A DNA stretch of 64,000 bases, taken from positions 541,910 to 605,909 of the forward strand of contig NZ_FOIT01000001.1 in assembly GCF_900110815.1 (NCBI RefSeq). Direction: 5' to 3'. The stretch's first letter is position 1, and every line of letters starts with the position of its first letter. The position numbers and the translations under genes are program-made. The notes under the pieces are model-generated. The model did not search any database, had not been told where the DNA came from, and saw only the letters and a list, made by a program, of their open reading frames with translations. The DNA comes from Aliicoccus persicus. Lineage in GTDB: Bacteria; Bacillota; Bacilli; Staphylococcales; Salinicoccaceae. This document shows positions 1 through 64,000 of the stretch, one piece after another.

Positions 1-1708
1 CTTCACCGACCGTTGGTGATACTGTACTGATCATTGGCGGTTCACCGTATAATTCATCAAAGTGATCATGTAACATCGTCGAGTTTTGTTGACCGATGTC
101 CTCACCATATCGTGCAACAACTAAGTCATCACCAGATGTTGTGATTGAACTCGGTATTAAATCAAGCGCAACGAGTTCCTCTTCAACATCATCGACTGTC
201 GTCTCTTCTGTAATCGGTATATCTGCACGCGTACCTGAAGTGAAGTCAATCCCGAGATTTAACTGGAATACAGACAAGAACACGATACCGACAGTAATCG
301 TTACAATACTGAAACCAAAGAAGAATTTACTGTATTTCACAAAGTCAAATTTATCGTAAGGTGTTATTAAATCTTCAATGTCTTTACCATCCGACAAGCT
401 GTAGCGATCTTTTTCTTTCACGTTAAACAACCATAGTTTATTGTCAAACATCCCTGAGTTAACAGCTAAGTTCATAAATACGCGTGTGAGGAATACCGCA
501 GTTAAGAAACTCATTAAAATACTTAAAATCAACATCGTTGCGAATCCTTTAACCGAGCTCGTGCCAAAGATAAATAGCACGATTGCACCGATTAACGTCG
601 TTAAGTTCGCATCAAATATTGTCCACAGAGATTGAGATGCTGCCTTTTTATATGCCTGTTTTAATTTACGACCAATTCTAAGCTCATCTTTTATGCGTTC
701 ATATAAAATGATGTTCGCATCAACGGCCATACCGACCCCGAGAATGAGCGCGGCAATACCAGGTAAGGTTAACACACCGCTGATTAAGTTAAAGCCTTGC
801 AATGTAACATATATGTAGACTGTTAATGTGATTACAGCAATTAAACCTGGTAATCGATAAAATACGAGCATGAATAAGAAAACCAGCGCTACACCGATTA
901 AACCTGCTGTAACTGTTTCATTGAGTGCTTGTTCACCGAACTGTGCACCGACAGATGTAGAATAGATTTCTTCTAAATGAACAGGCAATGAACCTGCATT
1001 TAATAATGCTGCAATGTTTTGTGCACGCTGTAACCCTTCATCACCTTGGAAACCACCTGAAATCATAACTTCTCTTGAGTTAATCGGTTGGTTGACACTC
1101 GGTGCTGAAATGAATTTCGGATCACTGCTTTCCACTTCTTCTTTGAAACTATCAACGCCTTCTTCAAAGTCCATCCATATCACCATCAGGTTCTCACCTT
1201 GTGGACGCTTTGAAATTTCAGCCGTGATATCTCTAAACTTACCAGCATCTTTAAGTTCTAATGAAACCATCGGTTGGTTCATATCATCAAAGTTCTGACT
1301 CGCGCCACCTTCAACTAAGTCAGCACCTGACAGTAACAACTCATCATTGACATCACGAATTGTCAATTCAGCTTGTGTACTTAATAACTCACGAGCTTCC
1401 GTTTGATCGGTCACCCCAGCGAGCTGAACACGTACCCGATTACCATCTTCGATTTGTATACTTGGTTCACTGACACCGAGTATGTTTACACGTGAATCTA
1501 GCGTATTTGCAGTTGCGCGCATGGCGGTTTCATCTATTGTATCATCGTCATTTATTGGTTCTACTTGGTATAGAACTTCAAATCCACCTTGCAAATCTAA
1601 ACCTAAATTCACATCATCTAACATGTCTTTCGTCGTTAAACTGATGACTGTTCCTAGGCCAATAATAAGTAATAAAGCAATTATAAAACGGCTATATTTC
1701 ACTCTCAT
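1..1708 (-). CDS. secDF: protein translocase SecDF (3' end missing)
   Basis: The membrane subunit pair SecD-SecF, fused in one chain as in Bacillus and Staphylococcus, uses the proton gradient to help Sec-dependent export. Translating back from an ATG at 1708 (preceded by a GAGGTG ribosome site) gives 569 codons running off the left edge. An N-terminal membrane anchor is followed by the SecD periplasmic-type part and the motif GVLTLPGIAALILGVGMAVD near residue 320, typical of SecD. The second (SecF) half begins about residue 440 and is incomplete here. The gene lies downstream of yajC but a terminator separates them. Family assignment is very sure; only the C-terminus is unseen. Confidence 0.95.
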   Translation of the reverse strand, partial: MRVKYSRFIIALLLIIGLGTVISLTTKDMLDDVNLGLDLQGGFEVLYQVEPINDDDTIDETAMRATANTLDSRVNILGVSEPSIQIEDGNRVRVQLAGVTDQTEARELLSTQAELTIRDVNDELLLSGADLVEGGASQNFDDMNQPMVSLELKDAGKFRDITAEISKRPQGENLMVIWMDFEEGVDSFKEEVESSDPKFISAPSVNQPINSREVMISGGFQGDEGLQRAQNIAALLNAGSLPVHLEEIYSTSVGAQFGEQALNETVTAGLIGVALVFLFMLVFYRLPGLIAVITLTVYIYVTLQGFNLISGVLTLPGIAALILGVGMAVDANIILYERIKDELRIGRKLKQAYKKAASQSLWTIFDANLTTLIGAIVLFIFGTSSVKGFATMLILSILMSFLTAVFLTRVFMNLAVNSGMFDNKLWLFNVKEKDRYSLSDGKDIEDLITPYDKFDFVKYSKFFFGFSIVTITVGIVFLSVFQLNLGIDFTSGTRADIPITEETTVDDVEEELVALDLIPSSITTSGDDLVVARYGEDIGQQNSTMLHDHFDELYGEPPMISTVSPTVGE

Positions 1709-1774
1709 CTGTAACAACACCTCAAAGTTATATATCAAATACAAATTTCATTATAACACTTGTACTATTTAAAA

Positions 1775-1800
1775 TAATAAAAAAGCTGACAGCGTCAGCT
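1775..1800 (-). terminator. intrinsic terminator after yajC
   Basis: A perfect 7-bp stem (AGCTGAC/GTCAGCT, 3-nt loop, 1784-1800) is followed on the minus strand by a T-rich tract. It sits between yajC and secDF, so secDF probably has its own promoter or depends on read-through. Confidence 0.8.
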
Positions 1801-1817
1801 AATTAGTTAAATAAAGA

Positions 1818-2093
1818 TTATAATTCTGAATCTTTAACGATTTCTTTTAATGCAACACGGTCAAATTTAAGTACCGTTCCAGAACCTTCATCCACATTGA
1901 TGTACATGTGTTTTTGGTCATGAGATTCAACCGTACCATGAATACCACCGATTGTTATAATCTCATCCCCACGTTCTAGCGATTGTTGCATTTCTTGCAT
2001 TTGTTTCTGACGCTTTTGTGCAGGTCTAATCATGAGTAAGTACATGAGTAACACAATAACAATCAGAGGTAAAATCGCGACTAATGTTTCCAT
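1818..2093 (-). CDS. yajC: preprotein translocase subunit YajC
   Basis: Small single-pass membrane protein that associates with SecDF. The chosen ATG at 2093 gives 91 residues. An in-frame GTG nine bases upstream overlaps the ribosome site (AAGGAG, spacer 8 to the ATG), so it is not the start. One hydrophobic helix (about residues 2-23) is followed by the conserved RPAQKRQKQMQ segment and a small beta-rich cytoplasmic domain with the motif GDEIITIGGIHG. It follows tgt by 12 bases, so tgt-yajC is probably one transcript ending at the 1775-1800 hairpin. Confidence 0.95.
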   Translation of the reverse strand: METLVAILPLIVIVLLMYLLMIRPAQKRQKQMQEMQQSLERGDEIITIGGIHGTVESHDQKHMYINVDEGSGTVLKFDRVALKEIVKDSEL

Positions 2094-2105
2094 TAATGAC
2101 ACTCC

Positions 2106-3257
<1,152 letters not shown>

Positions 3258-3266
3258 TTAACCTCC

Positions 3267-4292
3267 TTAATGAATGATCATCGCATCTCCAAAACTAAAG
3301 AAGCGATATTGTTCGTTCACTGCATGTTCGTATGCGTTCATGACATTTTCTAAGTTTGAAAATGCGCTGACCAACATAATGAGTGATGATTTTGGCAAAT
3401 GGAAATTTGTAATCAATGCATCCACCGCTTTAAATTCAAAGCCTGGATAGATGAAAATATCCGTATCTCCACTGCTTTCTGTAAATGAATCGTAATCACG
3501 AATCACACTTTCTAACGTTCTCGTACACGTCGTGCCAACACTAATAATACGCTTGTTATTGCGACGCGTCTCGTTTAACACATCTGCTGTTTGTTGACTG
3601 ATATGATAGTACTCACTATGCATTTTATGTGTCGTAATATCTTCTACAGCAACTGGTCTAAATGTTCCAAGACCGACATGAAGCGTAATATATGCGATGT
3701 TAACGCCTTTGTCTTCAAGCATACTTAAAATTTCATGTGTAAAATGAAGTCCAGCAGTCGGTGCTGCTGCAGAACCAGCATGCTTGTTAAATACCGTCTG
3801 ATAGCGTTCTTTTTCCGATAAAACCTCTTTTATATAAGGCGGTAACGGCATTTCACCTAACTCGTCTAACACTGCTTCAAGTACACCCTCGTATTTGAAT
3901 TTAACACGATGAATCCCTTCAGTATGTTTTTCAACGACGGTAGCGATTAATTCACCATTACCAAATGTAATCTCTGTACCGATTTGGACACGCTTTGCGG
4001 GTTTTATTAGCACTTCGTATAAATCTTTCTTTGGTGCGAGTAACAACATCTCGATGTTTGCACCCGTTTCTTTCTTCGTACCGATCAATCGTGCAGGTAT
4101 GACGCGTGTATCATTTAATACGAGCGTATCACCCGGCTCAAAGTAATCGATAATGTCTGTAAATGTTCTATCTTGAATTTCACCTGTCACCCTATCCATT
4201 GCGAGTAACCGCGATGCTTCGCGATCCTCAAGCGGCGTTTGCGCAATGAGCGACTCAGGCAAATTAAAATCAAATTGATTTAGCTCCATCAT
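3267..4292 (-). CDS. queA: S-adenosylmethionine:tRNA ribosyltransferase-isomerase
   Basis: Transfers and rearranges the ribosyl part of SAM onto preQ1-34 of tRNA to give epoxyqueuosine. The 341-residue chain starts with the family-typical [14 protein letters not shown] and contains [26 protein letters not shown] and the terminal block [16 protein letters not shown]. Two adjacent ATGs (4292 and 4289) follow a GAGGAG ribosome site; the second has the better spacing, so the protein may be one residue shorter. It lies 8 bases after ruvB and 12 before tgt, in a ruvA-ruvB-queA-tgt-yajC operon. Confidence 0.97.
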
Positions 4293-4300
4293 TTTCTCCT

Positions 4301-5308
4301 CTAAAACAACGCGTTGTTATCTTTATGTCCGAAATAATCGTAGCTCTTCGCCGTTGCTTTTCTACCACGTTGAGTACGCTCTAAAAATCCTTGTTGTATT
4401 AAATACGGTTCGTAAACGTCAAGCAGCGTTATCACTTCTTCACCGATTGACACAGCAACCGTTTCGAGTCCGACAGGTCCACCACTATATACATCGATAA
4501 TCGTTCTCATGATCTTATGGTCGACTGGGTCTAGCCCGAGCGCATCAACTTCAAGCACTTTTAGCGCATGATTCGTCGTTTCAAGTGAAATAGATTCTTC
4601 TTTTTTAACGATTGAAAAATCACGTACACGTCTCAGCAGACGATTGGCAATACGTGGTGTCCCACGAGAGCGGCGCGCCAATTCAACTGCACTTTCCTTA
4701 TCGATCACAACTTCGAAAATATCTGCAGTTCGATTCACAATCGTAATTAAGCTCTCTAAATCATAATATTCAAGTCGCAGCTGCACACCGAAACGGTCGC
4801 GCAGTGGCGCGCTCAAACTACCAAAACGCGTCGTCGCGCCGACCAATGTAAACGGAGGCAAGTCAATTCGAATACTTCGTGCTTCGTCACCTTTACCGAT
4901 GATAACGTCAATGAAAAAATCCTCCATCGCAGAGTATAAAATTTCTTCAACACTACGCGGTAAACGGTGAATTTCATCAATAAATAAGACATCACCAGTA
5001 TTTAAACTCGATAAAACAGCTGCAAGGTCTCCTGCACGTTCAATCGCTGGACCACTTGTCGTACGAATGTTTACGCCCAGTTCATTTGCAATGATATTAG
5101 ACAGCGTCGTTTTGCCTAGTCCTGGTGGTCCATGGAAAATGACATGGTCGAGTGCTTCACCACGTATTTTTGCAGCTTCAATAAACACATTTAAATTATC
5201 TTTTAATGTGTGCTGACCGATGTATTGGTTTAAATATTCAGGACGTAAACTCTCTTCGATTTGATTCTCGTCAGGCTTTAGATTTTTATCTAAAATGTTA
5301 TCATCCAT
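4301..5308 (-). CDS. ruvB: Holliday junction branch migration helicase RuvB
   Basis: Hexameric AAA+ motor that, with RuvA, drives branch migration of Holliday junctions. 335 residues, the usual length. Walker A is [12 protein letters not shown] near residue 59, Walker B is LFIDEIHRL, sensor-1 is VGATTRFG, and the C-terminal winged helix ends with RTQRGRKAT. The ATG follows AAGGTGAG. It is 15 bases downstream of its partner ruvA, so the two are co-transcribed. Confidence 0.98.
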
Positions 5309-5323
5309 AAACTCACCTTCACA

Positions 5324-5902
5324 TTACTGTATTAAATACTTCAGACCGATGCGCACCGCTTCATCCACTGACGCGAGTGATTGTTTCGCTAGATATTTTT
5401 CAATTCTCGTAATCTCACGCTTTGAATAACCGAGTGCTTCAAATGCAAGCTTCGCTTCTTCGATATATGCGTCGTCACTGTTTGCTGGTTCACTCGTATC
5501 TGCTTGAGATACAAGCTTACCTTTTAAGTCTAAAATAATCTGACTGGCCGTGCGTTTACCGATACCTGGAAACTTCTGCATAAACGTCATATCTTCATTT
5601 TCAATCGCTCGAATGACTTCATTTGGCGTTGCACTAGATAGAATTGCCAATGCGCTCTTTGGTCCAATACCCGTCACTTTCAACAGTGATTGAAACATCG
5701 TTTTTTGTTCTTTATCTTTAAATCCATATAATAATTGTGAGTCTTCACGTACGATCAATTCCGTATAAATACGTATCACAGAATCTCCCACTTGATAGCT
5801 AAAAGGATTTGGCACAATTAACATGTAACCAATCCCGTTGTTCTCAAGAGAAATAAAATTCGGTGCGATATCTGTTACTTTACCGTCTATATAATGGTAC
5901 AT
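5324..5902 (-). CDS. ruvA: Holliday junction DNA-binding protein RuvA
   Basis: Tetrameric junction-binding partner of RuvB. 192 residues with the N-terminal OB fold (MYHYIDGKVTDI start), two helix-hairpin-helix motifs (KVTGIGPKSALAILS and FPGIGKRTASQIILDL) and the flexible linker to the C-terminal RuvB-binding domain. It lies 9 bases after obgE, so obgE and ruvAB may share a transcript. Confidence 0.98.
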   Translation of the reverse strand: MYHYIDGKVTDIAPNFISLENNGIGYMLIVPNPFSYQVGDSVIRIYTELIVREDSQLLYGFKDKEQKTMFQSLLKVTGIGPKSALAILSSATPNEVIRAIENEDMTFMQKFPGIGKRTASQIILDLKGKLVSQADTSEPANSDDAYIEEAKLAFEALGYSKREITRIEKYLAKQSLASVDEAVRIGLKYLIQ

Positions 5903-5911
5903 CTCTTCACC

Positions 5912-7198
5912 CTATTCTACAAATTCAAATTCTCCACCTAAAATACGCACGGTATCACCATTTTCTATGCCGCGTTCACGCAGCGCATCATCGATGCCTA
6001 ACGAACGCATCTGACGTGCAAATCGACGTACTGCAGCTTCGTTATTGAAGTCTGTCATCTTAAACACGCGCTCGATTGTATCACCACTAACGACATATGC
6101 CGCATCATCATCACGTGTAATGACAAATAAGTCTGGATCTTTCTCATGCTTATAAACAACACGGTGATCGCTGTCATCGATATCCACTTGCGCTTCTAGC
6201 TCGTCTGCTTTGTCGAGTAAGTCAGCAACTTTATAGAGTAGCTGTTCAAGATTATCTCGAGTTGCAGCTGAAATCGTGACAATTTCACTTTCAGCGTTTA
6301 CTTCCGATTTGAACAATTTAATTAAATCATCGTCTTCAAGTAAATCTACCTTGTTCAAAACAATCAATTCAGGCCGAGACATTAACTGCTCATTATAGAG
6401 GGCGAGTTCCTGACGAATCGTGTGATAATCTTCAACTGGATCACGGCCATCGGTACTGCTTATATCGATTAAATGAACGATGACTTTCGTGCGTTCAATG
6501 TGTCGTAAAAACTGGTGGCCAAGGCCCGTACCTTCGCTCGCACCTTCAATTAATCCTGGTAGATCGGCCATGACAAAACTTCTGCCATCTTTCGATTCGA
6601 CGACGCCAAGATTTGGTTTGATCGTAGTGAATGGATAGGCACCAATTTTAGGTGATGCACTCGTCACAGCACTAAGCAATGTCGATTTACCAACCGATGG
6701 AAAGCCAACGAGTCCAACATCTGCGAGTAATTTAAGCTCTAATGTCACATCGAGTACTTCTCCCGGCTCACCATTCTCAGAAAAATCTGGTGCAGGATTA
6801 CGTGCAGATGCAAATCTTGAGTTACCACGACCACCGCGACCACCGCGTGCGACGACCGCTCGTGCCTCATGCTGTGTTAAGTCAGCAATGAGTGCGCCAG
6901 TCTCTTTGTTGCGCACAATTGTACCTGGTGGCACTTTTAAAATTAAGTCCTTCGCATTTTTACCATGCTTGTTTTGACTTTGACCATTGTCACCATGTGC
7001 GGCTTTAAAATGCCTTTGATATCTAAAATCCATCAACGTTCTTAAACCTTCATCGACTTCAAATAATACGTCAGCACCGTCTCCGCCATCACCGCCAGCA
7101 GGTCCACCGAGTGGTACATACTTCTCTCGTCGATATGCAACGATACCGTTTCCACCGTTACCTGCTTTTACATTTATATCTACGTGATCAATAAACAT
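5912..7198 (-). CDS. obgE: GTPase ObgE/CgtA
   Basis: Essential GTPase acting in 50S ribosome assembly and the stringent response. The 428-residue chain has the glycine-rich Obg fold (about 1-158, with [18 protein letters not shown]-like segments), a G domain (G1 [11 protein letters not shown]3 [10 protein letters not shown]4 NKVDLL, G5 SAAT) and the C-terminal OCT domain typical of Firmicutes, from about residue 345. A terminator lies between it and rpmA upstream, so an own promoter is likely. Confidence 0.98.
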
Positions 7199-7263
7199 TC
7201 TGTCTCACCTCATATCTTAAAATTATAGCATATTTCATATGTTCTAAAGCTTGTTCTATTTCA

Positions 7264-7295
7264 CAAAAAAAAGACATCTAGCAAACGATGTCTTT
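7264..7295 (-). terminator. intrinsic terminator after rpmA
   Basis: A 9-bp perfect stem AAAGACATC/GATGTCTTT with an 8-nt loop, then a run of T on the minus strand. It closes the rplU-prp-rpmA operon before obgE. Confidence 0.85.
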
Positions 7296-7310
7296 GAGTA
7301 ATTATTACGA

Positions 7311-7595
7311 TTATTTTGCTTCAGCGTATACAGAAACACGTTTCTTATCTTTACCAACACGTTCAAACTTAACGACACCATCAATTTTAGCAAATAATGT
7401 GTCATCTCCACCACGGCCGACGTTCTCACCTGCATGGATTTTAGTACCGCGTTGACGGTAAAGAATCGAACCACCTGTAACAAACTGACCATCTTGGCGC
7501 TTCGCACCTAAGCGTTTAGATTCTGAGTCACGACCGTTTCTCGTAGAACCTACACCTTTTTTCGATGCAAACAATTGTAAGTTTAATTTTAACAT
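7311..7595 (-). CDS. rpmA: 50S ribosomal protein L27 with cleavable N-terminus
   Basis: L27 reaches the peptidyl-transferase centre with its N-terminal tail. In Staphylococcus and relatives it is made with a short extension that the protease Prp removes after LQLFA; that motif is present ([14 protein letters not shown]). The start is the ATG at 7595, six bases after GAGGTG. An ATG nine bases upstream overlaps that ribosome site. The ribosome site lies inside the last codons of prp, so the two are tightly coupled. 94 residues. Confidence 0.97.
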
Positions 7596-7596
7596 G

Positions 7597-7917
7597 TCAT
7601 TCACCTCTTCGTTTTGAAATACTAATATACTCGCTATACTCTTCTTCTACTGTTTTTAAAGACACTTCTAAGCTTCTCATCAATAATTGAACATCATTTG
7701 TCTCAGCGATGTTTTGTACATCCATAAGACCATCCTTGATCTCAACTTCGGGCTTAGTGTTCGTTAATGCGAAGATACTGTTAAAAATGCCATATGCAAT
7801 TGCTGACGCTCCGGCACATACGATATCTTTACCATGCACATCAAAATCTGCGTGACCTTCCATATGGAAAGCGACATAATGCGCGTTCTCATTAACTGTA
7901 AATGTCGCACGTATCAT
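7597..7917 (-). CDS. prp: ribosomal-processing cysteine protease Prp
   Basis: Cuts the N-terminal extension off L27. 106 residues with the catalytic pair His22 (EGHAD) and Cys34 (IVCAGASA), as known for the family (YsxB). It sits between rplU and rpmA, as in all relatives, and shares one base with the end of rplU. Its substrate is the next gene, which carries the expected LQLFA site. Confidence 0.96.
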
Positions 7918-8225
7918 TAAGCATCAATCTTATCGATTGTTAACTTCGTGTATGGCTGACGATGACCTTGTTTACGGCTGTAGTTTTTACGACGTTTAAA
8001 TTTAATGATCGTAACTTTTTTACCTTTACCTTGTTTCTCAACTTTAGCAGTTACTGTTGCACCCTCAACGAGTGGCGCACCAACTTTAACCGTATCTCCA
8101 CCGACCATTAATACACGGTCAAATGTGAATGTGTCACCTGCTTCAACGTCCAGCTTTTCAACGTAAATTGTTTGGCCTTCTTCAACTTTAAGTTGTTTTC
8201 CGCCTGTTTCAATAATTGCAAACAT
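7917..8225 (-). CDS. rplU: 50S ribosomal protein L21
   Basis: Structural protein of the large subunit. The start is the ATG at 8225 ([13 protein letters not shown]), preceded by CAGGAGGTG at good spacing. The open frame runs further upstream, but that part is leader RNA. 102 residues, with the C-terminal [20 protein letters not shown]-binding block. First gene of rplU-prp-rpmA; regulated by the leader described at 8226-8325. Confidence 0.98.
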
Positions 8226-8325
8226 ACTTGCACCTCCTGGATAATAAGACTCGCCATCGAACGGTGGGATAACCACTTGTAAACCGTTGTATGAGCGGTT
8301 GATGTTTACAAATTTTCATCAACTC
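8226..8325 (-). ncRNA. L21 leader RNA (ribosomal protein autoregulation)
   Basis: The untranslated leader between the promoter and rplU can form hairpins (for example CCACTTGTAAACCG/CGGTTTACAAGTGG around 8273-8290, facing the ACGGTGGGAT element). It resembles the L21 leader motif described for Firmicutes. L21 is expected to bind here to repress its own operon. The match is from memory of the family; a covariance search would decide. Confidence 0.6.
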
Positions 8326-8330
8326 ATAGA

Positions 8331-8359
8331 ATTATATATAAATAAACCTCTCATGTCAA
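8331..8359 (-). promoter_or_regulatory. consensus sigma-A promoter of rplU operon
   Basis: Perfect -35 TTGACA (8354-8359), 17-bp spacer, perfect -10 TATAAT (8331-8336) on the minus strand. The -35 begins directly after the mreD stop codon. Transcription would start near 8324. Confidence 0.9.
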
Positions 8360-8893
8360 TCAGTTTGTTGGGTTTTTATCAGAAACTTGTAACCCTTCTT
8401 TTAACTTAGATAATCTCAAAACGATAAAGAAAATACCGGTAAAGAATATCGCGTTGACCAACAGACTCGGTGTCGCACGAAGCGCAAGATAATCAAACAC
8501 TGGCATCGTTGTAATCGCAAGCACTCTATATATCACATAGACGTAAAGATCATATAAGAATGATAGAACGAGCACGACAAACGCGAGTGCGATAAAATCC
8601 TTATAAAACACGCGGAATGCAGCGTGCATGAAGACGACAGAAGCAATGAGTCCAAATGTATGTATGCCATAAATCGATCCGATATAAATATCCAACATGA
8701 GTCCGGATACACCCGCAATAAAAATTCCCATCCGTTGAGAAATATAAATAGAAACGAGCAATACAAAAATAAGCAATACTCTCGGTACAAAGTAAACATC
8801 TAAACCAAACATATGTACAGGACTAAAATTAGCAAACGACATATCTATATACATTGCGATAAAAGCAACAACAAACATCGCGATCGCTTTCAT
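8360..8893 (-). CDS. mreD: rod-shape determining protein MreD
   Basis: Polytopic membrane protein of the MreCD pair that helps position peptidoglycan synthesis. 177 residues, five to six predicted membrane helices, no soluble domain. It overlaps the end of mreC by one base, so translation is coupled. Assignment rests on hydrophobic profile, length and position after mreC; the family is weakly conserved in sequence. Confidence 0.9.
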   Translation of the reverse strand: MKAIAMFVVAFIAMYIDMSFANFSPVHMFGLDVYFVPRVLLIFVLLVSIYISQRMGIFIAGVSGLMLDIYIGSIYGIHTFGLIASVVFMHAAFRVFYKDFIALAFVVLVLSFLYDLYVYVIYRVLAITTMPVFDYLALRATPSLLVNAIFFTGIFFIVLRLSKLKEGLQVSDKNPTN

Positions 8894-9744
8894 TATTCTT
8901 CACCTGTCGAAGAAGGATCACGTTTTAATACAAATACTAAATCCACATGATGGAAATCCGCTGCGAGCGTCACATAAGCACGTTCACTTAAGCCGTACTC
9001 GTCACTTTGCACACGGTCAACCTCACCGATGATCAATCCCTCAGGTAAATTACCTGCCAAGCCACTTGAATATACAGCATCCCCGACTTCAACATTACTT
9101 CTATTTTGTATGTTCTCAATAATTAAATGATTCTCTACCGGATCATATTCCAAGACGTTTCCATAAACGGTTTCATCAGCCGTTTCAATTTCTACCGACA
9201 AACGTGATTGAGAATTATTCGTCGTAATAATTTCAACAAACGAAGAATTTGAGTTGGCGCGTTCAACAATACCGATTAAACCTTCTGTCGTCATCACTGC
9301 CATACCCTCAGAAACACCGTCACGTGAACCTTTATCTATCGTAAAGTTATCTTGCCATTGATCCGGCGCACGAGAAATAATACGAGAAGGAATCGTCTCG
9401 TAGCTCCATTTAGAACTAACATCTAGCGCTTCACGTAACTCTTCGTTCTCCTCTTGCAGCCTCGCGTTATCTGCTTCCATCTGCGGTGTCATTTCAATTT
9501 GCTGACGTAACCGTTCATTCTCACTAATCGATGAAAAGCTGAGACGAATCGTATTAAAAATATTGCCAACAAGTTGGAAAGGAGCGTTGATTATACTTTG
9601 AGAAGTTGCAGTAACCTCACCTGTAAACTGTTCAGCAGAAGTTGTTGAGTCGCGATCATTCATAGAAAAGCCAATCAACACGATGAGCACAATGACAGAA
9701 AACAATAGTGCCAGCAATCTGTTGCGGTTGATCAATCGATTCAT
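8893..9744 (-). CDS. mreC: cell shape-determining protein MreC
   Basis: Extracellular scaffold of cell-wall synthesis. 283 residues: cytoplasmic tail, one membrane helix (about residues 10-28), a coiled coil (about 70-105, QIEMTPQMEADNARLQEE) and the two-barrel beta domain ending near 275. The motif GLIGIVERAN is typical. The neighbour upstream in relatives is radC with a small gene between; here about 13 kb of accessory DNA lies in between. Confidence 0.95.
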   Translation of the reverse strand: MNRLINRNRLLALLFSVIVLIVLIGFSMNDRDSTTSAEQFTGEVTATSQSIINAPFQLVGNIFNTIRLSFSSISENERLRQQIEMTPQMEADNARLQEENEELREALDVSSKWSYETIPSRIISRAPDQWQDNFTIDKGSRDGVSEGMAVMTTEGLIGIVERANSNSSFVEIITTNNSQSRLSVEIETADETVYGNVLEYDPVENHLIIENIQNRSNVEVGDAVYSSGLAGNLPEGLIIGEVDRVQSDEYGLSERAYVTLAADFHHVDLVFVLKRDPSSTGEE

Positions 9745-9777
9745 GTTAACAGCTCCTTAAAGAAAAATATCATTAAA

Positions 9778-9806
9778 ATCATACCATAAAATGTTGTGAA
9801 ACTGAA
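9778..9806 (-). promoter_or_regulatory. likely mreCD promoter
   Basis: TTCAGT (9801-9806), 17-bp spacer, TATGAT (9778-9783) on the minus strand, about 33 bases before the mreC start. A terminator upstream (9826-9852) supports an independent transcript. Confidence 0.5.
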
Positions 9807-9825
9807 TGAAATAGAGAAGAGAACA

Positions 9826-9852
9826 TAAAAAAGAGAGCTATGAATAGCTCTC
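9826..9852 (-). terminator. intrinsic terminator upstream of mreC
   Basis: Stem GAGAGCTAT/ATAGCTCTC with a 2-nt loop, then a T run on the minus strand. It no longer follows an intact gene, so it probably ended a transcript now broken by the accessory insertion. Confidence 0.75.
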
Positions 9853-10253
9853 ACTTAGGTATTGCTGATCCAGTTAAGAAATATATGAATCCTTGGGGGA
9901 CTCTTGAAGTATCTTAGGAATACTTTTTTATATTAGTTATAAATAGAGTATAAATGATATTTTAATAAATTGCAAGTAATTTCTTAATAATTTTCTAATC
10001 ATATTTTCATTTTGGAATTGAGAGAAAAAATGAGAGACATCGTGATGTCTCTCAATAGATAAGAAGTTAATATGATATCCAGAACTTTAGTTCTGCCGGA
10101 AGGTCGTATTCTATATTTAAATATAAGAATGGTTTCTTTCCATGACCTTATTATGTTTACAGTCATTATAATAGCCCAGTTCAGAATAATATTCAAGTGG
10201 TAATCTATTTTGTAAACGAATTGTAATATTGCAGGTGTATTTTTTGGGTATAT
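9853..10253. other. AT-rich region without intact gene
   Basis: No convincing gene. It holds a second minus-strand terminator (10025-10054). The short minus-strand open frames read through here have no ribosome site and no recognisable family. This is probably decayed DNA at the edge of the accessory region. Confidence 0.5.
10025..10054 (-). terminator. intrinsic terminator
   Basis: An 11-bp perfect stem TGAGAGACATC/GATGTCTCTCA (10031-10054, 2-nt loop) followed on the minus strand by a T run. It lies downstream of the gene remnant at 10254-10304 and may be the original terminator of that transcript. Confidence 0.75.
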
Positions 10254-10304
10254 TCACCAGTCTGAACTGTAGTAAAGATCATACCGGTTGTAGTCTATAA
10301 ACTT
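10254..10304 (-). pseudogene. C-terminal scrap of the radC-adjacent gene
   Basis: The minus strand reads KFIDYNRYDLYYSSDW and then a stop. The intact gene at 23179-23541 ends KFIDYNRYDLFYSSDW plus stop. Only the last 17 codons are present; the rest is replaced by an IS3 end. This is a second, diverged copy of that gene and marks the left boundary of the accessory region. Confidence 0.8.
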
Positions 10305-10460
10305 TGGTATGTCAACAGTATTCTAGACAGTTTTTATAGAGTGCTTCCTCATACTCCTTCGGTGTCATTTAACCGAGTGCACTATGTGGTCTAATATTGT
10401 TATACCAATTCACATAATCAAATAGTTCAATTTTTAACTGTTGTAGAGATATAAAATGAT
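10305..10460 (-). mobile_element. IS3-family transposase 3' remnant
   Basis: The minus strand encodes the C-terminal end of an IS150/IS3-type transposase (YNNIRPHSALG then a premature stop, then MTPKEYEEALYKN). Its terminal sequence CTGTCTAG...TACTG(T/C)TGACATACCAA is shared with the remnant at 14863-14960. It is cut at its 5' side by IS431. Non-functional. Confidence 0.75.
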
Positions 10461-11250
10461 GGTTCTGTTGCAAAGTTGAATTTATAGTATAATTTTAACA
10501 AAAAGGAGTCTTCTGTATGAACTATTTCAGATATAAACAATTTAACAAGGATGTTATCACTGCAGCCGTTGGCTACTATCTAAGATATGCATTGAGTTAT
10601 CGTGATATATCTGAAATATTAAGTGAACGTGGTGTAAACGTTCATCATTCAACGGTCTACCGTTGGGTTCAAGAATATGCCCCAATTTTGTATCAAATTT
10701 GGAAGAAAAAGCATAAAAAAGCTTATTACAAATGGCGTATTGATGAGACGTACATCAAAATAAAAGGAAAATGGAGCTATTTATATCGTGCCATTGATGC
10801 AGAGGGACATACATTAGATATTTGGTTGCGTAAGCAACGAGATAATCATTCAGCATATGCGTTTATCAAACGTCTCATTAAACAATTTGGTAAACCTCAA
10901 AAGGTAATTACAGATCAGGCACCTTCAACGAAGGTAGCAATGGCTAAAGTAATTAAAGCTTTTAAACTTAAACCTGACTGTCATTGTACATCGAAATATC
11001 TGAATAACCTCATTGAGCAAGATCACCGTCATATTAAAGTAAGAAAGACAAGATATCAAAGTATCAATACAGCAAAGAATACTTTAAAAGGTATTGAATG
11101 TATTTACGCTCTATATAAAAAGAACCGCAGGTCTCTTCAGATCTACGGATTTTCGCCATGCCACGAAATTAGCATCATGCTAGCAAATTAAGCGAACACT
11201 GACATGATAAATTAGTGGTTAGCTATATTTTTTTACTTTGCAACAGAACC
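10461..11250 (+). mobile_element. IS431/IS257-type insertion sequence (IS6 family)
   Basis: 790 bp, bounded by the inverted repeats GGTTCTGTTGCAAAGTT (10461-) and ACTTTGCAACAGAACC (-11250). One transposase gene. The flanks (AAAATGAT on the left, GATTTTCT on the right) do not form an 8-bp target duplication, so this copy marks a past recombination or deletion rather than a simple insertion. It truncates an IS3 remnant on one side and a HAD gene on the other. Confidence 0.95.
10517..11191 (+). CDS. IS6-family (IS431) transposase
   Basis: 224-residue DDE transposase, full length for IS431. An N-terminal helix-turn-helix (about residues 20-55) is followed by the DDE core: aspartate in WRIDETYIKI, aspartate in VITDQAPS and glutamate in NLIEQDHR. 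A good ribosome site (AAAAGGAG) precedes the ATG. It appears intact, so it can supply replicative transposition of IS431-flanked DNA. Confidence 0.96.
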   Translation: MNYFRYKQFNKDVITAAVGYYLRYALSYRDISEILSERGVNVHHSTVYRWVQEYAPILYQIWKKKHKKAYYKWRIDETYIKIKGKWSYLYRAIDAEGHTLDIWLRKQRDNHSAYAFIKRLIKQFGKPQKVITDQAPSTKVAMAKVIKAFKLKPDCHCTSKYLNNLIEQDHRHIKVRKTRYQSINTAKNTLKGIECIYALYKKNRRSLQIYGFSPCHEISIMLAN

Positions 11251-11430
11251 GATTTTCTTTTAGCTCTCTTAGCATCTCCAATAAACCAGGAAAAGGTATA
11301 CAATGATTGGAAAATTCACCCATGTAGTCTAGAAGCAATTCTTCCCACATTATACCCTCTATATTAAATTCTTTTACTAGCTGTTTATATACTTTGTCTT
11401 TCCACCTGTAACCGTGATTATCAAGACAAG
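11251..11430 (-). pseudogene. HAD-family hydrolase fragment
   Basis: An open minus-strand frame without start or stop reads LDNHGYRWKDKVYKQL and later CIPFPGLLEMLRELKEN, the cap region of YjjG/phosphoglycolate-phosphatase-like HAD hydrolases. The 3' part is cut off exactly at the IS431 end (11250), and the N-terminal catalytic part is missing upstream. Dead fragment carried with the plasmid-derived segment. Confidence 0.65.
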
Positions 11431-11480
11431 AAGAAACTCGTTTTCAACTCGTTTCAAAAACCAAAACCAAGAAATCAAAT

Positions 11481-11627
11481 TTAACCTTTTTTATCATCTT
11501 TTTCTAAACCAAAAATCAATAAAATAATTACAGACAAAAGCATAAAAGGAAAAAATATAGAAGTAGCTAAAAAACCTATAATCATAATTAACCAAAAAGA
11601 ATCAATTTTATAATTTCCAAACTTCAT
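11481..11627 (-). CDS. small membrane protein, 48 residues
   Basis: An ATG at 11627 follows a ribosome site that is part of a run of nine or so G on this strand, spacer 5. The product has a charged start (MKFGNYKIDSF), one long hydrophobic stretch (about residues 11-38) and a charged tail (LEKDDKKG). I do not recognise the family. It lies between the ssoA element and the HAD fragment, so it is probably plasmid cargo. It could be a toxin-like or leader peptide; nothing proves that. Confidence 0.5.
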   Translation of the reverse strand: MKFGNYKIDSFWLIMIIGFLATSIFFPFMLLSVIILLIFGLEKDDKKG

Positions 11628-11689
11628 ACAAGCCCCCCCCCTTTTTTTAATCAAAATAACATAATTGCTTTATTCCAATTGCTTTATTG

Positions 11690-11834
11690 ACGTTGAGCCT
11701 CGGAACCCTTAACAATCCCAAAACTTGTCGAATGGTCGGTTTAATAGCTCACGCTATGCCGACATTCGTCTGCAAGTTTAGTTAAGGGTTCTTCTCAACA
11801 TCAATAAATTTTCTCGGCATAAATGCGTGGTCTA
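11690..11834 (-). other. ssoA-type single-strand origin from a rolling-circle plasmid
   Basis: The minus strand carries the recombination-site-B-like block TTTATGCCGAGAAAATT (complement of 11807-11823). It also has a large imperfect hairpin with outer arms AACCCTTAAC (11704-11713)/GTTAAGGGTT (11781-11790) and the CS-6 motif TAGCGT (complement of 11751-11756) near the apex. These are the hallmarks of ssoA, the lagging-strand origin of staphylococcal plasmids such as the pT181/pE194 group. No rep gene is nearby. The rest of 11835-12000 contains only a 15-codon lysine/asparagine-rich reading frame after an AGGAAG site. Confidence 0.75.
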
Positions 11835-11999
11835 CTTCTTTTTATTCTTCTTATTTTTTTCATTTTGATTTTCTTCCATTCAAATCTTCCTTTCTAATAA
11901 TTGTTCTCTTTTTATTGTAACGCAAATATTATTTTGATTTACCAGGGGGTGGTATTTATTAAACGAGAGAACTGATAATTCAGAATTTAATTCAGGATA

Positions 12000-12028
12000 T
12001 TGCCAGACAGCATGGTAAATGGTATATT
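12000..12028 (+). promoter_or_regulatory. promoter of the PTS/ketopantoate-reductase operon
   Basis: TTGCCA (12000-12005), 17-bp spacer, TATATT (12023-12028), about 39 bases before the first start codon. The operator at 12031-12048 lies immediately downstream, over the expected transcription start. Confidence 0.6.
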
Positions 12029-12030
12029 TA

Positions 12031-12048
12031 TTGTGAACTAAATCACAA
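12031..12048 (+). promoter_or_regulatory. Rex/ArcR (Crp-Fnr)-like operator
   Basis: The 18-mer TTGTGAACTAAATCACAA has perfect palindromic arms TTGTGA/TCACAA. This resembles both the Rex site (TTGTGA-A-W4-T-TCACAA, with two centre mismatches) and the Crp/Fnr-type TGTGA-N6-TCACA box used by staphylococcal ArcR. Placed on the start site, it should act as a repressor site (Rex-like). Which protein binds is inference. Confidence 0.65.
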
Positions 12049-12066
12049 ATAGAAGGTGGGAATTAC

Positions 12067-13128
12067 ATGGATGGAGCTAAAGAAAGAATAACACCAAAAA
12101 AATTCTTGTTTAATATACTCAATGGGGTGGCCCTTGCGATTGTTGTTGGTCTAATTCCAAATGCGATCCTCGGAGGGCTGTTTGGGTACCTTGCTCAATA
12201 CGGAGATATTTTTACTACGCTTCAAAATGTGGTCGTAGGTATTCAATTTACTATTCCTGTCCTGACCGGTGTATTGATTGCAATGCAGTTTGGTATGACT
12301 CCATTACAAACAGTCGTCGTGGGAACGGCTGCTTTCGTAGGATCAGGTGCTGCTGAATTCACAGATTCCGGCTGGATTATAACAGGAATTGGGGATCTCA
12401 TTAACACGATGATTACTTCAGCCATTGCAGTTGGAATCATGTTAATCATCAAAGATAAACTCGGGAGTCTCAGTATCATTCTGCTCCCCATTATTGGCGG
12501 GGGGATTGCGGGATTAGCTGGTATATTACTTTTACCATACGTAAACACAATTACCCTTGGACTCGGGCTACTGATTAATAGTATTACAACTACACAGCCT
12601 ATAATTATGTCTATTCTTATATCAGTATTGTTTTCAATAGTAATTATCTCACCTGTCTCTACTGTGGCAATTGCATACGCAATTGGCATCTCGGGGGTTG
12701 CAGCGGGTTCCGCAGCAATTGGAGTCGCTTCAGCTGCAATTATGTTGTTCATTGGCACGTATAAAGTAAATAAAATAGGGGTGCCCATCGCAGTTATACT
12801 CGGGGCGATGAAGATGATGATGCCGAACATGATCCGCTATCCAATCCTACTGCTACCAGTAAGTTTAACAGCAGCAGTGTCGGGGCTTGTCTCTGGTTTA
12901 CTTAACATCCAGGGCACCCCTGCATCAGCGGGATTCGGACTTGTGGGTTTTGTAGGTCCAATTCAGTCCATAGCTTTGTTAGATGGCGGCATTGGGAGTG
13001 TCATATTTAAAGTAATCGTTGCATACGTTATTGTCCCTTTAATTTCAGCACTCCTATTCCACTATCTCTTCGTCAAAATACTTAAGATATATAAGCCAAC
13101 TATTTTCTATTTTGAAGCAGAATCATAA
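12067..13128 (+). CDS. PTS EIIC-like membrane transporter (PTS_EIIC_2 family)
   Basis: A 353-residue integral membrane protein with about nine to ten hydrophobic segments, glycine-rich throughout. Segments such as LPIIGGGIAGLAGILLLPYV and GFGLVGFVGPIQSIALLDGG fit the PTS_EIIC_2 family, a group of stand-alone EIIC-like proteins. No EIIA or EIIB gene is nearby, so phosphotransfer coupling is unproven and it may act as a facilitator. The ribosome site GAAGGTGG precedes the ATG. It is followed after 20 bases by a ketopantoate-reductase-like gene, and both sit behind a Rex/ArcR-like operator. The substrate is unknown. Confidence 0.75.
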   Translation: MDGAKERITPKKFLFNILNGVALAIVVGLIPNAILGGLFGYLAQYGDIFTTLQNVVVGIQFTIPVLTGVLIAMQFGMTPLQTVVVGTAAFVGSGAAEFTDSGWIITGIGDLINTMITSAIAVGIMLIIKDKLGSLSIILLPIIGGGIAGLAGILLLPYVNTITLGLGLLINSITTTQPIIMSILISVLFSIVIISPVSTVAIAYAIGISGVAAGSAAIGVASAAIMLFIGTYKVNKIGVPIAVILGAMKMMMPNMIRYPILLLPVSLTAAVSGLVSGLLNIQGTPASAGFGLVGFVGPIQSIALLDGGIGSVIFKVIVAYVIVPLISALLFHYLFVKILKIYKPTIFYFEAES

Positions 13129-13148
13129 TATGGAAGGATGTATAGTAA

Positions 13149-14078
13149 ATGAAAATTGCAGTAGCAGGCGCAGGTGCACTAGGCGGTAGAGTAGGGATAC
13201 AGCTTCACGAATCAGGCGTTGATGTAACACTCATAGATAAATGGGAGGAACATGTCAACGCCATTAACGAAAAAGGAATGGAAGTACACACAGAGGATAA
13301 AGTATATCAAGTTCCTGTAAAAGCAAAATTATTGGAAGATATAGATGAATCATATGATTTAATCATTATTTTAACTAAAGCCATGTATGCAGAAGACATG
13401 CTGCAAGCGTTGTATGAAAAAAATTCAATACACGCAGAAACAGCAATCCTCACTATGATGAACGGATTAGGCCATGGGGACCGTCTAGCCAAGTATGTGT
13501 CCAAGGATCGCATATACTTGGCAGTGACGATGTGGACCGCTGGACTCAAAGGGCCGGGACAGATTGTATTAACAGGATCAGGTGGCATCCAGATTCAAAG
13601 AGCAGATGGCATTGCGTCAAAAATGACAGAGGAAATCAACGATATATTCAACACAGCTAACCTAAACTCTATTATAAGTAGGGATGTTCAACACTCTATT
13701 TGGGCTAAAGCAACCTTAAATAGTGTCTTAAATCCTTTATGTTCAATTTTGGATAAAAGGATTGGGGAATTTGCCGCTTACGGTGCCGTAATTGAAATGA
13801 TCACCCCAATAATTGAAGAAATTATAGAAGTTGCAGGTGCTCGTGGTGTAAATTTAGATTTTGATGCTTCATTAGAAAAAATCAAGGCGGCATTCCCTGA
13901 CAGTGCGGCGGGACTGCATTATCCATCGATGCATCAAGACTTGGCAAAAGGTGTTCAGACAGAAGTAGATTATCTAAATGGTAAAATCTCTGAATATGGA
14001 AAAGAATATGGGATCAAAACCCCGAATAACGATATGATTACTCATCTAATTCATCAATTGGAAATGAAAAATCATTAA
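13149..14078 (+). CDS. ketopantoate reductase (ApbA/PanE) family protein
   Basis: NADPH-dependent 2-oxoacid reductase fold, 309 residues. The N-terminal Rossmann motif is AGAGALGG (residues 6-13), the interdomain block is ILTMMNGLGH, and the catalytic lysine region is WAKATLNSVLNPL. Family members make pantoate for CoA but many paralogues reduce other 2-keto acids. It is paired with an EIIC-like transporter on mobile DNA, so a catabolic or redox role is as likely as pantothenate synthesis. Base composition and lack of panB/panC neighbours support acquisition. Confidence 0.8.
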   Translation: MKIAVAGAGALGGRVGIQLHESGVDVTLIDKWEEHVNAINEKGMEVHTEDKVYQVPVKAKLLEDIDESYDLIIILTKAMYAEDMLQALYEKNSIHAETAILTMMNGLGHGDRLAKYVSKDRIYLAVTMWTAGLKGPGQIVLTGSGGIQIQRADGIASKMTEEINDIFNTANLNSIISRDVQHSIWAKATLNSVLNPLCSILDKRIGEFAAYGAVIEMITPIIEEIIEVAGARGVNLDFDASLEKIKAAFPDSAAGLHYPSMHQDLAKGVQTEVDYLNGKISEYGKEYGIKTPNNDMITHLIHQLEMKNH

Positions 14079-14105
14079 AATGGATTGGAAATTACAAGAT
14101 TTCAT

Positions 14106-14844
14106 TTGTCAAAATAAGCTAGACAGTTGCTTTTCACCCATGTAACTCAAAAAGACTTCCAATGGTGTACGATAGTTCAATGATTTTCTCGGGATATGGT
14201 TTCTCCTGGCGCAACCGATGAGATAAAAGCTTGGTCGACCGTGTTGAAATCCATATCTTTAGGCAGGCCATCCCTTCTGAGCAATCCATTTGAATGTTCG
14301 TTCAGTCCCCGCTGTGATGGTGTGCCCGGATCGGCAAAATAGATGGCCCAATCATGCTGGTTGCTCAGTGCCCGCCAGTTGTAAAATTCCTTGCCACAAT
14401 CGAAGGTGATGGACTTGAATAGGTTTCTCGGCACCCAGTGGCACCATGTGTTGATGGCGGTTTCGATATCTTTGGCCGTCCGACCTTCAGGCTTCAAGGT
14501 GATGATGGCTTTTGATAGCCGTTCGACCAGCGTGATGACGGCACTTTTATGACGCACACCAACGATAGTATCGCCTTCTAGGTGACCGAATTCTTCATCG
14601 AAGGTGGGATAGTCAGCTGCTCTTTCAGAGATATTTCGCCTGAAGGTCTGACGGGCACGGCCAATCCGTTTCGCAATATGAGAAATCGGTGTGTCGTGAT
14701 GGAAATAGGCTTCTATGATTACCAGTTCATCCGTGGTAATATGGGTATGGGTCATGCATGATCACTCCTATGATTTCTTTGGTCGGAAAACCATTTTGAG
14801 TGTATCATGCGTGACCTTTTTATGTGTCTAGCTTAATTTTACAA
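14106..14844 (-). mobile_element. IS30-family element, internally deleted
   Basis: The ends match as inverted repeats: TTGTCAAAATAAGCTAGACA (14106-14125) on the left and the complement TTGTAAAATTAAGCTAGACA on the right (14825-14844). At 739 bp it is well short of the roughly 1.1 kb usual for the group. It contains one broken transposase gene. Confidence 0.85.
14177..14755 (-). pseudogene. IS30-family transposase, deleted and frameshifted
   Basis: 192 codons. The N-terminal helix-turn-helix part runs directly from RIGRARQTFRRN into ERAADYPTFDEEFGHLEGD, skipping about 100 residues normally found between. The catalytic core is recognisable (GHLEGDTIVG, TFDCGKEF, GTPSQRGLNEHSNGLLR). Near 14205 the frame shifts: the usual ending RNHIPRKSLNYRTPLEVF is present in another frame down to about 14130. 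Inactive. Confidence 0.85.
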
Positions 14845-14862
14845 TCGGCGATTGGTATGTCA

Positions 14863-14960
14863 GCAGTAAACTAGACAGAATTTATCTGATGAATAAATTC
14901 TGTTCTGTCTGCTTTAGAAATCGTTTCTGCCACTGTATTATCATATGGATTACATTTTCT
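14863..14960 (-). mobile_element. IS3-family remnant
   Basis: The minus strand reads SRKCNPYDNTVAETISKA then DRTEFIHQIN and stops. This matches the SRKGNPYDNA...EFI block just before the last catalytic glutamate of IS150-type transposases. It joins directly to the same terminal sequence as the remnant at 10305-10460, so it is an internal deletion derivative. It lies three bases after the stop of the neighbouring gene. Confidence 0.7.
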
Positions 14961-14962
14961 AC

Positions 14963-15799
14963 TTAAGTAATAATTGTCCATTTAACGCCAAGATAGTTAG
15001 CGATCCATTCTATTGAAAAAATTTGCTTCTCTTTGGGTGAAAGTTCCAATTCATTTACTGCGCTTATATGTTTTTTATAGAAACTATAACTTAAGTTATC
15101 ATATTTTTCTAAAAAAACTTCCATCGATTTATAAGTTTCATTTAAATTAGTTTCTGTTTCAATGCGCTCTAAATGCTTCTTGAGAGTTTTACTGTTATAT
15201 TCTTGGGGTTCACTACATCCTACATACATTGTATTATCTCTGTATGCAACATGATTATGACCAACTAATGTTGAAACTTCTGCTATAGAAGATTTCTCTA
15301 CAACTTCTCTTTGAGTTGCTTGTTCATGTAATTCATCTAAATCACTTGCAGCTGGAGACGCATATATTATCTTAGCAGGAGTATTATCATTTATAAGACT
15401 GTTATTTAAACCTAACAAAGTATTTAATTGTTCTTGATACAAAGTATATCTGTAATATGAATTTTGAAAGATATAATATTGTTTTGATTGTGATGTAGTT
15501 AAATACTCGGGTTTTTTAAATTGAATAAATAGATTCGCACTATAAGTATTAGGAATATTATTGATATTATTGTGAAACTGATTACAAGTAACACATCGGG
15601 TATTGGTTGCTGTAATCGTTCCAGTTCCATTCATACTATTTATAAATTCTGGTAGTACTACGTGTTTTGCATCATAGCCTAAATCATGTTCTTCTCTTTG
15701 GCTTGGTATAGTAACTCTTGGATCTACACCGTATGAAGTAACTAATTCTGTATTAAATAGTTGTTCGTACTGTCTCTCACTATAATTAACTCTTACCAT
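14963..15799 (-). CDS. uncharacterised protein, possible nuclease partner of the upstream ATPase
   Basis: 278 residues, family not recognised. The N-terminal third has a pattern seen in PD-(D/E)xK-type nucleases: acidic residues at 12 and 18, then LGYDA with Asp43, then a hydrophobic strand ending in FIQFKK (Gln93-x-Lys95). Between them lies a CVTC pair (Cys69, Cys72) followed by His76, possibly metal-binding. The C-terminal 80 residues are helical. It follows the AAA ATPase gene by about 94 bases in the same direction, so they are probably one operon. The 3' end abuts an IS3 remnant and could be slightly truncated. The nuclease call is inference from a weak pattern. Confidence 0.55.
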   Translation of the reverse strand: MVRVNYSERQYEQLFNTELVTSYGVDPRVTIPSQREEHDLGYDAKHVVLPEFINSMNGTGTITATNTRCVTCNQFHNNINNIPNTYSANLFIQFKKPEYLTTSQSKQYYIFQNSYYRYTLYQEQLNTLLGLNNSLINDNTPAKIIYASPAASDLDELHEQATQREVVEKSSIAEVSTLVGHNHVAYRDNTMYVGCSEPQEYNSKTLKKHLERIETETNLNETYKSMEVFLEKYDNLSYSFYKKHISAVNELELSPKEKQIFSIEWIANYLGVKWTIIT

Positions 15800-15893
15800 C
15801 TCTTAATCCCCTTTAAGTTTATATTTAATATCGGTCAATTGATCTCTTAATAAAATTTTAAATCGGCTATATAAACTTAGTCTCATTGCACAT

Positions 15894-18071
15894 TTACCCC
15901 CAGTATACTTTAAAGTGACTTTCAAATTTAATAGCTTCAAAAACTTTCTTAAATACTTCTAATAGCTCTTCTTTGGATTTTCCACTTATATCTACATCTG
16001 TTTCATAACCTATATGAGAATTTACATGTAAACTTTTAATTAAAGATACAGCTAATATTTTGCCTTCAAATTCTCCAATATTTCTCTCTATATCTCTTGG
16101 TTGTTCACTCCCATATACAAACCTATTAAAAGCTTCTAAGATTCTTCTCATATTATTCCACATAAATGTGGTTTTATCATTCTCATATGCAAACTTCAAT
16201 TCCTCCCACAGTTCATGATACAAAGGCTTCAAATCATCCTTGGGCTCAGTAATTTTAACGAATTCCGTTTTCTCATTCATTTTAATTAGTCTTAAATAAT
16301 TTTGTTTGTCGTATTTCCTTTTATTTGGACACATTTGAAGATAAAAATGATTGTTATGAGTAAGCACGAATAACTGAGGGTGATTTTGTTGTTCATATAA
16401 CTTTTGTAAAGCACTTATCATCAAATATTGAACATTATCATCATTACTCGTCATTGGATCATCAAAAATAATAATTTTTCCCTTGTCATATTCCGTGTTC
16501 TGATCAACATCTTCAAGTTTGTTCAAAAAATACAAAAATGCTAGAATGTTTTTTTCTCCTTCACTTAACTCTGCTACAGAGCGCAAAGAACCATCTATTC
16601 CTTTAACTCTATATTGTCCCCTTTGCTCTCCTTCTTCTTCAACATGCTCTAAAGTAAAGGTGCAATTACCTAAACCATTGAGTAGCTTATTTATATTTTC
16701 TGTAGCAATAATATTACTTTTAGAGTTGTTGACCAGTTCAGATTTTTCATTTTTTAACTTGTTTAAGTTCTCTTGTAAGTCATTTAAATATGTTTTAATT
16801 TCGATTTTTTTTCCTTTACTCACGTTTAGATGATCATGAAGTTCTTTATAGTCACTACTTTCAATATATAAATTCACAATATGCCAGCGGATTTTATCAC
16901 GTGCTTCTTTCTTTCTTTGCTCTATATTTTGAGAGAGTTTTATGTTTTCTTCTACTATTTGATTATATTTATTCAATATTTCTTGTCCGTTATTTTGCGC
17001 AGATACTTCTATTTCTTTTGACTCTTCAAAAATATTCTGAAGCTTATACTTTAAAGCTCTTTTTAGTTTTCTTAAAAACTCATTTGTATTATTTTTATAA
17101 TCAAAAATCTCAGCATTCAATTCATTTATCTCTTCCTCGTATGCTAAGTAAAAATCATTTTTGTTTATTTTCTCTACGTCGTTAATTCTCTCGATATGAA
17201 CGTCAATTTCATTTATTTTTTCGCGCATATCTTCTTCGTGCTTCTTAAAACTTTCCGAAAAATAGTCATCTAACTCTGACCATCGTAATTCAGAGATAGT
17301 GTTGCCACAGAAAGCACAACTCTCTTCATGTAATAAGTTTCCAATAGAATCCCTATGAGAGTGAACCTTCATACCTTCTCGTGCAAAACTTTGTTTGCGG
17401 TGATCTCTTTCTAACTCATTAATAATCTTTGTAGGCTTTATAGAGGTAGTTAATAAACCATTTATTTCTTCTTGTATCTCTTCCCAATTAATTACAGGAA
17501 GTTTTAGATTTACTTCTATATCTTTCCTGTCTTCTTTTATTGTCTTTTCATATTTTCTTATTTCATCTTTTGAAAGTTTCGATACTTTACTCATATCTTC
17601 TTTAAAAGACTGTTTATTATATGTAGGAGAAGCAACTTGAGGATTACTACGGTTTTTAATTTCACTTGCGCATTTTGTAAAATACTCTTCAATGTTTTCT
17701 TTAATTTTCAAATAATCTTGGAGTGAATCTCTGTGTCTAGAATAAGTGTTTTCTTCATCGTTAACTGGCTCTCTTAAATCTTTACTCAACTCTTTAATAA
17801 TGCTATTTAACTCTTCAATTTTAGTTTGTACTTCTTTGTTTTTCTCACCAAGTGCAATAGCATCTAACCTTTCATTTTCTCCAAAAACTCTCTTATACCC
17901 ATTAAACAAGTGTATATCGTACTCAGTAGAATGATTATTCTTTATTGCTTCAGTAATTGAAGACTTTCCTGTTCCATTTTTTCCATATACAAAATTTTTT
18001 TGTTTCAATCCTTCTAATTTCATTTCATGAAATCTATCTGAATAAAAGGATAAATCCAGTTCGTTAATCAT
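15894..18071 (-). CDS. AAA_13-type ATPase with zinc hook, RloC/PrrC-like
   Basis: 725 residues built like SMC/Rad50-type ATPases. Walker A is GKNGTGKSS (30-38), followed by long coiled coils (about 75-245 and 265-465) around a zinc-hook CAFC pair (Cys252, Cys255). The ABC signature is LSEGEKN (502-508), Walker B is IIIFDDP (533-539) and the H-loop is LTHN (570-573). The region after the ATPase core contains R642-x3-E646 (RRILEAF) and His682/His686 (LHVNSH). That is similar to the Arg-Glu-His arrangement of the anticodon nuclease PrrC and of RloC, which also has a zinc hook. Such proteins are phage-defence or abortive-infection effectors. No restriction genes are present; the partner is the 278-residue gene downstream. 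A ribosome site of GAGGGGGG and a 16-bp palindrome precede the start. Confidence 0.8.
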   Translation of the reverse strand: MINELDLSFYSDRFHEMKLEGLKQKNFVYGKNGTGKSSITEAIKNNHSTEYDIHLFNGYKRVFGENERLDAIALGEKNKEVQTKIEELNSIIKELSKDLREPVNDEENTYSRHRDSLQDYLKIKENIEEYFTKCASEIKNRSNPQVASPTYNKQSFKEDMSKVSKLSKDEIRKYEKTIKEDRKDIEVNLKLPVINWEEIQEEINGLLTTSIKPTKIINELERDHRKQSFAREGMKVHSHRDSIGNLLHEESCAFCGNTISELRWSELDDYFSESFKKHEEDMREKINEIDVHIERINDVEKINKNDFYLAYEEEINELNAEIFDYKNNTNEFLRKLKRALKYKLQNIFEESKEIEVSAQNNGQEILNKYNQIVEENIKLSQNIEQRKKEARDKIRWHIVNLYIESSDYKELHDHLNVSKGKKIEIKTYLNDLQENLNKLKNEKSELVNNSKSNIIATENINKLLNGLGNCTFTLEHVEEEGEQRGQYRVKGIDGSLRSVAELSEGEKNILAFLYFLNKLEDVDQNTEYDKGKIIIFDDPMTSNDDNVQYLMISALQKLYEQQNHPQLFVLTHNNHFYLQMCPNKRKYDKQNYLRLIKMNEKTEFVKITEPKDDLKPLYHELWEELKFAYENDKTTFMWNNMRRILEAFNRFVYGSEQPRDIERNIGEFEGKILAVSLIKSLHVNSHIGYETDVDISGKSKEELLEVFKKVFEAIKFESHFKVYWG

Positions 18072-18091
18072 GTTAAATCCCCCCTCTAAAA

Positions 18092-18107
18092 GTATAGTTT
18101 ACTATAC
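18092..18107. promoter_or_regulatory. 16-bp palindrome, candidate operator of the ATPase operon
   Basis: GTATAGT-TT-ACTATAC, perfect 7-bp arms, ending about 20 bases before the ATPase start and just upstream of its ribosome site. Its position over the promoter/leader suggests repression or autoregulation. No regulator gene is adjacent. Confidence 0.45.
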
Positions 18108-18289
18108 ATCTCTCAATATATTAATGTATTGCTCCAATCTGTTTGCGTTTTGCCAATAACGATCTGATGTGTCCTCCTCGGAACTGTATAATGGAACAAG
18201 ACTATAAAGTAAATATAAAATGTTAATTTAAGGCAGACCTTAATCAAGCAATCGAATATCAAATCCGTGAGATCACTTCAGTATATTTG
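18108..18289. other. junction region upstream of the ATPase
   Basis: No gene seen. It holds the upstream side of the ATPase promoter and runs into degraded IS3 sequence. There is no clean IS end. Confidence 0.4.
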
Positions 18290-18513
18290 CTCGGCAATCG
18301 ATGTCCCGTCGGGGAAACTGCTGGGATAACGCGCCAATGGAATCCTTCTTTGGTCACTTTAAAGATATCGTTGATCATAAAGCGTGTGAGACATTTGAAG
18401 AATTAAAGCATAAGGTGGAGGACTATATTACGAGGTATAATAATGAACGCTATCAATGGGGATTAAAAAAGATGACTCCGATTCAATACCGGGGCCATCT
18501 ACTCACTGCATAG
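18290..18513 (+). pseudogene. IS3/IS150-family transposase, 3' part only
   Basis: Reads QSMSRRGNCWDNAPMESFFGHFKD through YNNERYQWGLKKMTPIQYRGHL, the final third of an IS3 orfB product including the last catalytic glutamate (MESFF). The upstream two thirds are missing. The element end (AAACTGTCTACATAATAGG) follows at about 18520-18542. Inactive; unrelated in sequence to the IS3 remnants at 10305 and 14863. Confidence 0.85.
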
Positions 18514-18542
18514 GTCTTTTTTTAAACTGTCTACATAATAGG

Positions 18543-19278
18543 TTACAGTTCATCTTTCTTCTTTAATATTGAGTAACTAATTAGGATAATAACATTAATA
18601 CTATTATCCTAATGTGTTATATTTTTTTGTGTTGGCACTAGGGAATCTCTTCTTTATCTCGACCAAATCGCTCCAGAGAATGGATGTACAGTATATCTCT
18701 TTTTCGGATAATTCTTTTGAGTAACTAATAGTTATCTCGTTCGAAATTTTTGCCACTTTGATTATCCAAATATATATATCATTCACTGTACCGGGCGACA
18801 CCTGATAAATCATACAACAAACCATTGAACCGACAGCTCTTACGAGATGTAGAGTTTTTTGTGGAATGAACTGGAACGGCTTGTCACACCGAACCAATAC
18901 TTACAAAGATCACACAACTTAAAACACTGTTCCACAACAGAATCTGTGCATGCCCGGAGAATTATCACCAATCTTTGTAGGGCTTATCGTTGGCACTCAA
19001 AAAATTTATATCTATTTAGCAGGGAAAATTTATTTTGAAAATGGAATATAAAGTTACGAATTAAAAGTAATTTGTGATAAATACTATTCACATATACAAA
19101 AATTTTGACATTTATTAGCAAACTATTGATTATATTGTTCTTTATATATATTTTGAAAGAAAGATATTTTATAAGAGTAATACAATAGAATTAACAATTC
19201 TATTGTATAAATTGAAATTTTAGTTTATTTCCACTTCTTTAAACAAGAAAATAATCAAATTATTGAAGTTATGAAGTA
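18543..19278. other. gene-poor stretch
   Basis: No convincing gene. It contains a 12-bp inverted repeat ATTAGGATAATA/TATTATCCTAAT (18580-18613) without a T run. A minus-strand open frame of 97 codons (18604-18897) has no ribosome site and no recognisable motif. The rest is very AT-rich. Confidence 0.5.
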
Positions 19279-19899
19279 CTAATCTAGTATAAATGTTTCT
19301 TTGCTCTTATATATATATTTTGAAATAAAGCCAACTAAAGAACCAATCAAAAGCCCCCCCAAATGCCCCGCAATGCTAATATCTGGAACAGTTATCGTAA
19401 ATATAATTCCAAAGATTAATACAAAATTTAAGAACTGACGATCCTTTCTTCTAAATTTATTGGGATGTAAGTGAGAAAAATATAAAAGAGCACCCAAAAA
19501 CCCGTAACCTATACCAGAACTTCCTGCTAATGGATATGTACCAGTATAAAAAACTAAGATTGTAATACCTGTAATTATTGAGAGTATTACAGTAATTGAT
19601 AGAAATTGAAAAGTTCCATAATATTTCTCAATTGGGCGAGCTAATAAGTATATAATGGGAAGATTTAATATTACATGAAAAACACTCATATGACTAATCG
19701 AAAATGTTATTAATCTCCAAAGCTCTCCATTAGAAATAACATCCTTGTGTAACCCTCCTAAGATGTAAATAGATTCTTTATTGTATTCTCCAAATATCAC
19801 TAATACCAATAATGAATGTATTAAGATTAATAATATAATTACTAATGTACCGGGGAATTTTTTAATTGCTTCTTTTAGATTGCTATCTACGGTTAACAT
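19279..19899 (-). CDS. rhomboid-family intramembrane serine protease
   Basis: 206 residues, six to seven membrane segments. Rhomboid landmarks are all present: the GELWRLITFSISHMSVFHVILN segment, the catalytic GSSG motif (Ser128) and the catalytic histidine in AGHLGGLLIG (His179). It would cleave membrane proteins within the bilayer; substrate unknown. It stands alone inside the accessory region, with remnants on both sides. A chromosomal rhomboid elsewhere would make this an extra copy. Confidence 0.88.
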   Translation of the reverse strand: MLTVDSNLKEAIKKFPGTLVIILLILIHSLLVLVIFGEYNKESIYILGGLHKDVISNGELWRLITFSISHMSVFHVILNLPIIYLLARPIEKYYGTFQFLSITVILSIITGITILVFYTGTYPLAGSSGIGYGFLGALLYFSHLHPNKFRRKDRQFLNFVLIFGIIFTITVPDISIAGHLGGLLIGSLVGFISKYIYKSKETFILD

Positions 19900-19974
19900 G
19901 TAAGCAACTCCTTTATAGAACTTTACAATAATTTTAACTTTTTTTATAATAACACAAAATATTCTGTTTTTTTA

Positions 19975-20029
19975 AGGGACCGTCAATAATTATGTGTAAA
20001 TGAAGGCATGCCTTTTCTTGTAGTGTGCA
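19975..20029 (-). mobile_element. IS256-family terminal sequence
   Basis: GGGACCGTCAATAATTATG and the following GTGTAAAT resemble the terminal repeat of IS256-type elements. It lies directly downstream of the transposase fragment at 20030-20233. Only this end is seen. Confidence 0.5.
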
Positions 20030-20233
20030 TTACTCGCTGAACATTTCAGCTAATTCTGCACGGGCCTGGTCAAAACCAATATGACACCGTGTCGCGAACC
20101 GTTGGTTATATGCTTCAAATTGAGTGACCAGGAAACGGTCAAGGGAGTCCTCGTTCGGGAACTGCTCTTTGCGCTTACTGTACCGTTTGATTCTCTTATT
20201 TCTATTACAAATTAATATAGCATAACCAATCAA
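20030..20233 (-). pseudogene. IS256-family (mutator) transposase C-terminus
   Basis: The segment KRYSKRKEQFPNEDSLDRFL through FDQARAELAEMF matches the last 50 or so residues of IS256-type transposases. The first codons before it come from unrelated flanking DNA. The catalytic core is absent. Confidence 0.7.
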
Positions 20234-20276
20234 CTTAAAATCACTCTATTTTTTAGTACACTAGACGTTAACTTTT

Positions 20277-20306
20277 TGTCTATTTACGGTAGACCCTAAA
20301 TAGACA
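20277..20306. repeat. inverted repeat upstream of the resolvase, possible res subsite
   Basis: TGTCTATTTA and TAAATAGACA form perfect 10-bp arms around a 10-bp spacer, 79 bases before the resolvase start. Serine resolvases of the Tn552/Bin type act at paired inverted sites just upstream of their own gene. A second GGGTGTAAATTAAGTG-like stretch follows at about 20350. Confidence 0.5.
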
Positions 20307-20384
20307 TTATATATGTATTGATATGCTTAGCTTTACGCTGTATGATTAGGGTGTAAATTAAGTGTTAGAAAAAAGAATGATTTA

Positions 20385-20852
20385 ATGAAAGTTGCATATG
20401 CTCGTGTTTCTACACTGGATCAGAATCTCAATAGGCAAATTGAAATGTTTAAAAAATTTGGTGCAGAAAAAATATTTACAGAAAAACTTTCAGGAAAGAA
20501 TATATCTGACAGGATTGTTTTTCAAGAAGCTATGAGTTTTATTCGTGAGGGCGATCAATTTATTGTAGAAGCGATTGATCGTTTGGGAAGAAATTATGAT
20601 GAGATTATTCAAACTGTCAATTTCCTCAAACAGAAAAATGTACAGTTGATTATTACCAGTTTACCGATTATGGCTGAAGCGATTGGAAATCCCCTGCTTG
20701 ATAAGTTTATTAAAGATTTAATTGTTCAGATTCTAGCCATGATTGCTGACCAGGAAAGAACAGAATCTAAAAGAAGGCAGGCACAAGGTATAGCAATTGC
20801 AAAACAAAAAAGAGTTTATAAAGGCAGACCTATACTATACTCACCTAACTAG
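20385..20852 (+). pseudogene. serine resolvase, C-terminally truncated
   Basis: Site-specific recombinase of the Tn552/Bin resolvase type. The catalytic domain is intact: [11 protein letters not shown] with Ser9, DRLGRNYDE and the E-helix up to [10 protein letters not shown]. The C-terminal DNA-binding helix-turn-helix (about 35-40 residues) is missing because the frame stops where comC-derived DNA begins. It is expected to be inactive or to bind DNA poorly. Confidence 0.85.
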
Positions 20853-20867
20853 GATACTATGTTTATC

Positions 20868-21181
20868 GGGTCCAAGAAGATAATCAGCAGGTAGTACATC
20901 AAAAAATCATCAAACTGTAATTGAAAAATAACTGGTAATAAGAATAATAAAGCAAGTAGGATCTCACATGCTAAATAAATCACGGGTATCCGTTCCTTAC
21001 AAGAATTACATTTACCTCGCTGATATAAATAACTGATTATCGGTATCAGCTCGAACCAACTCAATTTTCTCTCACAGTTGTTACATTCACTTCTTCGTGT
21101 TAGAATTTTTGAATCATTAGAATGAACAAGCGTATACATAAAGGAAGCAAAAATACTTCCAACTATCCCTAACAAAAACAT
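20868..21181 (-). pseudogene. truncated second copy of comC (prepilin peptidase)
   Basis: The first 102 residues align with the intact gene at 24232-24948 with about 15 differences by my count, including both CxxC pairs (CNNC, CNSC) and the first membrane helices. The frame diverges after YYLLIIFL, where the resolvase junction lies. The similarity extends upstream of the start codon (about 21182-21240). It lacks the second catalytic aspartate and most helices, so it is non-functional. Confidence 0.9.
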
Positions 21182-21274
21182 AATAGCCCCCTCTCAAAGT
21201 GAACTATATTTTATGTCGTTGCTAAAGTAAAAAAGCAATATTGTAAATATTGTGCTTAATTTCATACAAATTTG

Positions 21275-22957
21275 TTAATACATCAAAAAAGGGGCTGGGA
21301 CAAAAGCTCTAAAGAAATAAGAGAACTGGCTTTGAAATCTTGATTCTAAGATTTCAAAGCCAGTTTTTGTTAGTTTGAGCAAAATATCTACAGAGTGCCG
21401 GGTCAGTTTTCTCAAGTTCACTGCCATTAAGGCAATGCCGAGCTCGTTACGCACCGACTGATGCCCGCGAACCGACATCCGAGTGAACCCCAAATTCGCC
21501 TTCAAGTTTCCAAAAGTGGTTTCGACATCAATTTTACGTTGCGCATATCGATGACGACCTTCTGGACTTGAAAGCGTCTGCTTCACCTGAGCTTTAAAAT
21601 ACGCCAGGTTCATATTTTTGTGAATTTGTTTGGGTCGATCGGATTCAGATGATTTACACAATGTCATTAACGGACAGCCCTGACACCCTTCACATTCATA
21701 GATTTTGATGACCCGTTGATACCCATATTTATCTGTGCGTGTGCTGTGTCGTTTTAAAGGTAACCGGCGTTCGTTTGGACACACATAATAATCATCAATT
21801 TCGTTATATCCCCAATGGTCTGGGTGCATCTCATTCTCGAGATATTTCTTTTTCTGTTCCTTGTGGTAAGTATGATAAGGGATTAATGGCTGACGTTCAT
21901 ATTTATCGATGACACACTCATAGTTGGATTCACTACCGTATCCAGCATCTGCGACAATATATTCCGGTAAGTGTTGGAACGTGTGTTGCATTGTATAGAG
22001 AAACGGATCCAGTGTCCGGGTATCCGTTGGATTCCAAAAGATATCATAACCTAAGACATACTGATGGTTCGTGGCAATTTGTAGATTATAACCCGCTTTC
22101 AACTGACCATTCTGCATGTGATCATCCTTCATCCGCATGAAGGTCGCATCCGTATCTGTTTTAGAATAACTATTCCGTTCTCCCATCAGTGAGCGTTGGG
22201 TTTGATAGTTGAGACGTCGGTCCAAGTAGTCTTTCATGGCTTTCTTAGATTGACGAATCTCTGAGCGTGCCGAGCGAGTGGCTTTTCGAGTGGGCATATC
22301 TTCAGTCCCGTTAATCTGTTCAGTCAGTTCAGTGTCAATATCATCTAATTGCCTATGAATGTGTGCCAATTCTGATGCCGTCAAGGGCGCATCTGATTCT
22401 CGAATCATTTCCGGAATCACTTCTGATTCGACGAGTGCTTCATATTTTGCTTTAGACTTTTCCAGTAATGCCGATTCATGCCGATCGATATTTTTTATAA
22501 AGACAAAGGTATACTTGTTGGCACTCGCTTCAATTTTAGTGCCATCTATAAATATCGCATCTGAGTCAATTAAACCATTGGACTCTAGCTGGGTTCTAAA
22601 TTGAATGAATGCAGATTGAAGCAGTGCCGCCATCTTGGGGTGCACACGAAATCGATTGATGGTTCGGTACGATGGCGTCTGCTCTTGAGCTAACCATCGC
22701 ATTCGAATACTATCATGAAGTAAGGCTTCGATTTTACGACCGGAAAAAGTCGATTGGCTGTAAGCGCAGAGTAAGATTTTCAGCATCATTTTGGGATGAT
22801 AAGAAGATGCGCCTTGAGACTGTCTAAAGCCTTCAAATATCGCTTCTGGCATACTCTCGACCAGTGTATGTATGGCTTTCGATATATCGTTATCTGGAAT
22901 TAGGACTTCTGTTTCCAGTGGTAGTGTGATTTGGTTCATGTTATAATGTTTATACAT
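21275..22957 (-). CDS. IS1182-family transposase
   Basis: 560-residue DDE transposase of the IS1182 type, apparently intact. It starts with a short tail, then a DUF772-type N-terminal domain (ASSYHPKMMLKILLCAYSQ through TPSYRTINRFR), a DDE core (FIDGTKIEASANKYTF and ADAGYGSESNYE) and the C-terminal block ATFGNLKANLGFTRM. The last codons run through the terminal inverted repeat (FVPAPF), and the stop codon is supplied by flanking DNA at 21275. Confidence 0.93.
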   Translation of the reverse strand: MYKHYNMNQITLPLETEVLIPDNDISKAIHTLVESMPEAIFEGFRQSQGASSYHPKMMLKILLCAYSQSTFSGRKIEALLHDSIRMRWLAQEQTPSYRTINRFRVHPKMAALLQSAFIQFRTQLESNGLIDSDAIFIDGTKIEASANKYTFVFIKNIDRHESALLEKSKAKYEALVESEVIPEMIRESDAPLTASELAHIHRQLDDIDTELTEQINGTEDMPTRKATRSARSEIRQSKKAMKDYLDRRLNYQTQRSLMGERNSYSKTDTDATFMRMKDDHMQNGQLKAGYNLQIATNHQYVLGYDIFWNPTDTRTLDPFLYTMQHTFQHLPEYIVADAGYGSESNYECVIDKYERQPLIPYHTYHKEQKKKYLENEMHPDHWGYNEIDDYYVCPNERRLPLKRHSTRTDKYGYQRVIKIYECEGCQGCPLMTLCKSSESDRPKQIHKNMNLAYFKAQVKQTLSSPEGRHRYAQRKIDVETTFGNLKANLGFTRMSVRGHQSVRNELGIALMAVNLRKLTRHSVDILLKLTKTGFEILESRFQSQFSYFFRAFVPAPFLMY

Positions 22958-23160
22958 AAGATTCCTCTTTTCCTTTGGTTGTGGTGACTATATTGTATCT
23001 GAGGATCTTATTTTTTTGTAGATAAATTAGGGATTTAATATAAAAAAGCGCACTTGACTTCTTGGGGAGTAGCGTCTGCGTGAGACTACAGGCTCACGCG
23101 ACGCCCCAGAAAAGCAAGTGCGCTTTTTGATTTAGAGAAAGGACTTATGTCCCAGCCCCA
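21291..23160 (-). mobile_element. IS1182-family insertion sequence
   Basis: Ends match as inverted repeats: GGGGCTGGGACA at 21291 and its complement TGTCCCAGCCCC ending at 23160. About 1.87 kb with one transposase. A large nested hairpin (23043-23128) lies between the right end and the gene. It is inserted between the comC remnant and the intact radC-adjacent gene. Confidence 0.88.
23043..23128. repeat. large nested hairpin inside the IS1182 element
   Basis: Outer arms AAAAAGCGCACTTG/CAAGTGCGCTTTTT enclose GCGTC/GACGC and GCGTGAG/CTCACGC inner arms. The outer stem with flanking A and T runs can terminate transcription in both directions. That would shield the transposase from outside read-through. 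Confidence 0.8.
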
Positions 23161-23178
23161 ATTTTATCTAACTTATGA

Positions 23179-23541
23179 TTACCAGTCAGAACTATAAAAT
23201 AAATCGTACCGGTTATAGTCAATAAACTTGGCATGATATAAATCCTTGCTGCACCGGTGGATAAATGAGAAATATAAATCATCATATTCATAATAGCCAA
23301 AAAATGGTCCATAAAATACTGGTAGTAGCACATTCGCTTTTTCTGGATTATTACGTATTTTGTTTAGGTTATCAGTTAAATCAGAGAGAATATCTGATGT
23401 AATTTGTACTCTACCACAATTGAGGATGTCATGATTTTTCACAAAGTAACCTTGCAATGCATTGAATTTTCTATAATAACTATACTCTATTACTTCTTCA
23501 GTGACTTTATCCTTTAAATAAAAGTAAGCATCTAATCCCAT
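23179..23541 (-). CDS. uncharacterised protein next to radC
   Basis: 120 residues, start MGLDAYFYLKDKV, rich in tyrosine and aspartate, with no signal or membrane segment. I do not recognise a family of known function. It begins 10 bases after radC, in a comC-radC-this gene operon. A diverged fragment of its last 17 codons lies 13 kb away at 10254-10304. It is conserved enough to have existed in two copies, so it is a real gene. Confidence 0.75.
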   Translation of the reverse strand: MGLDAYFYLKDKVTEEVIEYSYYRKFNALQGYFVKNHDILNCGRVQITSDILSDLTDNLNKIRNNPEKANVLLPVFYGPFFGYYEYDDLYFSFIHRCSKDLYHAKFIDYNRYDLFYSSDW

Positions 23542-23551
23542 CTTACGCCCC

Positions 23552-24235
23552 CTATTTGATATAACTCATCTCTTTTAAACTGACAAACTTCCCTGCTCCT
23601 ATAACGATATGATCTAGAAAATCTATTCCAAGAATCTCACTACATTCAATTAAACGTTCTGTCACTTCAATATCTTGTTGAGAGGGCGTAGGATCACCAC
23701 TCGGATGATTATGAACACATACGATAGCAGCAGCACTTCTCTTCACCGCTTCCTTAAATATTTCCCGAGGATGAACGATCGAAGCATTGAGGGAACCAAT
23801 GAACATCGTCTGTTGATGTATCACTTGATTTTTAGTCGAGAGAAACAGAACCACGAAATGCTCTTGTTGATAATATCGCATTTTTTCCATTAAAAAATTT
23901 GAGACATCTTCCGGACTCTTAATATAGTAGTATTCTTCAGAATTGTGCGTATGCATGCGAATCGCTAATTCTACAACTGCTAAAATAGATATCGCTTTTG
24001 CTTCACCAATTCCTTTAATATTCGTAAGCTCTTGGAATGTTATATCTCTAAGATCTCTAATAGACTTCAAGTCTTTAATAATACTATTCGCCAGAGCTAT
24101 ACTTGATTCATTCTTGCTCCCAGTATTTATTAAAATAGCGAGCAGCTCTTTATTCGTAAGATTTTCCGCACCATAAGTTAACAGTCTCTCTCTTGGTTTA
24201 TCTGATGGGTGAAATTCTTTAATCATCAAGGTCAT
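23552..24235 (-). CDS. radC: RadC/JAB-domain protein
   Basis: 227 residues. An N-terminal UPF0758 helical domain with a helix-hairpin-helix (LTNIKGIGEAKAISILA) is followed by a JAMM metalloprotease-like domain with VCVHNHPSGDPTPSQQD. Its biochemical role is unsettled despite the name. The ATG at 24235 overlaps the comC stop (ATGA) and follows GGAGGG at six bases. In relatives it sits immediately upstream of mreC. Confidence 0.95.
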   Translation of the reverse strand: MTLMIKEFHPSDKPRERLLTYGAENLTNKELLAILINTGSKNESSIALANSIIKDLKSIRDLRDITFQELTNIKGIGEAKAISILAVVELAIRMHTHNSEEYYYIKSPEDVSNFLMEKMRYYQQEHFVVLFLSTKNQVIHQQTMFIGSLNASIVHPREIFKEAVKRSAAAIVCVHNHPSGDPTPSQQDIEVTERLIECSEILGIDFLDHIVIGAGKFVSLKEMSYIK

Positions 24236-24948
24236 AGAAGCCCTCCAAAATAAATTTTGTTTAAATCCTCATAAATCAAAAAGGTAAGAATAACAGAAGT
24301 AGCAATAAATGGAGCGAGTGGTACTTTTTCTTGTACCATTTTTTTATAAAGCGAGAGTGTAAGAATAAACAATCCACCAATTATAAAAGTAAATAAAAAA
24401 GTGTAAAGAATGAAATTTACTGGAGTCAATAAGGTTATGACTGAAAAGAGTTTTATATCTCCATATCCAATTGAATTATTGAATAGAAAATAGATGATGT
24501 GAAAAATTGTAATGATTATCAGGTCAACTAATATCTCCACATGAGCGAAACCTGATAGCATCAGTCCACTAACTAATAATATTAATGACATATGATTAGG
24601 AATTGTATATGTTTCATAATCATATAATCCTATGGGTACCAGGAAGATGATTAACAAGTAATACAACAGAAAATCATCAAACTGTAATTGAAATATGACT
24701 GGTACTAAAAATAATAATCCAAGCAGGATCTCACATACCAAGTAAATTAGAGGTATTTGTTCCTTACAAGAATTACATTTACCTCGCTGACATAAATAAC
24801 TTACGATAGGTATTAATTCGAACCATTTCAGTTTTCTCTCACAATGGTTACATTCGCTTCTTCGTGTCAAAATTTTTGAATCTTTAGAGTGAATCAATGT
24901 ATACATAAAAGAAGCAAAAACACTACCAACAATCCCTAATATAACCAT
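24232..24948 (-). CDS. comC: prepilin peptidase / late competence protein ComC
   Basis: Aspartic membrane protease that cleaves and methylates type-IV-pilin-like competence pseudopilins. 238 residues from the ATG at 24948 (GGAAGGGGG ribosome site). It has two CxxC pairs (CNHC, CNSC) and the catalytic aspartates in LVPIGLYDYETYTIPN and GYGDIKLF, within about eight membrane helices. It is co-transcribed with radC. A truncated second copy is at 20868-21181. Confidence 0.93.
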   Translation of the reverse strand: MVILGIVGSVFASFMYTLIHSKDSKILTRRSECNHCERKLKWFELIPIVSYLCQRGKCNSCKEQIPLIYLVCEILLGLLFLVPVIFQLQFDDFLLYYLLIIFLVPIGLYDYETYTIPNHMSLILLVSGLMLSGFAHVEILVDLIIITIFHIIYFLFNNSIGYGDIKLFSVITLLTPVNFILYTFLFTFIIGGLFILTLSLYKKMVQEKVPLAPFIATSVILTFLIYEDLNKIYFGGLL

Positions 24949-25050
24949 AATAGCCCCCTTCCAAAGAGAACTATATTTTATGTCATCGCTAAAGTAAAAA
25001 AGCAAAATTTAAAATATTGTATTTAATTTCAAGCTATTTTAATGAAAAAG

Positions 25051-25091
25051 AAAAAAACACTGACAATAAATACATAATTGTCAGCGTTTTT
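25051..25091. terminator. bidirectional terminator
   Basis: Stem around ACTGACAAT/ATTGTCAG(C)GT with A run before and T run after. It separates the CDF transporter (ending at 25170) from the comC operon on the minus strand. Confidence 0.75.
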
Positions 25092-25169
25092 GTCATAATC
25101 GTATGTTTTGAAACTTTTTCTGTTAAAAAAGTTAAATATATCAAATTTAGCTTTTAAAAATTTCATCAC

Positions 25170-26057
25170 CTAATAAGGATTCACATGCACGAACACTTCA
25201 CTTACCTCTTCATACTTCCTCATCAATTCTGATCGCACAAACTCTGCGATGTCATGCCCCTCTTCTACTGTCAGCGTTTTTTTCACACCGATTTTCATAT
25301 CAATGACTAGATACGATCCATGTGTTCTCGCATACAATGAATCGATTTGTATGACACCATCAATCGCCTCAACCGTCTCGTAAAATTTCATAGATTCTTC
25401 TTTATCTAATATCAATTCTGCACTTAAACGTACTGAATCTTTTGCCAGTCCGTATCCGACATACATGATGATTGCTGCGATAAATGCACCTGCTATGACA
25501 TCAAAGAAATGAAGATAAGGAATACCAAACTGTCCACCGATCATTGCAATTCCTACACCAATCAAAGCAACGATCGATGAAATTGAATCTGAACGGTGAT
25601 GCCATGCGTCTGCGATTAATGCGTCACTTTTAATTCTCCGACCAAGTCTTATCTTATACTGATAAAGTCCCTCTTTAACGACTATAGAAATTACGATAAT
25701 AACAAGTGCAATAACTTTGGGTACTTGCGGTGCTTCATTAGCAAAAATTAATTGAACAGAACTCACTAAGATTTCAATACCAATTACAATAAGCAATATC
25801 GCAACGATGAGTGCAGCTACGGACTCATATTTACCATGTCCATATGGATGATCATCATCAGGTGGTTTGTTCGCTGCACGCACACCAAACAACACGACGA
25901 AAGAAGAAATTACATCACTGGCTGAATGGACAGCATCGGCAATTAAGGCTCTGGAGTTACCGACGATACCGCCCCAAAGCTTGATAATTGTTAATACTAT
26001 ATTGACTACAACACCAAGTGTTGTTGCGAACATGGCTTGTTTCGCTCTATTTGACAA
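25170..26057 (-). CDS. cation diffusion facilitator (CDF) efflux transporter
   Basis: Exports divalent metals (zinc, iron, manganese or cadmium) in exchange for protons. 295 residues with six membrane helices and a C-terminal cytoplasmic domain (from about 205). Metal-site motifs HSASD (ADAVHSASDVISS) and HHRSD (ADAWHHRSDSISS) are typical of the FieF/MntE-like branch. The start is a TTG with a weak upstream GAGAGGT. It stands alone between terminators; metal specificity cannot be read from the sequence. Confidence 0.9.
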   Translation of the reverse strand: MSNRAKQAMFATTLGVVVNIVLTIIKLWGGIVGNSRALIADAVHSASDVISSFVVLFGVRAANKPPDDDHPYGHGKYESVAALIVAILLIVIGIEILVSSVQLIFANEAPQVPKVIALVIIVISIVVKEGLYQYKIRLGRRIKSDALIADAWHHRSDSISSIVALIGVGIAMIGGQFGIPYLHFFDVIAGAFIAAIIMYVGYGLAKDSVRLSAELILDKEESMKFYETVEAIDGVIQIDSLYARTHGSYLVIDMKIGVKKTLTVEEGHDIAEFVRSELMRKYEEVSEVFVHVNPY

Positions 26058-26160
26058 AATTTACACGACCTCTCAACAGTGACATTTCAATTTTGAATGC
26101 ATTACTAATATATCAGAAATTAGGTTGTGAAGCTTGAGACATTAGTATTAAAGTATTTCA

Positions 26161-26195
26161 AAACAAAAACAACATTCCGATTAAGAATGTTGTTT
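26161..26195 (-). terminator. terminator after the SDR gene
   Basis: An 11-bp stem AAACAACATTC/GAATGTTGTTT with a 7-nt loop, then a T-rich tract on the minus strand. Confidence 0.8.
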
Positions 26196-26205
26196 ATAAA
26201 TGTAA

Positions 26206-27018
26206 TTACGACTTAAGACTTGCCATTTTATTCGCAATAAATGCAGCAGCTCTCTTTGGACTGAATCGACTAAATCGATCTAAGAATGTCGCATCTTTAC
26301 CAACTAATACACGATACTCTTCATTTTCCATTCCTTCAATAATGATTTTTGCTGCTTCACTTGCTGGTAATGGTTTGAAGTCACTTTTCTTAGCTTCGTC
26401 TTCTGCCGACTCACTTTTCCCTTCAAGTCCTGAGTTTGTACTAATATTTGTCTCAATTGCTCCTGGAAAAACTACTGTTACTTTCACATTAGTTCCTGTG
26501 AGTTCAGAAGACAGTCCTTCAGTTAGCAATTTTACAGCTGCTTTAGATGCACCATAAATAGATTGACCTGGTACTGGAAGAAAACCGCCCATACTTGAAA
26601 TATTAACAATATGTGCTTCTCTTCTAGATTTTAAGCTCGGTAAAAATGCCTTAATGAAATACAGAGTTCCATAGAAATTTACATTCATGACCTGCTCAAT
26701 TTTCTCAATATCCAGTTCTTCCACATTAACAAATGGTTGAATAATTCCAGCATTGTTGATGATCCCATCCACTTCATCAAACTCAGTTTTTAATTCTTCT
26801 GGTAATTTTAGAACAGCTTCTTTGTCTGTAATATTTAGAACTTTAGTATATAGCCTTTCTTCTTTTACAGGTGATAACGATGCCGTTTCTTTTAACGATT
26901 CTTCATTCAAATCGACAGCAACTACTTTTGCACCCATTTCTAGTAGTATTAATGTCAATTCACGACCCATTCCAGATCCTGCACCTGTGACTAAAATTGT
27001 TTTACCGTTTACTTTCAT
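26206..27018 (-). CDS. short-chain dehydrogenase/reductase
   Basis: Classical SDR oxidoreductase, 270 residues from the ATG at 27018. The longer GTG start overlaps the ribosome site AGGAGTG. Visible: cofactor motif TGAGSGMGRE, the NNAG motif, catalytic Ser (NISSMGG) and YGASKAA (Tyr-x3-Lys). A C-terminal basic tail (FSPKRAAAFIANKMASL) may touch the membrane. Substrate unknown. A 51-bp repeat array lies about 110 bases upstream. Confidence 0.9.
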   Translation of the reverse strand: MKVNGKTILVTGAGSGMGRELTLILLEMGAKVVAVDLNEESLKETASLSPVKEERLYTKVLNITDKEAVLKLPEELKTEFDEVDGIINNAGIIQPFVNVEELDIEKIEQVMNVNFYGTLYFIKAFLPSLKSRREAHIVNISSMGGFLPVPGQSIYGASKAAVKLLTEGLSSELTGTNVKVTVVFPGAIETNISTNSGLEGKSESAEDEAKKSDFKPLPASEAAKIIIEGMENEEYRVLVGKDATFLDRFSRFSPKRAAAFIANKMASLKS

Positions 27019-27127
27019 TTTTCTCACTCCTTTGTAAAAAGTTTAGTTTATAATATTATACTTTATTTTTCTTTTGTCTATCTAAAATTTTTTCTAACTT
27101 TTTGAAAATCGGACTTAACAACAAACC

Positions 27128-27586
27128 GTGCTACTTCAGCTCCTGATTTAAGCACGAAGTAGCAGGTTAACCATAAACCTGCTACTTTACAACGATTTTT
27201 CACCCTGAAGTAGCAGGACAACCAAAAATCTGCTACTTCACGACTATTTTTGAGCTCGAAGTAGCAGGACAATCTAATCCGTGCTTACTCAACACAATTT
27301 TTGGACTCGAGTAAGCATGAAATCCGAAACCGTGCTTACTCAACATGATTTTTGAGCTCGAGTAAGCATGAAATCCGAAACCGTGCTTACTCAGCATGAT
27401 TTTTGAGCTCGAGTAAGCACGAGATCCGGAACTGTGCTCACTCCAGCCAATTGTTGAGACTGAGTTACCACGAAACCAAAATCCATGGTAACTCATCCCG
27501 ATTTTCGCACTCGAGTTACCACGAAACAAGAAACCGCACCAACTCAACACGATTTACGGGTTTGAGTTAGCACGGCACAACAATCT
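27128..27586. repeat. array A: nine 51-bp tandem hairpin units
   Basis: Nine units start exactly 51 bases apart at 27128, 27179, 27230, 27281, 27332, 27383, 27434, 27485 and 27536. Each has an 8-11 bp left arm, a 16-base or so loop (often GATTTTTGAGCTC-like) and a complementary right arm, then a 13-base linker. Stem sequences differ: GCTACTTC/GAAGTAGC in units 1-3, GCTTACTC/GAGTAAGC in 4-6 and GGTAACTC/GAGTTACC in 8, while 7 and 9 are hybrids. The array begins nine bases after the stop of the gene at 27595 and ends in AGCACGGCAC, like array B. Confidence 0.9.
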
Positions 27587-27594
27587 CTATTAAA

Positions 27595-27966
27595 TTAGTC
27601 TTCCTGCACTTCAAAATCCTCAGCAGTACTCTGTGTCGGGTAACTCTCAGCAATGGTCTTCACCCAGACAATGATCTCCGTACCGACTTCAATTTCTTCT
27701 ATATCCTCTGTTATCGTCACACGATGGGCACCTGTTGCTTCTTCTAGCAACGCTTCGTCATCGAGTTCAAACACTTCATCCACTGAAAGTCCTTCAACCA
27801 ATAAGACATTTTCTTCAGTCACTTCAGCCACTACACCTTCTAGTGTCGTCTGTAAGTCTTCTTCATCTCTCGGAGAAAATCCCAAAAACAAATAAAAGAC
27901 GAGGAACAGTCCAAATGGGACACATGCAAGTATTAATAAGAAGACAATCGGGTTCTTTCTTTTCAT
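27595..27966 (-). CDS. membrane-anchored uncharacterised protein
   Basis: 123 residues from the second of two adjacent ATGs, which has the better spacing to AGGTGA. One N-terminal membrane helix (about residues 8-29) is followed by a very acidic extracellular domain (EEDLQTTLEGVVAEVTEE) with alternating strands that could be a small OB-like fold. No known family recognised with certainty; DUF3221-like proteins look similar. It follows the Sco-type gene by about 60 bases, so it may belong to the same transcript. Confidence 0.65.
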   Translation of the reverse strand: MKRKNPIVFLLILACVPFGLFLVFYLFLGFSPRDEEDLQTTLEGVVAEVTEENVLLVEGLSVDEVFELDDEALLEEATGAHRVTITEDIEEIEVGTEIIVWVKTIAESYPTQSTAEDFEVQED

Positions 27967-28028
27967 CATGTCACCTGCTTTTTAGTTTAAATACTAACTT
28001 AGTGCAAACGAATGATGCAAAATATCAA

Positions 28029-28634
28029 TTAATTCACATTCGCTAACTTCGTAACATCCGCTACGATTTCTTTCAGTGGGAAACGGCTATCTCCAACATC
28101 CACACCAGCATATTGTTTCATGATTTTACCATCTTTATTGAGTAGATAAAATGCTGTTCCATGCGTATATTGGTCACTACCTTCTGGCGGTGGGATAACT
28201 AATGTCTTAAAGTTCACTTCTGCAAATTCACGAATAAACTTATCATCGTAGCCAGTGACAAAATGCCACTCTGTATCTTCTGGAATTTCATAGTATTGAA
28301 TATATTCTTCTAGTGTTTCACTATCGTCACGTTCAGGATCCACAGTAAAACTAATAAAACCGTAGTCTTCCACGCCTGCATCATCTAGTTCTTGTGCAAT
28401 TTCTGACATGTTTAATGTCATCGGTGGACAAACTGTTGTACAGTTCGTAAAGATAAAGTCTGCAATCCATACTTTCCCTTCTAAATCCTCTTGTGTAACG
28501 GTCTCTTCGTTTTGGTTCACCACTTCAAAATCAGTGATTACATTTCCAAATGATGCTTGTGTCTCAACAGGCTCACTATTGCATGCAGCCAATACGAGTA
28601 GCATTGGAATCAATGCTAACATGCGCTTTTTCAT
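28029..28634 (-). CDS. SCO1/SenC-family lipoprotein
   Basis: Copper chaperone/thiol-redox protein for cytochrome oxidase assembly. 201 residues with a lipoprotein signal (MKKRMLALIPMLLVLAAC, lipobox Cys18). The thioredoxin-like fold has the metal-binding CxxxC (NCTTVCPPMT) and the downstream histidine in QYTHGTAFYLL. It acts on the outer face of the membrane. ccdA, which supplies reducing power outside the membrane, is about 9 kb away. Confidence 0.92.
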   Translation of the reverse strand: MKKRMLALIPMLLVLAACNSEPVETQASFGNVITDFEVVNQNEETVTQEDLEGKVWIADFIFTNCTTVCPPMTLNMSEIAQELDDAGVEDYGFISFTVDPERDDSETLEEYIQYYEIPEDTEWHFVTGYDDKFIREFAEVNFKTLVIPPPEGSDQYTHGTAFYLLNKDGKIMKQYAGVDVGDSRFPLKEIVADVTKLANVN

Positions 28635-28722
28635 CGCACATCCCCCTATTTTTGTTTATATATATAAAGCGTACTATAAATTAAGAAGTGATAATTAACA
28701 AATTATGAACTAATTGTGAAGT

Positions 28723-31695
28723 CTAGACATGCAGTTTCGTCGTACTGTTATCATTGTTTGGTATCACTTCTATTTTATGTTCGAGTCGATGTTTTAACTC
28801 TTCAACATGCGATATGATACCTACCATTTTTCCTGACATTTCAAGTCCAAGCAATGATTCAATTGCATGATTTAATGCCTCTTGGTCTAGTGTACCAAAT
28901 CCTTCATCAATCAGCATTGTATCGAGTTGAATACCACCGGATGATTGTATAATGATTTCATTGATTGCGAGCGCTAAAGCAAGGGATGCTTGGAACGTTT
29001 CTCCACCTGATAAGGTATCCACATGTCTTGATCTGCCACTGAAACTATCATTGACGCGAATTTCTAAACCAGCTGCAGATCCTTTTCTATTCGCTTCGTT
29101 CGTACGTATCAGTGAATAGCGACCGTTCGTCATGTCACCAAGTCTAATATTTGCATGCGTTAAAACGCGATCTAAATGATAAGTTAAAACAAATCGATGT
29201 AGTGAAATACCATGTCCACCTTTTCCTGCAATAATTTCATAAACTTTATTTAATCGTTCAAATGTTTTGATATCTTCATTGATCGTCGTTCCAAGTGTGT
29301 CGATTTCTTCAAGTAAACGGTTGTTTTCATGCAGATCATTTTTTAACAATGTCGCATGTTTAACAAGTGTTTGATGTGATACTTCTAATTCCTTAAGTAA
29401 ATCACGTTCATCATCTTGGATTACTTTTCTTTCCGTCGTTTTAGCATCAATATGTGATGCTATTTTTATCTTTATTTCATTCAACTTATTATTGTAATTT
29501 TCGACTGTTGTTTCATCTTCGCTTATATCGCTCTCAAGAATATCTCTCAGTACATCAATATTTTCAATCTCTTGTTCACGAAGAAATGCTTCTAAATCTC
29601 CTTCTAACCGACGCGTTGCTTCCTCTTCTTTAACAATTTGCTCTTGTAAGTACTTAAGTCGATCTGAAGATACAGCAATATTCTGGTTTACCGTTTGGAG
29701 ATTTTTACCAAGTGTTTCTCTTTTCGCATAGTGTTTATCAACCTGATTTACAAATGATTTGTGCTGCTCGACGAACTCAGCATACGACTCCATTTTCGTT
29801 TCTTTTAAAAATTCTGACCTTGTGGATTCTAGTTTATCTCGTTCATTTTTCTTATCATTATAATCTGATTTCTTTAATGAGAGTGAATTAGATAATTCAG
29901 TTATGGATTCAATATTTTTATAATATGCTCTCTCTTTTTCCTTTAGTTCTTTTTTCGAATTCGATAAAGACACTTGTCTTTCCTCAAATTCTTTTAACTG
30001 AGCTTGAAGTTCTTCCAGAGAAAGTTCTGCATCTGATTTAAGTTCTTTTTGCAGCAGTTGTTTTTCTATTTCAATTGATTTTCGTTGATCTTTTAAAACC
30101 TCTAAATTACGCTGAATCGTGTTTAACTGTTCATTTGTAGCCGCATCATAGAACGCGTATTCTGGTAACTTCTCAATGACTCTTGAACAGATTGGACAAT
30201 TGTCCCCTTCTTCTAAATGCTTGGTTAAATGCTCAATTGCTGAACGATCTTCAGCTGAGTATTTGCCATTCATCGAATTAAGTAACTCTATTCGTTCGTT
30301 TTCTGTGTCAGTAATCTGAGCATCTATCTCTTTAATTTTTGTATCTAGATGCTCATGTTTAATTTGCTTATTCGTTTCTACTATTTCGTTATTCACAGCT
30401 TCAAGTTTATTAGCTAGTATTTCTTCTTCATCGTCACCGAATGTCAGTTGCTTCTTTTTCTCTTCAAGATGACTTTGTTCGGTCGTGAGCTTCGCGATTT
30501 CTTCCTCTAATTTATTACAAAGCATGACATGCTCTTCTAATTTCTTATCAATATCCTGATAAACGTCCATCTCTACAAATCGTTCAGTTGTGCGTATGTA
30601 TCGTTCTTTTTCCTCGACAGAAGCAGCGTTTTTCTTCAATGTCTCGAGTTCTCTTTCTACATCATTCTTTTTCGTTTGTAATCCATCAATAGCTTCAGTC
30701 AGCTGTGCAATTTTTTCTCTACTATTTTCCATTGATTTTAGATTGCCATCGTATGAACGCAGTGGATGTTTCATTATCAACGCATTTTTATGTTGTTCAA
30801 TTTTAGTTTTTAATGTCTCAATAACAATTTTCTGTTCATCCAACCTACTTTTTTCAGCAATCAATTGTTCATACTGAGCGACTGCTACATTATGTGTTTC
30901 ACGACTCTTTATATCTGTTTGTAGCTGTTCTTTCTTTTCTTTAACAGCACCAGCTTCACGCTCTGTTTCCTTAATCTTTTCCTCAATCAACGCATTCACT
31001 TTATCAATGAACTCTAGCTGTTGTTCAAATCCTTGTATTTGGTCCAATGATTCTGGTAACGCATCACTTTCAAGTCGCTCATATTTTACTTGTGAGAATA
31101 TGTGATCGAGCTTTAAATATAGTTTTTCAATCCTCGCTCTTTCTTCTTTCACATCACGTTCTAACGATTTCTCAAAATAGATAAATCGCTCTGCACTAAA
31201 GATTGTCGATAAGATTTTTGATTTTTCATCTGAACTCGACACGAGAAATTCTTTAAATGCACCTTGAGGCAGTAACAGTATTTGCTTAAACTGATGTTCA
31301 TTCAAATGAACCACTTCTAAAATAGCTTCACTCACTGCCTTCATACCACTCGCGATTGTTTTTCCATCCTTAAACATTAACAACGCTTTAGGTGGTACAT
31401 CTGACTTCTCTTCTCTATAAATCGTCATTGTTCGCTCAACGATGTACACCTTATTCCCCATTTCAAACTCTAACCTAACAACACTTTTTTCATCCTCAGC
31501 GGCAAACTGGCTACGCAGCGTTTTGACGCGTGAATCACTCCCGTAAAGGGCATAAAGAATACCATTAAATATCATCGACTTACCTGATCCCGTTGGACCT
31601 GTAAGTAAAAACATCTTTCCGTGGAGGTCAGAGAAGTCGATCGTTTCAGATCTAAATGGTCCAAAGTTTTGCAATTCTAATTTAATCGGTCTCAT
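28723..31695 (-). CDS. sbcC: nuclease SbcCD, ATPase subunit SbcC
   Basis: Rad50-like subunit that, with SbcD, cuts DNA hairpins and protein-blocked ends. 990 residues from the ATG at 31695 (AAGGAGGG site). It overlaps the end of sbcD by 14 bases. Walker A is GPTGSGKS (33-40), then long coiled coils around a zinc hook CPIC (NCPICSRVIEKLPE), signature LSGGETFQASLALAL, and Walker B MLIDEGFGTLD. Of interest beside the two hairpin arrays nearby, since SbcCD attacks long palindromes. Confidence 0.96.
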   Translation of the reverse strand: MRPIKLELQNFGPFRSETIDFSDLHGKMFLLTGPTGSGKSMIFNGILYALYGSDSRVKTLRSQFAAEDEKSVVRLEFEMGNKVYIVERTMTIYREEKSDVPPKALLMFKDGKTIASGMKAVSEAILEVVHLNEHQFKQILLLPQGAFKEFLVSSSDEKSKILSTIFSAERFIYFEKSLERDVKEERARIEKLYLKLDHIFSQVKYERLESDALPESLDQIQGFEQQLEFIDKVNALIEEKIKETEREAGAVKEKKEQLQTDIKSRETHNVAVAQYEQLIAEKSRLDEQKIVIETLKTKIEQHKNALIMKHPLRSYDGNLKSMENSREKIAQLTEAIDGLQTKKNDVERELETLKKNAASVEEKERYIRTTERFVEMDVYQDIDKKLEEHVMLCNKLEEEIAKLTTEQSHLEEKKKQLTFGDDEEEILANKLEAVNNEIVETNKQIKHEHLDTKIKEIDAQITDTENERIELLNSMNGKYSAEDRSAIEHLTKHLEEGDNCPICSRVIEKLPEYAFYDAATNEQLNTIQRNLEVLKDQRKSIEIEKQLLQKELKSDAELSLEELQAQLKEFEERQVSLSNSKKELKEKERAYYKNIESITELSNSLSLKKSDYNDKKNERDKLESTRSEFLKETKMESYAEFVEQHKSFVNQVDKHYAKRETLGKNLQTVNQNIAVSSDRLKYLQEQIVKEEEATRRLEGDLEAFLREQEIENIDVLRDILESDISEDETTVENYNNKLNEIKIKIASHIDAKTTERKVIQDDERDLLKELEVSHQTLVKHATLLKNDLHENNRLLEEIDTLGTTINEDIKTFERLNKVYEIIAGKGGHGISLHRFVLTYHLDRVLTHANIRLGDMTNGRYSLIRTNEANRKGSAAGLEIRVNDSFSGRSRHVDTLSGGETFQASLALALAINEIIIQSSGGIQLDTMLIDEGFGTLDQEALNHAIESLLGLEMSGKMVGIISHVEELKHRLEHKIEVIPNNDNSTTKLHV

Positions 31696-32812
31696 TCTGA
31701 CCCTCCTTAAAGTATGTGTTGAATACTTTCTTTGCCTCTTCTTGCAGCGCGTCATCTAAGTAGTTCTCCATGAACTGCTCAAATACATTGTGATCACTTG
31801 ATAACGTGCCTAGCGTTTTATGTTCAACGTCTGACACATTCATGCTTTTACGCTTTAACTCGAGCGCATTCGGATACACATTTTGAATTCTCGACATCGG
31901 CTCAGGCACACCTTCTAATCCTTCAAGTACAAACTGATAAAAAGCATCTCGCTCCGTTTCGATGTTTAGTAATTCTTCGACACGTCCGTTGATGACATCT
32001 TCAAAAGTGCCTTCAAACACATGTAAATCACGAAGTAAATTAAATGGTATAAATGTCGATTTATCTTGCTCTAAATCGAGCACTCTAAAACCTTTAGGTT
32101 GTTGATGTTCTGAAAAAGAATACTTCACTAGTGAACCTGAATAAGATATTTTCGGATGATCTATAGCAAAGGGATGGTGTAAATGCCCAAGTAAAGTATG
32201 ATCAAATGAATCAAATACAGATTGTGACACTTCACTATTTAACCCTCTAAACAGCGTGCGTTCTGAATCACTTTCACTACCTCCGCGTACAAATAGATGA
32301 CCCACAAAGATATTCTTCTTCGTTCGATCTAAATTCTCTTCAATTCGTTCAACGATTTTCTTGTACACATCATGATGGGACTCAATACTTTCATCTTCGA
32401 AATAGTATCTTGACTCTAACACATCAAAATATGGCACAAGATAAAAATCGACCTCACCCATAGAAATCGGCGTAAACGCTGAATCAAAAGTGGTATGTAT
32501 GTAGACATCCATCGCTCTAAACCAATCACTGGCATAAGAAAGCCGCGATTGTGAATCATGGTTTCCTGAAATAATGAATATCGGTTTCTTCAACTCAATA
32601 TTAATCGTACGTAATGTTTCGTTAACCAACTGCATCGCTTCTTTTGAAGGTTGGGTCGTATCATATAAATCACCAGCGATCACAACGACATCAATTGAGT
32701 TATTTCTTATGTAGTCTACGATTTGATCAAGTACATGTACTTGATCCTCATATAAATCTTTTCTTAGCAACCGCTTACCGATATGCCAATCCCCTGTGTG
32801 CAGTATTTTCAT
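31682..32812 (-). CDS. sbcD: nuclease SbcCD, nuclease subunit SbcD
   Basis: Mre11-like manganese-dependent nuclease. 376 residues. Phosphoesterase motifs in order: GDWHIG (Asp7, His9), AGDLYD, GNHDS and GHLHHP. The C-terminal part binds SbcC. First gene of the sbcDC operon. Confidence 0.96.
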   Translation of the reverse strand: MKILHTGDWHIGKRLLRKDLYEDQVHVLDQIVDYIRNNSIDVVVIAGDLYDTTQPSKEAMQLVNETLRTINIELKKPIFIISGNHDSQSRLSYASDWFRAMDVYIHTTFDSAFTPISMGEVDFYLVPYFDVLESRYYFEDESIESHHDVYKKIVERIEENLDRTKKNIFVGHLFVRGGSESDSERTLFRGLNSEVSQSVFDSFDHTLLGHLHHPFAIDHPKISYSGSLVKYSFSEHQQPKGFRVLDLEQDKSTFIPFNLLRDLHVFEGTFEDVINGRVEELLNIETERDAFYQFVLEGLEGVPEPMSRIQNVYPNALELKRKSMNVSDVEHKTLGTLSSDHNVFEQFMENYLDDALQEEAKKVFNTYFKEGQNETD

Positions 32813-32893
32813 ATGTATTACCTGCCTTTTAAATAACTATTAAATCCATTATAAAGAATTCCTGACTTCTTAACATGATGAATTATATAAGTT

Positions 32894-32926
32894 AAAAACA
32901 CACCGCTCTAAAATCAGAACGGTGTG
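32894..32926 (-). terminator. terminator after the YvrJ-type gene
   Basis: CACACCG/CGGTGTG stem with a 14-base loop, then T5 on the minus strand, eight bases after the stop at 32934. Confidence 0.7.
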
Positions 32927-32933
32927 CAGTGTA

Positions 32934-33080
32934 TTAATCATCAGTTGTATGAAATTTTATATCCTTAATCGAGTGAATTAAATCATCGAGCTTTCTTTCC
33001 ATGCGGTGAAGTAAAAAGAAAGTGATTGCCATCGGAAAACCAATATCACCAACAAGGTGAATCCATTCCATATCCATCAT
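32934..33080 (-). CDS. YvrJ-family small membrane protein
   Basis: 48 residues (MMDMEWIHLVGDIGFPMAI...). The pattern GFPMAITFFLLHRMERKL, a short hydrophobic helix then a charged helix, is the YvrJ signature. The ATG at 33080 overlaps the stop of the DUF2922 gene as TAATG, so translation is coupled. The DUF1659-DUF2922-YvrJ trio is conserved in Firmicutes; its function is unknown. Confidence 0.85.
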   Translation of the reverse strand: MMDMEWIHLVGDIGFPMAITFFLLHRMERKLDDLIHSIKDIKFHTTDD

Positions 33081-33292
33081 TAAATCAATGGTGTTACGTT
33101 TGTCTCAACGATTTCCGCTGAGTAAACACTTACAGGCTTACCTTGTGATGGCGCAAGCACACCTGACTCAATAATTTTATCAAGTTCACCTTGAACAATT
33201 TCATTTGTTAGATCTTGTTTCGGGTTGTTAAACGTCATTGTAAAACGCTTACCTTCATCCGTATCAAAACGGACAACTAATTTCGAGTTCAT
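33080..33292 (-). CDS. DUF2922-family protein
   Basis: 70 residues from the ATG at 33292, eight bases after GGAGG; an upstream ATG overlaps the ribosome site. The sequence NSKLVVRFDTDEGKRFTMTF and the ending VYSAEIVETNVTPL are typical of DUF2922. Soluble and beta-rich. Middle gene of the trio. Confidence 0.88.
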   Translation of the reverse strand: MNSKLVVRFDTDEGKRFTMTFNNPKQDLTNEIVQGELDKIIESGVLAPSQGKPVSVYSAEIVETNVTPLI

Positions 33293-33330
33293 AATCATTT
33301 CCTCCTTTATTTTTTAATTTTTATTTTAAT

Positions 33331-33534
33331 TTATCGTGCTAATAACGATGTTTCCTGCTTTTCTACTAAATGATAAAGATCATTCGTCAATGCCTCGTAC
33401 ACATTTGCTAAATCTGTAATCGCCTGATCATCTGCTGAAACATCAACATTTGCAATACTACGCATACGTTGTCTTTCCTGCCCTTCCTCGTTCAACTCGT
33501 AAAAATAAAACCTTGCACTTGTTTTGAATAACAT
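33331..33534 (-). CDS. DUF1659-family protein
   Basis: 67 residues from the ATG at 33534, chosen because of the GAGGAGGTGG site just before it. The motif DLANVYEALTNDLYHLVEKQETSLL fits DUF1659. First gene of the trio, divergent from the DUF2621 gene. Confidence 0.85.
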   Translation of the reverse strand: MLFKTSARFYFYELNEEGQERQRMRSIANVDVSADDQAITDLANVYEALTNDLYHLVEKQETSLLAR

Positions 33535-33632
33535 ATCTCCACCTCCTCTCCACACTTCTAATACCGAAGTACGCTGATAAAATAGACAGTCAAAGTTTAA
33601 TTTTTTATAATGAATGTAATGAGGTGAGCAAG

Positions 33633-34124
33633 ATGGAAGATTTTACATTAATATTAATTGGATTGTGGACATTTATAATGGCCGGGCTTGTTTTTATTGG
33701 CGGTTACTTCATGTTTAGAAAGTTCTTAAAGTCCATTCCAAAAGCTGATGGGATGAGTGAACTCGATTGGCAAAAATTTTATATAGATGAAGCATTGCCT
33801 TTGTGGAATGATGATGCGAAAGCCATGTTAAATGAACTGGTGTCGCCTGTTCCGGAACTATTTAGAGATGTGGCGAAGGAAAAGATTGCTGGACGAATTT
33901 CTAAAATCGCGCTTGATGAGCAGGTGGAGACGATCGAGCTCGAACAAATTATAAAGGGATATATCGTAGCGACGCCGAAGCAAGATCATAAGTTTTTGAA
34001 GAAAAAATTAACAGAACTTGAGATCGACTATACTGAGCACGAACCGTTGTTCAACATATCTACTGGTTACAAAGAGGAAAGCAGTATTTTTGAACAATCG
34101 GAGCAAGTGAAGCGAAACACGTAA
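33633..34124 (+). CDS. DUF2621-family membrane protein
   Basis: 163 residues from the ATG at 33633, six bases after GAGGTG. The in-frame GTG further up lies in that site. One N-terminal helix (about 5-30) is followed by a cytoplasmic domain with LPLWNDDAKAMLNELVSPVPELFRDVAKEKIAGRI-like helices (YneK/DUF2621). Function unknown. It ends at a strong terminator. Confidence 0.8.
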   Translation: MEDFTLILIGLWTFIMAGLVFIGGYFMFRKFLKSIPKADGMSELDWQKFYIDEALPLWNDDAKAMLNELVSPVPELFRDVAKEKIAGRISKIALDEQVETIELEQIIKGYIVATPKQDHKFLKKKLTELEIDYTEHEPLFNISTGYKEESSIFEQSEQVKRNT

Positions 34125-34128
34125 GATA

Positions 34129-34161
34129 AAAAAGAGATATGAACATGTTCATATCTCTTTT
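34129..34161. terminator. bidirectional terminator
   Basis: A 16-bp near-perfect palindrome centred on GAACATGTTC with A run before and T run after. It serves the plus-strand DUF2621 gene and the convergent toxin gene. Confidence 0.85.
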
Positions 34162-34195
34162 GATTTAATATTTATTTGGTTTAACTGTTTTAAGT

Positions 34196-34489
34196 CTATT
34201 CACTCAATCTTTTGATTGCTTTTTTATACACATCAGAATTATCCCGCTTGCCAATTGCAATGATTTCAATAATTTCTATTCCGCCATCAATCTGGCGAAA
34301 AACAATACGCAACCCGGTAGTTCTCATTTTTATCTTTCGACAATGACTTAAGCTACCTCTCAGTGGCTCACCAGCTTGCATCCCTCTCTGTTCTATTCTC
34401 TTTAAACCTTTCAGAACAGGAACTTTCATACTACCATCGAGTTTTCGAAAATCATCAGATGAGTAATTTGTAAATCGTACTTGATACAT
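34196..34489 (-). CDS. RelE/ParE-type toxin
   Basis: 97 residues from the ATG at 34489, which overlaps the antitoxin stop as TAATG. RelE/ParE-fold features: the N-terminal strand MYQVRFTNYSSDDFRKL, helical LKGLKRIEQRG, the basic core CRKIKMRTTGLRIVFRQ, and the ending IGKRDNSDVYKKAIKRL. Most likely a ribosome-dependent mRNA interferase or a gyrase poison; the sequence does not say which. Tightly coupled to its antitoxin. Confidence 0.85.
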   Translation of the reverse strand: MYQVRFTNYSSDDFRKLDGSMKVPVLKGLKRIEQRGMQAGEPLRGSLSHCRKIKMRTTGLRIVFRQIDGGIEIIEIIAIGKRDNSDVYKKAIKRLSE

Positions 34490-34800
34490 TACTCCCATCC
34501 ATCATCTTCATCATATTTTATGTCGTCTAGACTGACACCAGTAACTTCCTTTACGGAATATGTCTTAGTATTTTTATATTCTAATCGAGATTTGATAATC
34601 ATCTCATCTATACGTTCATATAATTTATCAATTTCAGCATTTAGACCTTCATATTGCTCTTGAGTCAACATGACACCAGCTACTTCATTGCGATTCAAAA
34701 TATATACTGCGTTATCTGATGCTGCTGCTTCTTTAAATGCACTCATCGGTGATCGCTTTACTTCTGAAATACTTTTATATGGTACTTTAAGAACTTCCAT
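34489..34800 (-). CDS. Phd/YefM-type antitoxin
   Basis: 103 residues. The N-terminal Phd/YefM domain (YKSISEVKRSPMSAFKEA...YILNRNEVAGVMLTQEQYEGL) binds the operator. The acidic C-terminal part (SLDDIKYDEDDGWE) should wrap the toxin. It precedes its toxin, as is usual; the pair should autoregulate. Confidence 0.88.
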   Translation of the reverse strand: MEVLKVPYKSISEVKRSPMSAFKEAAASDNAVYILNRNEVAGVMLTQEQYEGLNAEIDKLYERIDEMIIKSRLEYKNTKTYSVKEVTGVSLDDIKYDEDDGWE

Positions 34801-34963
34801 GAGACAACCTCCTTTATATTCATTACGATTATAGCACGGAAAGAGTGCTGTTAAAAGTTTTTTAAAAGACTTTTATTAGTACTCCTATATAATAATCTAC
34901 TAATGATTACAGAGTATTCACTAAGAACACGGGATGTGCTCATCAACCATTTTATTTGTTTGG
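34801..34963. other. antitoxin promoter region
   Basis: No gene. It contains the ribosome site (AAAGGAGG) and presumably the promoter of the toxin-antitoxin pair, then runs into array B. Confidence 0.5.
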
Positions 34964-35371
34964 TCGCTACTTCACAAACATTTCTCATCCTGAAGTAGCG
35001 ATAGTTTATAAAAGTCGCTACTTCACTGGCATATTTTTGCTTGAAGTAGCGAAAATTTTCAAAAGTCGCTACTTCACAGCCTCTTTTCATACTGAAGTAG
35101 CGATGAAAATTTTAATCTGCCAATTCACCACAATTTTTTCAATTGAGTTGGCAGCTTTTATGTAAAGTTGCCAATTCAATACACTTTTTCCATCTGAATT
35201 GGCAGGCTAGACTTTGATCATGCTTACTCACATCATTTTTTTCGCCTGAGTGAGCACGAAAGCTGGATTCATGCTTACTCACGACGATTTTTGAGCTTGA
35301 GTGAGCACGAAAGCTGAATCCATGCTTACTCACGACGATCTTTAAGCTTGAGTGAGCACGGCACATAATAA
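34964..35371. repeat. array B: eight 51-bp tandem hairpin units
   Basis: Units are 51 bases apart with a single 52-base step between units 5 and 6; left arms end at 34974, 35025, 35076, 35127, 35178, 35230, 35281 and 35332. Units 1-3 have perfect 11-bp stems TCGCTACTTCA/TGAAGTAGCGA with unrelated 16-base loops. Units 4-5 have TGCCAATTCA/TGAATTGGCA-type stems. Units 6-8 have TGCTTACTCA/TGAGTGAGCA stems with one G-T pair. The right end is GAGTGAGCACGGCAC, as in array A. It lies just after the terminator of the VOC gene. Confidence 0.9.
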
Positions 35372-35411
35372 AACCTCCTATGTCCACAGATTCTCTCTGT
35401 GAACATAGGAG
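35370..35411 (-). terminator. terminator after the VOC-family gene
   Basis: Stem CTCCTATGT..CACAGA/TCTGTG..ACATAGGAG, then a T-rich stretch on the minus strand. Confidence 0.75.
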
Positions 35412-35421
35412 ATATCTATAA

Positions 35422-36318
35422 CTACCCTTTGTACGCTTTTTCCAATTCTGCTAAATCAAATTTCTTCATCTTTAAAAATGCTTCTGTCACACGCTTGATC
35501 TGTTCTTCACTACCGTTTTCTAGCATCTCATCCATCCGTTTAGGTACAATTTGCCATGATACTCCGTACTGGTCTTTCAACCAGCCACACTGTTCGGATT
35601 CTGGCACTGCACTTAACCCATTCCAGAAATGATCGATTTCATCTTGATCTTCACAATTGACCATGAGTGAAATACCTTCATTGAAATTAAATTCATGACT
35701 GATTGCACTGTCCTGCACGACGAAACGCTCAGCATCTAATAGAAAGTGACCATTCATCACATGCGATGTAAGATTCGGTTCCATGCCTTCTGGATAGTAA
35801 CACATATCGAGTGAATTAGTACTGTTAAATAGATCTGTGTATAATTTAGCCGCTTCTTCCGCTTTACCAACGACATCGTTTGTAAAAGTAAGCGTTGGAA
35901 CGACAGTTGACGGAGGAAAGGTCTCCTTATCATCTACAAGATAAAGTTGCCATGATACATTGTATTTATCTTCAACCCAACCATATTTGCTACTAAATGG
36001 ATAGTCGCCCAAATCCATCAATGCTTTACCGCCATCTAATAATTTACTCCAAATCTCATCGATTAAATCCTTTTCTTCTGAACGAAATGGAATGAGAAAT
36101 GAAATTGCTGGGTTTTTCGTGAAGTAAGGTCCTGCACTAATTGCCATAAATCGATAGCCTAAAATTTCAAAAACAACTTGACCTGCATCACCTGAAGGTG
36201 TGTCAGAAATCGTGCTTCGCGATAGAATTTTTGAATTAGGAAAAATATCAGTATAAAATTCTGCCGCTTCTTGTGCTTCGGTCTCAAACCATAAATGTGG
36301 TACGACTTTCTGATTCAT
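35422..36318 (-). CDS. VOC-family protein, two PhnB-like domains
   Basis: 298 residues made of two similar halves (about 1-130 and 145-275). Each carries the 3-demethylubiquinone-9 3-methyltransferase-like/PhnB pattern: LWFETEAQEAAEFYTDIFPNS with WVEDKYNVSWQL, then AAKLYTDLFN with WLKDQYGVSWQI. Cytoplasmic, likely metal-dependent or binding; function not known. AAGGAGATG precedes the ATG. Confidence 0.88.
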   Translation of the reverse strand: MNQKVVPHLWFETEAQEAAEFYTDIFPNSKILSRSTISDTPSGDAGQVVFEILGYRFMAISAGPYFTKNPAISFLIPFRSEEKDLIDEIWSKLLDGGKALMDLGDYPFSSKYGWVEDKYNVSWQLYLVDDKETFPPSTVVPTLTFTNDVVGKAEEAAKLYTDLFNSTNSLDMCYYPEGMEPNLTSHVMNGHFLLDAERFVVQDSAISHEFNFNEGISLMVNCEDQDEIDHFWNGLSAVPESEQCGWLKDQYGVSWQIVPKRMDEMLENGSEEQIKRVTEAFLKMKKFDLAELEKAYKG

Positions 36319-36380
36319 AGTTACATCTCCTTCTCACTTAGTGATTACATCATACTTTAATTTTCACTGAGATATTTATT

Positions 36381-37805
36381 CTAATCTGCCCTGTTGCTAT
36401 CTTCGATGTAAATGCCACTTTTTAAAATTCTTTCTGTGCTTTTATCGACTATATAATCTTTAAACAAAAAGCGTTTTTGGAGATGTTCTATCAATGTTTC
36501 GATATTCATATCATTTCCTGCAGTTATCGAGAGTTGGTAAGAATTTTCATTATATATTATATTCCCATGGAAATCATGCATCTGCAGCATCGCTTGGATT
36601 GTTTTGACATTCGCCCACGGTACGGTCGCTTTAAATGTCAGTTTGTAAGTCTCTTGATCACTGTTAAACGGTTTAATCATTAGGGAATCGTACATACCCG
36701 TAGACAGCATTTCAATTGTTTTCACGTAATCAAAGTGTGTGTGACTTCTCTTTTTATTTGTAATGTCAGGGAAATAATATTTAAGGATTTTCTCAGGGAT
36801 GTCAATTCCTTCATCATGTAATGGAAACACATGCGATGTAATGACAGCGACCGAGTTCATCTCGATAATCGTGAAATCATTCGTCTCATTATTGATCAGG
36901 ACATCAACCCCAACATTTGGTAATCCATCGATAGACTGTACTGCTTGTACAATATGGTCTTTAATATGTTGAGGAAGTTCGTCAGTCACATCTGTCGGCT
37001 CACCACCACGTGATATATTAGGGATGTTCGATAAGTATACGATTTCATTTTCAGACGGAATATCATTCATATCTAACTGTTGATTCTTTAAAAATTGTTT
37101 GAGGTTTTCATTGATTTTAATCAACTTGTTTCTCGTGTTTGGATTTTCTAATCGCTCTATATTCTTTCTCTCAATCAATTCTTTAATATTATGTTTTCCA
37201 TTTCCAGCGACATGACCAGGTACACGTGTATATGTTGCCACAACTTCGTCACCTACAACATAAATTCTATAGTCATCACCCTCGAAATACGTTTCAACGA
37301 TGACTTCTTCATACTCGGGGAAATGTGTCGTCATATTCTCAATCGCCTCTGTTAGCGCATCAGCGTCTTTAAGATCTATAAAAACACCACGACCCATACT
37401 TCCAGCACTTGGTTTTAGTATAACTGGAAAACCGATGTCTATTGCATAATCCATAATTTTATTTTTCTCATAAATATTAAATGTTTCACCGACTGGCGTA
37501 TTTAAATCATTCTCTATTAAATGCTTTTTTAATGCATCTTTGTCTGCGCATAGCTCGATCGCTCGTTCTGTCGTTTTATCGCCTCTCGTTCTATAAAACG
37601 TGTGTGTGCGTGCTCCATCACATAAAGAAAACACAACACCAGGAAACTCATTTGGTATTGTGTTCTCGCCAAAAAAGACGTCTCGAGGACGTCTATTATG
37701 AAAGGTCAATTGTAAGCCGTACTGCCACCCACATAAAGCCATGAGGTAAGCATCGATTTGAAAACCATGTAATTGTTTTAATTGTTCTAAAGGATAATGT
37801 TTCAT
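36381..37805 (-). CDS. CphA-like ATP-grasp ligase (paralogue 1)
   Basis: 474 residues. The central ATP-grasp domain (about 95-345) has cyanophycin-synthetase/GshF-like motifs: VILKPSAGSMGRGV, VIVETYFEGDDYRIYVVGDEVVA, RVPGHVAGNGKHNIKELI and NISRGGEPTDVTDELP, then GVDVLINNETNDFTIIEMN with the metal-binding Glu and Asn. These enzymes join amino acids by activating a carboxylate with ATP. The Mur-type half of CphA is absent here. A closely similar paralogue lies at 45943-47370 beside a Mur ligase fusion. Substrate unknown. Confidence 0.82.
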   Translation of the reverse strand: MKHYPLEQLKQLHGFQIDAYLMALCGWQYGLQLTFHNRRPRDVFFGENTIPNEFPGVVFSLCDGARTHTFYRTRGDKTTERAIELCADKDALKKHLIENDLNTPVGETFNIYEKNKIMDYAIDIGFPVILKPSAGSMGRGVFIDLKDADALTEAIENMTTHFPEYEEVIVETYFEGDDYRIYVVGDEVVATYTRVPGHVAGNGKHNIKELIERKNIERLENPNTRNKLIKINENLKQFLKNQQLDMNDIPSENEIVYLSNIPNISRGGEPTDVTDELPQHIKDHIVQAVQSIDGLPNVGVDVLINNETNDFTIIEMNSVAVITSHVFPLHDEGIDIPEKILKYYFPDITNKKRSHTHFDYVKTIEMLSTGMYDSLMIKPFNSDQETYKLTFKATVPWANVKTIQAMLQMHDFHGNIIYNENSYQLSITAGNDMNIETLIEHLQKRFLFKDYIVDKSTERILKSGIYIEDSNRAD

Positions 37806-37828
37806 ACAACCCTCTATTTGTTATGACA

Positions 37829-38536
37829 TTAGAATCCTTGGAAACCGCCAAAGAATGGTGTTAACCAAACGATAATCTGTGTTAGTCCATCGAAGTATAA
37901 GAGTACTCCCATTGCAATCATGATGATTCCACCGATTTGCATAATGCGGTGTGAGTATTTCAACATCCATCTTGTTCTTGATACAAAGAAACTTAAGATA
38001 AAGAATGGAATCGCAAAACCTAAGCAATAAACAATCATTAAGAACAATGCGTTATTTGGATCTGTTGCACTCATCGCAAATATTGCACCGATAATCGGTC
38101 CGTTACACGGTGTCCAGCCGGCACCAAATGCCATCCCAATCAGTACTGAACCAAAGAATCCTGCTGGTCTGTTTTTAAATTCAATCTTTCTATTTTTCTT
38201 TAAGAATTCGAATTTTAGGACCCCTGTAATGATTAAACCGAACACGACGATAAGAATCGCACCGAGTTGACGAATTAAGTCTGAATGTTCAATAAAGAAT
38301 CCACCAAAGAATGATGCACCGAACCCCAGTGCTATATAAATTAAACTAAACCCAATTAAGAAGAATAGTGTATGTAATGTTGTTCTGACGTTAAACTTTT
38401 TACTCTCGATTTCATTGTAACTCATACCAGTAATATAAGAGACAAACGCAGGAAACACAGGTAAAACACACGGAGAAATAAAGCTCAACACACCTGCTCC
38501 GAATGCGAGAAAGAGAGTCACTTCACTACCTGACAT
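37829..38536 (-). CDS. ccdA: thiol-disulfide interchange membrane protein CcdA
   Basis: Carries electrons from cytoplasmic thioredoxin to proteins outside the membrane. 235 residues from the ATG at 38536, seven bases after GGAGG. Six membrane helices with the two reactive cysteines in SPCVLPVFPAF and GWTPCNGPI. Likely redox partner of extracytoplasmic thiol proteins such as the Sco-type protein at 28029. Confidence 0.94.
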   Translation of the reverse strand: MSGSEVTLFLAFGAGVLSFISPCVLPVFPAFVSYITGMSYNEIESKKFNVRTTLHTLFFLIGFSLIYIALGFGASFFGGFFIEHSDLIRQLGAILIVVFGLIITGVLKFEFLKKNRKIEFKNRPAGFFGSVLIGMAFGAGWTPCNGPIIGAIFAMSATDPNNALFLMIVYCLGFAIPFFILSFFVSRTRWMLKYSHRIMQIGGIIMIAMGVLLYFDGLTQIIVWLTPFFGGFQGF

Positions 38537-38617
38537 ATGAAAACCTCCATTCAACTGTATTGTAACAAATTGGAATGGAGGTTTCTCGTCTTATTTATGA
38601 ACAAATTTCTACAAAGG

Positions 38618-40387
38618 CTACACTCTGTTCTGTAGTTGATACATGTTGTTGTATATACCACCGAGGCGGATTAACTCATCGTGTGTACCACGTTCAACTA
38701 TCTCACCTTTGTTTAACACTAAAATTTGGTCTGCATTTTGAATTGTCGATAGGCGGTGTGCAATTGCTAGAGTCGTTCTATTCTTTCTCATCTTCTCGAG
38801 TGCACTTTGTATTTCCTCTTCTGTTTCAGAGTCAATGTTTGCTGTTGCTTCATCTAAAATTAAGATTTTCGGATCAACAGCCATCGTACGTGCGAATGCG
38901 AGTAACTGGCGCTCACCGCTCGAGAATGCAGCACCTTTCTCAAGCACTTTATGTTTGTATCGATCCGGCAATCGTTCGATAAATCCATTCGCACTAACAA
39001 ATTCTGCGGCAGCTTTTACTTGCTCAAACGTCATCGTCGGATGGTACAAGCGAATGTTCGATTCAACAGTACCGTAGAAGATGAATGCGTCTTGTAAGAC
39101 AAGTCCGACATTTTTCTTGAGCTGTTCTTTCTGATAATCTTTGATGCTATGTCCATCGATTAATATTTCACCACGTTCAAACTCATAAAATCTCATGAAG
39201 AGATTGATAATTGAACTTTTACCTGAACCCGTATGACCAACGAGTGCAACCGTTTCACCTGGTTCGGCAACAAAAGAAATATTTTTAAGAACATCGCGTT
39301 TGCCATCATAGCTAAATGTTACATCTTTAAATTCAATTCTGGCATCAGTGATTTTTTTATCGATTTTTTCTTGTTGCTCAGGTTGTAACGTTTCGTCATC
39401 CATCAATGTGAACACACGGCTCGCAGAGACAAGTGCTTGTTGAAAAATATTTAAACTTTGCGTCACTTGGTTAATCGGTTCGAAGAATCGCTCTAAATAC
39501 TGAATAAACGCGAATACTACCCCCGCTGTTACAGCACCTTCAAAACTTAAAATACCAAAGTAACCCAAGATGAGTGCAACTCCGATAATATAGATGAAGT
39601 TCATCATCGGACTAAGAAGTAACCCGTCCAAACGAATCGTTCTCATATTATAATCAAAGTGTTCCTCATTGATTTTTCTAAACTCACGCTGCAAACGGTC
39701 TTCTTGGTTAAAGACTTGGATGATTTTCATCCCTTCAATACTCTCGGCAATCTTCGCATTCAAGTCACTCAATAACTGACGTGTATATGAGAAAAATCTT
39801 GCTGAGAACTTACGATATACAGCAATGACGAGAACGATAATCGGAATCATGATACTCGCGAATAATGCTAAGCGAATATCGAGTATGATCATCATGACAA
39901 ATGAAGATACCATCATAAACGCAGCCATCAAGAATGTCGCAAGTACACCGATGAACATTTCAATGATCGCTTCGGTATCATTCGTCAATCTCGACACGAC
40001 ACTTCCCCCTGGCACGCGATCGAAGTATCGCATACCGAGCTTACCAATCTTTTTAAACGCATCTATACGAATTTGTTGAATGACACGTATCGCCAAATAC
40101 TGAAGAAAGTACCTTTGGAAATAAGTGGCGATTACACCACCGAGCGTGACAGCTACAAAGGCGATGATCAATAGCATGATCTCATTATCAGGGAACACAC
40201 GTTGTGTTAAGTAATCATCAATAAAGATCATGACTAAGTAAGGTGTCGCCATACCCGTCAATGTAGAAATCGTCAACATTAGAATTACAATAGTGATGAG
40301 ACCTTTAAAAGGTAAAGCATATTTAAGTAAACGTATAAGCGTATCTTTTTGGTCTTTAAAGGTTAAATTGACATTATTCTGTTCCAT
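38618..40387 (-). CDS. heterodimeric ABC exporter, catalytic-site subunit
   Basis: 589 residues from the ATG at 40387 (GAGGTG site). Six-helix membrane domain (about 25-310) and nucleotide-binding domain: Walker A VGHTGSGKSS, variant signature FSSGERQ, Walker B LILDEATANID with the catalytic Glu, H-loop AHRLS. It overlaps the partner gene by 14 bases. The pair resembles YheH/YheI (BmrCD)-type multidrug exporters. Confidence 0.93.
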   Translation of the reverse strand: MEQNNVNLTFKDQKDTLIRLLKYALPFKGLITIVILMLTISTLTGMATPYLVMIFIDDYLTQRVFPDNEIMLLIIAFVAVTLGGVIATYFQRYFLQYLAIRVIQQIRIDAFKKIGKLGMRYFDRVPGGSVVSRLTNDTEAIIEMFIGVLATFLMAAFMMVSSFVMMIILDIRLALFASIMIPIIVLVIAVYRKFSARFFSYTRQLLSDLNAKIAESIEGMKIIQVFNQEDRLQREFRKINEEHFDYNMRTIRLDGLLLSPMMNFIYIIGVALILGYFGILSFEGAVTAGVVFAFIQYLERFFEPINQVTQSLNIFQQALVSASRVFTLMDDETLQPEQQEKIDKKITDARIEFKDVTFSYDGKRDVLKNISFVAEPGETVALVGHTGSGKSSIINLFMRFYEFERGEILIDGHSIKDYQKEQLKKNVGLVLQDAFIFYGTVESNIRLYHPTMTFEQVKAAAEFVSANGFIERLPDRYKHKVLEKGAAFSSGERQLLAFARTMAVDPKILILDEATANIDSETEEEIQSALEKMRKNRTTLAIAHRLSTIQNADQILVLNKGEIVERGTHDELIRLGGIYNNMYQLQNRV

Positions 40388-42161
40388 CAACGTCACCTCT
40401 TTCCACGATTTCATCTAAGTTAGATTCGAGTGCGCTTCGCAAGCTCTGCGCTTTAAACGTATCGTGATACCAACCTTTTGATACCATCAATTCATCGTGC
40501 GTACCCATTTCACTCACAGTACCGCTTTCCATGACGATGATTAAATCAGCATGTGCAACAGCACTCATACGGTGCGCCGTAATAATATTTGTTTTTCTCT
40601 CACGTGTTGCTTTTAAGTTATTTAAAATCGCTTCTTCTGTTTCAGCATCAACTGCAGACAATGAATCATCTAAAATCAACACTTCTGGATCAGCCACAAG
40701 TGCGCGTGCAATTGAAATACGTTGCTTTTGACCACCAGATAAAGAAACTCCACGTTCACCAACAACTGTGTCATAACCTTCTGTAAATCTTTCGATATCT
40801 TCATGGACATATGCAAGTCGCGTTGCATTGAACACGACTTCATCATCCACTTCGGGATTTACGAACGCGATGTTATCTCGAATCGACGTTGAGAATAAGA
40901 AATGATCTTGAGGTACATAACCAAATTGTTCTCTTAGTTTATCGATTCTGTAATCACGGATTGGATAGTCACCATAGACGATATCATTTGCGTACAGTGT
41001 GTCGAATTCTCTTAACAATAGACGCACAAGCGCACTTTTACCTGAGCCCGTTCGACCGACGATACCGACTGTTGTACCTTCTGCAATCGTAAACTTGACA
41101 TCGCGCAGCCCCACTTCTTCTTCTTCAGGGAAAGTAAATGATTTAATATCAAATTTAATATCCCCTCTTGGGCGTTCTTCTGTTAAGTAATCTTCACCTA
41201 TGTTATTTTTCGTATTCATAATTTCTTCAATACGTTCATATGATGCACTACCTCTTTGTACGAGGTTAAAGAACCAACCAAGTGCAAGCATCGGCCAAAC
41301 CATCATCCCTAAATACGTCGTGAATGTCACGAGTTGACCTAACGTGATGTCATCTGCTACAACCATCTGCGCACCATAGAAAATAGATAGGAAATAACTC
41401 ACACCGATAACTGCCATAATCGTCGGATCGAATAATGCGTCAATGCGTGATACTTTTAGGTTTTTATCTACAACATCTTCACTGAGTTCGACAAAGTCTT
41501 CTTCATCTGCTTTTTCATAGCCAAAGGTTTTGATCACTTTCACACCGGCAATACTTTCCGATGTTTTATCGTTTAATGAACTAAACGCAGCTTGTGCTTT
41601 ACGGAAGCCCTTATTCAGTAAACGTCCATAATAGCTCGTTAACACAACCATAATCGGCAATGGAATCATCGCGATTAATGTCAGTTTTGGGCTAACAGTT
41701 AGCGCCATCGTTACAAGTACAGCACCACCGGTAATCAGTGAGTCTGCGATCGTTAATATACCAGCACCCGCTGTACCTTGAACAGCGTTAATATCATTTG
41801 TTGCATGTGCCATCAAGTCGCCTGTTCGACGCTTTTGGAAAAACAAAGTACTCATGTCCGAATACTTTTTGAACAACATTTCACGTAATGTTTTACCTAA
41901 ACGGTATGCTGCACCGAAAATAAATACACGCCAGAAATATCTAAATATGTAAGTCAGTAAACCGGCGACGATTAAAATAACGAGTAAAATCGATAAAGTA
42001 TTCATCGTTAATGTTGATTCTGTAATATAGTCAATGACACGACCGATAATCTGCGGCGGAATTAATTCCATCAATGCAACGAGTACGAGTGCAATAACGC
42101 CCCCGACATATAACTTCCATTCTCTTTTGAAAAACCAGGACAACTTTTTATATACGTTCAT
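40374..42161 (-). CDS. heterodimeric ABC exporter, degenerate-site subunit
   Basis: 595 residues. Membrane domain plus nucleotide-binding domain: Walker A VGRTGSGKSA, canonical signature LSGGQKQRIS, Walker B LILDDSLSAVD in which the catalytic Glu is Asp, H-loop AHRMS. One degenerate ATP site is the hallmark of heterodimeric exporters. First gene of the pair; drug or lipid substrate unknown. Confidence 0.93.
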   Translation of the reverse strand: MNVYKKLSWFFKREWKLYVGGVIALVLVALMELIPPQIIGRVIDYITESTLTMNTLSILLVILIVAGLLTYIFRYFWRVFIFGAAYRLGKTLREMLFKKYSDMSTLFFQKRRTGDLMAHATNDINAVQGTAGAGILTIADSLITGGAVLVTMALTVSPKLTLIAMIPLPIMVVLTSYYGRLLNKGFRKAQAAFSSLNDKTSESIAGVKVIKTFGYEKADEEDFVELSEDVVDKNLKVSRIDALFDPTIMAVIGVSYFLSIFYGAQMVVADDITLGQLVTFTTYLGMMVWPMLALGWFFNLVQRGSASYERIEEIMNTKNNIGEDYLTEERPRGDIKFDIKSFTFPEEEEVGLRDVKFTIAEGTTVGIVGRTGSGKSALVRLLLREFDTLYANDIVYGDYPIRDYRIDKLREQFGYVPQDHFLFSTSIRDNIAFVNPEVDDEVVFNATRLAYVHEDIERFTEGYDTVVGERGVSLSGGQKQRISIARALVADPEVLILDDSLSAVDAETEEAILNNLKATRERKTNIITAHRMSAVAHADLIIVMESGTVSEMGTHDELMVSKGWYHDTFKAQSLRSALESNLDEIVERGDVDGTE

Positions 42162-42211
42162 TTTCGACCTCCATTCTATGAAATTGTACCATATGTTTCG
42201 GATATTGAAAT

Positions 42212-42250
42212 AAAAAAATGACCTACTTATGAAAAATCATAAGTAAGTCT
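42212..42250 (-). terminator. terminator after the small membrane protein
   Basis: Long stem around ACTTATGA/TCATAAGT with extra pairs on both sides, followed by a run of T on the minus strand. It separates this gene from the ABC pair. Confidence 0.8.
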
Positions 42251-42257
42251 GATTTAC

Positions 42258-42536
42258 TTAGAAAAAGAACATAACAAAGCTTAGTGTTCTTCCCATTAAA
42301 CGGAATATCATCATCGTTAAACCGACGATAATTGCGATTAAAATAATTTTATTTCGCCATGCTTTTTTTTCAGGTTTAAGTAACTCATCTGGATCTTCTC
42401 CATCCATCTTTTCCTGTTCTTTGAGTAACTCTTCTTCAATCTCTTTATTGATTTCGCTATATTTCTCATCGAGCAGTTCATCATTCAATGGTTGCTTAGA
42501 TTTTCTTACTTTCGGTACACCACTATATCGAACCAT
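42258..42536 (-). CDS. small C-terminally anchored membrane protein
   Basis: 92 residues. The N-terminal 60 residues are charged and probably helical (KYSEINKEIEEELLKEQEKM). One to two hydrophobic segments lie at the C-terminus (about 64-92). No family recognised. It begins 27 bases after the Mur-CapA fusion in the same direction and may belong to its operon. Confidence 0.6.
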   Translation of the reverse strand: MVRYSGVPKVRKSKQPLNDELLDEKYSEINKEIEEELLKEQEKMDGEDPDELLKPEKKAWRNKIILIAIIVGLTMMIFRLMGRTLSFVMFFF

Positions 42537-42563
42537 TTCATCACTTCCTTTTCGTGCGCATGT

Positions 42564-45500
42564 TTATAGTACTAATCGATAGTATGGACGCTCTTTATCT
42601 GCGACCGCTTCTAATGGAATTGATCCATACGACTTTAAGATTGTCGTACAATGATCAAATTCATCTTCAGATAAAAACCTCGGCTGCCAGAAAGTCTTCA
42701 AGTTATTGCTGTAAAACGGATACAGCAATAGCTCAATTGATTCATCAAAGACAAGTTGAGCAATCATGCTATATGGCGCAACGTGACGACGATTATACTC
42801 ACCATTACTATTAAATACCCCATTACCAATGCTGTATACCACTTTTGTGCCATCAATTTCTTCCACACTTTGAATCATATGTGCACCATGTCCAATGATG
42901 AGATCTGCACCAGCTTCAACAATTGCCTTCGCATAGACGCGTTGCATCGGATGTACATCTAAGAAGTCAACACCCCAATGCGTGATAACAAGTACTTTTC
43001 CATTCGGATATTTTTCTTTTTCTGCTCTAATGTTGTTCAATATCTCGCCTGTTAATGATGCAACGCCCGGTTTATTACCAATCGCATAAAAATCAAACTC
43101 TTTGTACATCGGACGGCGATACCAATACGCATTAAAGATTGCAAGACGCTGACCATCAACATCTAAGATAAATGATTTCTCCGCTTCGTTTTGAGTGGCA
43201 CCCGCACCAATCGATGGAATCTTTGCAGCATTAAATGATTCAACTGTTAAACGAAGTCCCTCTTTTTCCATATCCATCAAATGGTTGTTACCCAAAGTCA
43301 CAAGGTTAAACTTCTCTTTTTTAATGGCTTTGACCGTCTCCTTCGGATCACTGTAAAGTACGAATGGTTTGCGTGCCTTTAGATGATTGTTCGTCTTGTG
43401 GCTAATTGCCGCTTCAAAATTAAGAATGTTAAAGTCACCTTCAGAAAATAATGGACGCAATCCATCAAATGAATAGTTTCGCGTCTTCGTCTGAAGTGCA
43501 TCAATCTGACCTTTACGTTCTCTAATTTCTGTGTAGAATTCTCCAAAGTACGTGTCCCCCATTACATTCATGCGGAATGGTTTATCTTTTACTTTGATGA
43601 CTTTACTATTCGCTTTCTGAGTTTTTACTTTCGTTGCCTGATCAATTACACGCGTTAACATTTGGTCGCGATTATACGCATCTGTCGCACCGAGTGCGAC
43701 TGAAATGTATTGATTACCGTCAACAATTGTTTCTGTAATCGCAATTGAGTCCTGGTGACCGAAAAATATACCGCTATTTATTTTACCGTGTGCATACAGG
43801 TTTGTCGGTGTGAATAACATTTTATCCTTGTAACTAAATGTTCTTTGTGATAAAAGATCCTGAATAAATGGATATTTGTTAAATAGTACGAGCCCGACTT
43901 TATATAAATTCTCCAGCGTCAACGACTGATCTTTGTTCGTTATACGACGACCTGTAATATTTCGAGCTGCAGTCAAATCGACGCCGAGCTTTTCTGCTTG
44001 TGCATGGATGACACCCATTGCATTTTTATTGCTTCCGATTACTTCATTTGCAAGCATGAGTAGTGCATTCGGTGCGTGATTAAATAACCCTGCCGATAGT
44101 AATGTGTGAAGGTTCACTTGATCTGATTTCTCTAAAGGAATGCTTCTCGGTGCTGAATTACTTTTTATTTCCTTTGCAGTTGGCGTATATGTCTGACTGA
44201 GTTCATATTTATTTGCGAACACTGCCGTCAATATATAGTTCATGAGTAAGAGTCCACCGACACCTTGGTTTTGTACAGCATCCACATCACCCGTTGACGC
44301 GATTATTTCACCTGTTTTCGTATTGAATGTCACCGCACCTGCACCACTTGCATGTGGATGACTTAGATTTGGAATTTTGATTTTAGGCGTTGCTTTAAGT
44401 GCTTCAACGACGTTGTCTCTGACATGTTTAAAGTCCGTCGCACGTGCGGAACCCTTGATTAAGACGACATCATCAGCCCCGATTATGTTTGCGACACGAT
44501 TAGCTAAGTCTTGGCTGTTCTCAAAATAGCCACCGATCATCGTTTCAGGTAATTCTTTCAAACAGTGCTTCATCTCTTCACCATGACCAAACACCAAATC
44601 GACATTTTGTTCGATCAAGCTTTTAGCAACTGCCTGGTGTCGTTTTTTGGCCTCTTTACCTAAGTTGACGATACGACCGAGAATCGCAATTGATTTACCC
44701 TTACGTTCTTTATTTATATTTTGAAGGACTTCAATACTTTCAATCATCGAGTTCGGCGTTGCATTCCATGCATCATTTATTAACGTAAATGCCGCACCAT
44801 CTCTCGTTTGATGTGTTTCGATATTTTGAACACTTTTATTTGGTTCATAACTACTAATCAGTGGCAATGCATCATTGAGTTTAACATCACTCAATTTTAG
44901 TGCAGTCAGTACACCTGCGATATTTTGTGCCATACCTTTACCATGCAACCTCGAAGTAAATGTCACGGATTCTCCAAGCACATCGACAGTCGCTTTCGTA
45001 CCGTCCTGTGTATCTATAAAATCTTTAATCAATACATCACTGTCCGCATGAAAACCATACGTAATGATATTTGTATTGTATTTGCTGACTTCTTCAAATA
45101 CTGTGTCAAATTCGTTCATATCACGATTTAATAATACGTGACCACTCTTGTTCATACCTTCTGCAATTTTCGATTTGTGAACTGCAGTCTCATATGCTGA
45201 TTTTTGCTGACCACTATCAATCGATGTAATCATCGCAATATTCGGTGGATACTTTTTCATGATCCCACCCGAACGCATCCATAGTGAAGAGATCGCCACT
45301 TCAACGACAAGGTGGTCTGGTTCCGCAATTCCCGTTGCAATCGTCAATGGCACACCTGTACGTGTGTTATGGTTGCCTCGCGTTGCGATTACAGTCGAGA
45401 TATTTTTCAATATATGTTCAAATAATGATTTCGTTGTAGACTTACCTGCTGTTCCAGTAATCGCAATAACGTTTCCTTTGTACACATCATATGCATGGTC

Positions 45501-45842
45501 ACCAAGTAAGTTTATCGCTTCATACGTATTTTCCATCAAATATTGTGGTATCGATGGATCGAGATTGAGTTCACGCGCTACGATGACACCGTTCACTTTA
45601 TCGCTAAATTTCGGCACTTTTAAATGCGTATCATTCCACCCAGCATAGATTCCACGGTTACCTGATCCTTTATGCCAAGTGTCTTCATCTAGTGCTATAA
45701 ACATGACACGCTTACCATTATTGTAATCCGTCTCTGTTTGGGTTTTATTGATTGCAACAGAGTCTACAAACCATTCATCGTTTGGTGGATTAATCCAACG
45801 ACCCGGTAATATCGTTTCAATCACATCTTTTGAAAAATTCAT
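42564..45842 (-). CDS. MurF-like ligase / S11-like / CapA-like triple fusion
   Basis: 1092 residues with three parts. 1-485 is a Mur ligase: P-loop GTAGKST (130-136), TRGNHNTRTGVPLT, HGKGMAQNIAGVL and NDAWNATPNSM, closest in pattern to MurF. 495-740 resembles D-Ala-D-Ala carboxypeptidases of family S11 (VNLHTLLSAGLFNHAPNALLMLAN) but I find no SxxK. 757-1092 is a CapA/PgsA-type metallophosphatase-like domain (GDTYFGEFY, NFEAAIS, LGNNHLMD, THWGVDF, GHGAHMIQ). No signal peptide is seen, although CapA proteins usually lie outside the membrane. Mur ligases make amide bonds and CapA acts in poly-gamma-glutamate synthesis. A CphA-like ATP-grasp is divergently transcribed, so an amide polymer or peptide is the likely product. 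Confidence 0.82.
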   Translation of the reverse strand: MNFSKDVIETILPGRWINPPNDEWFVDSVAINKTQTETDYNNGKRVMFIALDEDTWHKGSGNRGIYAGWNDTHLKVPKFSDKVNGVIVARELNLDPSIPQYLMENTYEAINLLGDHAYDVYKGNVIAITGTAGKSTTKSLFEHILKNISTVIATRGNHNTRTGVPLTIATGIAEPDHLVVEVAISSLWMRSGGIMKKYPPNIAMITSIDSGQQKSAYETAVHKSKIAEGMNKSGHVLLNRDMNEFDTVFEEVSKYNTNIITYGFHADSDVLIKDFIDTQDGTKATVDVLGESVTFTSRLHGKGMAQNIAGVLTALKLSDVKLNDALPLISSYEPNKSVQNIETHQTRDGAAFTLINDAWNATPNSMIESIEVLQNINKERKGKSIAILGRIVNLGKEAKKRHQAVAKSLIEQNVDLVFGHGEEMKHCLKELPETMIGGYFENSQDLANRVANIIGADDVVLIKGSARATDFKHVRDNVVEALKATPKIKIPNLSHPHASGAGAVTFNTKTGEIIASTGDVDAVQNQGVGGLLLMNYILTAVFANKYELSQTYTPTAKEIKSNSAPRSIPLEKSDQVNLHTLLSAGLFNHAPNALLMLANEVIGSNKNAMGVIHAQAEKLGVDLTAARNITGRRITNKDQSLTLENLYKVGLVLFNKYPFIQDLLSQRTFSYKDKMLFTPTNLYAHGKINSGIFFGHQDSIAITETIVDGNQYISVALGATDAYNRDQMLTRVIDQATKVKTQKANSKVIKVKDKPFRMNVMGDTYFGEFYTEIRERKGQIDALQTKTRNYSFDGLRPLFSEGDFNILNFEAAISHKTNNHLKARKPFVLYSDPKETVKAIKKEKFNLVTLGNNHLMDMEKEGLRLTVESFNAAKIPSIGAGATQNEAEKSFILDVDGQRLAIFNAYWYRRPMYKEFDFYAIGNKPGVASLTGEILNNIRAEKEKYPNGKVLVITHWGVDFLDVHPMQRVYAKAIVEAGADLIIGHGAHMIQSVEEIDGTKVVYSIGNGVFNSNGEYNRRHVAPYSMIAQLVFDESIELLLYPFYSNNLKTFWQPRFLSEDEFDHCTTILKSYGSIPLEAVADKERPYYRLVL

Positions 45843-45942
45843 AAATACCCCTCATTAATTGATAACTTTCTTTAATAAACTGATACAATTATATCACGAA
45901 GCATTAATTCCGCATTACATTTACAGGAGTGATTCTACTATT
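45843..45942. promoter_or_regulatory. divergent promoter region, Mur-CapA fusion / ATP-grasp
   Basis: 100 bases separate the two starts. The minus gene has GAGGGG before its ATG; the plus gene has AGGAG. TACAAT (plus) and TATAAT (minus) -10-like hexamers overlap near 45885-45896, so the two genes may be co-regulated. No clear operator. Confidence 0.4.
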
Positions 45943-47370
45943 ATGAGTAACAAATATCTAGACCCTGCCATCTTTAATGGTATTTTTGGTCATAACATTG
46001 ATTCTTATTTAATTTCATTGGAAGGTTGGAGACGTGGACTAACGCTCACGTGGTATCGAGAGCAGACACCTGTCAATCCATTCAACCATACGACCGATAC
46101 AGCAATGAAGCTGTTCAGTTTAGAATCTCATGGTGGTAAAAAACACTTTTTCTATCGATCGCGCGGTGATTTAGTTCACAATGACTCTACTCAGATTTGT
46201 ATATCCAAGCAAAACACGAAAGATGTGTTAGAAGAACATGGAATTTCAACACCAGAGGGCGATCGGTTTGAGCTAAAAAATCGTGCAGACATTTTAAAAT
46301 GTGCCAATGAAATCAAGTATCCAGTCGTCGTAAAACCGCTCAGTGAAAGTATGGGACGCGGTGTGTTTACTGATATTAGTAGCGATAAAGAACTGAACGA
46401 AATTTTAGATCATTATGAAACATCTCGATATTCAAAGCTTATATTAGAAAAATATTACTATGGGAATGAATATCGTATATATGTCGTCGGTGATGAAGCC
46501 GTAAGCTGTGTATATCGTGAGGCTGCGTCTGTTACTGGTGATGGTGAGAAAACGATTCAACAGTTAATTACAGATAAAAACCGAGCGCGTAAAAAGAACC
46601 CTAACTTAAAAAATAAACTGATCAAAGTCGACTATGAAATCGAACGAATGCTCAGTCGGCAAGGGTTGATGACTTCTTCTGTCCTTGAAGATGGTCAACA
46701 AGTATTTTTACGCTCGACGTCAAACCTATCAATTGGTGGTGAACCTTTCGATGTGACTGATGAAATCTCTGATGAGATTAAACAACTCGCTGTTGACTCA
46801 TTAAAAGCGATTGGCAATATCCCACATGCGGGCGTTGATATCATCATCGATCCTAATGATGACACAAAAGGCGTGGTCATTGAGCTAAATCCAACAGCTG
46901 GGATTACATTCCACGTATTTCCTTACAACGGTAAAACGCGAGATGTACCTGCAAAATTGATTGATTACTATTTCCCTGAAACAAAGGGTATGCCGAAAAA
47001 CAATTTTATATTCGACTATAAAGAAGCAACTGCCATTCTTAAAGATGGTCAGTATAATCAACTGCAAATCGCACCATGCCCGACCGGTGAAACGATGCAT
47101 GCGACTGTGAAGATGAGTGGAAAGCCGATTTCTGGTGGCAGAATGTTGCGTATTAAACGCTCTGCATTGATTACACAGTTAAGTGGAAACTTCGAACGTG
47201 TTGATAATAGTACGATTCTGATGCACATGATTATTTCAAAAAAGAGTCGATTTGAACTGTTCATTCGACGTATTAAAAAAAGATATCCGGACTACAATAT
47301 CGAAGTGACAAAAACTCCTGTAAAGACGTCAGCCGGCGAGTACTTCTATAGAGGAATTACATTTAATTAA
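45943..47370 (+). CDS. CphA-like ATP-grasp ligase (paralogue 2)
   Basis: 475 residues from the ATG at 45943; an earlier in-frame start lacks a ribosome site, and this length equals paralogue 1. ATP-grasp motifs are in the same order: VVVKPLSESMGRGVF, ILEKYYYGNEYRIYVVGDEAV, ASVTGDGEKTIQQLI and NLSIGGEPFDVTDE, then GVDIIIDPN and VIELNPTAGITFHVFP. It shares its N-terminal 70-residue block (HNIDSYLISLEGWRRGLTLTW) and C-terminal domain with the protein at 36381. Divergent from the Mur-S11-CapA fusion, with which it probably works. Confidence 0.82.
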   Translation: MSNKYLDPAIFNGIFGHNIDSYLISLEGWRRGLTLTWYREQTPVNPFNHTTDTAMKLFSLESHGGKKHFFYRSRGDLVHNDSTQICISKQNTKDVLEEHGISTPEGDRFELKNRADILKCANEIKYPVVVKPLSESMGRGVFTDISSDKELNEILDHYETSRYSKLILEKYYYGNEYRIYVVGDEAVSCVYREAASVTGDGEKTIQQLITDKNRARKKNPNLKNKLIKVDYEIERMLSRQGLMTSSVLEDGQQVFLRSTSNLSIGGEPFDVTDEISDEIKQLAVDSLKAIGNIPHAGVDIIIDPNDDTKGVVIELNPTAGITFHVFPYNGKTRDVPAKLIDYYFPETKGMPKNNFIFDYKEATAILKDGQYNQLQIAPCPTGETMHATVKMSGKPISGGRMLRIKRSALITQLSGNFERVDNSTILMHMIISKKSRFELFIRRIKKRYPDYNIEVTKTPVKTSAGEYFYRGITFN

Positions 47371-47403
47371 AAAAGACAGGACCTTTTTGGTCCTGTCTTT
47401 TTT
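47369..47403. terminator. bidirectional terminator
   Basis: Perfect stem AAAAAAGACAGGACC/GGTCCTGTCTTTTTT with a T5 loop, between two convergent genes. Confidence 0.92.
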
Positions 47404-47405
47404 AA

Positions 47406-47675
47406 CTATTGACCACGCGCTTTCATTTTCGCACGTGCTTCTTTAGGATTTTCTGCTGATTTGTTCATCATAGCCAACATTTGGTTGATTTTTTTCTGTG
47501 ATGGTTTTTGACCCATCTGCATCATCATGATACGCAGCATTTCTTCGTTAATCGGTGGATTCTTCTCTAAATAGTTCATCATGTATCTTCTTGCCATGTA
47601 GAACCCAAGTGCTAATCCCCCAATAAATACGACGAATACGATTATTATCCATATCCAAGTATCCAAACTTTTCAC
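47406..47675 (-). CDS. UPF0154 (YneF-family) membrane protein
   Basis: 89 residues. An N-terminal membrane helix (about 6-27) is followed by the conserved [22 protein letters not shown] block and an [15 protein letters not shown] segment. Function unknown; next to tkt as in related genomes. Confidence 0.92.
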
Positions 47676-47731
47676 CTCGTTTAATCTTTAACCCTAATAA
47701 ATTTTACATGATTCACTCGATGTTGACAACA

Positions 47732-49705
47732 TTAATTCTCTAAAACTTTCTTAACAACATTCTCTACTGTGAACCCTAAGTGCTCGACAACTTCGGCACC
47801 TGGACCACTTTCTCCGAATCGATCGATTGTCATCAATTTGCCATCCATACCAACAAATCGGTGCCAACCGATGCTTGCAGCCATCTCTACTGCCAATCTG
47901 TTTTCAATGTGTTTATTTAATACAGAATCTCGATATTCTTTATCTTGCGATAAAAATTCACTCATATTTGGAATTGATGCCACTTTAATAAGCACACCTT
48001 GTTCTGCGAGTTTTTCAGCTGCATTCACTGCGAGTGATACTTCACTACCAGACGCAAAGATAATCGCATCATCACCTGCATCATAGACGATGTATCCGCC
48101 GCGTGCGACACCTGTCTCAACGATATCATAATCCACATCGAGAGTTTTAACATCTTGTCGCGTTAACACGAGTGCTGTCGGTGTAGATTCTGACTCAACT
48201 GCAACTTTCCACGCAGCTCTCGTTTCATTTCCATCTGCTGGACGAATCGTTTTTAGATCGGGAATTGCACGTAAACCGGCTAACTGCTCTACCGGTTCAT
48301 GCGTAGGTCCGTCTTCACCGACAGCAACTGAGTCATGTGTTAATACATATGTGACAGGCAGTCCCATAATCGCACTTAAACGCATTGCAGGTTTTAAGTA
48401 GTCACTAAATACGAAGAACGTACCACCATATGGGTAAATTCCGCCATGTGCTGCCATTCCATTTAACGCTGCTGCCATACCAAACTCACGTACACCGAAC
48501 CAAACGTTACGACCCTCAGGGTTATCTTTAGAAAAGTCTGTTTCATCTTTTACAAGCGTCTTATTACTGCTCGCAAGGTCCGCAGCACCACCAAATAATG
48601 TAGGAATAGTTTTTGATAAAGCTTGGATCATATCGCTTGATGTACCACGCGTTGCTTTCTTCTCACCCGCTTGATACATTGGCATTTCTGCATCATAATC
48701 ACCAGGCAATTCTCCTTCAATCGCATCGACCAACTCTTTATAAAGTTCTGGATGTACACCTTTGTATGCTTCTAATTGTTCGTTCCATTCTGTCTCTTTT
48801 TGTTCTGAGCGTGCAAGAAGTGTTTCTTTGAAATGTGCATAGACTTCATCACTAACTTCGAACTGTTTTTTTGGGTCAAAGCCGTAATATTTAAATGCTG
48901 CGTCGCGTTCTTCTGCACCGATTGGTGCACCATGTGCAGCGTTTTTACCAGAAACATTTGGCGCACCGTAGCCGATAATCGTCTTCACCTCAATCATCGA
49001 TGGCTTATCAGAAGATTTTGCACGTTCAATCGCTTCATTAATTGCATCGATATCATTTCCATCACTCACACGTTGATAATCCCAACCGTATGCTGTAAAA
49101 CGTGCTTTGATATCTTCAGAGAAACTCATGTTTAAATCACCATCGAGTGAGATATCATTTGAATCATAGAGAACAATTAATTTATTTAAGTTCACATGTC
49201 CAGCTAATGAAGCTGCTTCATGTGAAACACCTTCCATCAAATCACCATCACTCGCTAGAACATATGTGTAATGATCAACTATATTGAAGTCAATTTTGTT
49301 ATAGCGCGCAGATAGATGCTTCTCTGCCATTGCAAAACCAACACTCATCGCCAAACCTTGACCGAGTGGTCCAGTTGTTACTTCGACACCTTTCGTATGA
49401 CGATACTCTGGGTGCCCTGGAGTTGCCGAACCAATTTGTCTAAAGTTTTTAATCTCATCCATATCGAGTCCATCACTAAGATGAAGCAAGCTATACAAAA
49501 GCATCGATCCATGGCCAGCACTTAATATGAATCGATCTCTATTGAACCAATCATTTTTCGGTGTAAAGTTTAAATGTTTCGTCCATAACGTATATGCCAT
49601 TGGCGCTGCACCCATCGGTAAACCTGGGTGCCCAGAGTTTGCTTTTTCAATTGCATCAATGGATAGTGTTCTAACCGTGTTAATTGATAGTTGTTCTATG
49701 TTCAT
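47732..49705 (-). CDS. tkt: transketolase
   Basis: Thiamine-diphosphate enzyme of the pentose phosphate pathway; moves two-carbon units between sugar phosphates. 657 residues. Landmarks: [12 protein letters not shown], the cofactor motif GDGDLMEG-like ([18 protein letters not shown]), [10 protein letters not shown] and [16 protein letters not shown]. Standard length, own transcription unit beside a YnzC-family gene. Confidence 0.98.
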
Positions 49706-49721
49706 CGACTATGCCCCTCAC

Positions 49722-49949
49722 TTAATTATTATTATTTTTCGTATCCACCACTTTTTGTGGTGTCACATCATTTCCTTCTGGATCAATCACAGTCGTATTT
49801 TCAATTTGCTTTTTAAATGAAGCTCTAAAGTTCTTTAAATATTTGCCTCTCAGCTTTTGTAGCTCATCAAGCTCTGATTTTGTAATTGCATTCATCTTTT
49901 TCTTTTTGGCAAGCACATTCAAACGCGCCAAGTTTTCTTTTTCTAACAT
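49722..49949 (-). CDS. DUF896 (YnzC-family) protein
   Basis: 75 residues, cytoplasmic, helical. The segments ARLNVLAKKKKMNAITKSEL and LRGKYLKNFRASFKKQ are typical of the YnzC/UPF0291 family. GGGGG ribosome site. It lies between tkt and sosA. Members are linked with the SOS locus in Bacilli; activity unknown. Confidence 0.93.
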   Translation of the reverse strand: MLEKENLARLNVLAKKKKMNAITKSELDELQKLRGKYLKNFRASFKKQIENTTVIDPEGNDVTPQKVVDTKNNNN

Positions 49950-50033
49950 TTCATAACCCCCAATACATACTTAAATTTACCATAAAAATAACCCTTCACA
50001 AAATAATGTGAAAGGTTACTCCTATTTCAATTA

Positions 50034-50279
50034 TTATTTATTCGTTGACTCATCTGCGAGTAAATAGCCATCATCATAATCGTTCGATTTTTGTTCGACT
50101 GCGTTAGCTGTTTCAATATCCATCACTTTGTCTGCAAACACTCCATCAGCATATGTCTGTTCGTATGTGTCATCATAAGAATAAGAAGCAACGTCTTGGT
50201 CACTCATCATCGAGAAAGCTGTACTTATCGTAAATACTATACCAAATACCGTTAAAAATGATTGAATTACTTTTTTCAT
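50034..50279 (-). CDS. sosA: SosA/YneA-type SOS cell-division inhibitor
   Basis: 81 residues from the ATG at 50279 (GGAGGG site). One N-terminal membrane helix (about residues 5-25) is followed by an acidic extracellular tail (YDDTYEQTYADG), as in S. aureus SosA. It is divergent from lexA with LexA boxes between. SosA-type proteins hold back division after DNA damage and are removed by proteolysis. Sequence conservation is low, so the call rests on position, topology and regulation. Confidence 0.8.
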   Translation of the reverse strand: MKKVIQSFLTVFGIVFTISTAFSMMSDQDVASYSYDDTYEQTYADGVFADKVMDIETANAVEQKSNDYDDGYLLADESTNK

Positions 50280-50295
50280 GTAAGTCCCTCCATAG

Positions 50296-50366
50296 AGAAC
50301 GTATGTTTGTATTTTTAGAATACCAGAACATATATTCGATGTCAACGAAAATCGAACAAACGTTTG
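50296..50366. promoter_or_regulatory. three LexA boxes in the sosA-lexA divergon
   Basis: Box 1 AGAACGTATGTTTG (50296-50309), box 2 AGAACATATATTCG (50325-50338, one half-site mismatch) and box 3 CGAACAAACGTTTG (50353-50366) fit the Gram-positive consensus CGAAC-N4-GTTCG. Box 2 lies between the sosA -35 TTGACA (50340-50345) and -10 TATTCT (50317-50322, 17-bp spacer, minus strand). Box 3 overlaps the lexA -35. Confidence 0.88.
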
Positions 50367-50392
50367 ATATGTTTATTTATTAATGGTATAAT
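50364..50392 (+). promoter_or_regulatory. lexA promoter
   Basis: TTGATA (50364-50369), 17-bp spacer, TATAAT (50387-50392). The -35 overlaps LexA box 3, so LexA represses its own gene. Confidence 0.8.
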
Positions 50393-50424
50393 TTATTTAT
50401 AAAAGAGGCATGGAGGGTTTAGCG

Positions 50425-51045
50425 ATGCAAGAACCACTAACAGAAAGGCAACAACAGGTCTATAATTTTATAAAGAAAACCGTCACAGCTAAAGGTTATC
50501 CACCAAGTGTTCGTGAAATTGGTGATGCAATCGGATTGCAGTCGAGTTCAACCGTTCATAGTCATATCACACGATTGATTGAAAAGGGTTATATTAAACG
50601 CGATCCATCGAAACCACGTGCGATTGAAATCATTACAGATGAGAACACACATATGTACGAACCAGTTATTCAAGTCCCTGTATTAGGTAAAGTAACTGCT
50701 GGTGCGCCGATTACTGCGATTGAGAATATCGATGAGTACTTCCCATTGCCTGAACATTTCACTGCTGGTCATAATAGTGAGATATTCTTACTGACAGTCG
50801 TTGGGGATAGTATGATTGAAGCTGGCATTCATGATGGTGACAAAGTCATCGTAAGGAAGCAAAACATTGCACATAACGGTGATATTATTGTTGCGATGAC
50901 AGAAGAAGATGAGGCGACGGTAAAAACATTCTACAAAGAACAAGGCTATTACCGACTCCAACCGGAAAATAGTGCTTTGGAACCTATTATTTTAGAACAG
51001 GTCTCCGTGCTCGGAAAAGTCGTTGGTTTATTTAGAGAAATGTAG
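50425..51045 (+). CDS. lexA: SOS repressor LexA
   Basis: Represses DNA-damage genes and cuts itself when RecA is activated. 206 residues from the ATG at 50425, seven bases after GGAGGG; an ATG 15 bases upstream is inside the leader. N-terminal winged helix ([12 protein letters not shown] through [11 protein letters not shown]), cleavage site Ala-Gly in GKVTAGAPI, catalytic Ser in GDSMIEAGI and Lys in [11 protein letters not shown] terminator follows directly. Confidence 0.98.
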
Positions 51046-51088
51046 AAAAACACCTGAATCCATTTGTTAAATGGACTCAGGTGTTTTT
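51046..51088. terminator. bidirectional terminator
   Basis: AAAAACACCTGA/TCAGGTGTTTTT with an inner TCCATTT/AATGGA stem, between convergent lexA and the DHH-CBS gene. Confidence 0.9.
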
Positions 51089-51094
51089 ATCTTG

Positions 51095-53656
51095 TTATGA
51101 CTTGCTATGATTTTTAAGCAACCACTCTATTGCGGACTCTCTAGAATCTACTTCACCATTTAATACAGCGACTTCTAGTGCAAGTAGAATATTTCTAAAA
51201 TATTTACCTGGTTTATACCCTTCATTGATCATATCCTCACCTGTTAAGTAATTCACCAATTTTTGACGACGAACTAAATAATCTACAATTGGCTCTGCAT
51301 TCGTATCCGGTCTTGCTGTGACAAAAAACAGAATCGCTTCATTGCTGTAATTTTTTAATTTTGGATGTAACTCCCAAGCTGTCTCCATTTCTAACAGTTC
51401 AGATTGATTCATGAGTGCTTTAACATCTTGTATGAACTTGCGATCACCCCGACTCATTAAGTATGGTTCGATTTTATCTAGTACTTCACTCTGATAAAAC
51501 GGTATCGCAAAGTAGTTGATCCAATTGATCGTATATTCTTCCTCGAAAACGCGATCATAAATTCCTTCCAATTGTTTTACATGTATCGTACTCGATTCAC
51601 GACATTCATCTTGAATATCGAACTGTCTCCAAAAGTGAAGATCAAATAGTCGCAACATTGCTTTACTCGGCGCACGGTCATTAAACAAGGCTTTTATCTG
51701 ACCAATCATTCGGTCTTCTGATAGGTCCTTTATTCGACCAATTGAGTTGTGGGCTAATGTCAGCGTTTGACTATCCATTTTAAAGTTAAATCGGCTTTCA
51801 AATCGAACAGCACGGAAAATACGTGTTGGGTCTTCAATGAAACTCAAGTTGTGAAGAATACGAATCGTATTGCTTCTTAAGTCTTGTTGACCATGGAATG
51901 GATCGACAAGTTTACCGAAACTTCTTGGATTTAAACGAACTGCCATTGAGTTGATCGTAAAGTCTCGACGATTCAAATCCATTTTCAGTGAGGCACGTTC
52001 GACATCTGGTAAAGACGCTGGTCGCGCATAGTATTCAAGTCGAGTTGAAGTCACATCAATCTGTTCTCCATTTGGATGCGTCCATGTTGCTGTACCGAAA
52101 GATTCATGACTAACGATAGTGCCGCCATAATCTTCAACTAATTGTTTAGCAAACGATATCCCGTCACCTTCAACTGTAATATCCACATCATCATTCGGAT
52201 AGTCTAAGAACAAATCACGTACAATTCCACCGATTAGATAGACATTAACGTGTGATTCCCCTGAACTTTTACTAATATCTTTAAGCAATTGATACGTCGA
52301 CTCTGGTAACCGTGTCGACATCAACTCTTTTAAATTATCTAATTTTGGTTTCTTAAGTGCTTCCGATAACTGTTTTGAATGCATCACTTCAATAATGTCT
52401 GTACGAGTCACGATTCCGATGATTTTGTCGTTGTCCATGATTGGAATACGACCAACATTATGATTGATCACGATGCTTTGCAGCTCTTCAATTGTCGTTT
52501 CTGGTTTTGCTGTAATAAGTTCAGTACTCATATATGCTTTTATCGGGGCATGCCCGAGACCGTGGTGATTTGCTTTGTCTAAATCACGTCGCGTTATGAT
52601 ACCGACCAATTTTCCGTCTCGGACAACTGGATAACCGGAGTGCCCGTATCGATACATCTTTTCACCTGCATCCACCATCGTTGTCTCAGGTGTCAATGAC
52701 TTAACCGGGCTCGCCATGATATCTCGTGCAATCACTGAAGGCGTGAGCAAGAGGTCCTTGTATTTATTAATATCATTTAGAACATCACTTAACTCTGCTT
52801 TTTTAACACTTGCAGATCCCGCCTCTCGGTGTCCGCCCCCACCGAACTTACTTAATAATGGTATTAAGTTAATACGTTCAGAATTTGCACGTCCGACGAT
52901 AAACACAGTGTTTTTCATCTTAACGACGCATAGGACCATGTTCGCACTGCTAACATCGAGTAATTTTTCTGCAACGACTGCTAAACCTTTTATAAATTTC
53001 GGATGTTCACAGTATGAAATAACAAACTTTAAACCTTCTCTAACATATGAATTCGATTTAAAATAAAGTGTATTTAACAGATCATCTTGTTCATCTGTTA
53101 ATTTATGCACAGAAAATTTTTGAATTAAACTTAAGTTCATTCCATTTCGAATGAGATGAGTGGCAGCAGCAAATTCTCGTTCAGTCGTATTTGGATAGGT
53201 AAATGATCCTGTATCCGTATATATACCAAGCCCAAACAGCGTTGCTTCAAGTGATGAAATCTGTATGTTCTGTTCTATAATTTTTTCGATTAACATCGTC
53301 ACTGTCGCACCGATTTCTTCAATTTGTTCATGATCCGCAATTATGTTGTTATCAGACTTTGGATGATGATCGTATATTGTAACTTTTACATCATCAAGAT
53401 TCAGGTGTTTCGCATGATTACCGAGTCGATTTAACGTCGCAACATCGACCACAATCATTTCAGAAACAAGTGACCAATCGATGTCATCATCAAGTTTCAT
53501 TTCAAATGTATCACGGTAAATCGTTAAAAATTGTTTAACGAGTGACGTTTGTTTTGTCGTAATAACGAGTGTGGCATCTGGATGTAGCTTGTGCGCTGCG
53601 ATCATTGAAGCCAGTGCATCGAAATCTGTATTAGTATGTGAGATTATGATTTTCAA
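51095..53656 (-). CDS. DHH - CBS - CBS - tRNA nucleotidyltransferase fusion
   Basis: 853 residues with three parts. 1-300 is a DHH/DHHA1 phosphoesterase (SHTNTDFDALAS, VVDVATLNRL, DHH at 96-98, FGGGGHREAGSA). About 305-430 is a pair of CBS domains (IMASPVKSLTPETTMVDAG...GYPVVRDGKLVGIITRRDL and a second copy). About 445-853 is a class-II poly(A)/CCA nucleotidyltransferase (IGGIVRDLFLDYPNDDVDITVEGD, LKMDLNRRDFTINSMA, EDPTRIFRAVRF). Similar fusions are known in some Firmicutes, deltaproteobacteria and thermophiles, where the nucleotidyltransferase adds A or CCA to tRNA and DHH may trim RNA ends. Stand-alone gene convergent with lexA. Confidence 0.88.
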   Translation of the reverse strand: MKIIISHTNTDFDALASMIAAHKLHPDATLVITTKQTSLVKQFLTIYRDTFEMKLDDDIDWSLVSEMIVVDVATLNRLGNHAKHLNLDDVKVTIYDHHPKSDNNIIADHEQIEEIGATVTMLIEKIIEQNIQISSLEATLFGLGIYTDTGSFTYPNTTEREFAAATHLIRNGMNLSLIQKFSVHKLTDEQDDLLNTLYFKSNSYVREGLKFVISYCEHPKFIKGLAVVAEKLLDVSSANMVLCVVKMKNTVFIVGRANSERINLIPLLSKFGGGGHREAGSASVKKAELSDVLNDINKYKDLLLTPSVIARDIMASPVKSLTPETTMVDAGEKMYRYGHSGYPVVRDGKLVGIITRRDLDKANHHGLGHAPIKAYMSTELITAKPETTIEELQSIVINHNVGRIPIMDNDKIIGIVTRTDIIEVMHSKQLSEALKKPKLDNLKELMSTRLPESTYQLLKDISKSSGESHVNVYLIGGIVRDLFLDYPNDDVDITVEGDGISFAKQLVEDYGGTIVSHESFGTATWTHPNGEQIDVTSTRLEYYARPASLPDVERASLKMDLNRRDFTINSMAVRLNPRSFGKLVDPFHGQQDLRSNTIRILHNLSFIEDPTRIFRAVRFESRFNFKMDSQTLTLAHNSIGRIKDLSEDRMIGQIKALFNDRAPSKAMLRLFDLHFWRQFDIQDECRESSTIHVKQLEGIYDRVFEEEYTINWINYFAIPFYQSEVLDKIEPYLMSRGDRKFIQDVKALMNQSELLEMETAWELHPKLKNYSNEAILFFVTARPDTNAEPIVDYLVRRQKLVNYLTGEDMINEGYKPGKYFRNILLALEVAVLNGEVDSRESAIEWLLKNHSKS

Positions 53657-53710
53657 AAGAATCGTCTCCAGTAAACATTTAATCTGTGATTATATATTCA
53701 ATCATACAAT

Positions 53711-53734
53711 AAAAACCCGAACAATGATGTTCGG
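53711..53734 (-). terminator. terminator after the CAP-domain gene
   Basis: CCGAACA/TGTTCGG stem, 4-nt loop, then GT5 on the minus strand, 20 bases after the stop. Confidence 0.85.
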
Positions 53735-53753
53735 ATTCATTCAATCGAGTGAT

Positions 53754-54743
53754 TTATTTTTGTACATAATTTTCAGTATAGTATGGAACATCCAGTTCAT
53801 TATAAGCAACCCCTATGCCTAAATGAGTGAAGTCGGGGTGCAGTAAATTTTTACGATGATCCATAGAATTGAGTAAACTGTGATGAACAAATATCGATGA
53901 CGTATGACCTGTCGCAATATTTTCACCTGCAAATCTAAACGCAACGTTACTTGCCTGAAGGCGATCTTTTAATACTACGCCACTTGGCGAAACGTGTTCG
54001 AAGTAATTGTTGGTCGCCATATCTATACTATGACCTCTCGCAGCATCCACTGCTGTCTCATCGCGCTGCAGTATACTGTATCCATATTCTTGGCGCGTTG
54101 CATTCACAAGGTAGAACAACATGCGTTCATTATTTTCTTCCGATGGATGATTGTATAGACTATCAAAAATCGTATATTCATCTTTCATGAAAATTAACAT
54201 CCCATTTGCAGCATAGTCACGATGGATATCATAGAAAAAGTATACGATTCTATCGCCTAAATCGAACACATCATACTCATCATTTTGAACATTCATCCGC
54301 TTCATGCCACGTCTTAAATGTGATTCAGGCTCACCATATATTTCACGGATATCTGATTGGAATAACCCTTCAATATTAATGCGATCAAATGCGACATTTG
54401 AGCTATTCGTATAACCACCAGTAACAACGCCGTCTTTAACAAGCACCATTCTGAAATGATCATTTTGTTGGATGACTCTAAAGTCACCCACATATTCACT
54501 TTCAAGCACATCATGGCCTTCTAAATCTAACGTTTGGCCTAACATATACTCTATAGATTGGGTCTGATTGCTGTTTACTTCTTCAATGATCGTCATATCA
54601 TATGTTTGATAGACATACTCTTCTGCCCAACTTTGAATCGCGTTATAACTGAATCCTTCATCAAAATCAAATGACTGAATAATCAGAGTGACAAACAGAT
54701 AAAATACGTATGCAAATAATAAAAATATTAACTTACGAATCAT
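53754..54743 (-). CDS. CAP-domain secreted or membrane-anchored protein
   Basis: 329 residues. N-terminal membrane anchor or uncleaved signal (about 4-24), a CAP-associated N-terminal domain (about 65-195) and a C-terminal CAP/SCP domain (about 205-325). The latter has LVNATRQEYGYSILQRDETAVDAARGHS, NNYFEHVSPSG, AGENIATGH and MDHRKNLLHPDFTHLGIGV. Resembles B. subtilis YlbC-type proteins. Acts outside the membrane; activity unknown. Confidence 0.9.
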   Translation of the reverse strand: MIRKLIFLLFAYVFYLFVTLIIQSFDFDEGFSYNAIQSWAEEYVYQTYDMTIIEEVNSNQTQSIEYMLGQTLDLEGHDVLESEYVGDFRVIQQNDHFRMVLVKDGVVTGGYTNSSNVAFDRINIEGLFQSDIREIYGEPESHLRRGMKRMNVQNDEYDVFDLGDRIVYFFYDIHRDYAANGMLIFMKDEYTIFDSLYNHPSEENNERMLFYLVNATRQEYGYSILQRDETAVDAARGHSIDMATNNYFEHVSPSGVVLKDRLQASNVAFRFAGENIATGHTSSIFVHHSLLNSMDHRKNLLHPDFTHLGIGVAYNELDVPYYTENYVQK

Positions 54744-54809
54744 CCTTCATCACTCCTCAATAATTTTTATTGTGTTCATTATACAATATGTGTTTTCACA
54801 TTTTAAAAC

Positions 54810-56039
54810 TTATGACTTTAAATGTTGCTCCAGAGCTTTCTCTAACGCATAGACAACATGTTCGAATGTGAGTCCACCTTGTAGATACAGTCTGTACGGT
54901 GCTCTGATCGGACCATCAGCACTCAACTCTAACGATCCACCTTGCACAAACGTACCCGCAGCCATGATGACCGGTGATGTGTATCCAGGAATAGAATCTG
55001 GAATTGGCGCAAACAATGAATTGACTGGTGACGCCTTTTGAATCGATTGTGCGAAGTCAATCATCTCTTCACTGCTATTGAACATAATCGATTGAATAAG
55101 ATCTGTTCTTGGTTCATTAAATTTTGGATCAGATGTCACATTTACTTTTTCTAACACATGACTTGTCAGTACAGCGCCATTCAATGCTTCTATCACTACG
55201 TGTGGTGCTAAAAAGAAACCTTGATACATCGCATGTAGCTCTCCAAGTGAGGCCCCCATTTCTTTACCGATGCCTGGCACGGTTAAGCGATAGCTCACTT
55301 TTTCAATAAGGTCATCTTTTCCAACGATATAGCCACCCATTTTCGCAAGACCACCGCCTGGGTTTTTTATCAAACTGCCAGCAATGATATCTGCACCCGC
55401 TTCTAATGGTTCTTCTTTTTCTACAAACTCACCATAACAGTTATCAACGAATATGATGATGTCATGATGAACTTTTTTTATTTCAGTGATTACTTCTCTA
55501 ATCTCATCAATCATGACAGACTTTCTACTCGAGTAACCTCTAGATCGCTGAATGGCTATCATCTTCGTATTTTCATTGATGCTACTTAGAATCTTATCGA
55601 TATCAAATCTATTATCTTTTAACGGAACGACATTCATATTCACACCGTTATATTTTAATGTGCCAAAGTCTGCCACAGAATCCCCAATCACTTTTTCAAG
55701 TGTGTCATACGGTTCACCTGTAATGTATAACAGCTCGTCCCCCCTCTCGAGTAGAGTGAGCAATACTAAACTGATTGCGTGAGTACCAGAGACGATTTGA
55801 GTTCTAACAATCGCATCTTCACCTTTAAATACTTCAGCATATATCGCTTCGAGTTTATCTCGACCGAGATCATCATAACCATATCCAGATGTTCCGTTTA
55901 AATCGGTATCGGTTACACCATGATTAACAAATGCATCGAGCACTTTGTCGAAGTTAAATTGGCCAATCTGCTTATTGGCATACATAATCTCTTTAATTTC
56001 TTGCTTCGATTCTTCGATTAGTTTTGTCCAAGTCTTCAT
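54810..56039 (-). CDS. YnbB-type PLP enzyme (methionine gamma-lyase family)
   Basis: 409 residues, fold type I PLP enzyme of the family once called aluminium-resistance protein. Substrate/cofactor landmarks: NGTSGYGYDDLGRD, the FVDNCYGEFVE aspartate and the PLP lysine in GSLIKNPGGGLAKMGGYIVG. It follows hflX by five bases, as ynbA-ynbB in Bacillus. True reaction not established. Confidence 0.92.
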   Translation of the reverse strand: MKTWTKLIEESKQEIKEIMYANKQIGQFNFDKVLDAFVNHGVTDTDLNGTSGYGYDDLGRDKLEAIYAEVFKGEDAIVRTQIVSGTHAISLVLLTLLERGDELLYITGEPYDTLEKVIGDSVADFGTLKYNGVNMNVVPLKDNRFDIDKILSSINENTKMIAIQRSRGYSSRKSVMIDEIREVITEIKKVHHDIIIFVDNCYGEFVEKEEPLEAGADIIAGSLIKNPGGGLAKMGGYIVGKDDLIEKVSYRLTVPGIGKEMGASLGELHAMYQGFFLAPHVVIEALNGAVLTSHVLEKVNVTSDPKFNEPRTDLIQSIMFNSSEEMIDFAQSIQKASPVNSLFAPIPDSIPGYTSPVIMAAGTFVQGGSLELSADGPIRAPYRLYLQGGLTFEHVVYALEKALEQHLKS

Positions 56040-56044
56040 TTATT

Positions 56045-57292
56045 TCACCTATTTAATATACGATTGATCCAATTTCCATGTGGCTCATAGCCTTTAATAT
56101 GATAATTTCCATCATCATCTAATTCTTGTTCCATCACAACTGTATGTCTCTTAAGACGATAAAGATGATCTTGTTCTTGAACATTCAGCACAAATTCATA
56201 TTTCTTCATCTGTTTGATCATGAGCGAAAGCAACGCTTCTCTCACATCGTGTCCTGACATGTTTTTATGCACATACATGTGTGGATAATCCGGAATAAAA
56301 TGATGCGTATCATCTATATCTGCCTTATTGAATAAAACAATCTGTGGAATATCCTGCATGTTGAGCTGCTTAAGGAGTGCTCCCACCGTTTCATAGTGAT
56401 GATAACTATTTGGTGCACTGTTGTCGACGACATGAATTAAAAACTCACTATCTTTTGCTTCTTCAAGCGTCGATTTAAAACTCTCAATAAGTGTCGTCGG
56501 TAAATTTTGAATGAATCCTACGGTATCGCTAATAATAGCTTGGAATCCATTTGGAAAAACAAGCTGTTGTGTTTTCGGATCAAGCGTTGCGAACAGCTCA
56601 TCTTTTTCATATGTCTCACTTTTTGCAAGCAGATTAAATAACGTTGATTTACCCGCATTCGTATAACCGACGAGTGACAGTTTAACAACGTCAGTGATTG
56701 TTCTTCGAGCACGATATCGCTCACGGTGATCTTCAATCACTTTAAGCTGTGCTCTTATTTCTTTAATTCTCGTGTTGATGTGACGACGGTCGGTCTCAAG
56801 TTTTGATTCACCTGGGCCTCTCGTACCGATTCCGGCACCGAGTCGTGACAAGTTGATCCCTTGACCTTTTAATCTCGGCACTAAATATTCAAGTTGAGCA
56901 AGTTCTACTTGTAATTGTCCGACTTTAGATTGTGCACGCTGTGAGAAAATATCTAAAATCACTTGTGTTCGGTCAATGACTTTCACATCAAAGCGATTCT
57001 CAATGTTTCTATTCTGACTTGCAGATATTTCATCGTTTACAATGACATAATCTATCGAAGACTCATCTTCATTCTCTTCATCAAAATATAGCTCCGCGAC
57101 TTCATCTAGAAATCCCGTACCGACATATGATTTTGCATTGATTTCATGCATATTTTGAACATGAACGCCTATTACATCAATGTTAATTGACGCTGCAAGC
57201 TGCACCAATTCATCCACTTGATCATCTACATGTTCACTTTTTCGCACATTTGCAGAGATAATAATTCCCTTAAAGTTTTCTTCTTTATTAAT
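56045..57292 (-). CDS. hflX: ribosome-associated GTPase HflX
   Basis: GTPase that splits stalled or hibernating ribosomes. The G domain is intact: G1 GYTNAGKSTL, G3 DTVGFIQNLP, G4 NKAD; the N-terminal HflX domain contains LSRLGAGIGTRGPGESKLE. The start is problematic. The first usable standard codon, GTG at 57247, would remove the first beta strand. The frame stays open and homologous-looking (NKEENFKGIIISANVR) back to an ATT at 57292, nine bases after GGGAG; I use that, giving 415 residues. Alternatively the ATG at 57299 was the original start and one base has been gained after GAA. It is followed by the YnbB-type gene. Confidence 0.85.
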   Translation of the reverse strand: MNKEENFKGIIISANVRKSEHVDDQVDELVQLAASINIDVIGVHVQNMHEINAKSYVGTGFLDEVAELYFDEENEDESSIDYVIVNDEISASQNRNIENRFDVKVIDRTQVILDIFSQRAQSKVGQLQVELAQLEYLVPRLKGQGINLSRLGAGIGTRGPGESKLETDRRHINTRIKEIRAQLKVIEDHRERYRARRTITDVVKLSLVGYTNAGKSTLFNLLAKSETYEKDELFATLDPKTQQLVFPNGFQAIISDTVGFIQNLPTTLIESFKSTLEEAKDSEFLIHVVDNSAPNSYHHYETVGALLKQLNMQDIPQIVLFNKADIDDTHHFIPDYPHMYVHKNMSGHDVREALLSLMIKQMKKYEFVLNVQEQDHLYRLKRHTVVMEQELDDDGNYHIKGYEPHGNWINRILNR

Positions 57293-57298
57293 ATTCCA

Positions 57299-58036
57299 TT
57301 ACTCCCTTTTAAAATGATGCATGATAATACTACCAGCTATTGCAACATTTAAACTTTCTATGTTTGGTGCCATATCAATCTTCAATCGGTTTTCAACAAA
57401 CGATAAAAGATCATCGGACACACCACTGCCTTCATTCCCTAAGACAACTGCCACAGAATCTTCATTAGTTTTTACTGAATCTATAGATGTAGCATCTTGT
57501 AAGGCTGTGACATAAACACGTCCTTCAAATGATTTTACCATATCGAGTAGATTTGCAGTTTCTACATTGACGTGAAATAGCGCACCTTGTGTGCTTCTCA
57601 GTACTTTATCGCTGAATACATCTACTGAATTTTCTGAGACATATATCGTATCAAAACTAAATGCAGCAGCTGAGCGAATCAATGTACCCATATTACCGGG
57701 GTCTTGAATATTTTCAAGCATTAGCACGCGCTCGTTCTTACTTTCTTTTGGCACATACTGAATAACCGCCATGATACCAGGCGGTGTTTCAAGTGAAGAT
57801 AATGTTTCCATTACAGCATCTGAAACGGTGATGGTTTGAGATGGGTATGTCGTCTTACCTGTGTAGTTTTCAGCAATAATGACGGTTTCTATTGTTTGAT
57901 GGCAAGAAAGGGCCTCATCAATAAGATGTTGGCCCTCGATTAAAAATTGTCCGGTTTTAACACGGAATTTTTTTTGTTTTAGTTTACGTAACGTTTTGAT
58001 TTTTTGATTATCTTTTGAACGTATGATTTCTTGCAT
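57299..58036 (-). CDS. TrmH/SpoU-family RNA 2'-O-methyltransferase
   Basis: 245 residues. N-terminal substrate-binding domain (RKLKQKKFRVKTGQFLIEGQ) and a SPOUT knot domain with NIQDPGNMGTLIRSAAAF, VVLGNEGSGVSDDL and MAPNIESLNVAIAGSI. It methylates ribose in rRNA or tRNA; target not deducible. Three bases after the M42 peptidase gene, and its stop lies just before hflX, so these form one operon. Confidence 0.93.
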   Translation of the reverse strand: MQEIIRSKDNQKIKTLRKLKQKKFRVKTGQFLIEGQHLIDEALSCHQTIETVIIAENYTGKTTYPSQTITVSDAVMETLSSLETPPGIMAVIQYVPKESKNERVLMLENIQDPGNMGTLIRSAAAFSFDTIYVSENSVDVFSDKVLRSTQGALFHVNVETANLLDMVKSFEGRVYVTALQDATSIDSVKTNEDSVAVVLGNEGSGVSDDLLSFVENRLKIDMAPNIESLNVAIAGSIIMHHFKRE

Positions 58037-58039
58037 AAA

Positions 58040-59116
58040 CTATCTCCCGATAATTTCATCAACGACATCATCAGATAGACTCTTCACAACTTCAGTGACT
58101 AATTCAACCACTTTGTTGTAGTCTTGACGATGCATGATTGACACGTTTGAGTGGATGTAACGTGTTGGCACACCAATATTGATTGAAGGCACACCATCGT
58201 TTGCAACGTGGAATGAACCAGAGTCCGTACCACCACCACGCAGTGCTGTTAACTGAACATCAATGTTCTTCTCAGCAGCTACTTTTTGGAAGTGTCTTCT
58301 GAAACCAACGTGTGCAATGACTGATGAATCCATTAAGAATACCAATGGACCGTCTCCCATTTTGCCAACGCCATCTGCTTCACTCATACCAGGTGAATCA
58401 TAAGCGAGTCCAACATCAATTGAAATTGCTAAATCTGGTTTTACTTTATGTGCTGCTACTTTGGCACCACGTAATCCAACTTCTTCTTGAACTGTTGCAC
58501 CACTGACAACGTTAACGTTCACATCTTCACCATCTAATTTTTGTAACACTTCAATTGCTGCTGCACAACCGAAACGGTTATCCCAAGCTTTAGCAAGTAA
58601 GAAGTCTTTGTTTGTCATTTCCATGAAATCACAATGCGGTGTAATCATATCGCCGACTTTAACGCCTGCTTCTTCCGCTTCTTCTTTACTCGCAACACCG
58701 ATATCTAAAAACATATTTTTAATATCTACAGGTTTTTTACGATCTTCAGGTGACAGAATGTGCGGTGGTTTAGAACCAATGACACCATGGAGTACACCTT
58801 TGTCAGTCGTTAAGTTCATGCGCTGAGATAACATGACTTGGCCCCACCAACCGCCAACTGGATTGAATTTAATGTAACCTTTGTCATCAATTCTCGTCAC
58901 CATGAAGCCGACTTCGTCCATATGACCACCGATTAGTACTGTACGCTCACCATTTTTAGCTTTCTTCTTACCAAAAATACCACCGAGATTATCGAATACT
59001 AACTCATCACTGACTGGTGTTAAATATTCTCTCATCACGTCTTTAACAGCAGTCTCAAAACCAGCGATACCGTTAACATCTGTAATTTCTTTTAATAGTT
59101 GAAGTTGCTTATCCAT
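58040..59116 (-). CDS. M42-family metallo-aminopeptidase
   Basis: 358 residues. Di-metal peptidase with the family motifs IGGHMDEVGFMV, AWDNRFGCAAAIEVL, TVQEEVGLRGAKVAA, SIDVGLAYD and GGGTDSGSFHV. Cytoplasmic, usually a dodecameric aminopeptidase (YtoP/FrvX-like; also annotated glutamyl aminopeptidase or cellulase M). First gene of the operon with the methyltransferase and hflX. Confidence 0.94.
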   Translation of the reverse strand: MDKQLQLLKEITDVNGIAGFETAVKDVMREYLTPVSDELVFDNLGGIFGKKKAKNGERTVLIGGHMDEVGFMVTRIDDKGYIKFNPVGGWWGQVMLSQRMNLTTDKGVLHGVIGSKPPHILSPEDRKKPVDIKNMFLDIGVASKEEAEEAGVKVGDMITPHCDFMEMTNKDFLLAKAWDNRFGCAAAIEVLQKLDGEDVNVNVVSGATVQEEVGLRGAKVAAHKVKPDLAISIDVGLAYDSPGMSEADGVGKMGDGPLVFLMDSSVIAHVGFRRHFQKVAAEKNIDVQLTALRGGGTDSGSFHVANDGVPSINIGVPTRYIHSNVSIMHRQDYNKVVELVTEVVKSLSDDVVDEIIGR

Positions 59117-59232
59117 ATGTATTGCCTCCTAAAAGATTATCTTCCATTACTATAGCATAATTATTTCCATAACCGAAATATTTATACACACAATTTTATG
59201 CTTTTTTATCTTTAATGTATGGATGAACATAA

Positions 59233-59287
59233 ATAAAACCACCTGTCCATTCTATCATTTACGGATTGAATGAATTGGTGGTTTTTA
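59233..59287 (-). terminator. terminator after rplT
   Basis: AAAACCACC/GGTGGTTTT outer stem around an imperfect CCATTC/GAATG inner stem, T run on the minus strand. Confidence 0.75.
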
Positions 59288-59315
59288 TTTAGTAAGACTG
59301 AATTCAAAAGTTAAA

Positions 59316-59675
59316 TTATTTCGCTAATGCGTCTTTAGCTTTTGTTGCTAATTCAGCAAATGCATCTGGGTTAGAGATTGCAATTTCTGAAAGCATTTTA
59401 CGGTTCATATCGATACCAGCAACTTTAAGACCATTCATTAAACGGTTGTAGCTGATGTCGTTTTGACGCGCTGCCGCATTAATACGCGTGATCCATAAAC
59501 GTCTGAAATCACGTTTCTTTTGACGACGGTCACGGTAAGCGTACTGACCTGATTTTGTTACAGCTTGTTTCGCTGTTCTATATAATTTAGATTTTGCTCC
59601 GAAATAACCTTTTGCTTGTTTTAATACTTTTTTACGTCTCTTGCGAGAAGTCATACCATTTTTTACACGTACCAT
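59316..59675 (-). CDS. rplT: 50S ribosomal protein L20
   Basis: Essential early-assembly protein; also the repressor of its own operon through the leader before infC. 119 residues, [22 protein letters not shown] start, very basic N-terminal half. Last gene of infC-rpmI-rplT. Confidence 0.98.
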
Positions 59676-59698
59676 TTGTAGTTCCTCCTAATTTACGA

Positions 59699-59902
59699 TT
59701 ATTTAGCCGCTCTAGCCAATAGTTGTGTTAAACGTCTTGCATCACCTTTAGCTACTAAAGTTGCTTTACGTAAATGACGTTTTTGTTTCGTTGATTTGTT
59801 CGCGAATAAGTGCGAAGTAAATGCACGATGTCTCTTGAATTTTCCTGTCGCTGTTCTTTTTACACGTTTTGCATAGCCTTTATGCGTTTTCATCTTTGGC
59901 AT
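59699..59902 (-). CDS. rpmI: 50S ribosomal protein L35
   Basis: 67 residues, [21 protein letters not shown], the usual size and order between infC and rplT. Confidence 0.98.
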
Positions 59903-59922
59903 AATAAAATCTCCTCAATTAA

Positions 59923-60447
59923 TTATTTTTCTTTAGGTGGAGCGATGACCATAAACATTGAGCGACCTTCCATTTTTGGATATTGCTCAACCGTTGCTTC
60001 TGCTTCTTCTTTAAGCGCATCCGCAAATCTGTTTAATACATCACGTCCAATTTCTTTGTGCGTAATCGCACGGCCTTTAAAGCGAATCGAAATTTTAACT
60101 TTATCTTCTTTAGATAAGAATTTAATGGCATTTTTCTTCTTCGTATTAAAGTCATGTTCTTCAATCGTTGGTGATAATCGGATTTCCTTCACACTGATTG
60201 TTTTTTGTTTCTTACGTGCTTCTTTGTCTTTCTTCTGTTGTTCATATTTGAACTTACCGTAGTCCATAATTCTTGCAACAGGTGGTTTTGCTTTTGGTGC
60301 AACGAGTACAACATCTAAGTTTACGCGTTCTGCAAGTTCAATTGCTTCTGCTTTAGACTTAATCCCCAGTTGGTCACCATTTTGTCCGATTAATCGAAGC
60401 TCTTTTGCACGAATCTGATCATTAATAAACGTCTGATCTTTTGCTAT
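59923..60447 (-). CDS. infC: translation initiation factor IF-3 (non-standard ATA start)
   Basis: Binds the 30S subunit and checks start-codon choice. Sequence [20 protein letters not shown] through [14 protein letters not shown] is unmistakable. The ribosome site GGAGG (60456-60460) is eight bases before an ATA at 60447, giving 174 residues, the normal IF-3 length. The only in-frame ATG nearby (60462) is itself part of the ribosome site. Rare start codons on infC are a known IF-3 autoregulation device. Followed by rpmI and rplT. Confidence 0.95.
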
Positions 60448-60462
60448 TGTTGACACCTCCAT

Positions 60463-60616
60463 AAATTTAAACGAACAAAAAGAGCGAGTTGCATACGCAA
60501 CCCGCCCCAAAGTTACCTAAACACTTGTTAGGTATTAATAGGATAACCTGCTTGCGCAATTGAGGCGTGCAGGTGAGAAGGGTTGCTTCTTCTTGTTCGT
60601 TCATTCAACTCTTATA
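60463..60616 (-). ncRNA. infC leader (L20-type autoregulatory leader)
   Basis: The untranslated leader contains AAGCAACCCTTCTCACCTGC near its start. It ends in a strong intrinsic hairpin GCGGGTTGCGTATGCAACTCGC followed by T5 (about 60475-60510), just before the ribosome site. This matches the Firmicutes L20 leader, in which L20 promotes early termination. Match from memory of the motif; a covariance model should confirm. Confidence 0.8.
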
Positions 60617-60645
60617 ATGTTACACGAATCATGTATAATTGTCAA
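60617..60645 (-). promoter_or_regulatory. infC operon promoter
   Basis: TTGACA (60640-60645), 17-bp spacer, TAACAT (60617-60622) on the minus strand. The -35 abuts the thrS stop codon. Confidence 0.7.
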
Positions 60646-62574
60646 CTATTTTTTAAGTCTGATCTTATCAACGATTTTCCAGATGAAATCTTCACGCTCC
60701 ATCGACTCTTGCGATTCCCGTCCATAGCGACGGATATTCACCGATTGATTTTCGAGTTCCTTATCTCCAATCACAACTTGGTATGGTACTTTTCGCATCT
60801 GTGCTTCACGAATTTTGTACCCCATCTTTTCATTTCTATCGTCAATATTAACACGTACACCGTATGAACGTAACTCTTCTTGCAATGTTTTTGCATAATC
60901 ATAGTGAAGGTCGTTATTTACTGGGATAATTTCCACTTGCTGTGGTGCAAGCCATAATGGGAATGCACCTTTGAACTCTTCCGTTAAGTATGCAACAAAG
61001 CGCTCCATTGTTGAAACCACACCTCTGTGAATAACGACTGGACGATGGTATTTACCATCTTGACCGACATATGTTAAGTCAAAGCGTTCAGGTAATAAGA
61101 AGTCCAGTTGAACTGTCGAAAGTGTCTCATCTTTACCGACTGCTGTTTTTACTTGAACGTCGAGCTTCGGTCCATAGAACGCAGCTTCATCGAGTGCTTC
61201 AACGTATTCTAATCCCATTTCATCAACCGCTTCTTTAAGCATCGCTTCTGCATTATTCCACATATCGTCATCATCGAAGTACTTCTCTGTGTTCTCAGGA
61301 TCACGATAGCTCAGTCTAAATGAGTAATCTTCAAACTGAAAATCTTTGTAGACATCAATAATAAGTTGAACCACGCGTTTGAACTCGTCTTTAATTTGGT
61401 CTGGACGAACGAATACGTGCGCGTCGTTTAACGTCATCCCGCGCACACGTTGCAGGCCACTCACTGCCCCACTTGCCTCATAGCGGTGCATTAACCCAAG
61501 TTCCGCAATACGCACCGGTAATTCACGATATGAATGTGGCTTTTGTTTGTATACCATCATGTGGTGTGGACAGTTCATTGGACGAAGTACAAGCTGTTCA
61601 TTACCAATTTCCATCGGTGGGAACATGTCCTCCTGATAGTGTTCCCAGTGTCCACTTGTTTTGTATAAATCAACATTTGCCATAATTGGTGTATAGACAT
61701 GCTCATAGCCAAGTGATACTTCTTTGTCGACAATGTAGCGTTCAATTTCTCGACGAATTGTCGCACCGTTTGGTAACCATAGTGGTAGTCCCGCACCAAC
61801 AGCTTGTGACGTTGCAAAGAGCTCCATGTCTTTACCAATTTTTCTATGATCGCGTTGTTTACGTTCTTCAAGTAAATTTAAGTATGCTTTTAAATCTTTT
61901 TTATCGAAGAACGCTGTACCGTAAATGCGCTGTAACATCTTGTTATCAGAGTCTCCACGCCAGTATGCACCTGCAGTCGATAATAATTTAAACACTTTAA
62001 TTTTTGATGTTGAAGGCACATGGACACCGCGACAAAGGTCAGTGAATTCACCTTGTTCATACACAGTCAGTTCGTCACCTTCAGGAATCGCATCGATTAA
62101 CTCCTGCTTATACTCGTCATCTTTAAACAGTTCACGTGCTTCAGCATGTGATAGCTCATGACGTTTAATCGCCACATTCTCATCAACGATACGCTGCATC
62201 TCTTTTTCAATCTTCGGTAAATCTTCTTCTGAGATATTTTCTTCCATATCAAAGTCATAGAAGAAACCTTCTTCGATTACAGGACCAACACCGAATTTAA
62301 CATCACCGTAAAGACGTCTTAATGCTTGAGCCATTAAGTGTGCCGTTGAATGGCGTAAAACTTCTAAGCCGAGATCATCTTTGTTTGTAATTAGTTCAAT
62401 CGTTGCGTCACTCTCTATTGGACGCGTTAAATCGTACATCTCTCCATCAAGTTTTGCAGCAAGTGCAGCCTTTTTTAACCCAGGGCTAATCGAAAATGCA
62501 ATGTCTTCAGCAGTCGTGCCAGATTCAAACGCCTTAATATTTCCGTCTGGAAATGTAATATTAATTTCTGCCAT
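60646..62574 (-). CDS. thrS: threonine-tRNA ligase
   Basis: 642 residues. N-terminal TGS domain (about 1-62), editing domain with [13 protein letters not shown] and DLCRGVHVP, class-II core with [23 protein letters not shown]-like ([15 protein letters not shown]) and [13 protein letters not shown], and the anticodon-binding C-terminus. Under T-box control from the leader at 62598-62792. Confidence 0.98.
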
Positions 62575-62597
62575 GTCTTTATCCTCCTATGAGCTAT

Positions 62598-62792
62598 AAA
62601 TAGTAAATAAAAAACTCGCCCCCTATAACAAGGGACGAGTTTCTCGTGGTACCACCCAACTTCGCATATAACTATGCCTAATTGAACCTACGTTATCGGG
62701 TAGACCGGCTGGTATTAACCAACACATACGAGGGAGTAACATCAATGACACTCTATGCATTCACACCAACATGCACTCTCTGAAAAAGTAAT
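62598..62792 (-). promoter_or_regulatory. T-box riboswitch of thrS
   Basis: The minus strand carries the T-box sequence TGGGTGGTACCACGAGAA (complement of 62641-62658) that can pair with uncharged tRNA acceptor ends. It is followed by a strong terminator CTCGTCCC...GGGGGCGAG plus T run (62608-62641). A possible threonine specifier ACC lies in GGTTAATACC (complement of 62711-62720). A promoter TTTCAT-17-TATGAT (62799-62827) precedes it. Confidence 0.92.
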
Positions 62793-62873
62793 CATCGTAT
62801 CATATCCTCTAGATACTATTCATGAAATTAAAGCAATTATACGACGAATTTTGAATATTGTAAATAAGAAGTC

Positions 62874-63800
62874 TTATTTGTTGCGGTAATTGTCACCTTT
62901 TAACTCAACTTCATCACACAGTGCGCGCAAGCGTTCTAAAATACGTCTCGACTTCGTTTCCTCAACGCCATTATCTCGTGTCTTACGGTAATTCATCTCA
63001 ATTTCTGCCATCGTAAAGTTCGATGAGATGAACGTCGGTAAATGTTCCACCATGCGATAATGCAAAATATTCGAAATGACTTCATCTCGTACCCAAGGCG
63101 TAACATCTTCAGCACCAAGATCATCAAGGATCAACACTTCAGCAGTCTTGACCGTATCGAGCAAACGCTGTGTTGAACCGTCGCTAAATCCACCCTTCAA
63201 TCTGCTGATAAACTCCGGCACATATAACAACACAGAAGAAATATGATATTTTGAGATCTCATTGGCAAGTGCGCCTAAGAAATAACTCTTACCGACGCCA
63301 AACTTACCATGTAAGTACAATCCTTTATGGTGTTTCTCATTGATGATATCAAACGCTTTTTTCATCAGTTGCTGATGCACATCTTTACGGTTCGTGTTCG
63401 GATAATGCTGAATGGATTCAAATGTTGCATCTTTAATATCTTGTGAGACAAACTGTGCATCGATTAGTTGCTTACGACGATGATATTCATCTTCCCGTTT
63501 TTTCGATTCACACGGTTCATAGATCAAATGGATGCGATTGTTGCGGACATCTACTTTCGGTGTATAACCCTTCGGATTATTTGTACAAGCCTCAACTGAT
63601 TCACATGGTACATCTTCAGAATGGGCACGTATATATTCATCAACGACCAACAGATCATTTTCAATCATCTGCGGTGTCACATTATCATTCTCTTGAATAA
63701 GCGCTTTTGTTTTTGGGTGTTGTAACACACGTGTTAATGTTTCTTGGTACATCTCTTCTGTCTCTCTATTAATCGCAAGAAAGTTATTGATTCGCTTCAT
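62874..63800 (-). CDS. dnaI: primosomal protein DnaI (helicase loader)
   Basis: AAA+ ATPase that loads the replicative helicase during initiation and restart. 308 residues from the ATG at 63800 (GGGGAG site); a GTG nine bases earlier is possible but overlaps the dnaB stop. N-terminal zinc-binding region CESVEACTNNPKGY with a second CESKK segment, then Walker A GKFGVGKSYFLG and Walker B LILDDLGAED. It follows dnaB directly. Confidence 0.97.
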   Translation of the reverse strand: MKRINNFLAINRETEEMYQETLTRVLQHPKTKALIQENDNVTPQMIENDLLVVDEYIRAHSEDVPCESVEACTNNPKGYTPKVDVRNNRIHLIYEPCESKKREDEYHRRKQLIDAQFVSQDIKDATFESIQHYPNTNRKDVHQQLMKKAFDIINEKHHKGLYLHGKFGVGKSYFLGALANEISKYHISSVLLYVPEFISRLKGGFSDGSTQRLLDTVKTAEVLILDDLGAEDVTPWVRDEVISNILHYRMVEHLPTFISSNFTMAEIEMNYRKTRDNGVEETKSRRILERLRALCDEVELKGDNYRNK

Positions 63801-63805
63801 TCCAA

Positions 63806-64000
63806 TCACTCCCCTTTCTTAAAGTAATTCAAGAGTGCATCAAACTCTTCATCTGCATCGACTGACGCTTGACTACCCTCTGTATTATTATCATCTGTTT
63901 GTTGATCGAGCCAAGCCGGTCGTACTTCACCTGGTCGATCTTTTTTGGAATATGTTTTTGATGTTTTAAATTTCTCTTGTTTCTCTTTGAAACTTTGAAT
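63806..64000 (-). CDS. dnaB: replication initiation protein DnaB (C-terminal end only)
   Basis: The last 64 codons on the minus strand, reading FKEKQEKFKTSKTYSKKDRPG through DEEFDALLNYFKKGE and a TGA stop at 63806-63808. This is the poorly conserved tail of the Gram-positive DnaB/DnaD-like primosome protein. The identification comes mainly from its place directly before dnaI. The rest lies beyond the right edge. Confidence 0.85.
   Translation of the reverse strand: MQSFKEKQEKFKTSKTYSKKDRPGEVRPAWLDQQTDDNNTEGSQASVDADEEFDALLNYFKKGE

Follow-up and report, generated by a model that had tools for sequence, protein, structure and literature searches.

Two neighbouring genes in Aliicoccus persicus raise the question of whether an ABC-ATPase and a protein of no recognised family together form a two-gene anti-phage system of a new type, as an earlier note on this DNA had proposed. 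The genes lie in a stretch of 64,000 nucleotides, referred to here as the window. The ATPase gene (15894..18071, minus strand) encodes 725 aa and is followed by a gene of 278 aa (14963..15799, minus strand), with an intergenic gap of 94 nt between them (15800..15893, minus strand). The two co-oriented ORFs, the zinc hook of the ATPase and the 94-base spacing were confirmed exactly as previously described. Since Mammaliicoccus fleurettii carries both ORFs intact and in near-identical form, they were taken to be real genes. The GC content of each is 0.29, compared to 0.38–0.40 in the flanking core. The gap was inspected for a conserved small ORF or a terminator-like site and neither was found; a 27-aa ORF within it was dropped as a gene on account of a 7-nt frameshift in M. 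fleurettii. The downstream 278-aa gene is probably read from a common transcript with the ATPase gene.

The ATPase was compared with the published definition of RloC, which describes a protein of 658–897 aa in which a coiled-coil insert bearing a CX2C zinc hook divides the ABC ATPase and the C-terminus contains Arg-X3-Glu-X36-52-His, often with Ser before the His (Davidov and Kaufmann 2008, PMC2610378). At 725 aa, the window protein falls within this size range. The ABC-ATPase motifs (Walker A, signature, Walker B and linchpin His) were all present: Walker A is GKNGTGKS at residue 30, the signature is LSEGE at residue 502, and Walker B (IIIFDDP) and the THNNH region are conserved in the ATPase alignment. 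Exactly one CX2C was found, CAFC at residues 252–255 (17307..17318, minus strand), which lies between Walker A and the signature in the insert splitting the ATPase and has both Cys invariant in six aligned sequences. The C-terminal arrangement reads R642-X3-E646-X39-H686 with S685 before the His. The residues of this putative anticodon-nuclease triad are Arg642 (16146..16148), Glu646 (16134..16136) and His686 (16014..16016), all on the minus strand; in seven aligned sequences Arg642 and Glu646 were invariant, as was VNSH, which contains Ser685 and His686.

Profile searches of both proteins, as the earlier note had suggested, gave an answer for the ATPase and no family model for its neighbour. 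The ATPase matched Pfam AAA_13 (1e-96, residues 15–712) and, over residues 1–724, the PADLOC model PDLC04897 for PDC-S06 (E 5.6e-227, 754 bits). The PADLOC PrrC model matched the C-terminal half (residues 430–718, 3.7e-14). An AlphaFold model of the C-terminal region was largely helical (pLDDT 66). A fold search with this model returned no match at E<=0.001, and HEPN proteins (AbiV, HepT and archaeal HEPN) recurred among its weak, non-significant matches. Based on the residues and profiles together, the 725-aa gene very probably encodes an RloC anticodon nuclease, the comparison with characterised RloCs being made through their published definition only. The closest ATPase relatives outside the shared block described below are only ~34–37% identical. 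Among the relatives the spacing from Glu to His varies from 25 to 39, so the wider ATPase group is broader than the published RloC spacing; because several relatives have spacings of 25–28, below the published 36–52, this subfamily may act on a different target.

The window ATPase thus shares with RloC its size, the CX2C-split ABC ATPase, the Arg-X3-Glu-X36-52-(Ser)His arrangement and the usual lack of linkage to restriction-modification (R-M) genes. It differs in having a co-oriented downstream gene of an undescribed family. RloC is a named system, listed as anti-phage in a published survey, and the statement that the pair matches nothing known therefore fails for the ATPase. The lack of an R-M, HNH or UvrD-like partner had been read as a mismatch, but RloC requires none of these, and linkage to type I or III R-M genes was found in only 8 of 73 orthologues (PMC2610378). 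The proposed defence role is supported for the ATPase by the PDC-S06 match and by its agreement with the RloC definition. PDC-S06 itself, which the ATPase matches over its full length, is a computational, single-gene candidate with no second gene in its definition, and is listed in a survey of Streptococcus thermophilus.

Other named systems were also considered. PrrC has the same order of triad residues and its PADLOC model fits the C-terminal half of the ATPase, but PrrC is ~341–416 aa long, has no hook and is linked to a type I R-M operon. The 725-aa length and the hook do not fit this reading, and no R-M gene was seen in the island. Septu was rejected, there being no PtuB HNH partner and no PADLOC match of any kind to the 278-aa neighbour. 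For Gabija, which combines the OLD-type nuclease GajA with the helicase GajB, neither protein matched GajA or GajB in PADLOC. Lamassu and PARIS were rejected as their partner genes are absent.

For the 278-aa protein, no credible match was found in Pfam, NCBIfam, PHROGs, PADLOC or PDB, and among the PADLOC models none was obtained to LmuA, PtuB or AriB. A profile of its family searched against solved structures also gave nothing credible. The gene was present in two of 157 genomes of the order, the window's own and one at 100% identity. A class sample of 400 genomes added one further, divergent match, and a phylum sample of 399 genomes gave no match beyond the window's own. Viral contigs searched with the protein, its alignment and two relatives contained no relatives, and neither did phage records. 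More distant members were encoded on a plasmid of Vibrio coralliilyticus (28% identity over 243 aligned positions), on a plasmid of Pseudomonas cerasi and in another Bacilli genome (G244), where the relative extends for 199 aa before an internal stop. The family of this protein is thus rare and undescribed, and its members are also found where there is no RloC gene.

The Vibrio relative stands alone between attC-like repeats, that is, as a solo integron cassette. The same plasmid (L003) also carries a gene with a Peptidase_C14 caspase domain; the two genes occupy separate cassettes (7412–8845 for the caspase gene and 10001–10858 for the relative), and a pairing between them was rejected because the attC-like repeats place them in different cassettes. 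The G244 copy lies near DISARM genes (DrmA, DrmB and a DNA methylase) and directly adjoins two genes that, judged by their sequences, look like McrBC. In this island (L006, 4195–17936), the truncated relative sits between the DISARM-like genes and the McrBC-like pair.

Alignment of four sequences of the family revealed invariant columns that include E8, E12, E37, G41, D43, Q93, K95, Y116, R117, Y146, P149, H181, C195, S196 and P198. The order E...GxD...QxK is that of the PD-(D/E)XK nucleases, and the catalytic residues expected of such an enzyme (E37, D43, Q93 and K95) are invariant in all four, which is necessary but not sufficient for the assignment. The motif suggests a nuclease of the PD-(D/E)XK type. 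It resembles PD-(D/E)XK and Mrr-like nucleases in residue order, with no profile or fold match to them. A single-sequence AlphaFold model, in which such a nuclease would show an alpha-beta-beta-beta-alpha-beta core, had a pLDDT of 42, too low to judge the fold, and was not taken into the fold search.

The surroundings of the two genes were then analysed. They lie in a horizontally shared block (11650..18243) that is 99.6–99.9% identical to M. fleurettii when an IS30-type insertion is set aside. In addition to the 278-aa and RloC genes, the block contains a PTS_EIIC_2 family membrane protein gene (12067..13128, plus strand; Pfam PF13303, 2e-100) and a ketopantoate-reductase (PanE/ApbA)-like gene (13149..14078, plus strand), which was identified with Pfam and is identical in M. 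fleurettii. The IS30-type insertion (14127..14866, minus strand), with a transposase fragment at 14177–14755, splits the block and is absent from the M. fleurettii contig (L002). Between the window and M. fleurettii there is a single nucleotide difference per gene, giving I91T in the ATPase and D155N in the 278-aa protein. The 725-aa and 278-aa genes arrived together on one recently transferred mobile block. A third genome (G007), from another genus of the window's family, retains only the N-terminal ~82 residues of the ATPase, the gene being cut by an IS. The accessory stretch in the window is bounded by mreC, which ends at 9744, and radC (23552–24235), both names being read from sequence. 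The two genes had been described as sitting alone among IS remnants in an accessory region; the accessory setting and an IS30-type element were found, but the genes belong to a larger block with PTS_EIIC-type and panE-like genes.

A res-like sequence, GTCTATTTAGGGTCTACC, was observed at window 20282–20320, a short distance upstream of the gene for a serine resolvase (20385–20852). In three genomes it is found at the RloC block's outer end as well (window 18226–18243, truncated; L002, 7529–7567; L020, ~6090). Because this sequence is common to the block end and the region upstream of the resolvase gene, it suggests that the block entered, or underwent recombination, at a resolvase site. In three genomes of the order, M. 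fleurettii (L002, 252–4445), L018 (3463–5610) and L020 (4065–5633), genes for copper resistance (a copper ATPase, a multicopper oxidase or both) were seen near the RloC gene, as if the two kinds of gene were on a common mobile element. A prepilin-peptidase-like (ComC) gene adjoins radC in full length (24232–25005), and a truncated version of it lies inside the accessory island at 20849–21181; the copies are 84% identical over 398 nt, indicating a partial duplication.

Whether the pairing is conserved was addressed by a survey of homologues. The pair turned up in no more than two genomes, which carry near-identical copies of a single block, the sample being limited by the rarity of the 278-aa family. 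In 72,556 plasmid records, relatives of the ATPase were present in 230 and a relative of the 278-aa protein in one, with no such ATPase near the latter. The ATPase relatives are either solitary or have other genes as neighbours, in many cases R-M genes. Those on Lactobacillaceae plasmids include L007, beside type I R-M genes, as well as L008 and L009. An order-level relative (L019, 5686–16563) has two type III DNA methylase (mod) genes interleaved with a pair of RloC-type genes, one of which is disrupted by a stop, and in another genome of the order (L018) the ATPase relative follows a copper ATPase gene. Viral contigs L021 and L022 also hold ATPase relatives, that of L021 beside type III R-M genes. 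On L022 (3917–7209), the RloC-type gene is frame-disrupted and is followed by an NA37 gene (37-kD nucleoid-associated protein family). None of the ATPase relatives examined (L007, L008, L009, L018, L019, L021 and L022) has a relative of the 278-aa protein beside it. As neither family's relatives elsewhere adjoin the other, the pairing is a feature of one transferred block and is not conserved beyond it. The earlier note had stated that homologues never occurring side by side would speak against a new two-gene type, and this is what was found, the transferred block itself excepted.

The locus is therefore best described as a stand-alone RloC abortive-infection gene next to an independent putative nuclease gene of a rare family, a reading that is considered likely. 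Characterised RloCs of G. kaustophilus and A. baylyi provide the model: the nuclease is gated by the ATPase, becomes active in response to linear DNA, cleaves the anticodon loops of tRNAs and stops translation, the targets in A. baylyi being tRNA-Glu and tRNA-Gln (PMC2610378, PMC3874168). The activity, trigger and tRNA target of the window RloC are, as a best expectation, extrapolated from these two enzymes. The ABC-ATPase head and zinc-hook coiled coil would sense broken or linear DNA, for example phage-degraded DNA, and by homology phage-induced DNA breakage would be the expected trigger. Sensing would switch on a putative C-terminal HEPN-type RNase of the 725-aa protein, which would cut the anticodon loops of a few tRNAs so that translation halts and the infection is aborted. 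The 278-aa protein would act independently, most likely as a PD-(D/E)XK-like nuclease restricting foreign DNA. One or more HsdM-type genes are present elsewhere in the host genome, outside the island, and a link of RloC with an R-M enzyme in trans is therefore conceivable.

If the two proteins did cooperate, the 278-aa nuclease could cut invading DNA and the resulting ends could trigger the adjacent RloC tRNase, giving restriction followed by abortion. Such a two-tier arrangement would fit the shared orientation of the genes, the 94-nt gap in which no terminator-like site was found, their intact co-transfer into two species, the activation of RloC by linear DNA (PMC3874168) and the invariant E...GxD...QxK of the 278-aa family. 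It is nevertheless unlikely, because the pairing was seen on a single block only, in two near-identical copies, and the ATPase relatives occur without the partner and the partner relatives without the ATPase. A local functional link between the two genes is possible, as both move together intact. The 278-aa protein could alternatively be an immunity or silencing partner that holds RloC off in the manner of a toxin-antitoxin pair. Anticodon nucleases have to be held in check, a neighbouring R-M enzyme keeps PrrC silent (PMC2610378), and the gene order is that of a toxin and then a small partner. However, RloC carries a switch of its own and shows activity by itself (PMC3874168), solo ATPase genes persist in other genomes, and the 278-aa family has solo members including the integron cassette, making this very unlikely.

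The assignment of the ATPase itself was also weighed against another AAA_13 defence type (Septu/PtuA-, Lamassu LmuB- or PARIS AriA-like) with the 278-aa protein as effector. The weak PADLOC matches to LmuB (6e-14) and AriA (8e-6), and, from a profile search of the PDB, a weak match to ATPase residues of AriA (E 0.001), point in this direction. Against them, the matches to PDC-S06 (full length, 5.6e-227) and to the PrrC model extend over the C-terminal RNase region, the R-E-H triad is complete, and the 278-aa protein matches no LmuA, PtuB or AriB model; this alternative is disfavoured and given very little weight. A similarly slight probability attaches to the block being a decaying passenger whose genes are irrelevant to the host. 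There are IS insertions around and inside the block, and the G007 ATPase was cut by an IS after ~82 residues, but in the window both frames are intact with their catalytic and hook residues, and each differs by one nucleotide between two species.

RloC is already known as a defence enzyme; what is new here is a further RloC member and the undescribed family of its neighbour, and a two-gene type is not supported. In a literature search, no experimental work on RloC-like tRNA-cutting defence was found for Staphylococcus-related bacteria, and the present locus adds an intact, recently mobile RloC for this group. It also brings to light a rare, unnamed protein family found in a defence island, on a plasmid and in an integron cassette. 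Should the two proteins after all cooperate, the pair would show how a DNA-cutting enzyme couples with a DNA-end-sensing tRNase.

Follow-up and report, generated by a model that had tools for sequence, protein, structure and literature searches.

The BOX elements of Streptococcus pneumoniae are modular intergenic repeats that form hairpins and contain inner units in tandem; built of fixed boxA, boxB and boxC modules, with no phased lattice of exchangeable stems, they differ by description from the arrays reported here. The nearest known families are the BIMEs and STAR, although the arrays are filed as neither. The BIME/REP sequences of enterobacteria and Pseudomonas resemble these arrays: they are intergenic and palindromic, lie close to gene ends in many copies, and combine related units into tandem mosaics; BIME-2 arrays bind gyrase (PMC2817692). 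STAR, found in Staphylococcus and hence in the same bacterial order, shares the intergenic tandem arrangement, the variable number of units and the locus-specific spacers (PMC3532100). It is made of a fixed 14-bp motif, T(G/A/T)TGTTG(G/T)GGCCC(C/A), with spacers of 40-44 bp, resulting in steps of 54-58 bp (PMC3532100).

The window, a stretch of 64,000 nucleotides of the Aliicoccus persicus genome, contains two such arrays. Array A (27128-27586, plus strand) consists of nine units starting at 27128, 27179, 27230, 27281, 27332, 27383, 27434, 27485 and 27536: the step is exactly 51 bp throughout, as claimed in a preliminary description made from the sequence, which counted nine hairpins without an indel. 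Each unit comprises a hairpin of 38 nt, in which a stem of 10 bp closes a T-rich loop of 18 nt, and then a 13-nt spacer; the array is matched by R1, a covariance model built from the 17 units of arrays A and B. The stem is GCTACTTC in units 1-3 (27128-27267, class (C/G)TGCTACTTC), GCTTACTC in units 4-6 (27281-27420, class GTGCTTACTC) and GGTAACTC in unit 8 (27485-27522, ATGGTAACTC/GAGTTACCAC), all on the plus strand; the switching between sub-blocks that had been noticed, with both arms changing together, is confirmed by these classes. On the same strand, unit 7 (27434-27471) is a clear hybrid, pairing a GCTCACTC left arm (GTGCTCACTC) with a GGTAACTC-type right arm (GAGTTACCAC). The other reported hybrid, unit 9 (27536-27573), is one as well, but a poorer and imperfect one (ACCAACTC with GCTAACTC; left arm GCACCAACTC, right arm GAGTTAGCAC). 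Against dinucleotide shuffles, the 491-nt stretch that was folded reaches z = -11.0 as RNA (minus strand) and -10.2 as DNA (plus strand). Folding so far beyond the shuffles excludes a chance origin of the hairpins.

On one side, array A is faced by the 5' end of a short-chain dehydrogenase gene (26206-27027, minus strand; ORF, Pfam PF00106), and on the other, roughly 20 bp separate its last hairpin from the stop codon of a DUF3221 gene (27595-27969, minus strand; ORF, Pfam PF11518). Array B (34964-35360, plus strand) adds eight more units of this family, in the stem classes TCGCTACTTC (three units), (C/T)TGCCAATTC (two units) and ATGCTTACTC (three units); its single step of 52 bp falls where the class changes for the last time. 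A terminator-like hairpin read in the sequence (35375-35411, minus strand) separates it from the 3' end of the gene at 35422-36318. The hairpin nuclease genes sbcC and sbcD (28723-32812) are close to array A, probably by coincidence, because arrays are scattered over the whole genome; at the SbcD loci of Jeotgalicoccus and Salinicoccus, no R1-type hairpin was found. Beside array B (34196-34800), a YefM/Phd-like antitoxin gene and an overlapping downstream ORF of 100 aa (no Pfam match) likely form a toxin-antitoxin pair. The sole Rfam match within the window is a ribosomal protein L21 leader (8237-8310, minus strand).

Two corrections to the preliminary description are that array A is one of about 30 in the genome and that others do contain indels. 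In the window's own genome (2.06 Mb, 8 contigs), R1 gave at least 148 matches in about 30 arrays, and the 51-bp family is put at about 150-170 units, all arrays being intergenic. Stem classes number about nine (TGCCAATTC, TGCTTACTC, TGCTCACTC, TGCTACTTC, CGCTACTTC, TGGTAACTC, TGCTAACTC, TGCCAACTC and CGCTAACTC), and many arrays are runs of two to four of them. This mosaic exceeds the >100 palindromic intergenic copies per genome by which REP/BIME families are recognized. Unlike BIME/REP, however, the arrays have stems that are not conserved between arrays, a strict 41/51/61-bp lattice, Gram-positive hosts and no Y1 transposase: the REP-type Y1 tyrosine transposase domain (PF01797) has no match in the A. 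persicus genome. STAR differs by its fixed motif and longer steps, and its 14-bp motif gave no match in the window, even with up to two mismatches. A CRISPR is unlikely, as the repeat is not constant but changes by class, and an array uses the same loops and spacers more than once; the scanned genes nearest the arrays are, by Pfam, not cas genes. The initial judgment is supported in that the repeat is neither STAR nor tied to a REP transposase.

The two arms of the hairpins covary. In the 17 units of arrays A and B, 94% of the stem cells are paired (76% after shuffling), and both sides vary in seven of the ten pairs. With 47 diverse units, both sides vary in eight of ten, above every shuffle, and sliding the partner abolishes the signal. 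Among 171 cleaned units of the genome, 93% of the inner stem cells are Watson-Crick. The mismatches in these units comprise 32 G.T, 34 A.C and 36 others; the strand-specific wobble signature of RNA that was sought is absent, and the equal G.T and A.C counts indicate no preference for an RNA strand. Over eight core bases, the left and right arms within a unit show two or more differences in 18 of the 171 units, compared with 33 of 123 neighbors for a right arm and the next left arm; hence, the unit is the hairpin and not a pairing between neighbors. The original hairpin reading is therefore right as far as pairing goes; the stem sequence is not kept, and classes change mostly between hairpins, seldom inside one. 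Both explanations proposed for the maintenance of the hairpins, selection or a copying process, fit the data. Steps near 51 bp are exactly 51 in 110 of 123 cases, and 12 of the 13 others coincide with a change of stem class. In 1.22 Mb of other Firmicutes, no chain of three or more hairpins was found at any arm spacing or period tested.

Tandem-repeat scans covered samples unselected for arrays (463 kb of A. persicus, the window included; two Jeotgalicoccus samples of 400 kb and 151 kb; and 240 kb of the neighboring genus g2), as well as 120 kb of g10 picked around matches of R2, a second model used to search relatives for the 51-bp family. In these array-bearing Salinicoccaceae/Staphylococcaceae genomes, 56 intergenic arrays were identified, with periods of 41 bp (40 arrays), 42 (1), 50 (1), 51 (13) and 61 (1). 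According to the threshold chosen, they form 22-28 sequence clusters; because members of a family inherit their period from a common ancestor, there are fewer independent cases than arrays. Many of the 41-bp arrays show no significant hairpin on the consensus, and there, the period alone is the evidence. The same scan found no array in 305 kb of Salinicoccus and three in 1.38 Mb of other Firmicutes, among them a 41-bp hairpin array in Tetragenococcus.

Irregular steps follow a similar rule. The ten shorter than 100 bp within the 51-bp arrays of A. persicus (41, 70, 71, 71, 82, 82, 91, 91, 91 and 92 bp) fit a 10.2-bp ladder with a mean cosine of 0.92, bettered by 0 of 20,000 uniform draws, although 10.2 is 51/5, a value taken after the period was known, with a hypothesis that arose from the same data. 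Several of the irregular junctions appear to have been copied from each other, and steps above 100 bp fit the ladder less well. The spacing thus appears to be quantized in turns of the DNA helix, with four, five and six turns at ~10.2 bp giving 41, 51 and 61 bp, an apparent regularity that was missed when array A was treated as 51-bp hairpins. Periods and ladder fit helical phasing and, hence, an element acting on double-stranded DNA.

The genomic context, which the preliminary description lacked, reveals that convergent gene pairs are the main setting of the arrays and that terminators often precede them. In three samples unselected for arrays, 22 of 40 arrays separate convergent genes, compared with 102 of 869 neighboring gene pairs (p = 2e-10, with genes taken as simple longest-ORF calls), an enrichment of about nine-fold. 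For the 51-bp arrays of A. persicus, the count is 16 of 32 (p = 1.5e-7). The arrays avoid genes and, mostly, promoters. Of 110 gene ends that face an array, 61 have a recognized intrinsic terminator between the stop codon and the array; among controls, the figure is 94 of 273 (p = 2e-4), a rough comparison because some control ends lie within operons. The median distance from the T-run to the array is ~30 bp, and the other 49 facing ends have no recognized terminator before the array. Together with the helical spacing, the location beyond terminators favors a role at the DNA level over an RNA hairpin as such. In 22 of the 26 arrays with a clear skew (22 v 4), the strand with the T-rich loops is the C-rich strand, which suggests an orientation relative to replication.

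A. persicus falls in the same family as Jeotgalicoccus and Salinicoccus and was the sole representative of its genus in the comparison. Matches of R2 occur in all six genomes of genus g2, in arrays with 51-bp steps (all 50 of the near-51 steps are exactly 51). In two further families, 51-bp arrays are sparse (one genome, G033, and G066 and G049 of g10), and in genus g14 (G084), the same GCTCACTC stem has a loop of ~28 nt, 10 nt longer, and a step of 61 bp. The genomes of Salinicoccus, Jeotgalicoccus and Staphylococcus gave zero R2 matches, and outside the Staphylococcales, nothing was found among 400 Bacilli. The 51-bp sequence family is therefore narrow, and only the lattice pattern is wide. 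In G050, of a Gemella-like family, a weak match resembles a lone hairpin. The search of the genome and its relatives for 51-bp hairpins, as initially proposed, has thus yielded a family that spans several genera and the whole genome.

In g2, most arrays are at orthologous sites across species. At one locus, the same genes enclose or adjoin an array in G015, G001, G006, G021, G018 and G033, the stem classes differing by species (for G011, only the upstream side was read). The G033 protein at this locus is 64% identical to that of g2, compared with ~40% for Jeotgalicoccus, so a transfer of the region is possible. Orthologous arrays differ in unit number, and in sister species, the stems are replaced at the same array site. 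A comparison of loci within g2 shows conservation of the stems but not of the loops or spacers, and one constant T.G mismatch is kept in about 30 of 64 units. After the CTGCTCA class, the g2 arrays of L214 and L222-L224 continue with a second class, CGTTTAG/CTAAACG, and those of G018 with GTGCAGATA/TATCTGCAC, in both cases at 51-bp steps.

With a probability of roughly 0.4, array A belongs to a family of dyad arrays that are intergenic, helix-phased and BIME-like and are bound by protein at the ends of transcription units. The lengths of arm, loop and spacer in the inverted-repeat unit would place each unit on the face of the helix that its neighbors occupy, while the stem sequence would be nearly free and would change by exchange of whole hairpins. 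Located at the 3' ends of transcription units, chiefly between convergent genes and often beyond terminators, one face of the array may be lined by a candidate protein that recognizes the geometry of the dyad, for example gyrase or another topoisomerase, or else a nucleoid protein. The putative bound array could then buffer supercoiling, or block read-through transcription, between the neighboring genes. Helical phase, the lack of wobble preference and the position after terminators point to binding on double-stranded DNA rather than RNA. A free stem with conserved symmetry implies either recognition of geometry or a mutational process that keeps the symmetry. No candidate protein partner was found, and a free stem, unusual for a protein site, suits a mutational origin equally.

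Such an origin is the close rival of the BIME-like DNA element and deserves to be taken seriously, if tentatively. The arrays would be selfish or neutral minisatellites, whose hairpin units spread and multiply, through slippage during replication and through recombination, wherever the space after a gene tolerates them; the symmetry of the arms would come from template-switch correction of quasi-palindromes instead of selection, and the 10-bp ladder from the geometry of duplication. The homogenization of units in same-class runs, the differing unit numbers, the stem replacement between sister species at one site and the avoidance of genes and most promoters are all as expected from minisatellites. 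The bias of the T-loop strand (22 v 4) towards the C-rich, presumably lagging, strand might also result from a replication-linked process. However, array sites are kept across species and, once, across families, and the g2 stems are conserved across loci where loops and spacers are not. The constant T.G mismatch means that arms are not always corrected, and a helical ladder shared by unrelated families is not an obvious product of neutral slippage.

An action as RNA, with tandem 3'-UTR hairpins stabilizing or terminating transcripts or stopping antisense read-through, is unlikely. Array A folds very strongly as RNA, the stems covary, the arrays are located at 3' ends, and the 49 gene ends without a recognized terminator would leave room for this function; nevertheless, G-U pairs are not preferred over A-C mismatches, the array often starts past the terminator, helical phase is irrelevant to RNA, the strand of the array tracks GC skew and not the adjoining gene, and Rfam covariance models gave no array match above the gathering score. 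Mobility as a REP-like element spread by a Y1 (RAYT/IS200-type) transposase is very improbable: palindromic, intergenic, mosaic and in high copy, the arrays do resemble BIMEs (PMC2817692), but PF01797 is missing from A. persicus and from five of the six g2 genomes, the sixth having one fragment. Coding repeats hardly merit consideration. The period of 51 is 3 x 17 codons, and a 105-aa frame (27233-27550, minus strand) stays open across about six units of array A, yet every frame has 6-11 stops over the full array, which refutes this for array A as a whole. Moreover, only 2 of 20 longer arrays have a fully open frame, related arrays have periods of 41 and 61 and steps of 50 or 52, and no Pfam match was obtained.

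The helix-phased dyad arrays are apparently a large, undescribed set of DNA repeats in staphylococcal relatives; no published description was found in the open-licence literature. A broader version of this reading is rather doubtful: a geometry-defined intergenic element of several Bacilli families, in which near-arbitrary inverted repeats, phased at 41, 51 or 61 bp and placed at the same gene ends across species, would be read by a structure-sensitive DNA machine insulating transcription units. If true, a phased DNA lattice of free sequence and fixed geometry would be a common, overlooked part of these genomes. It would parallel BIMEs in Gram-positive bacteria, though lacking their transposase, and would make the insulation of convergent genes in bacteria directly open to experiment. 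The arrays also offer a natural test of selection versus quasi-palindrome correction for covarying stems in DNA repeats.

Arrays of 41 bp belong to other sequence families. In A. persicus (G000 contig C8, L330-L343), 14 intergenic 41-bp arrays in 399 kb form a separate family, whose unit has two small dyads, CAATGAG/CTCATAG and ACGCAAAT/ATCTGCGT. Jeotgalicoccus has many intergenic arrays of 41 or 42 bp with varied stems, a set distinct from the R1 type; examples are L091 3106-3363, 8345-8707 and 18373-18572, L092 15734-16462, L093 16870-17310, and L096 3139-3399, 8394-8656 and 20147-20466. The density is 17 arrays in 400 kb, with a similar number in 463 kb of A. persicus; roughly 90 per Jeotgalicoccus genome is an extrapolation from those 17 in 400 kb of G010, and genome-wide counts of 41-bp arrays are, in general, extrapolations from samples. 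In Tetragenococcus (Lactobacillales), the 41-bp hairpin arrays (L104 8291-8471, L351 1460-1705 and L353 1501-1632) have AT-rich stems, TTA(C/T)TCAAT, and units with long loops lead to 73-bp steps.
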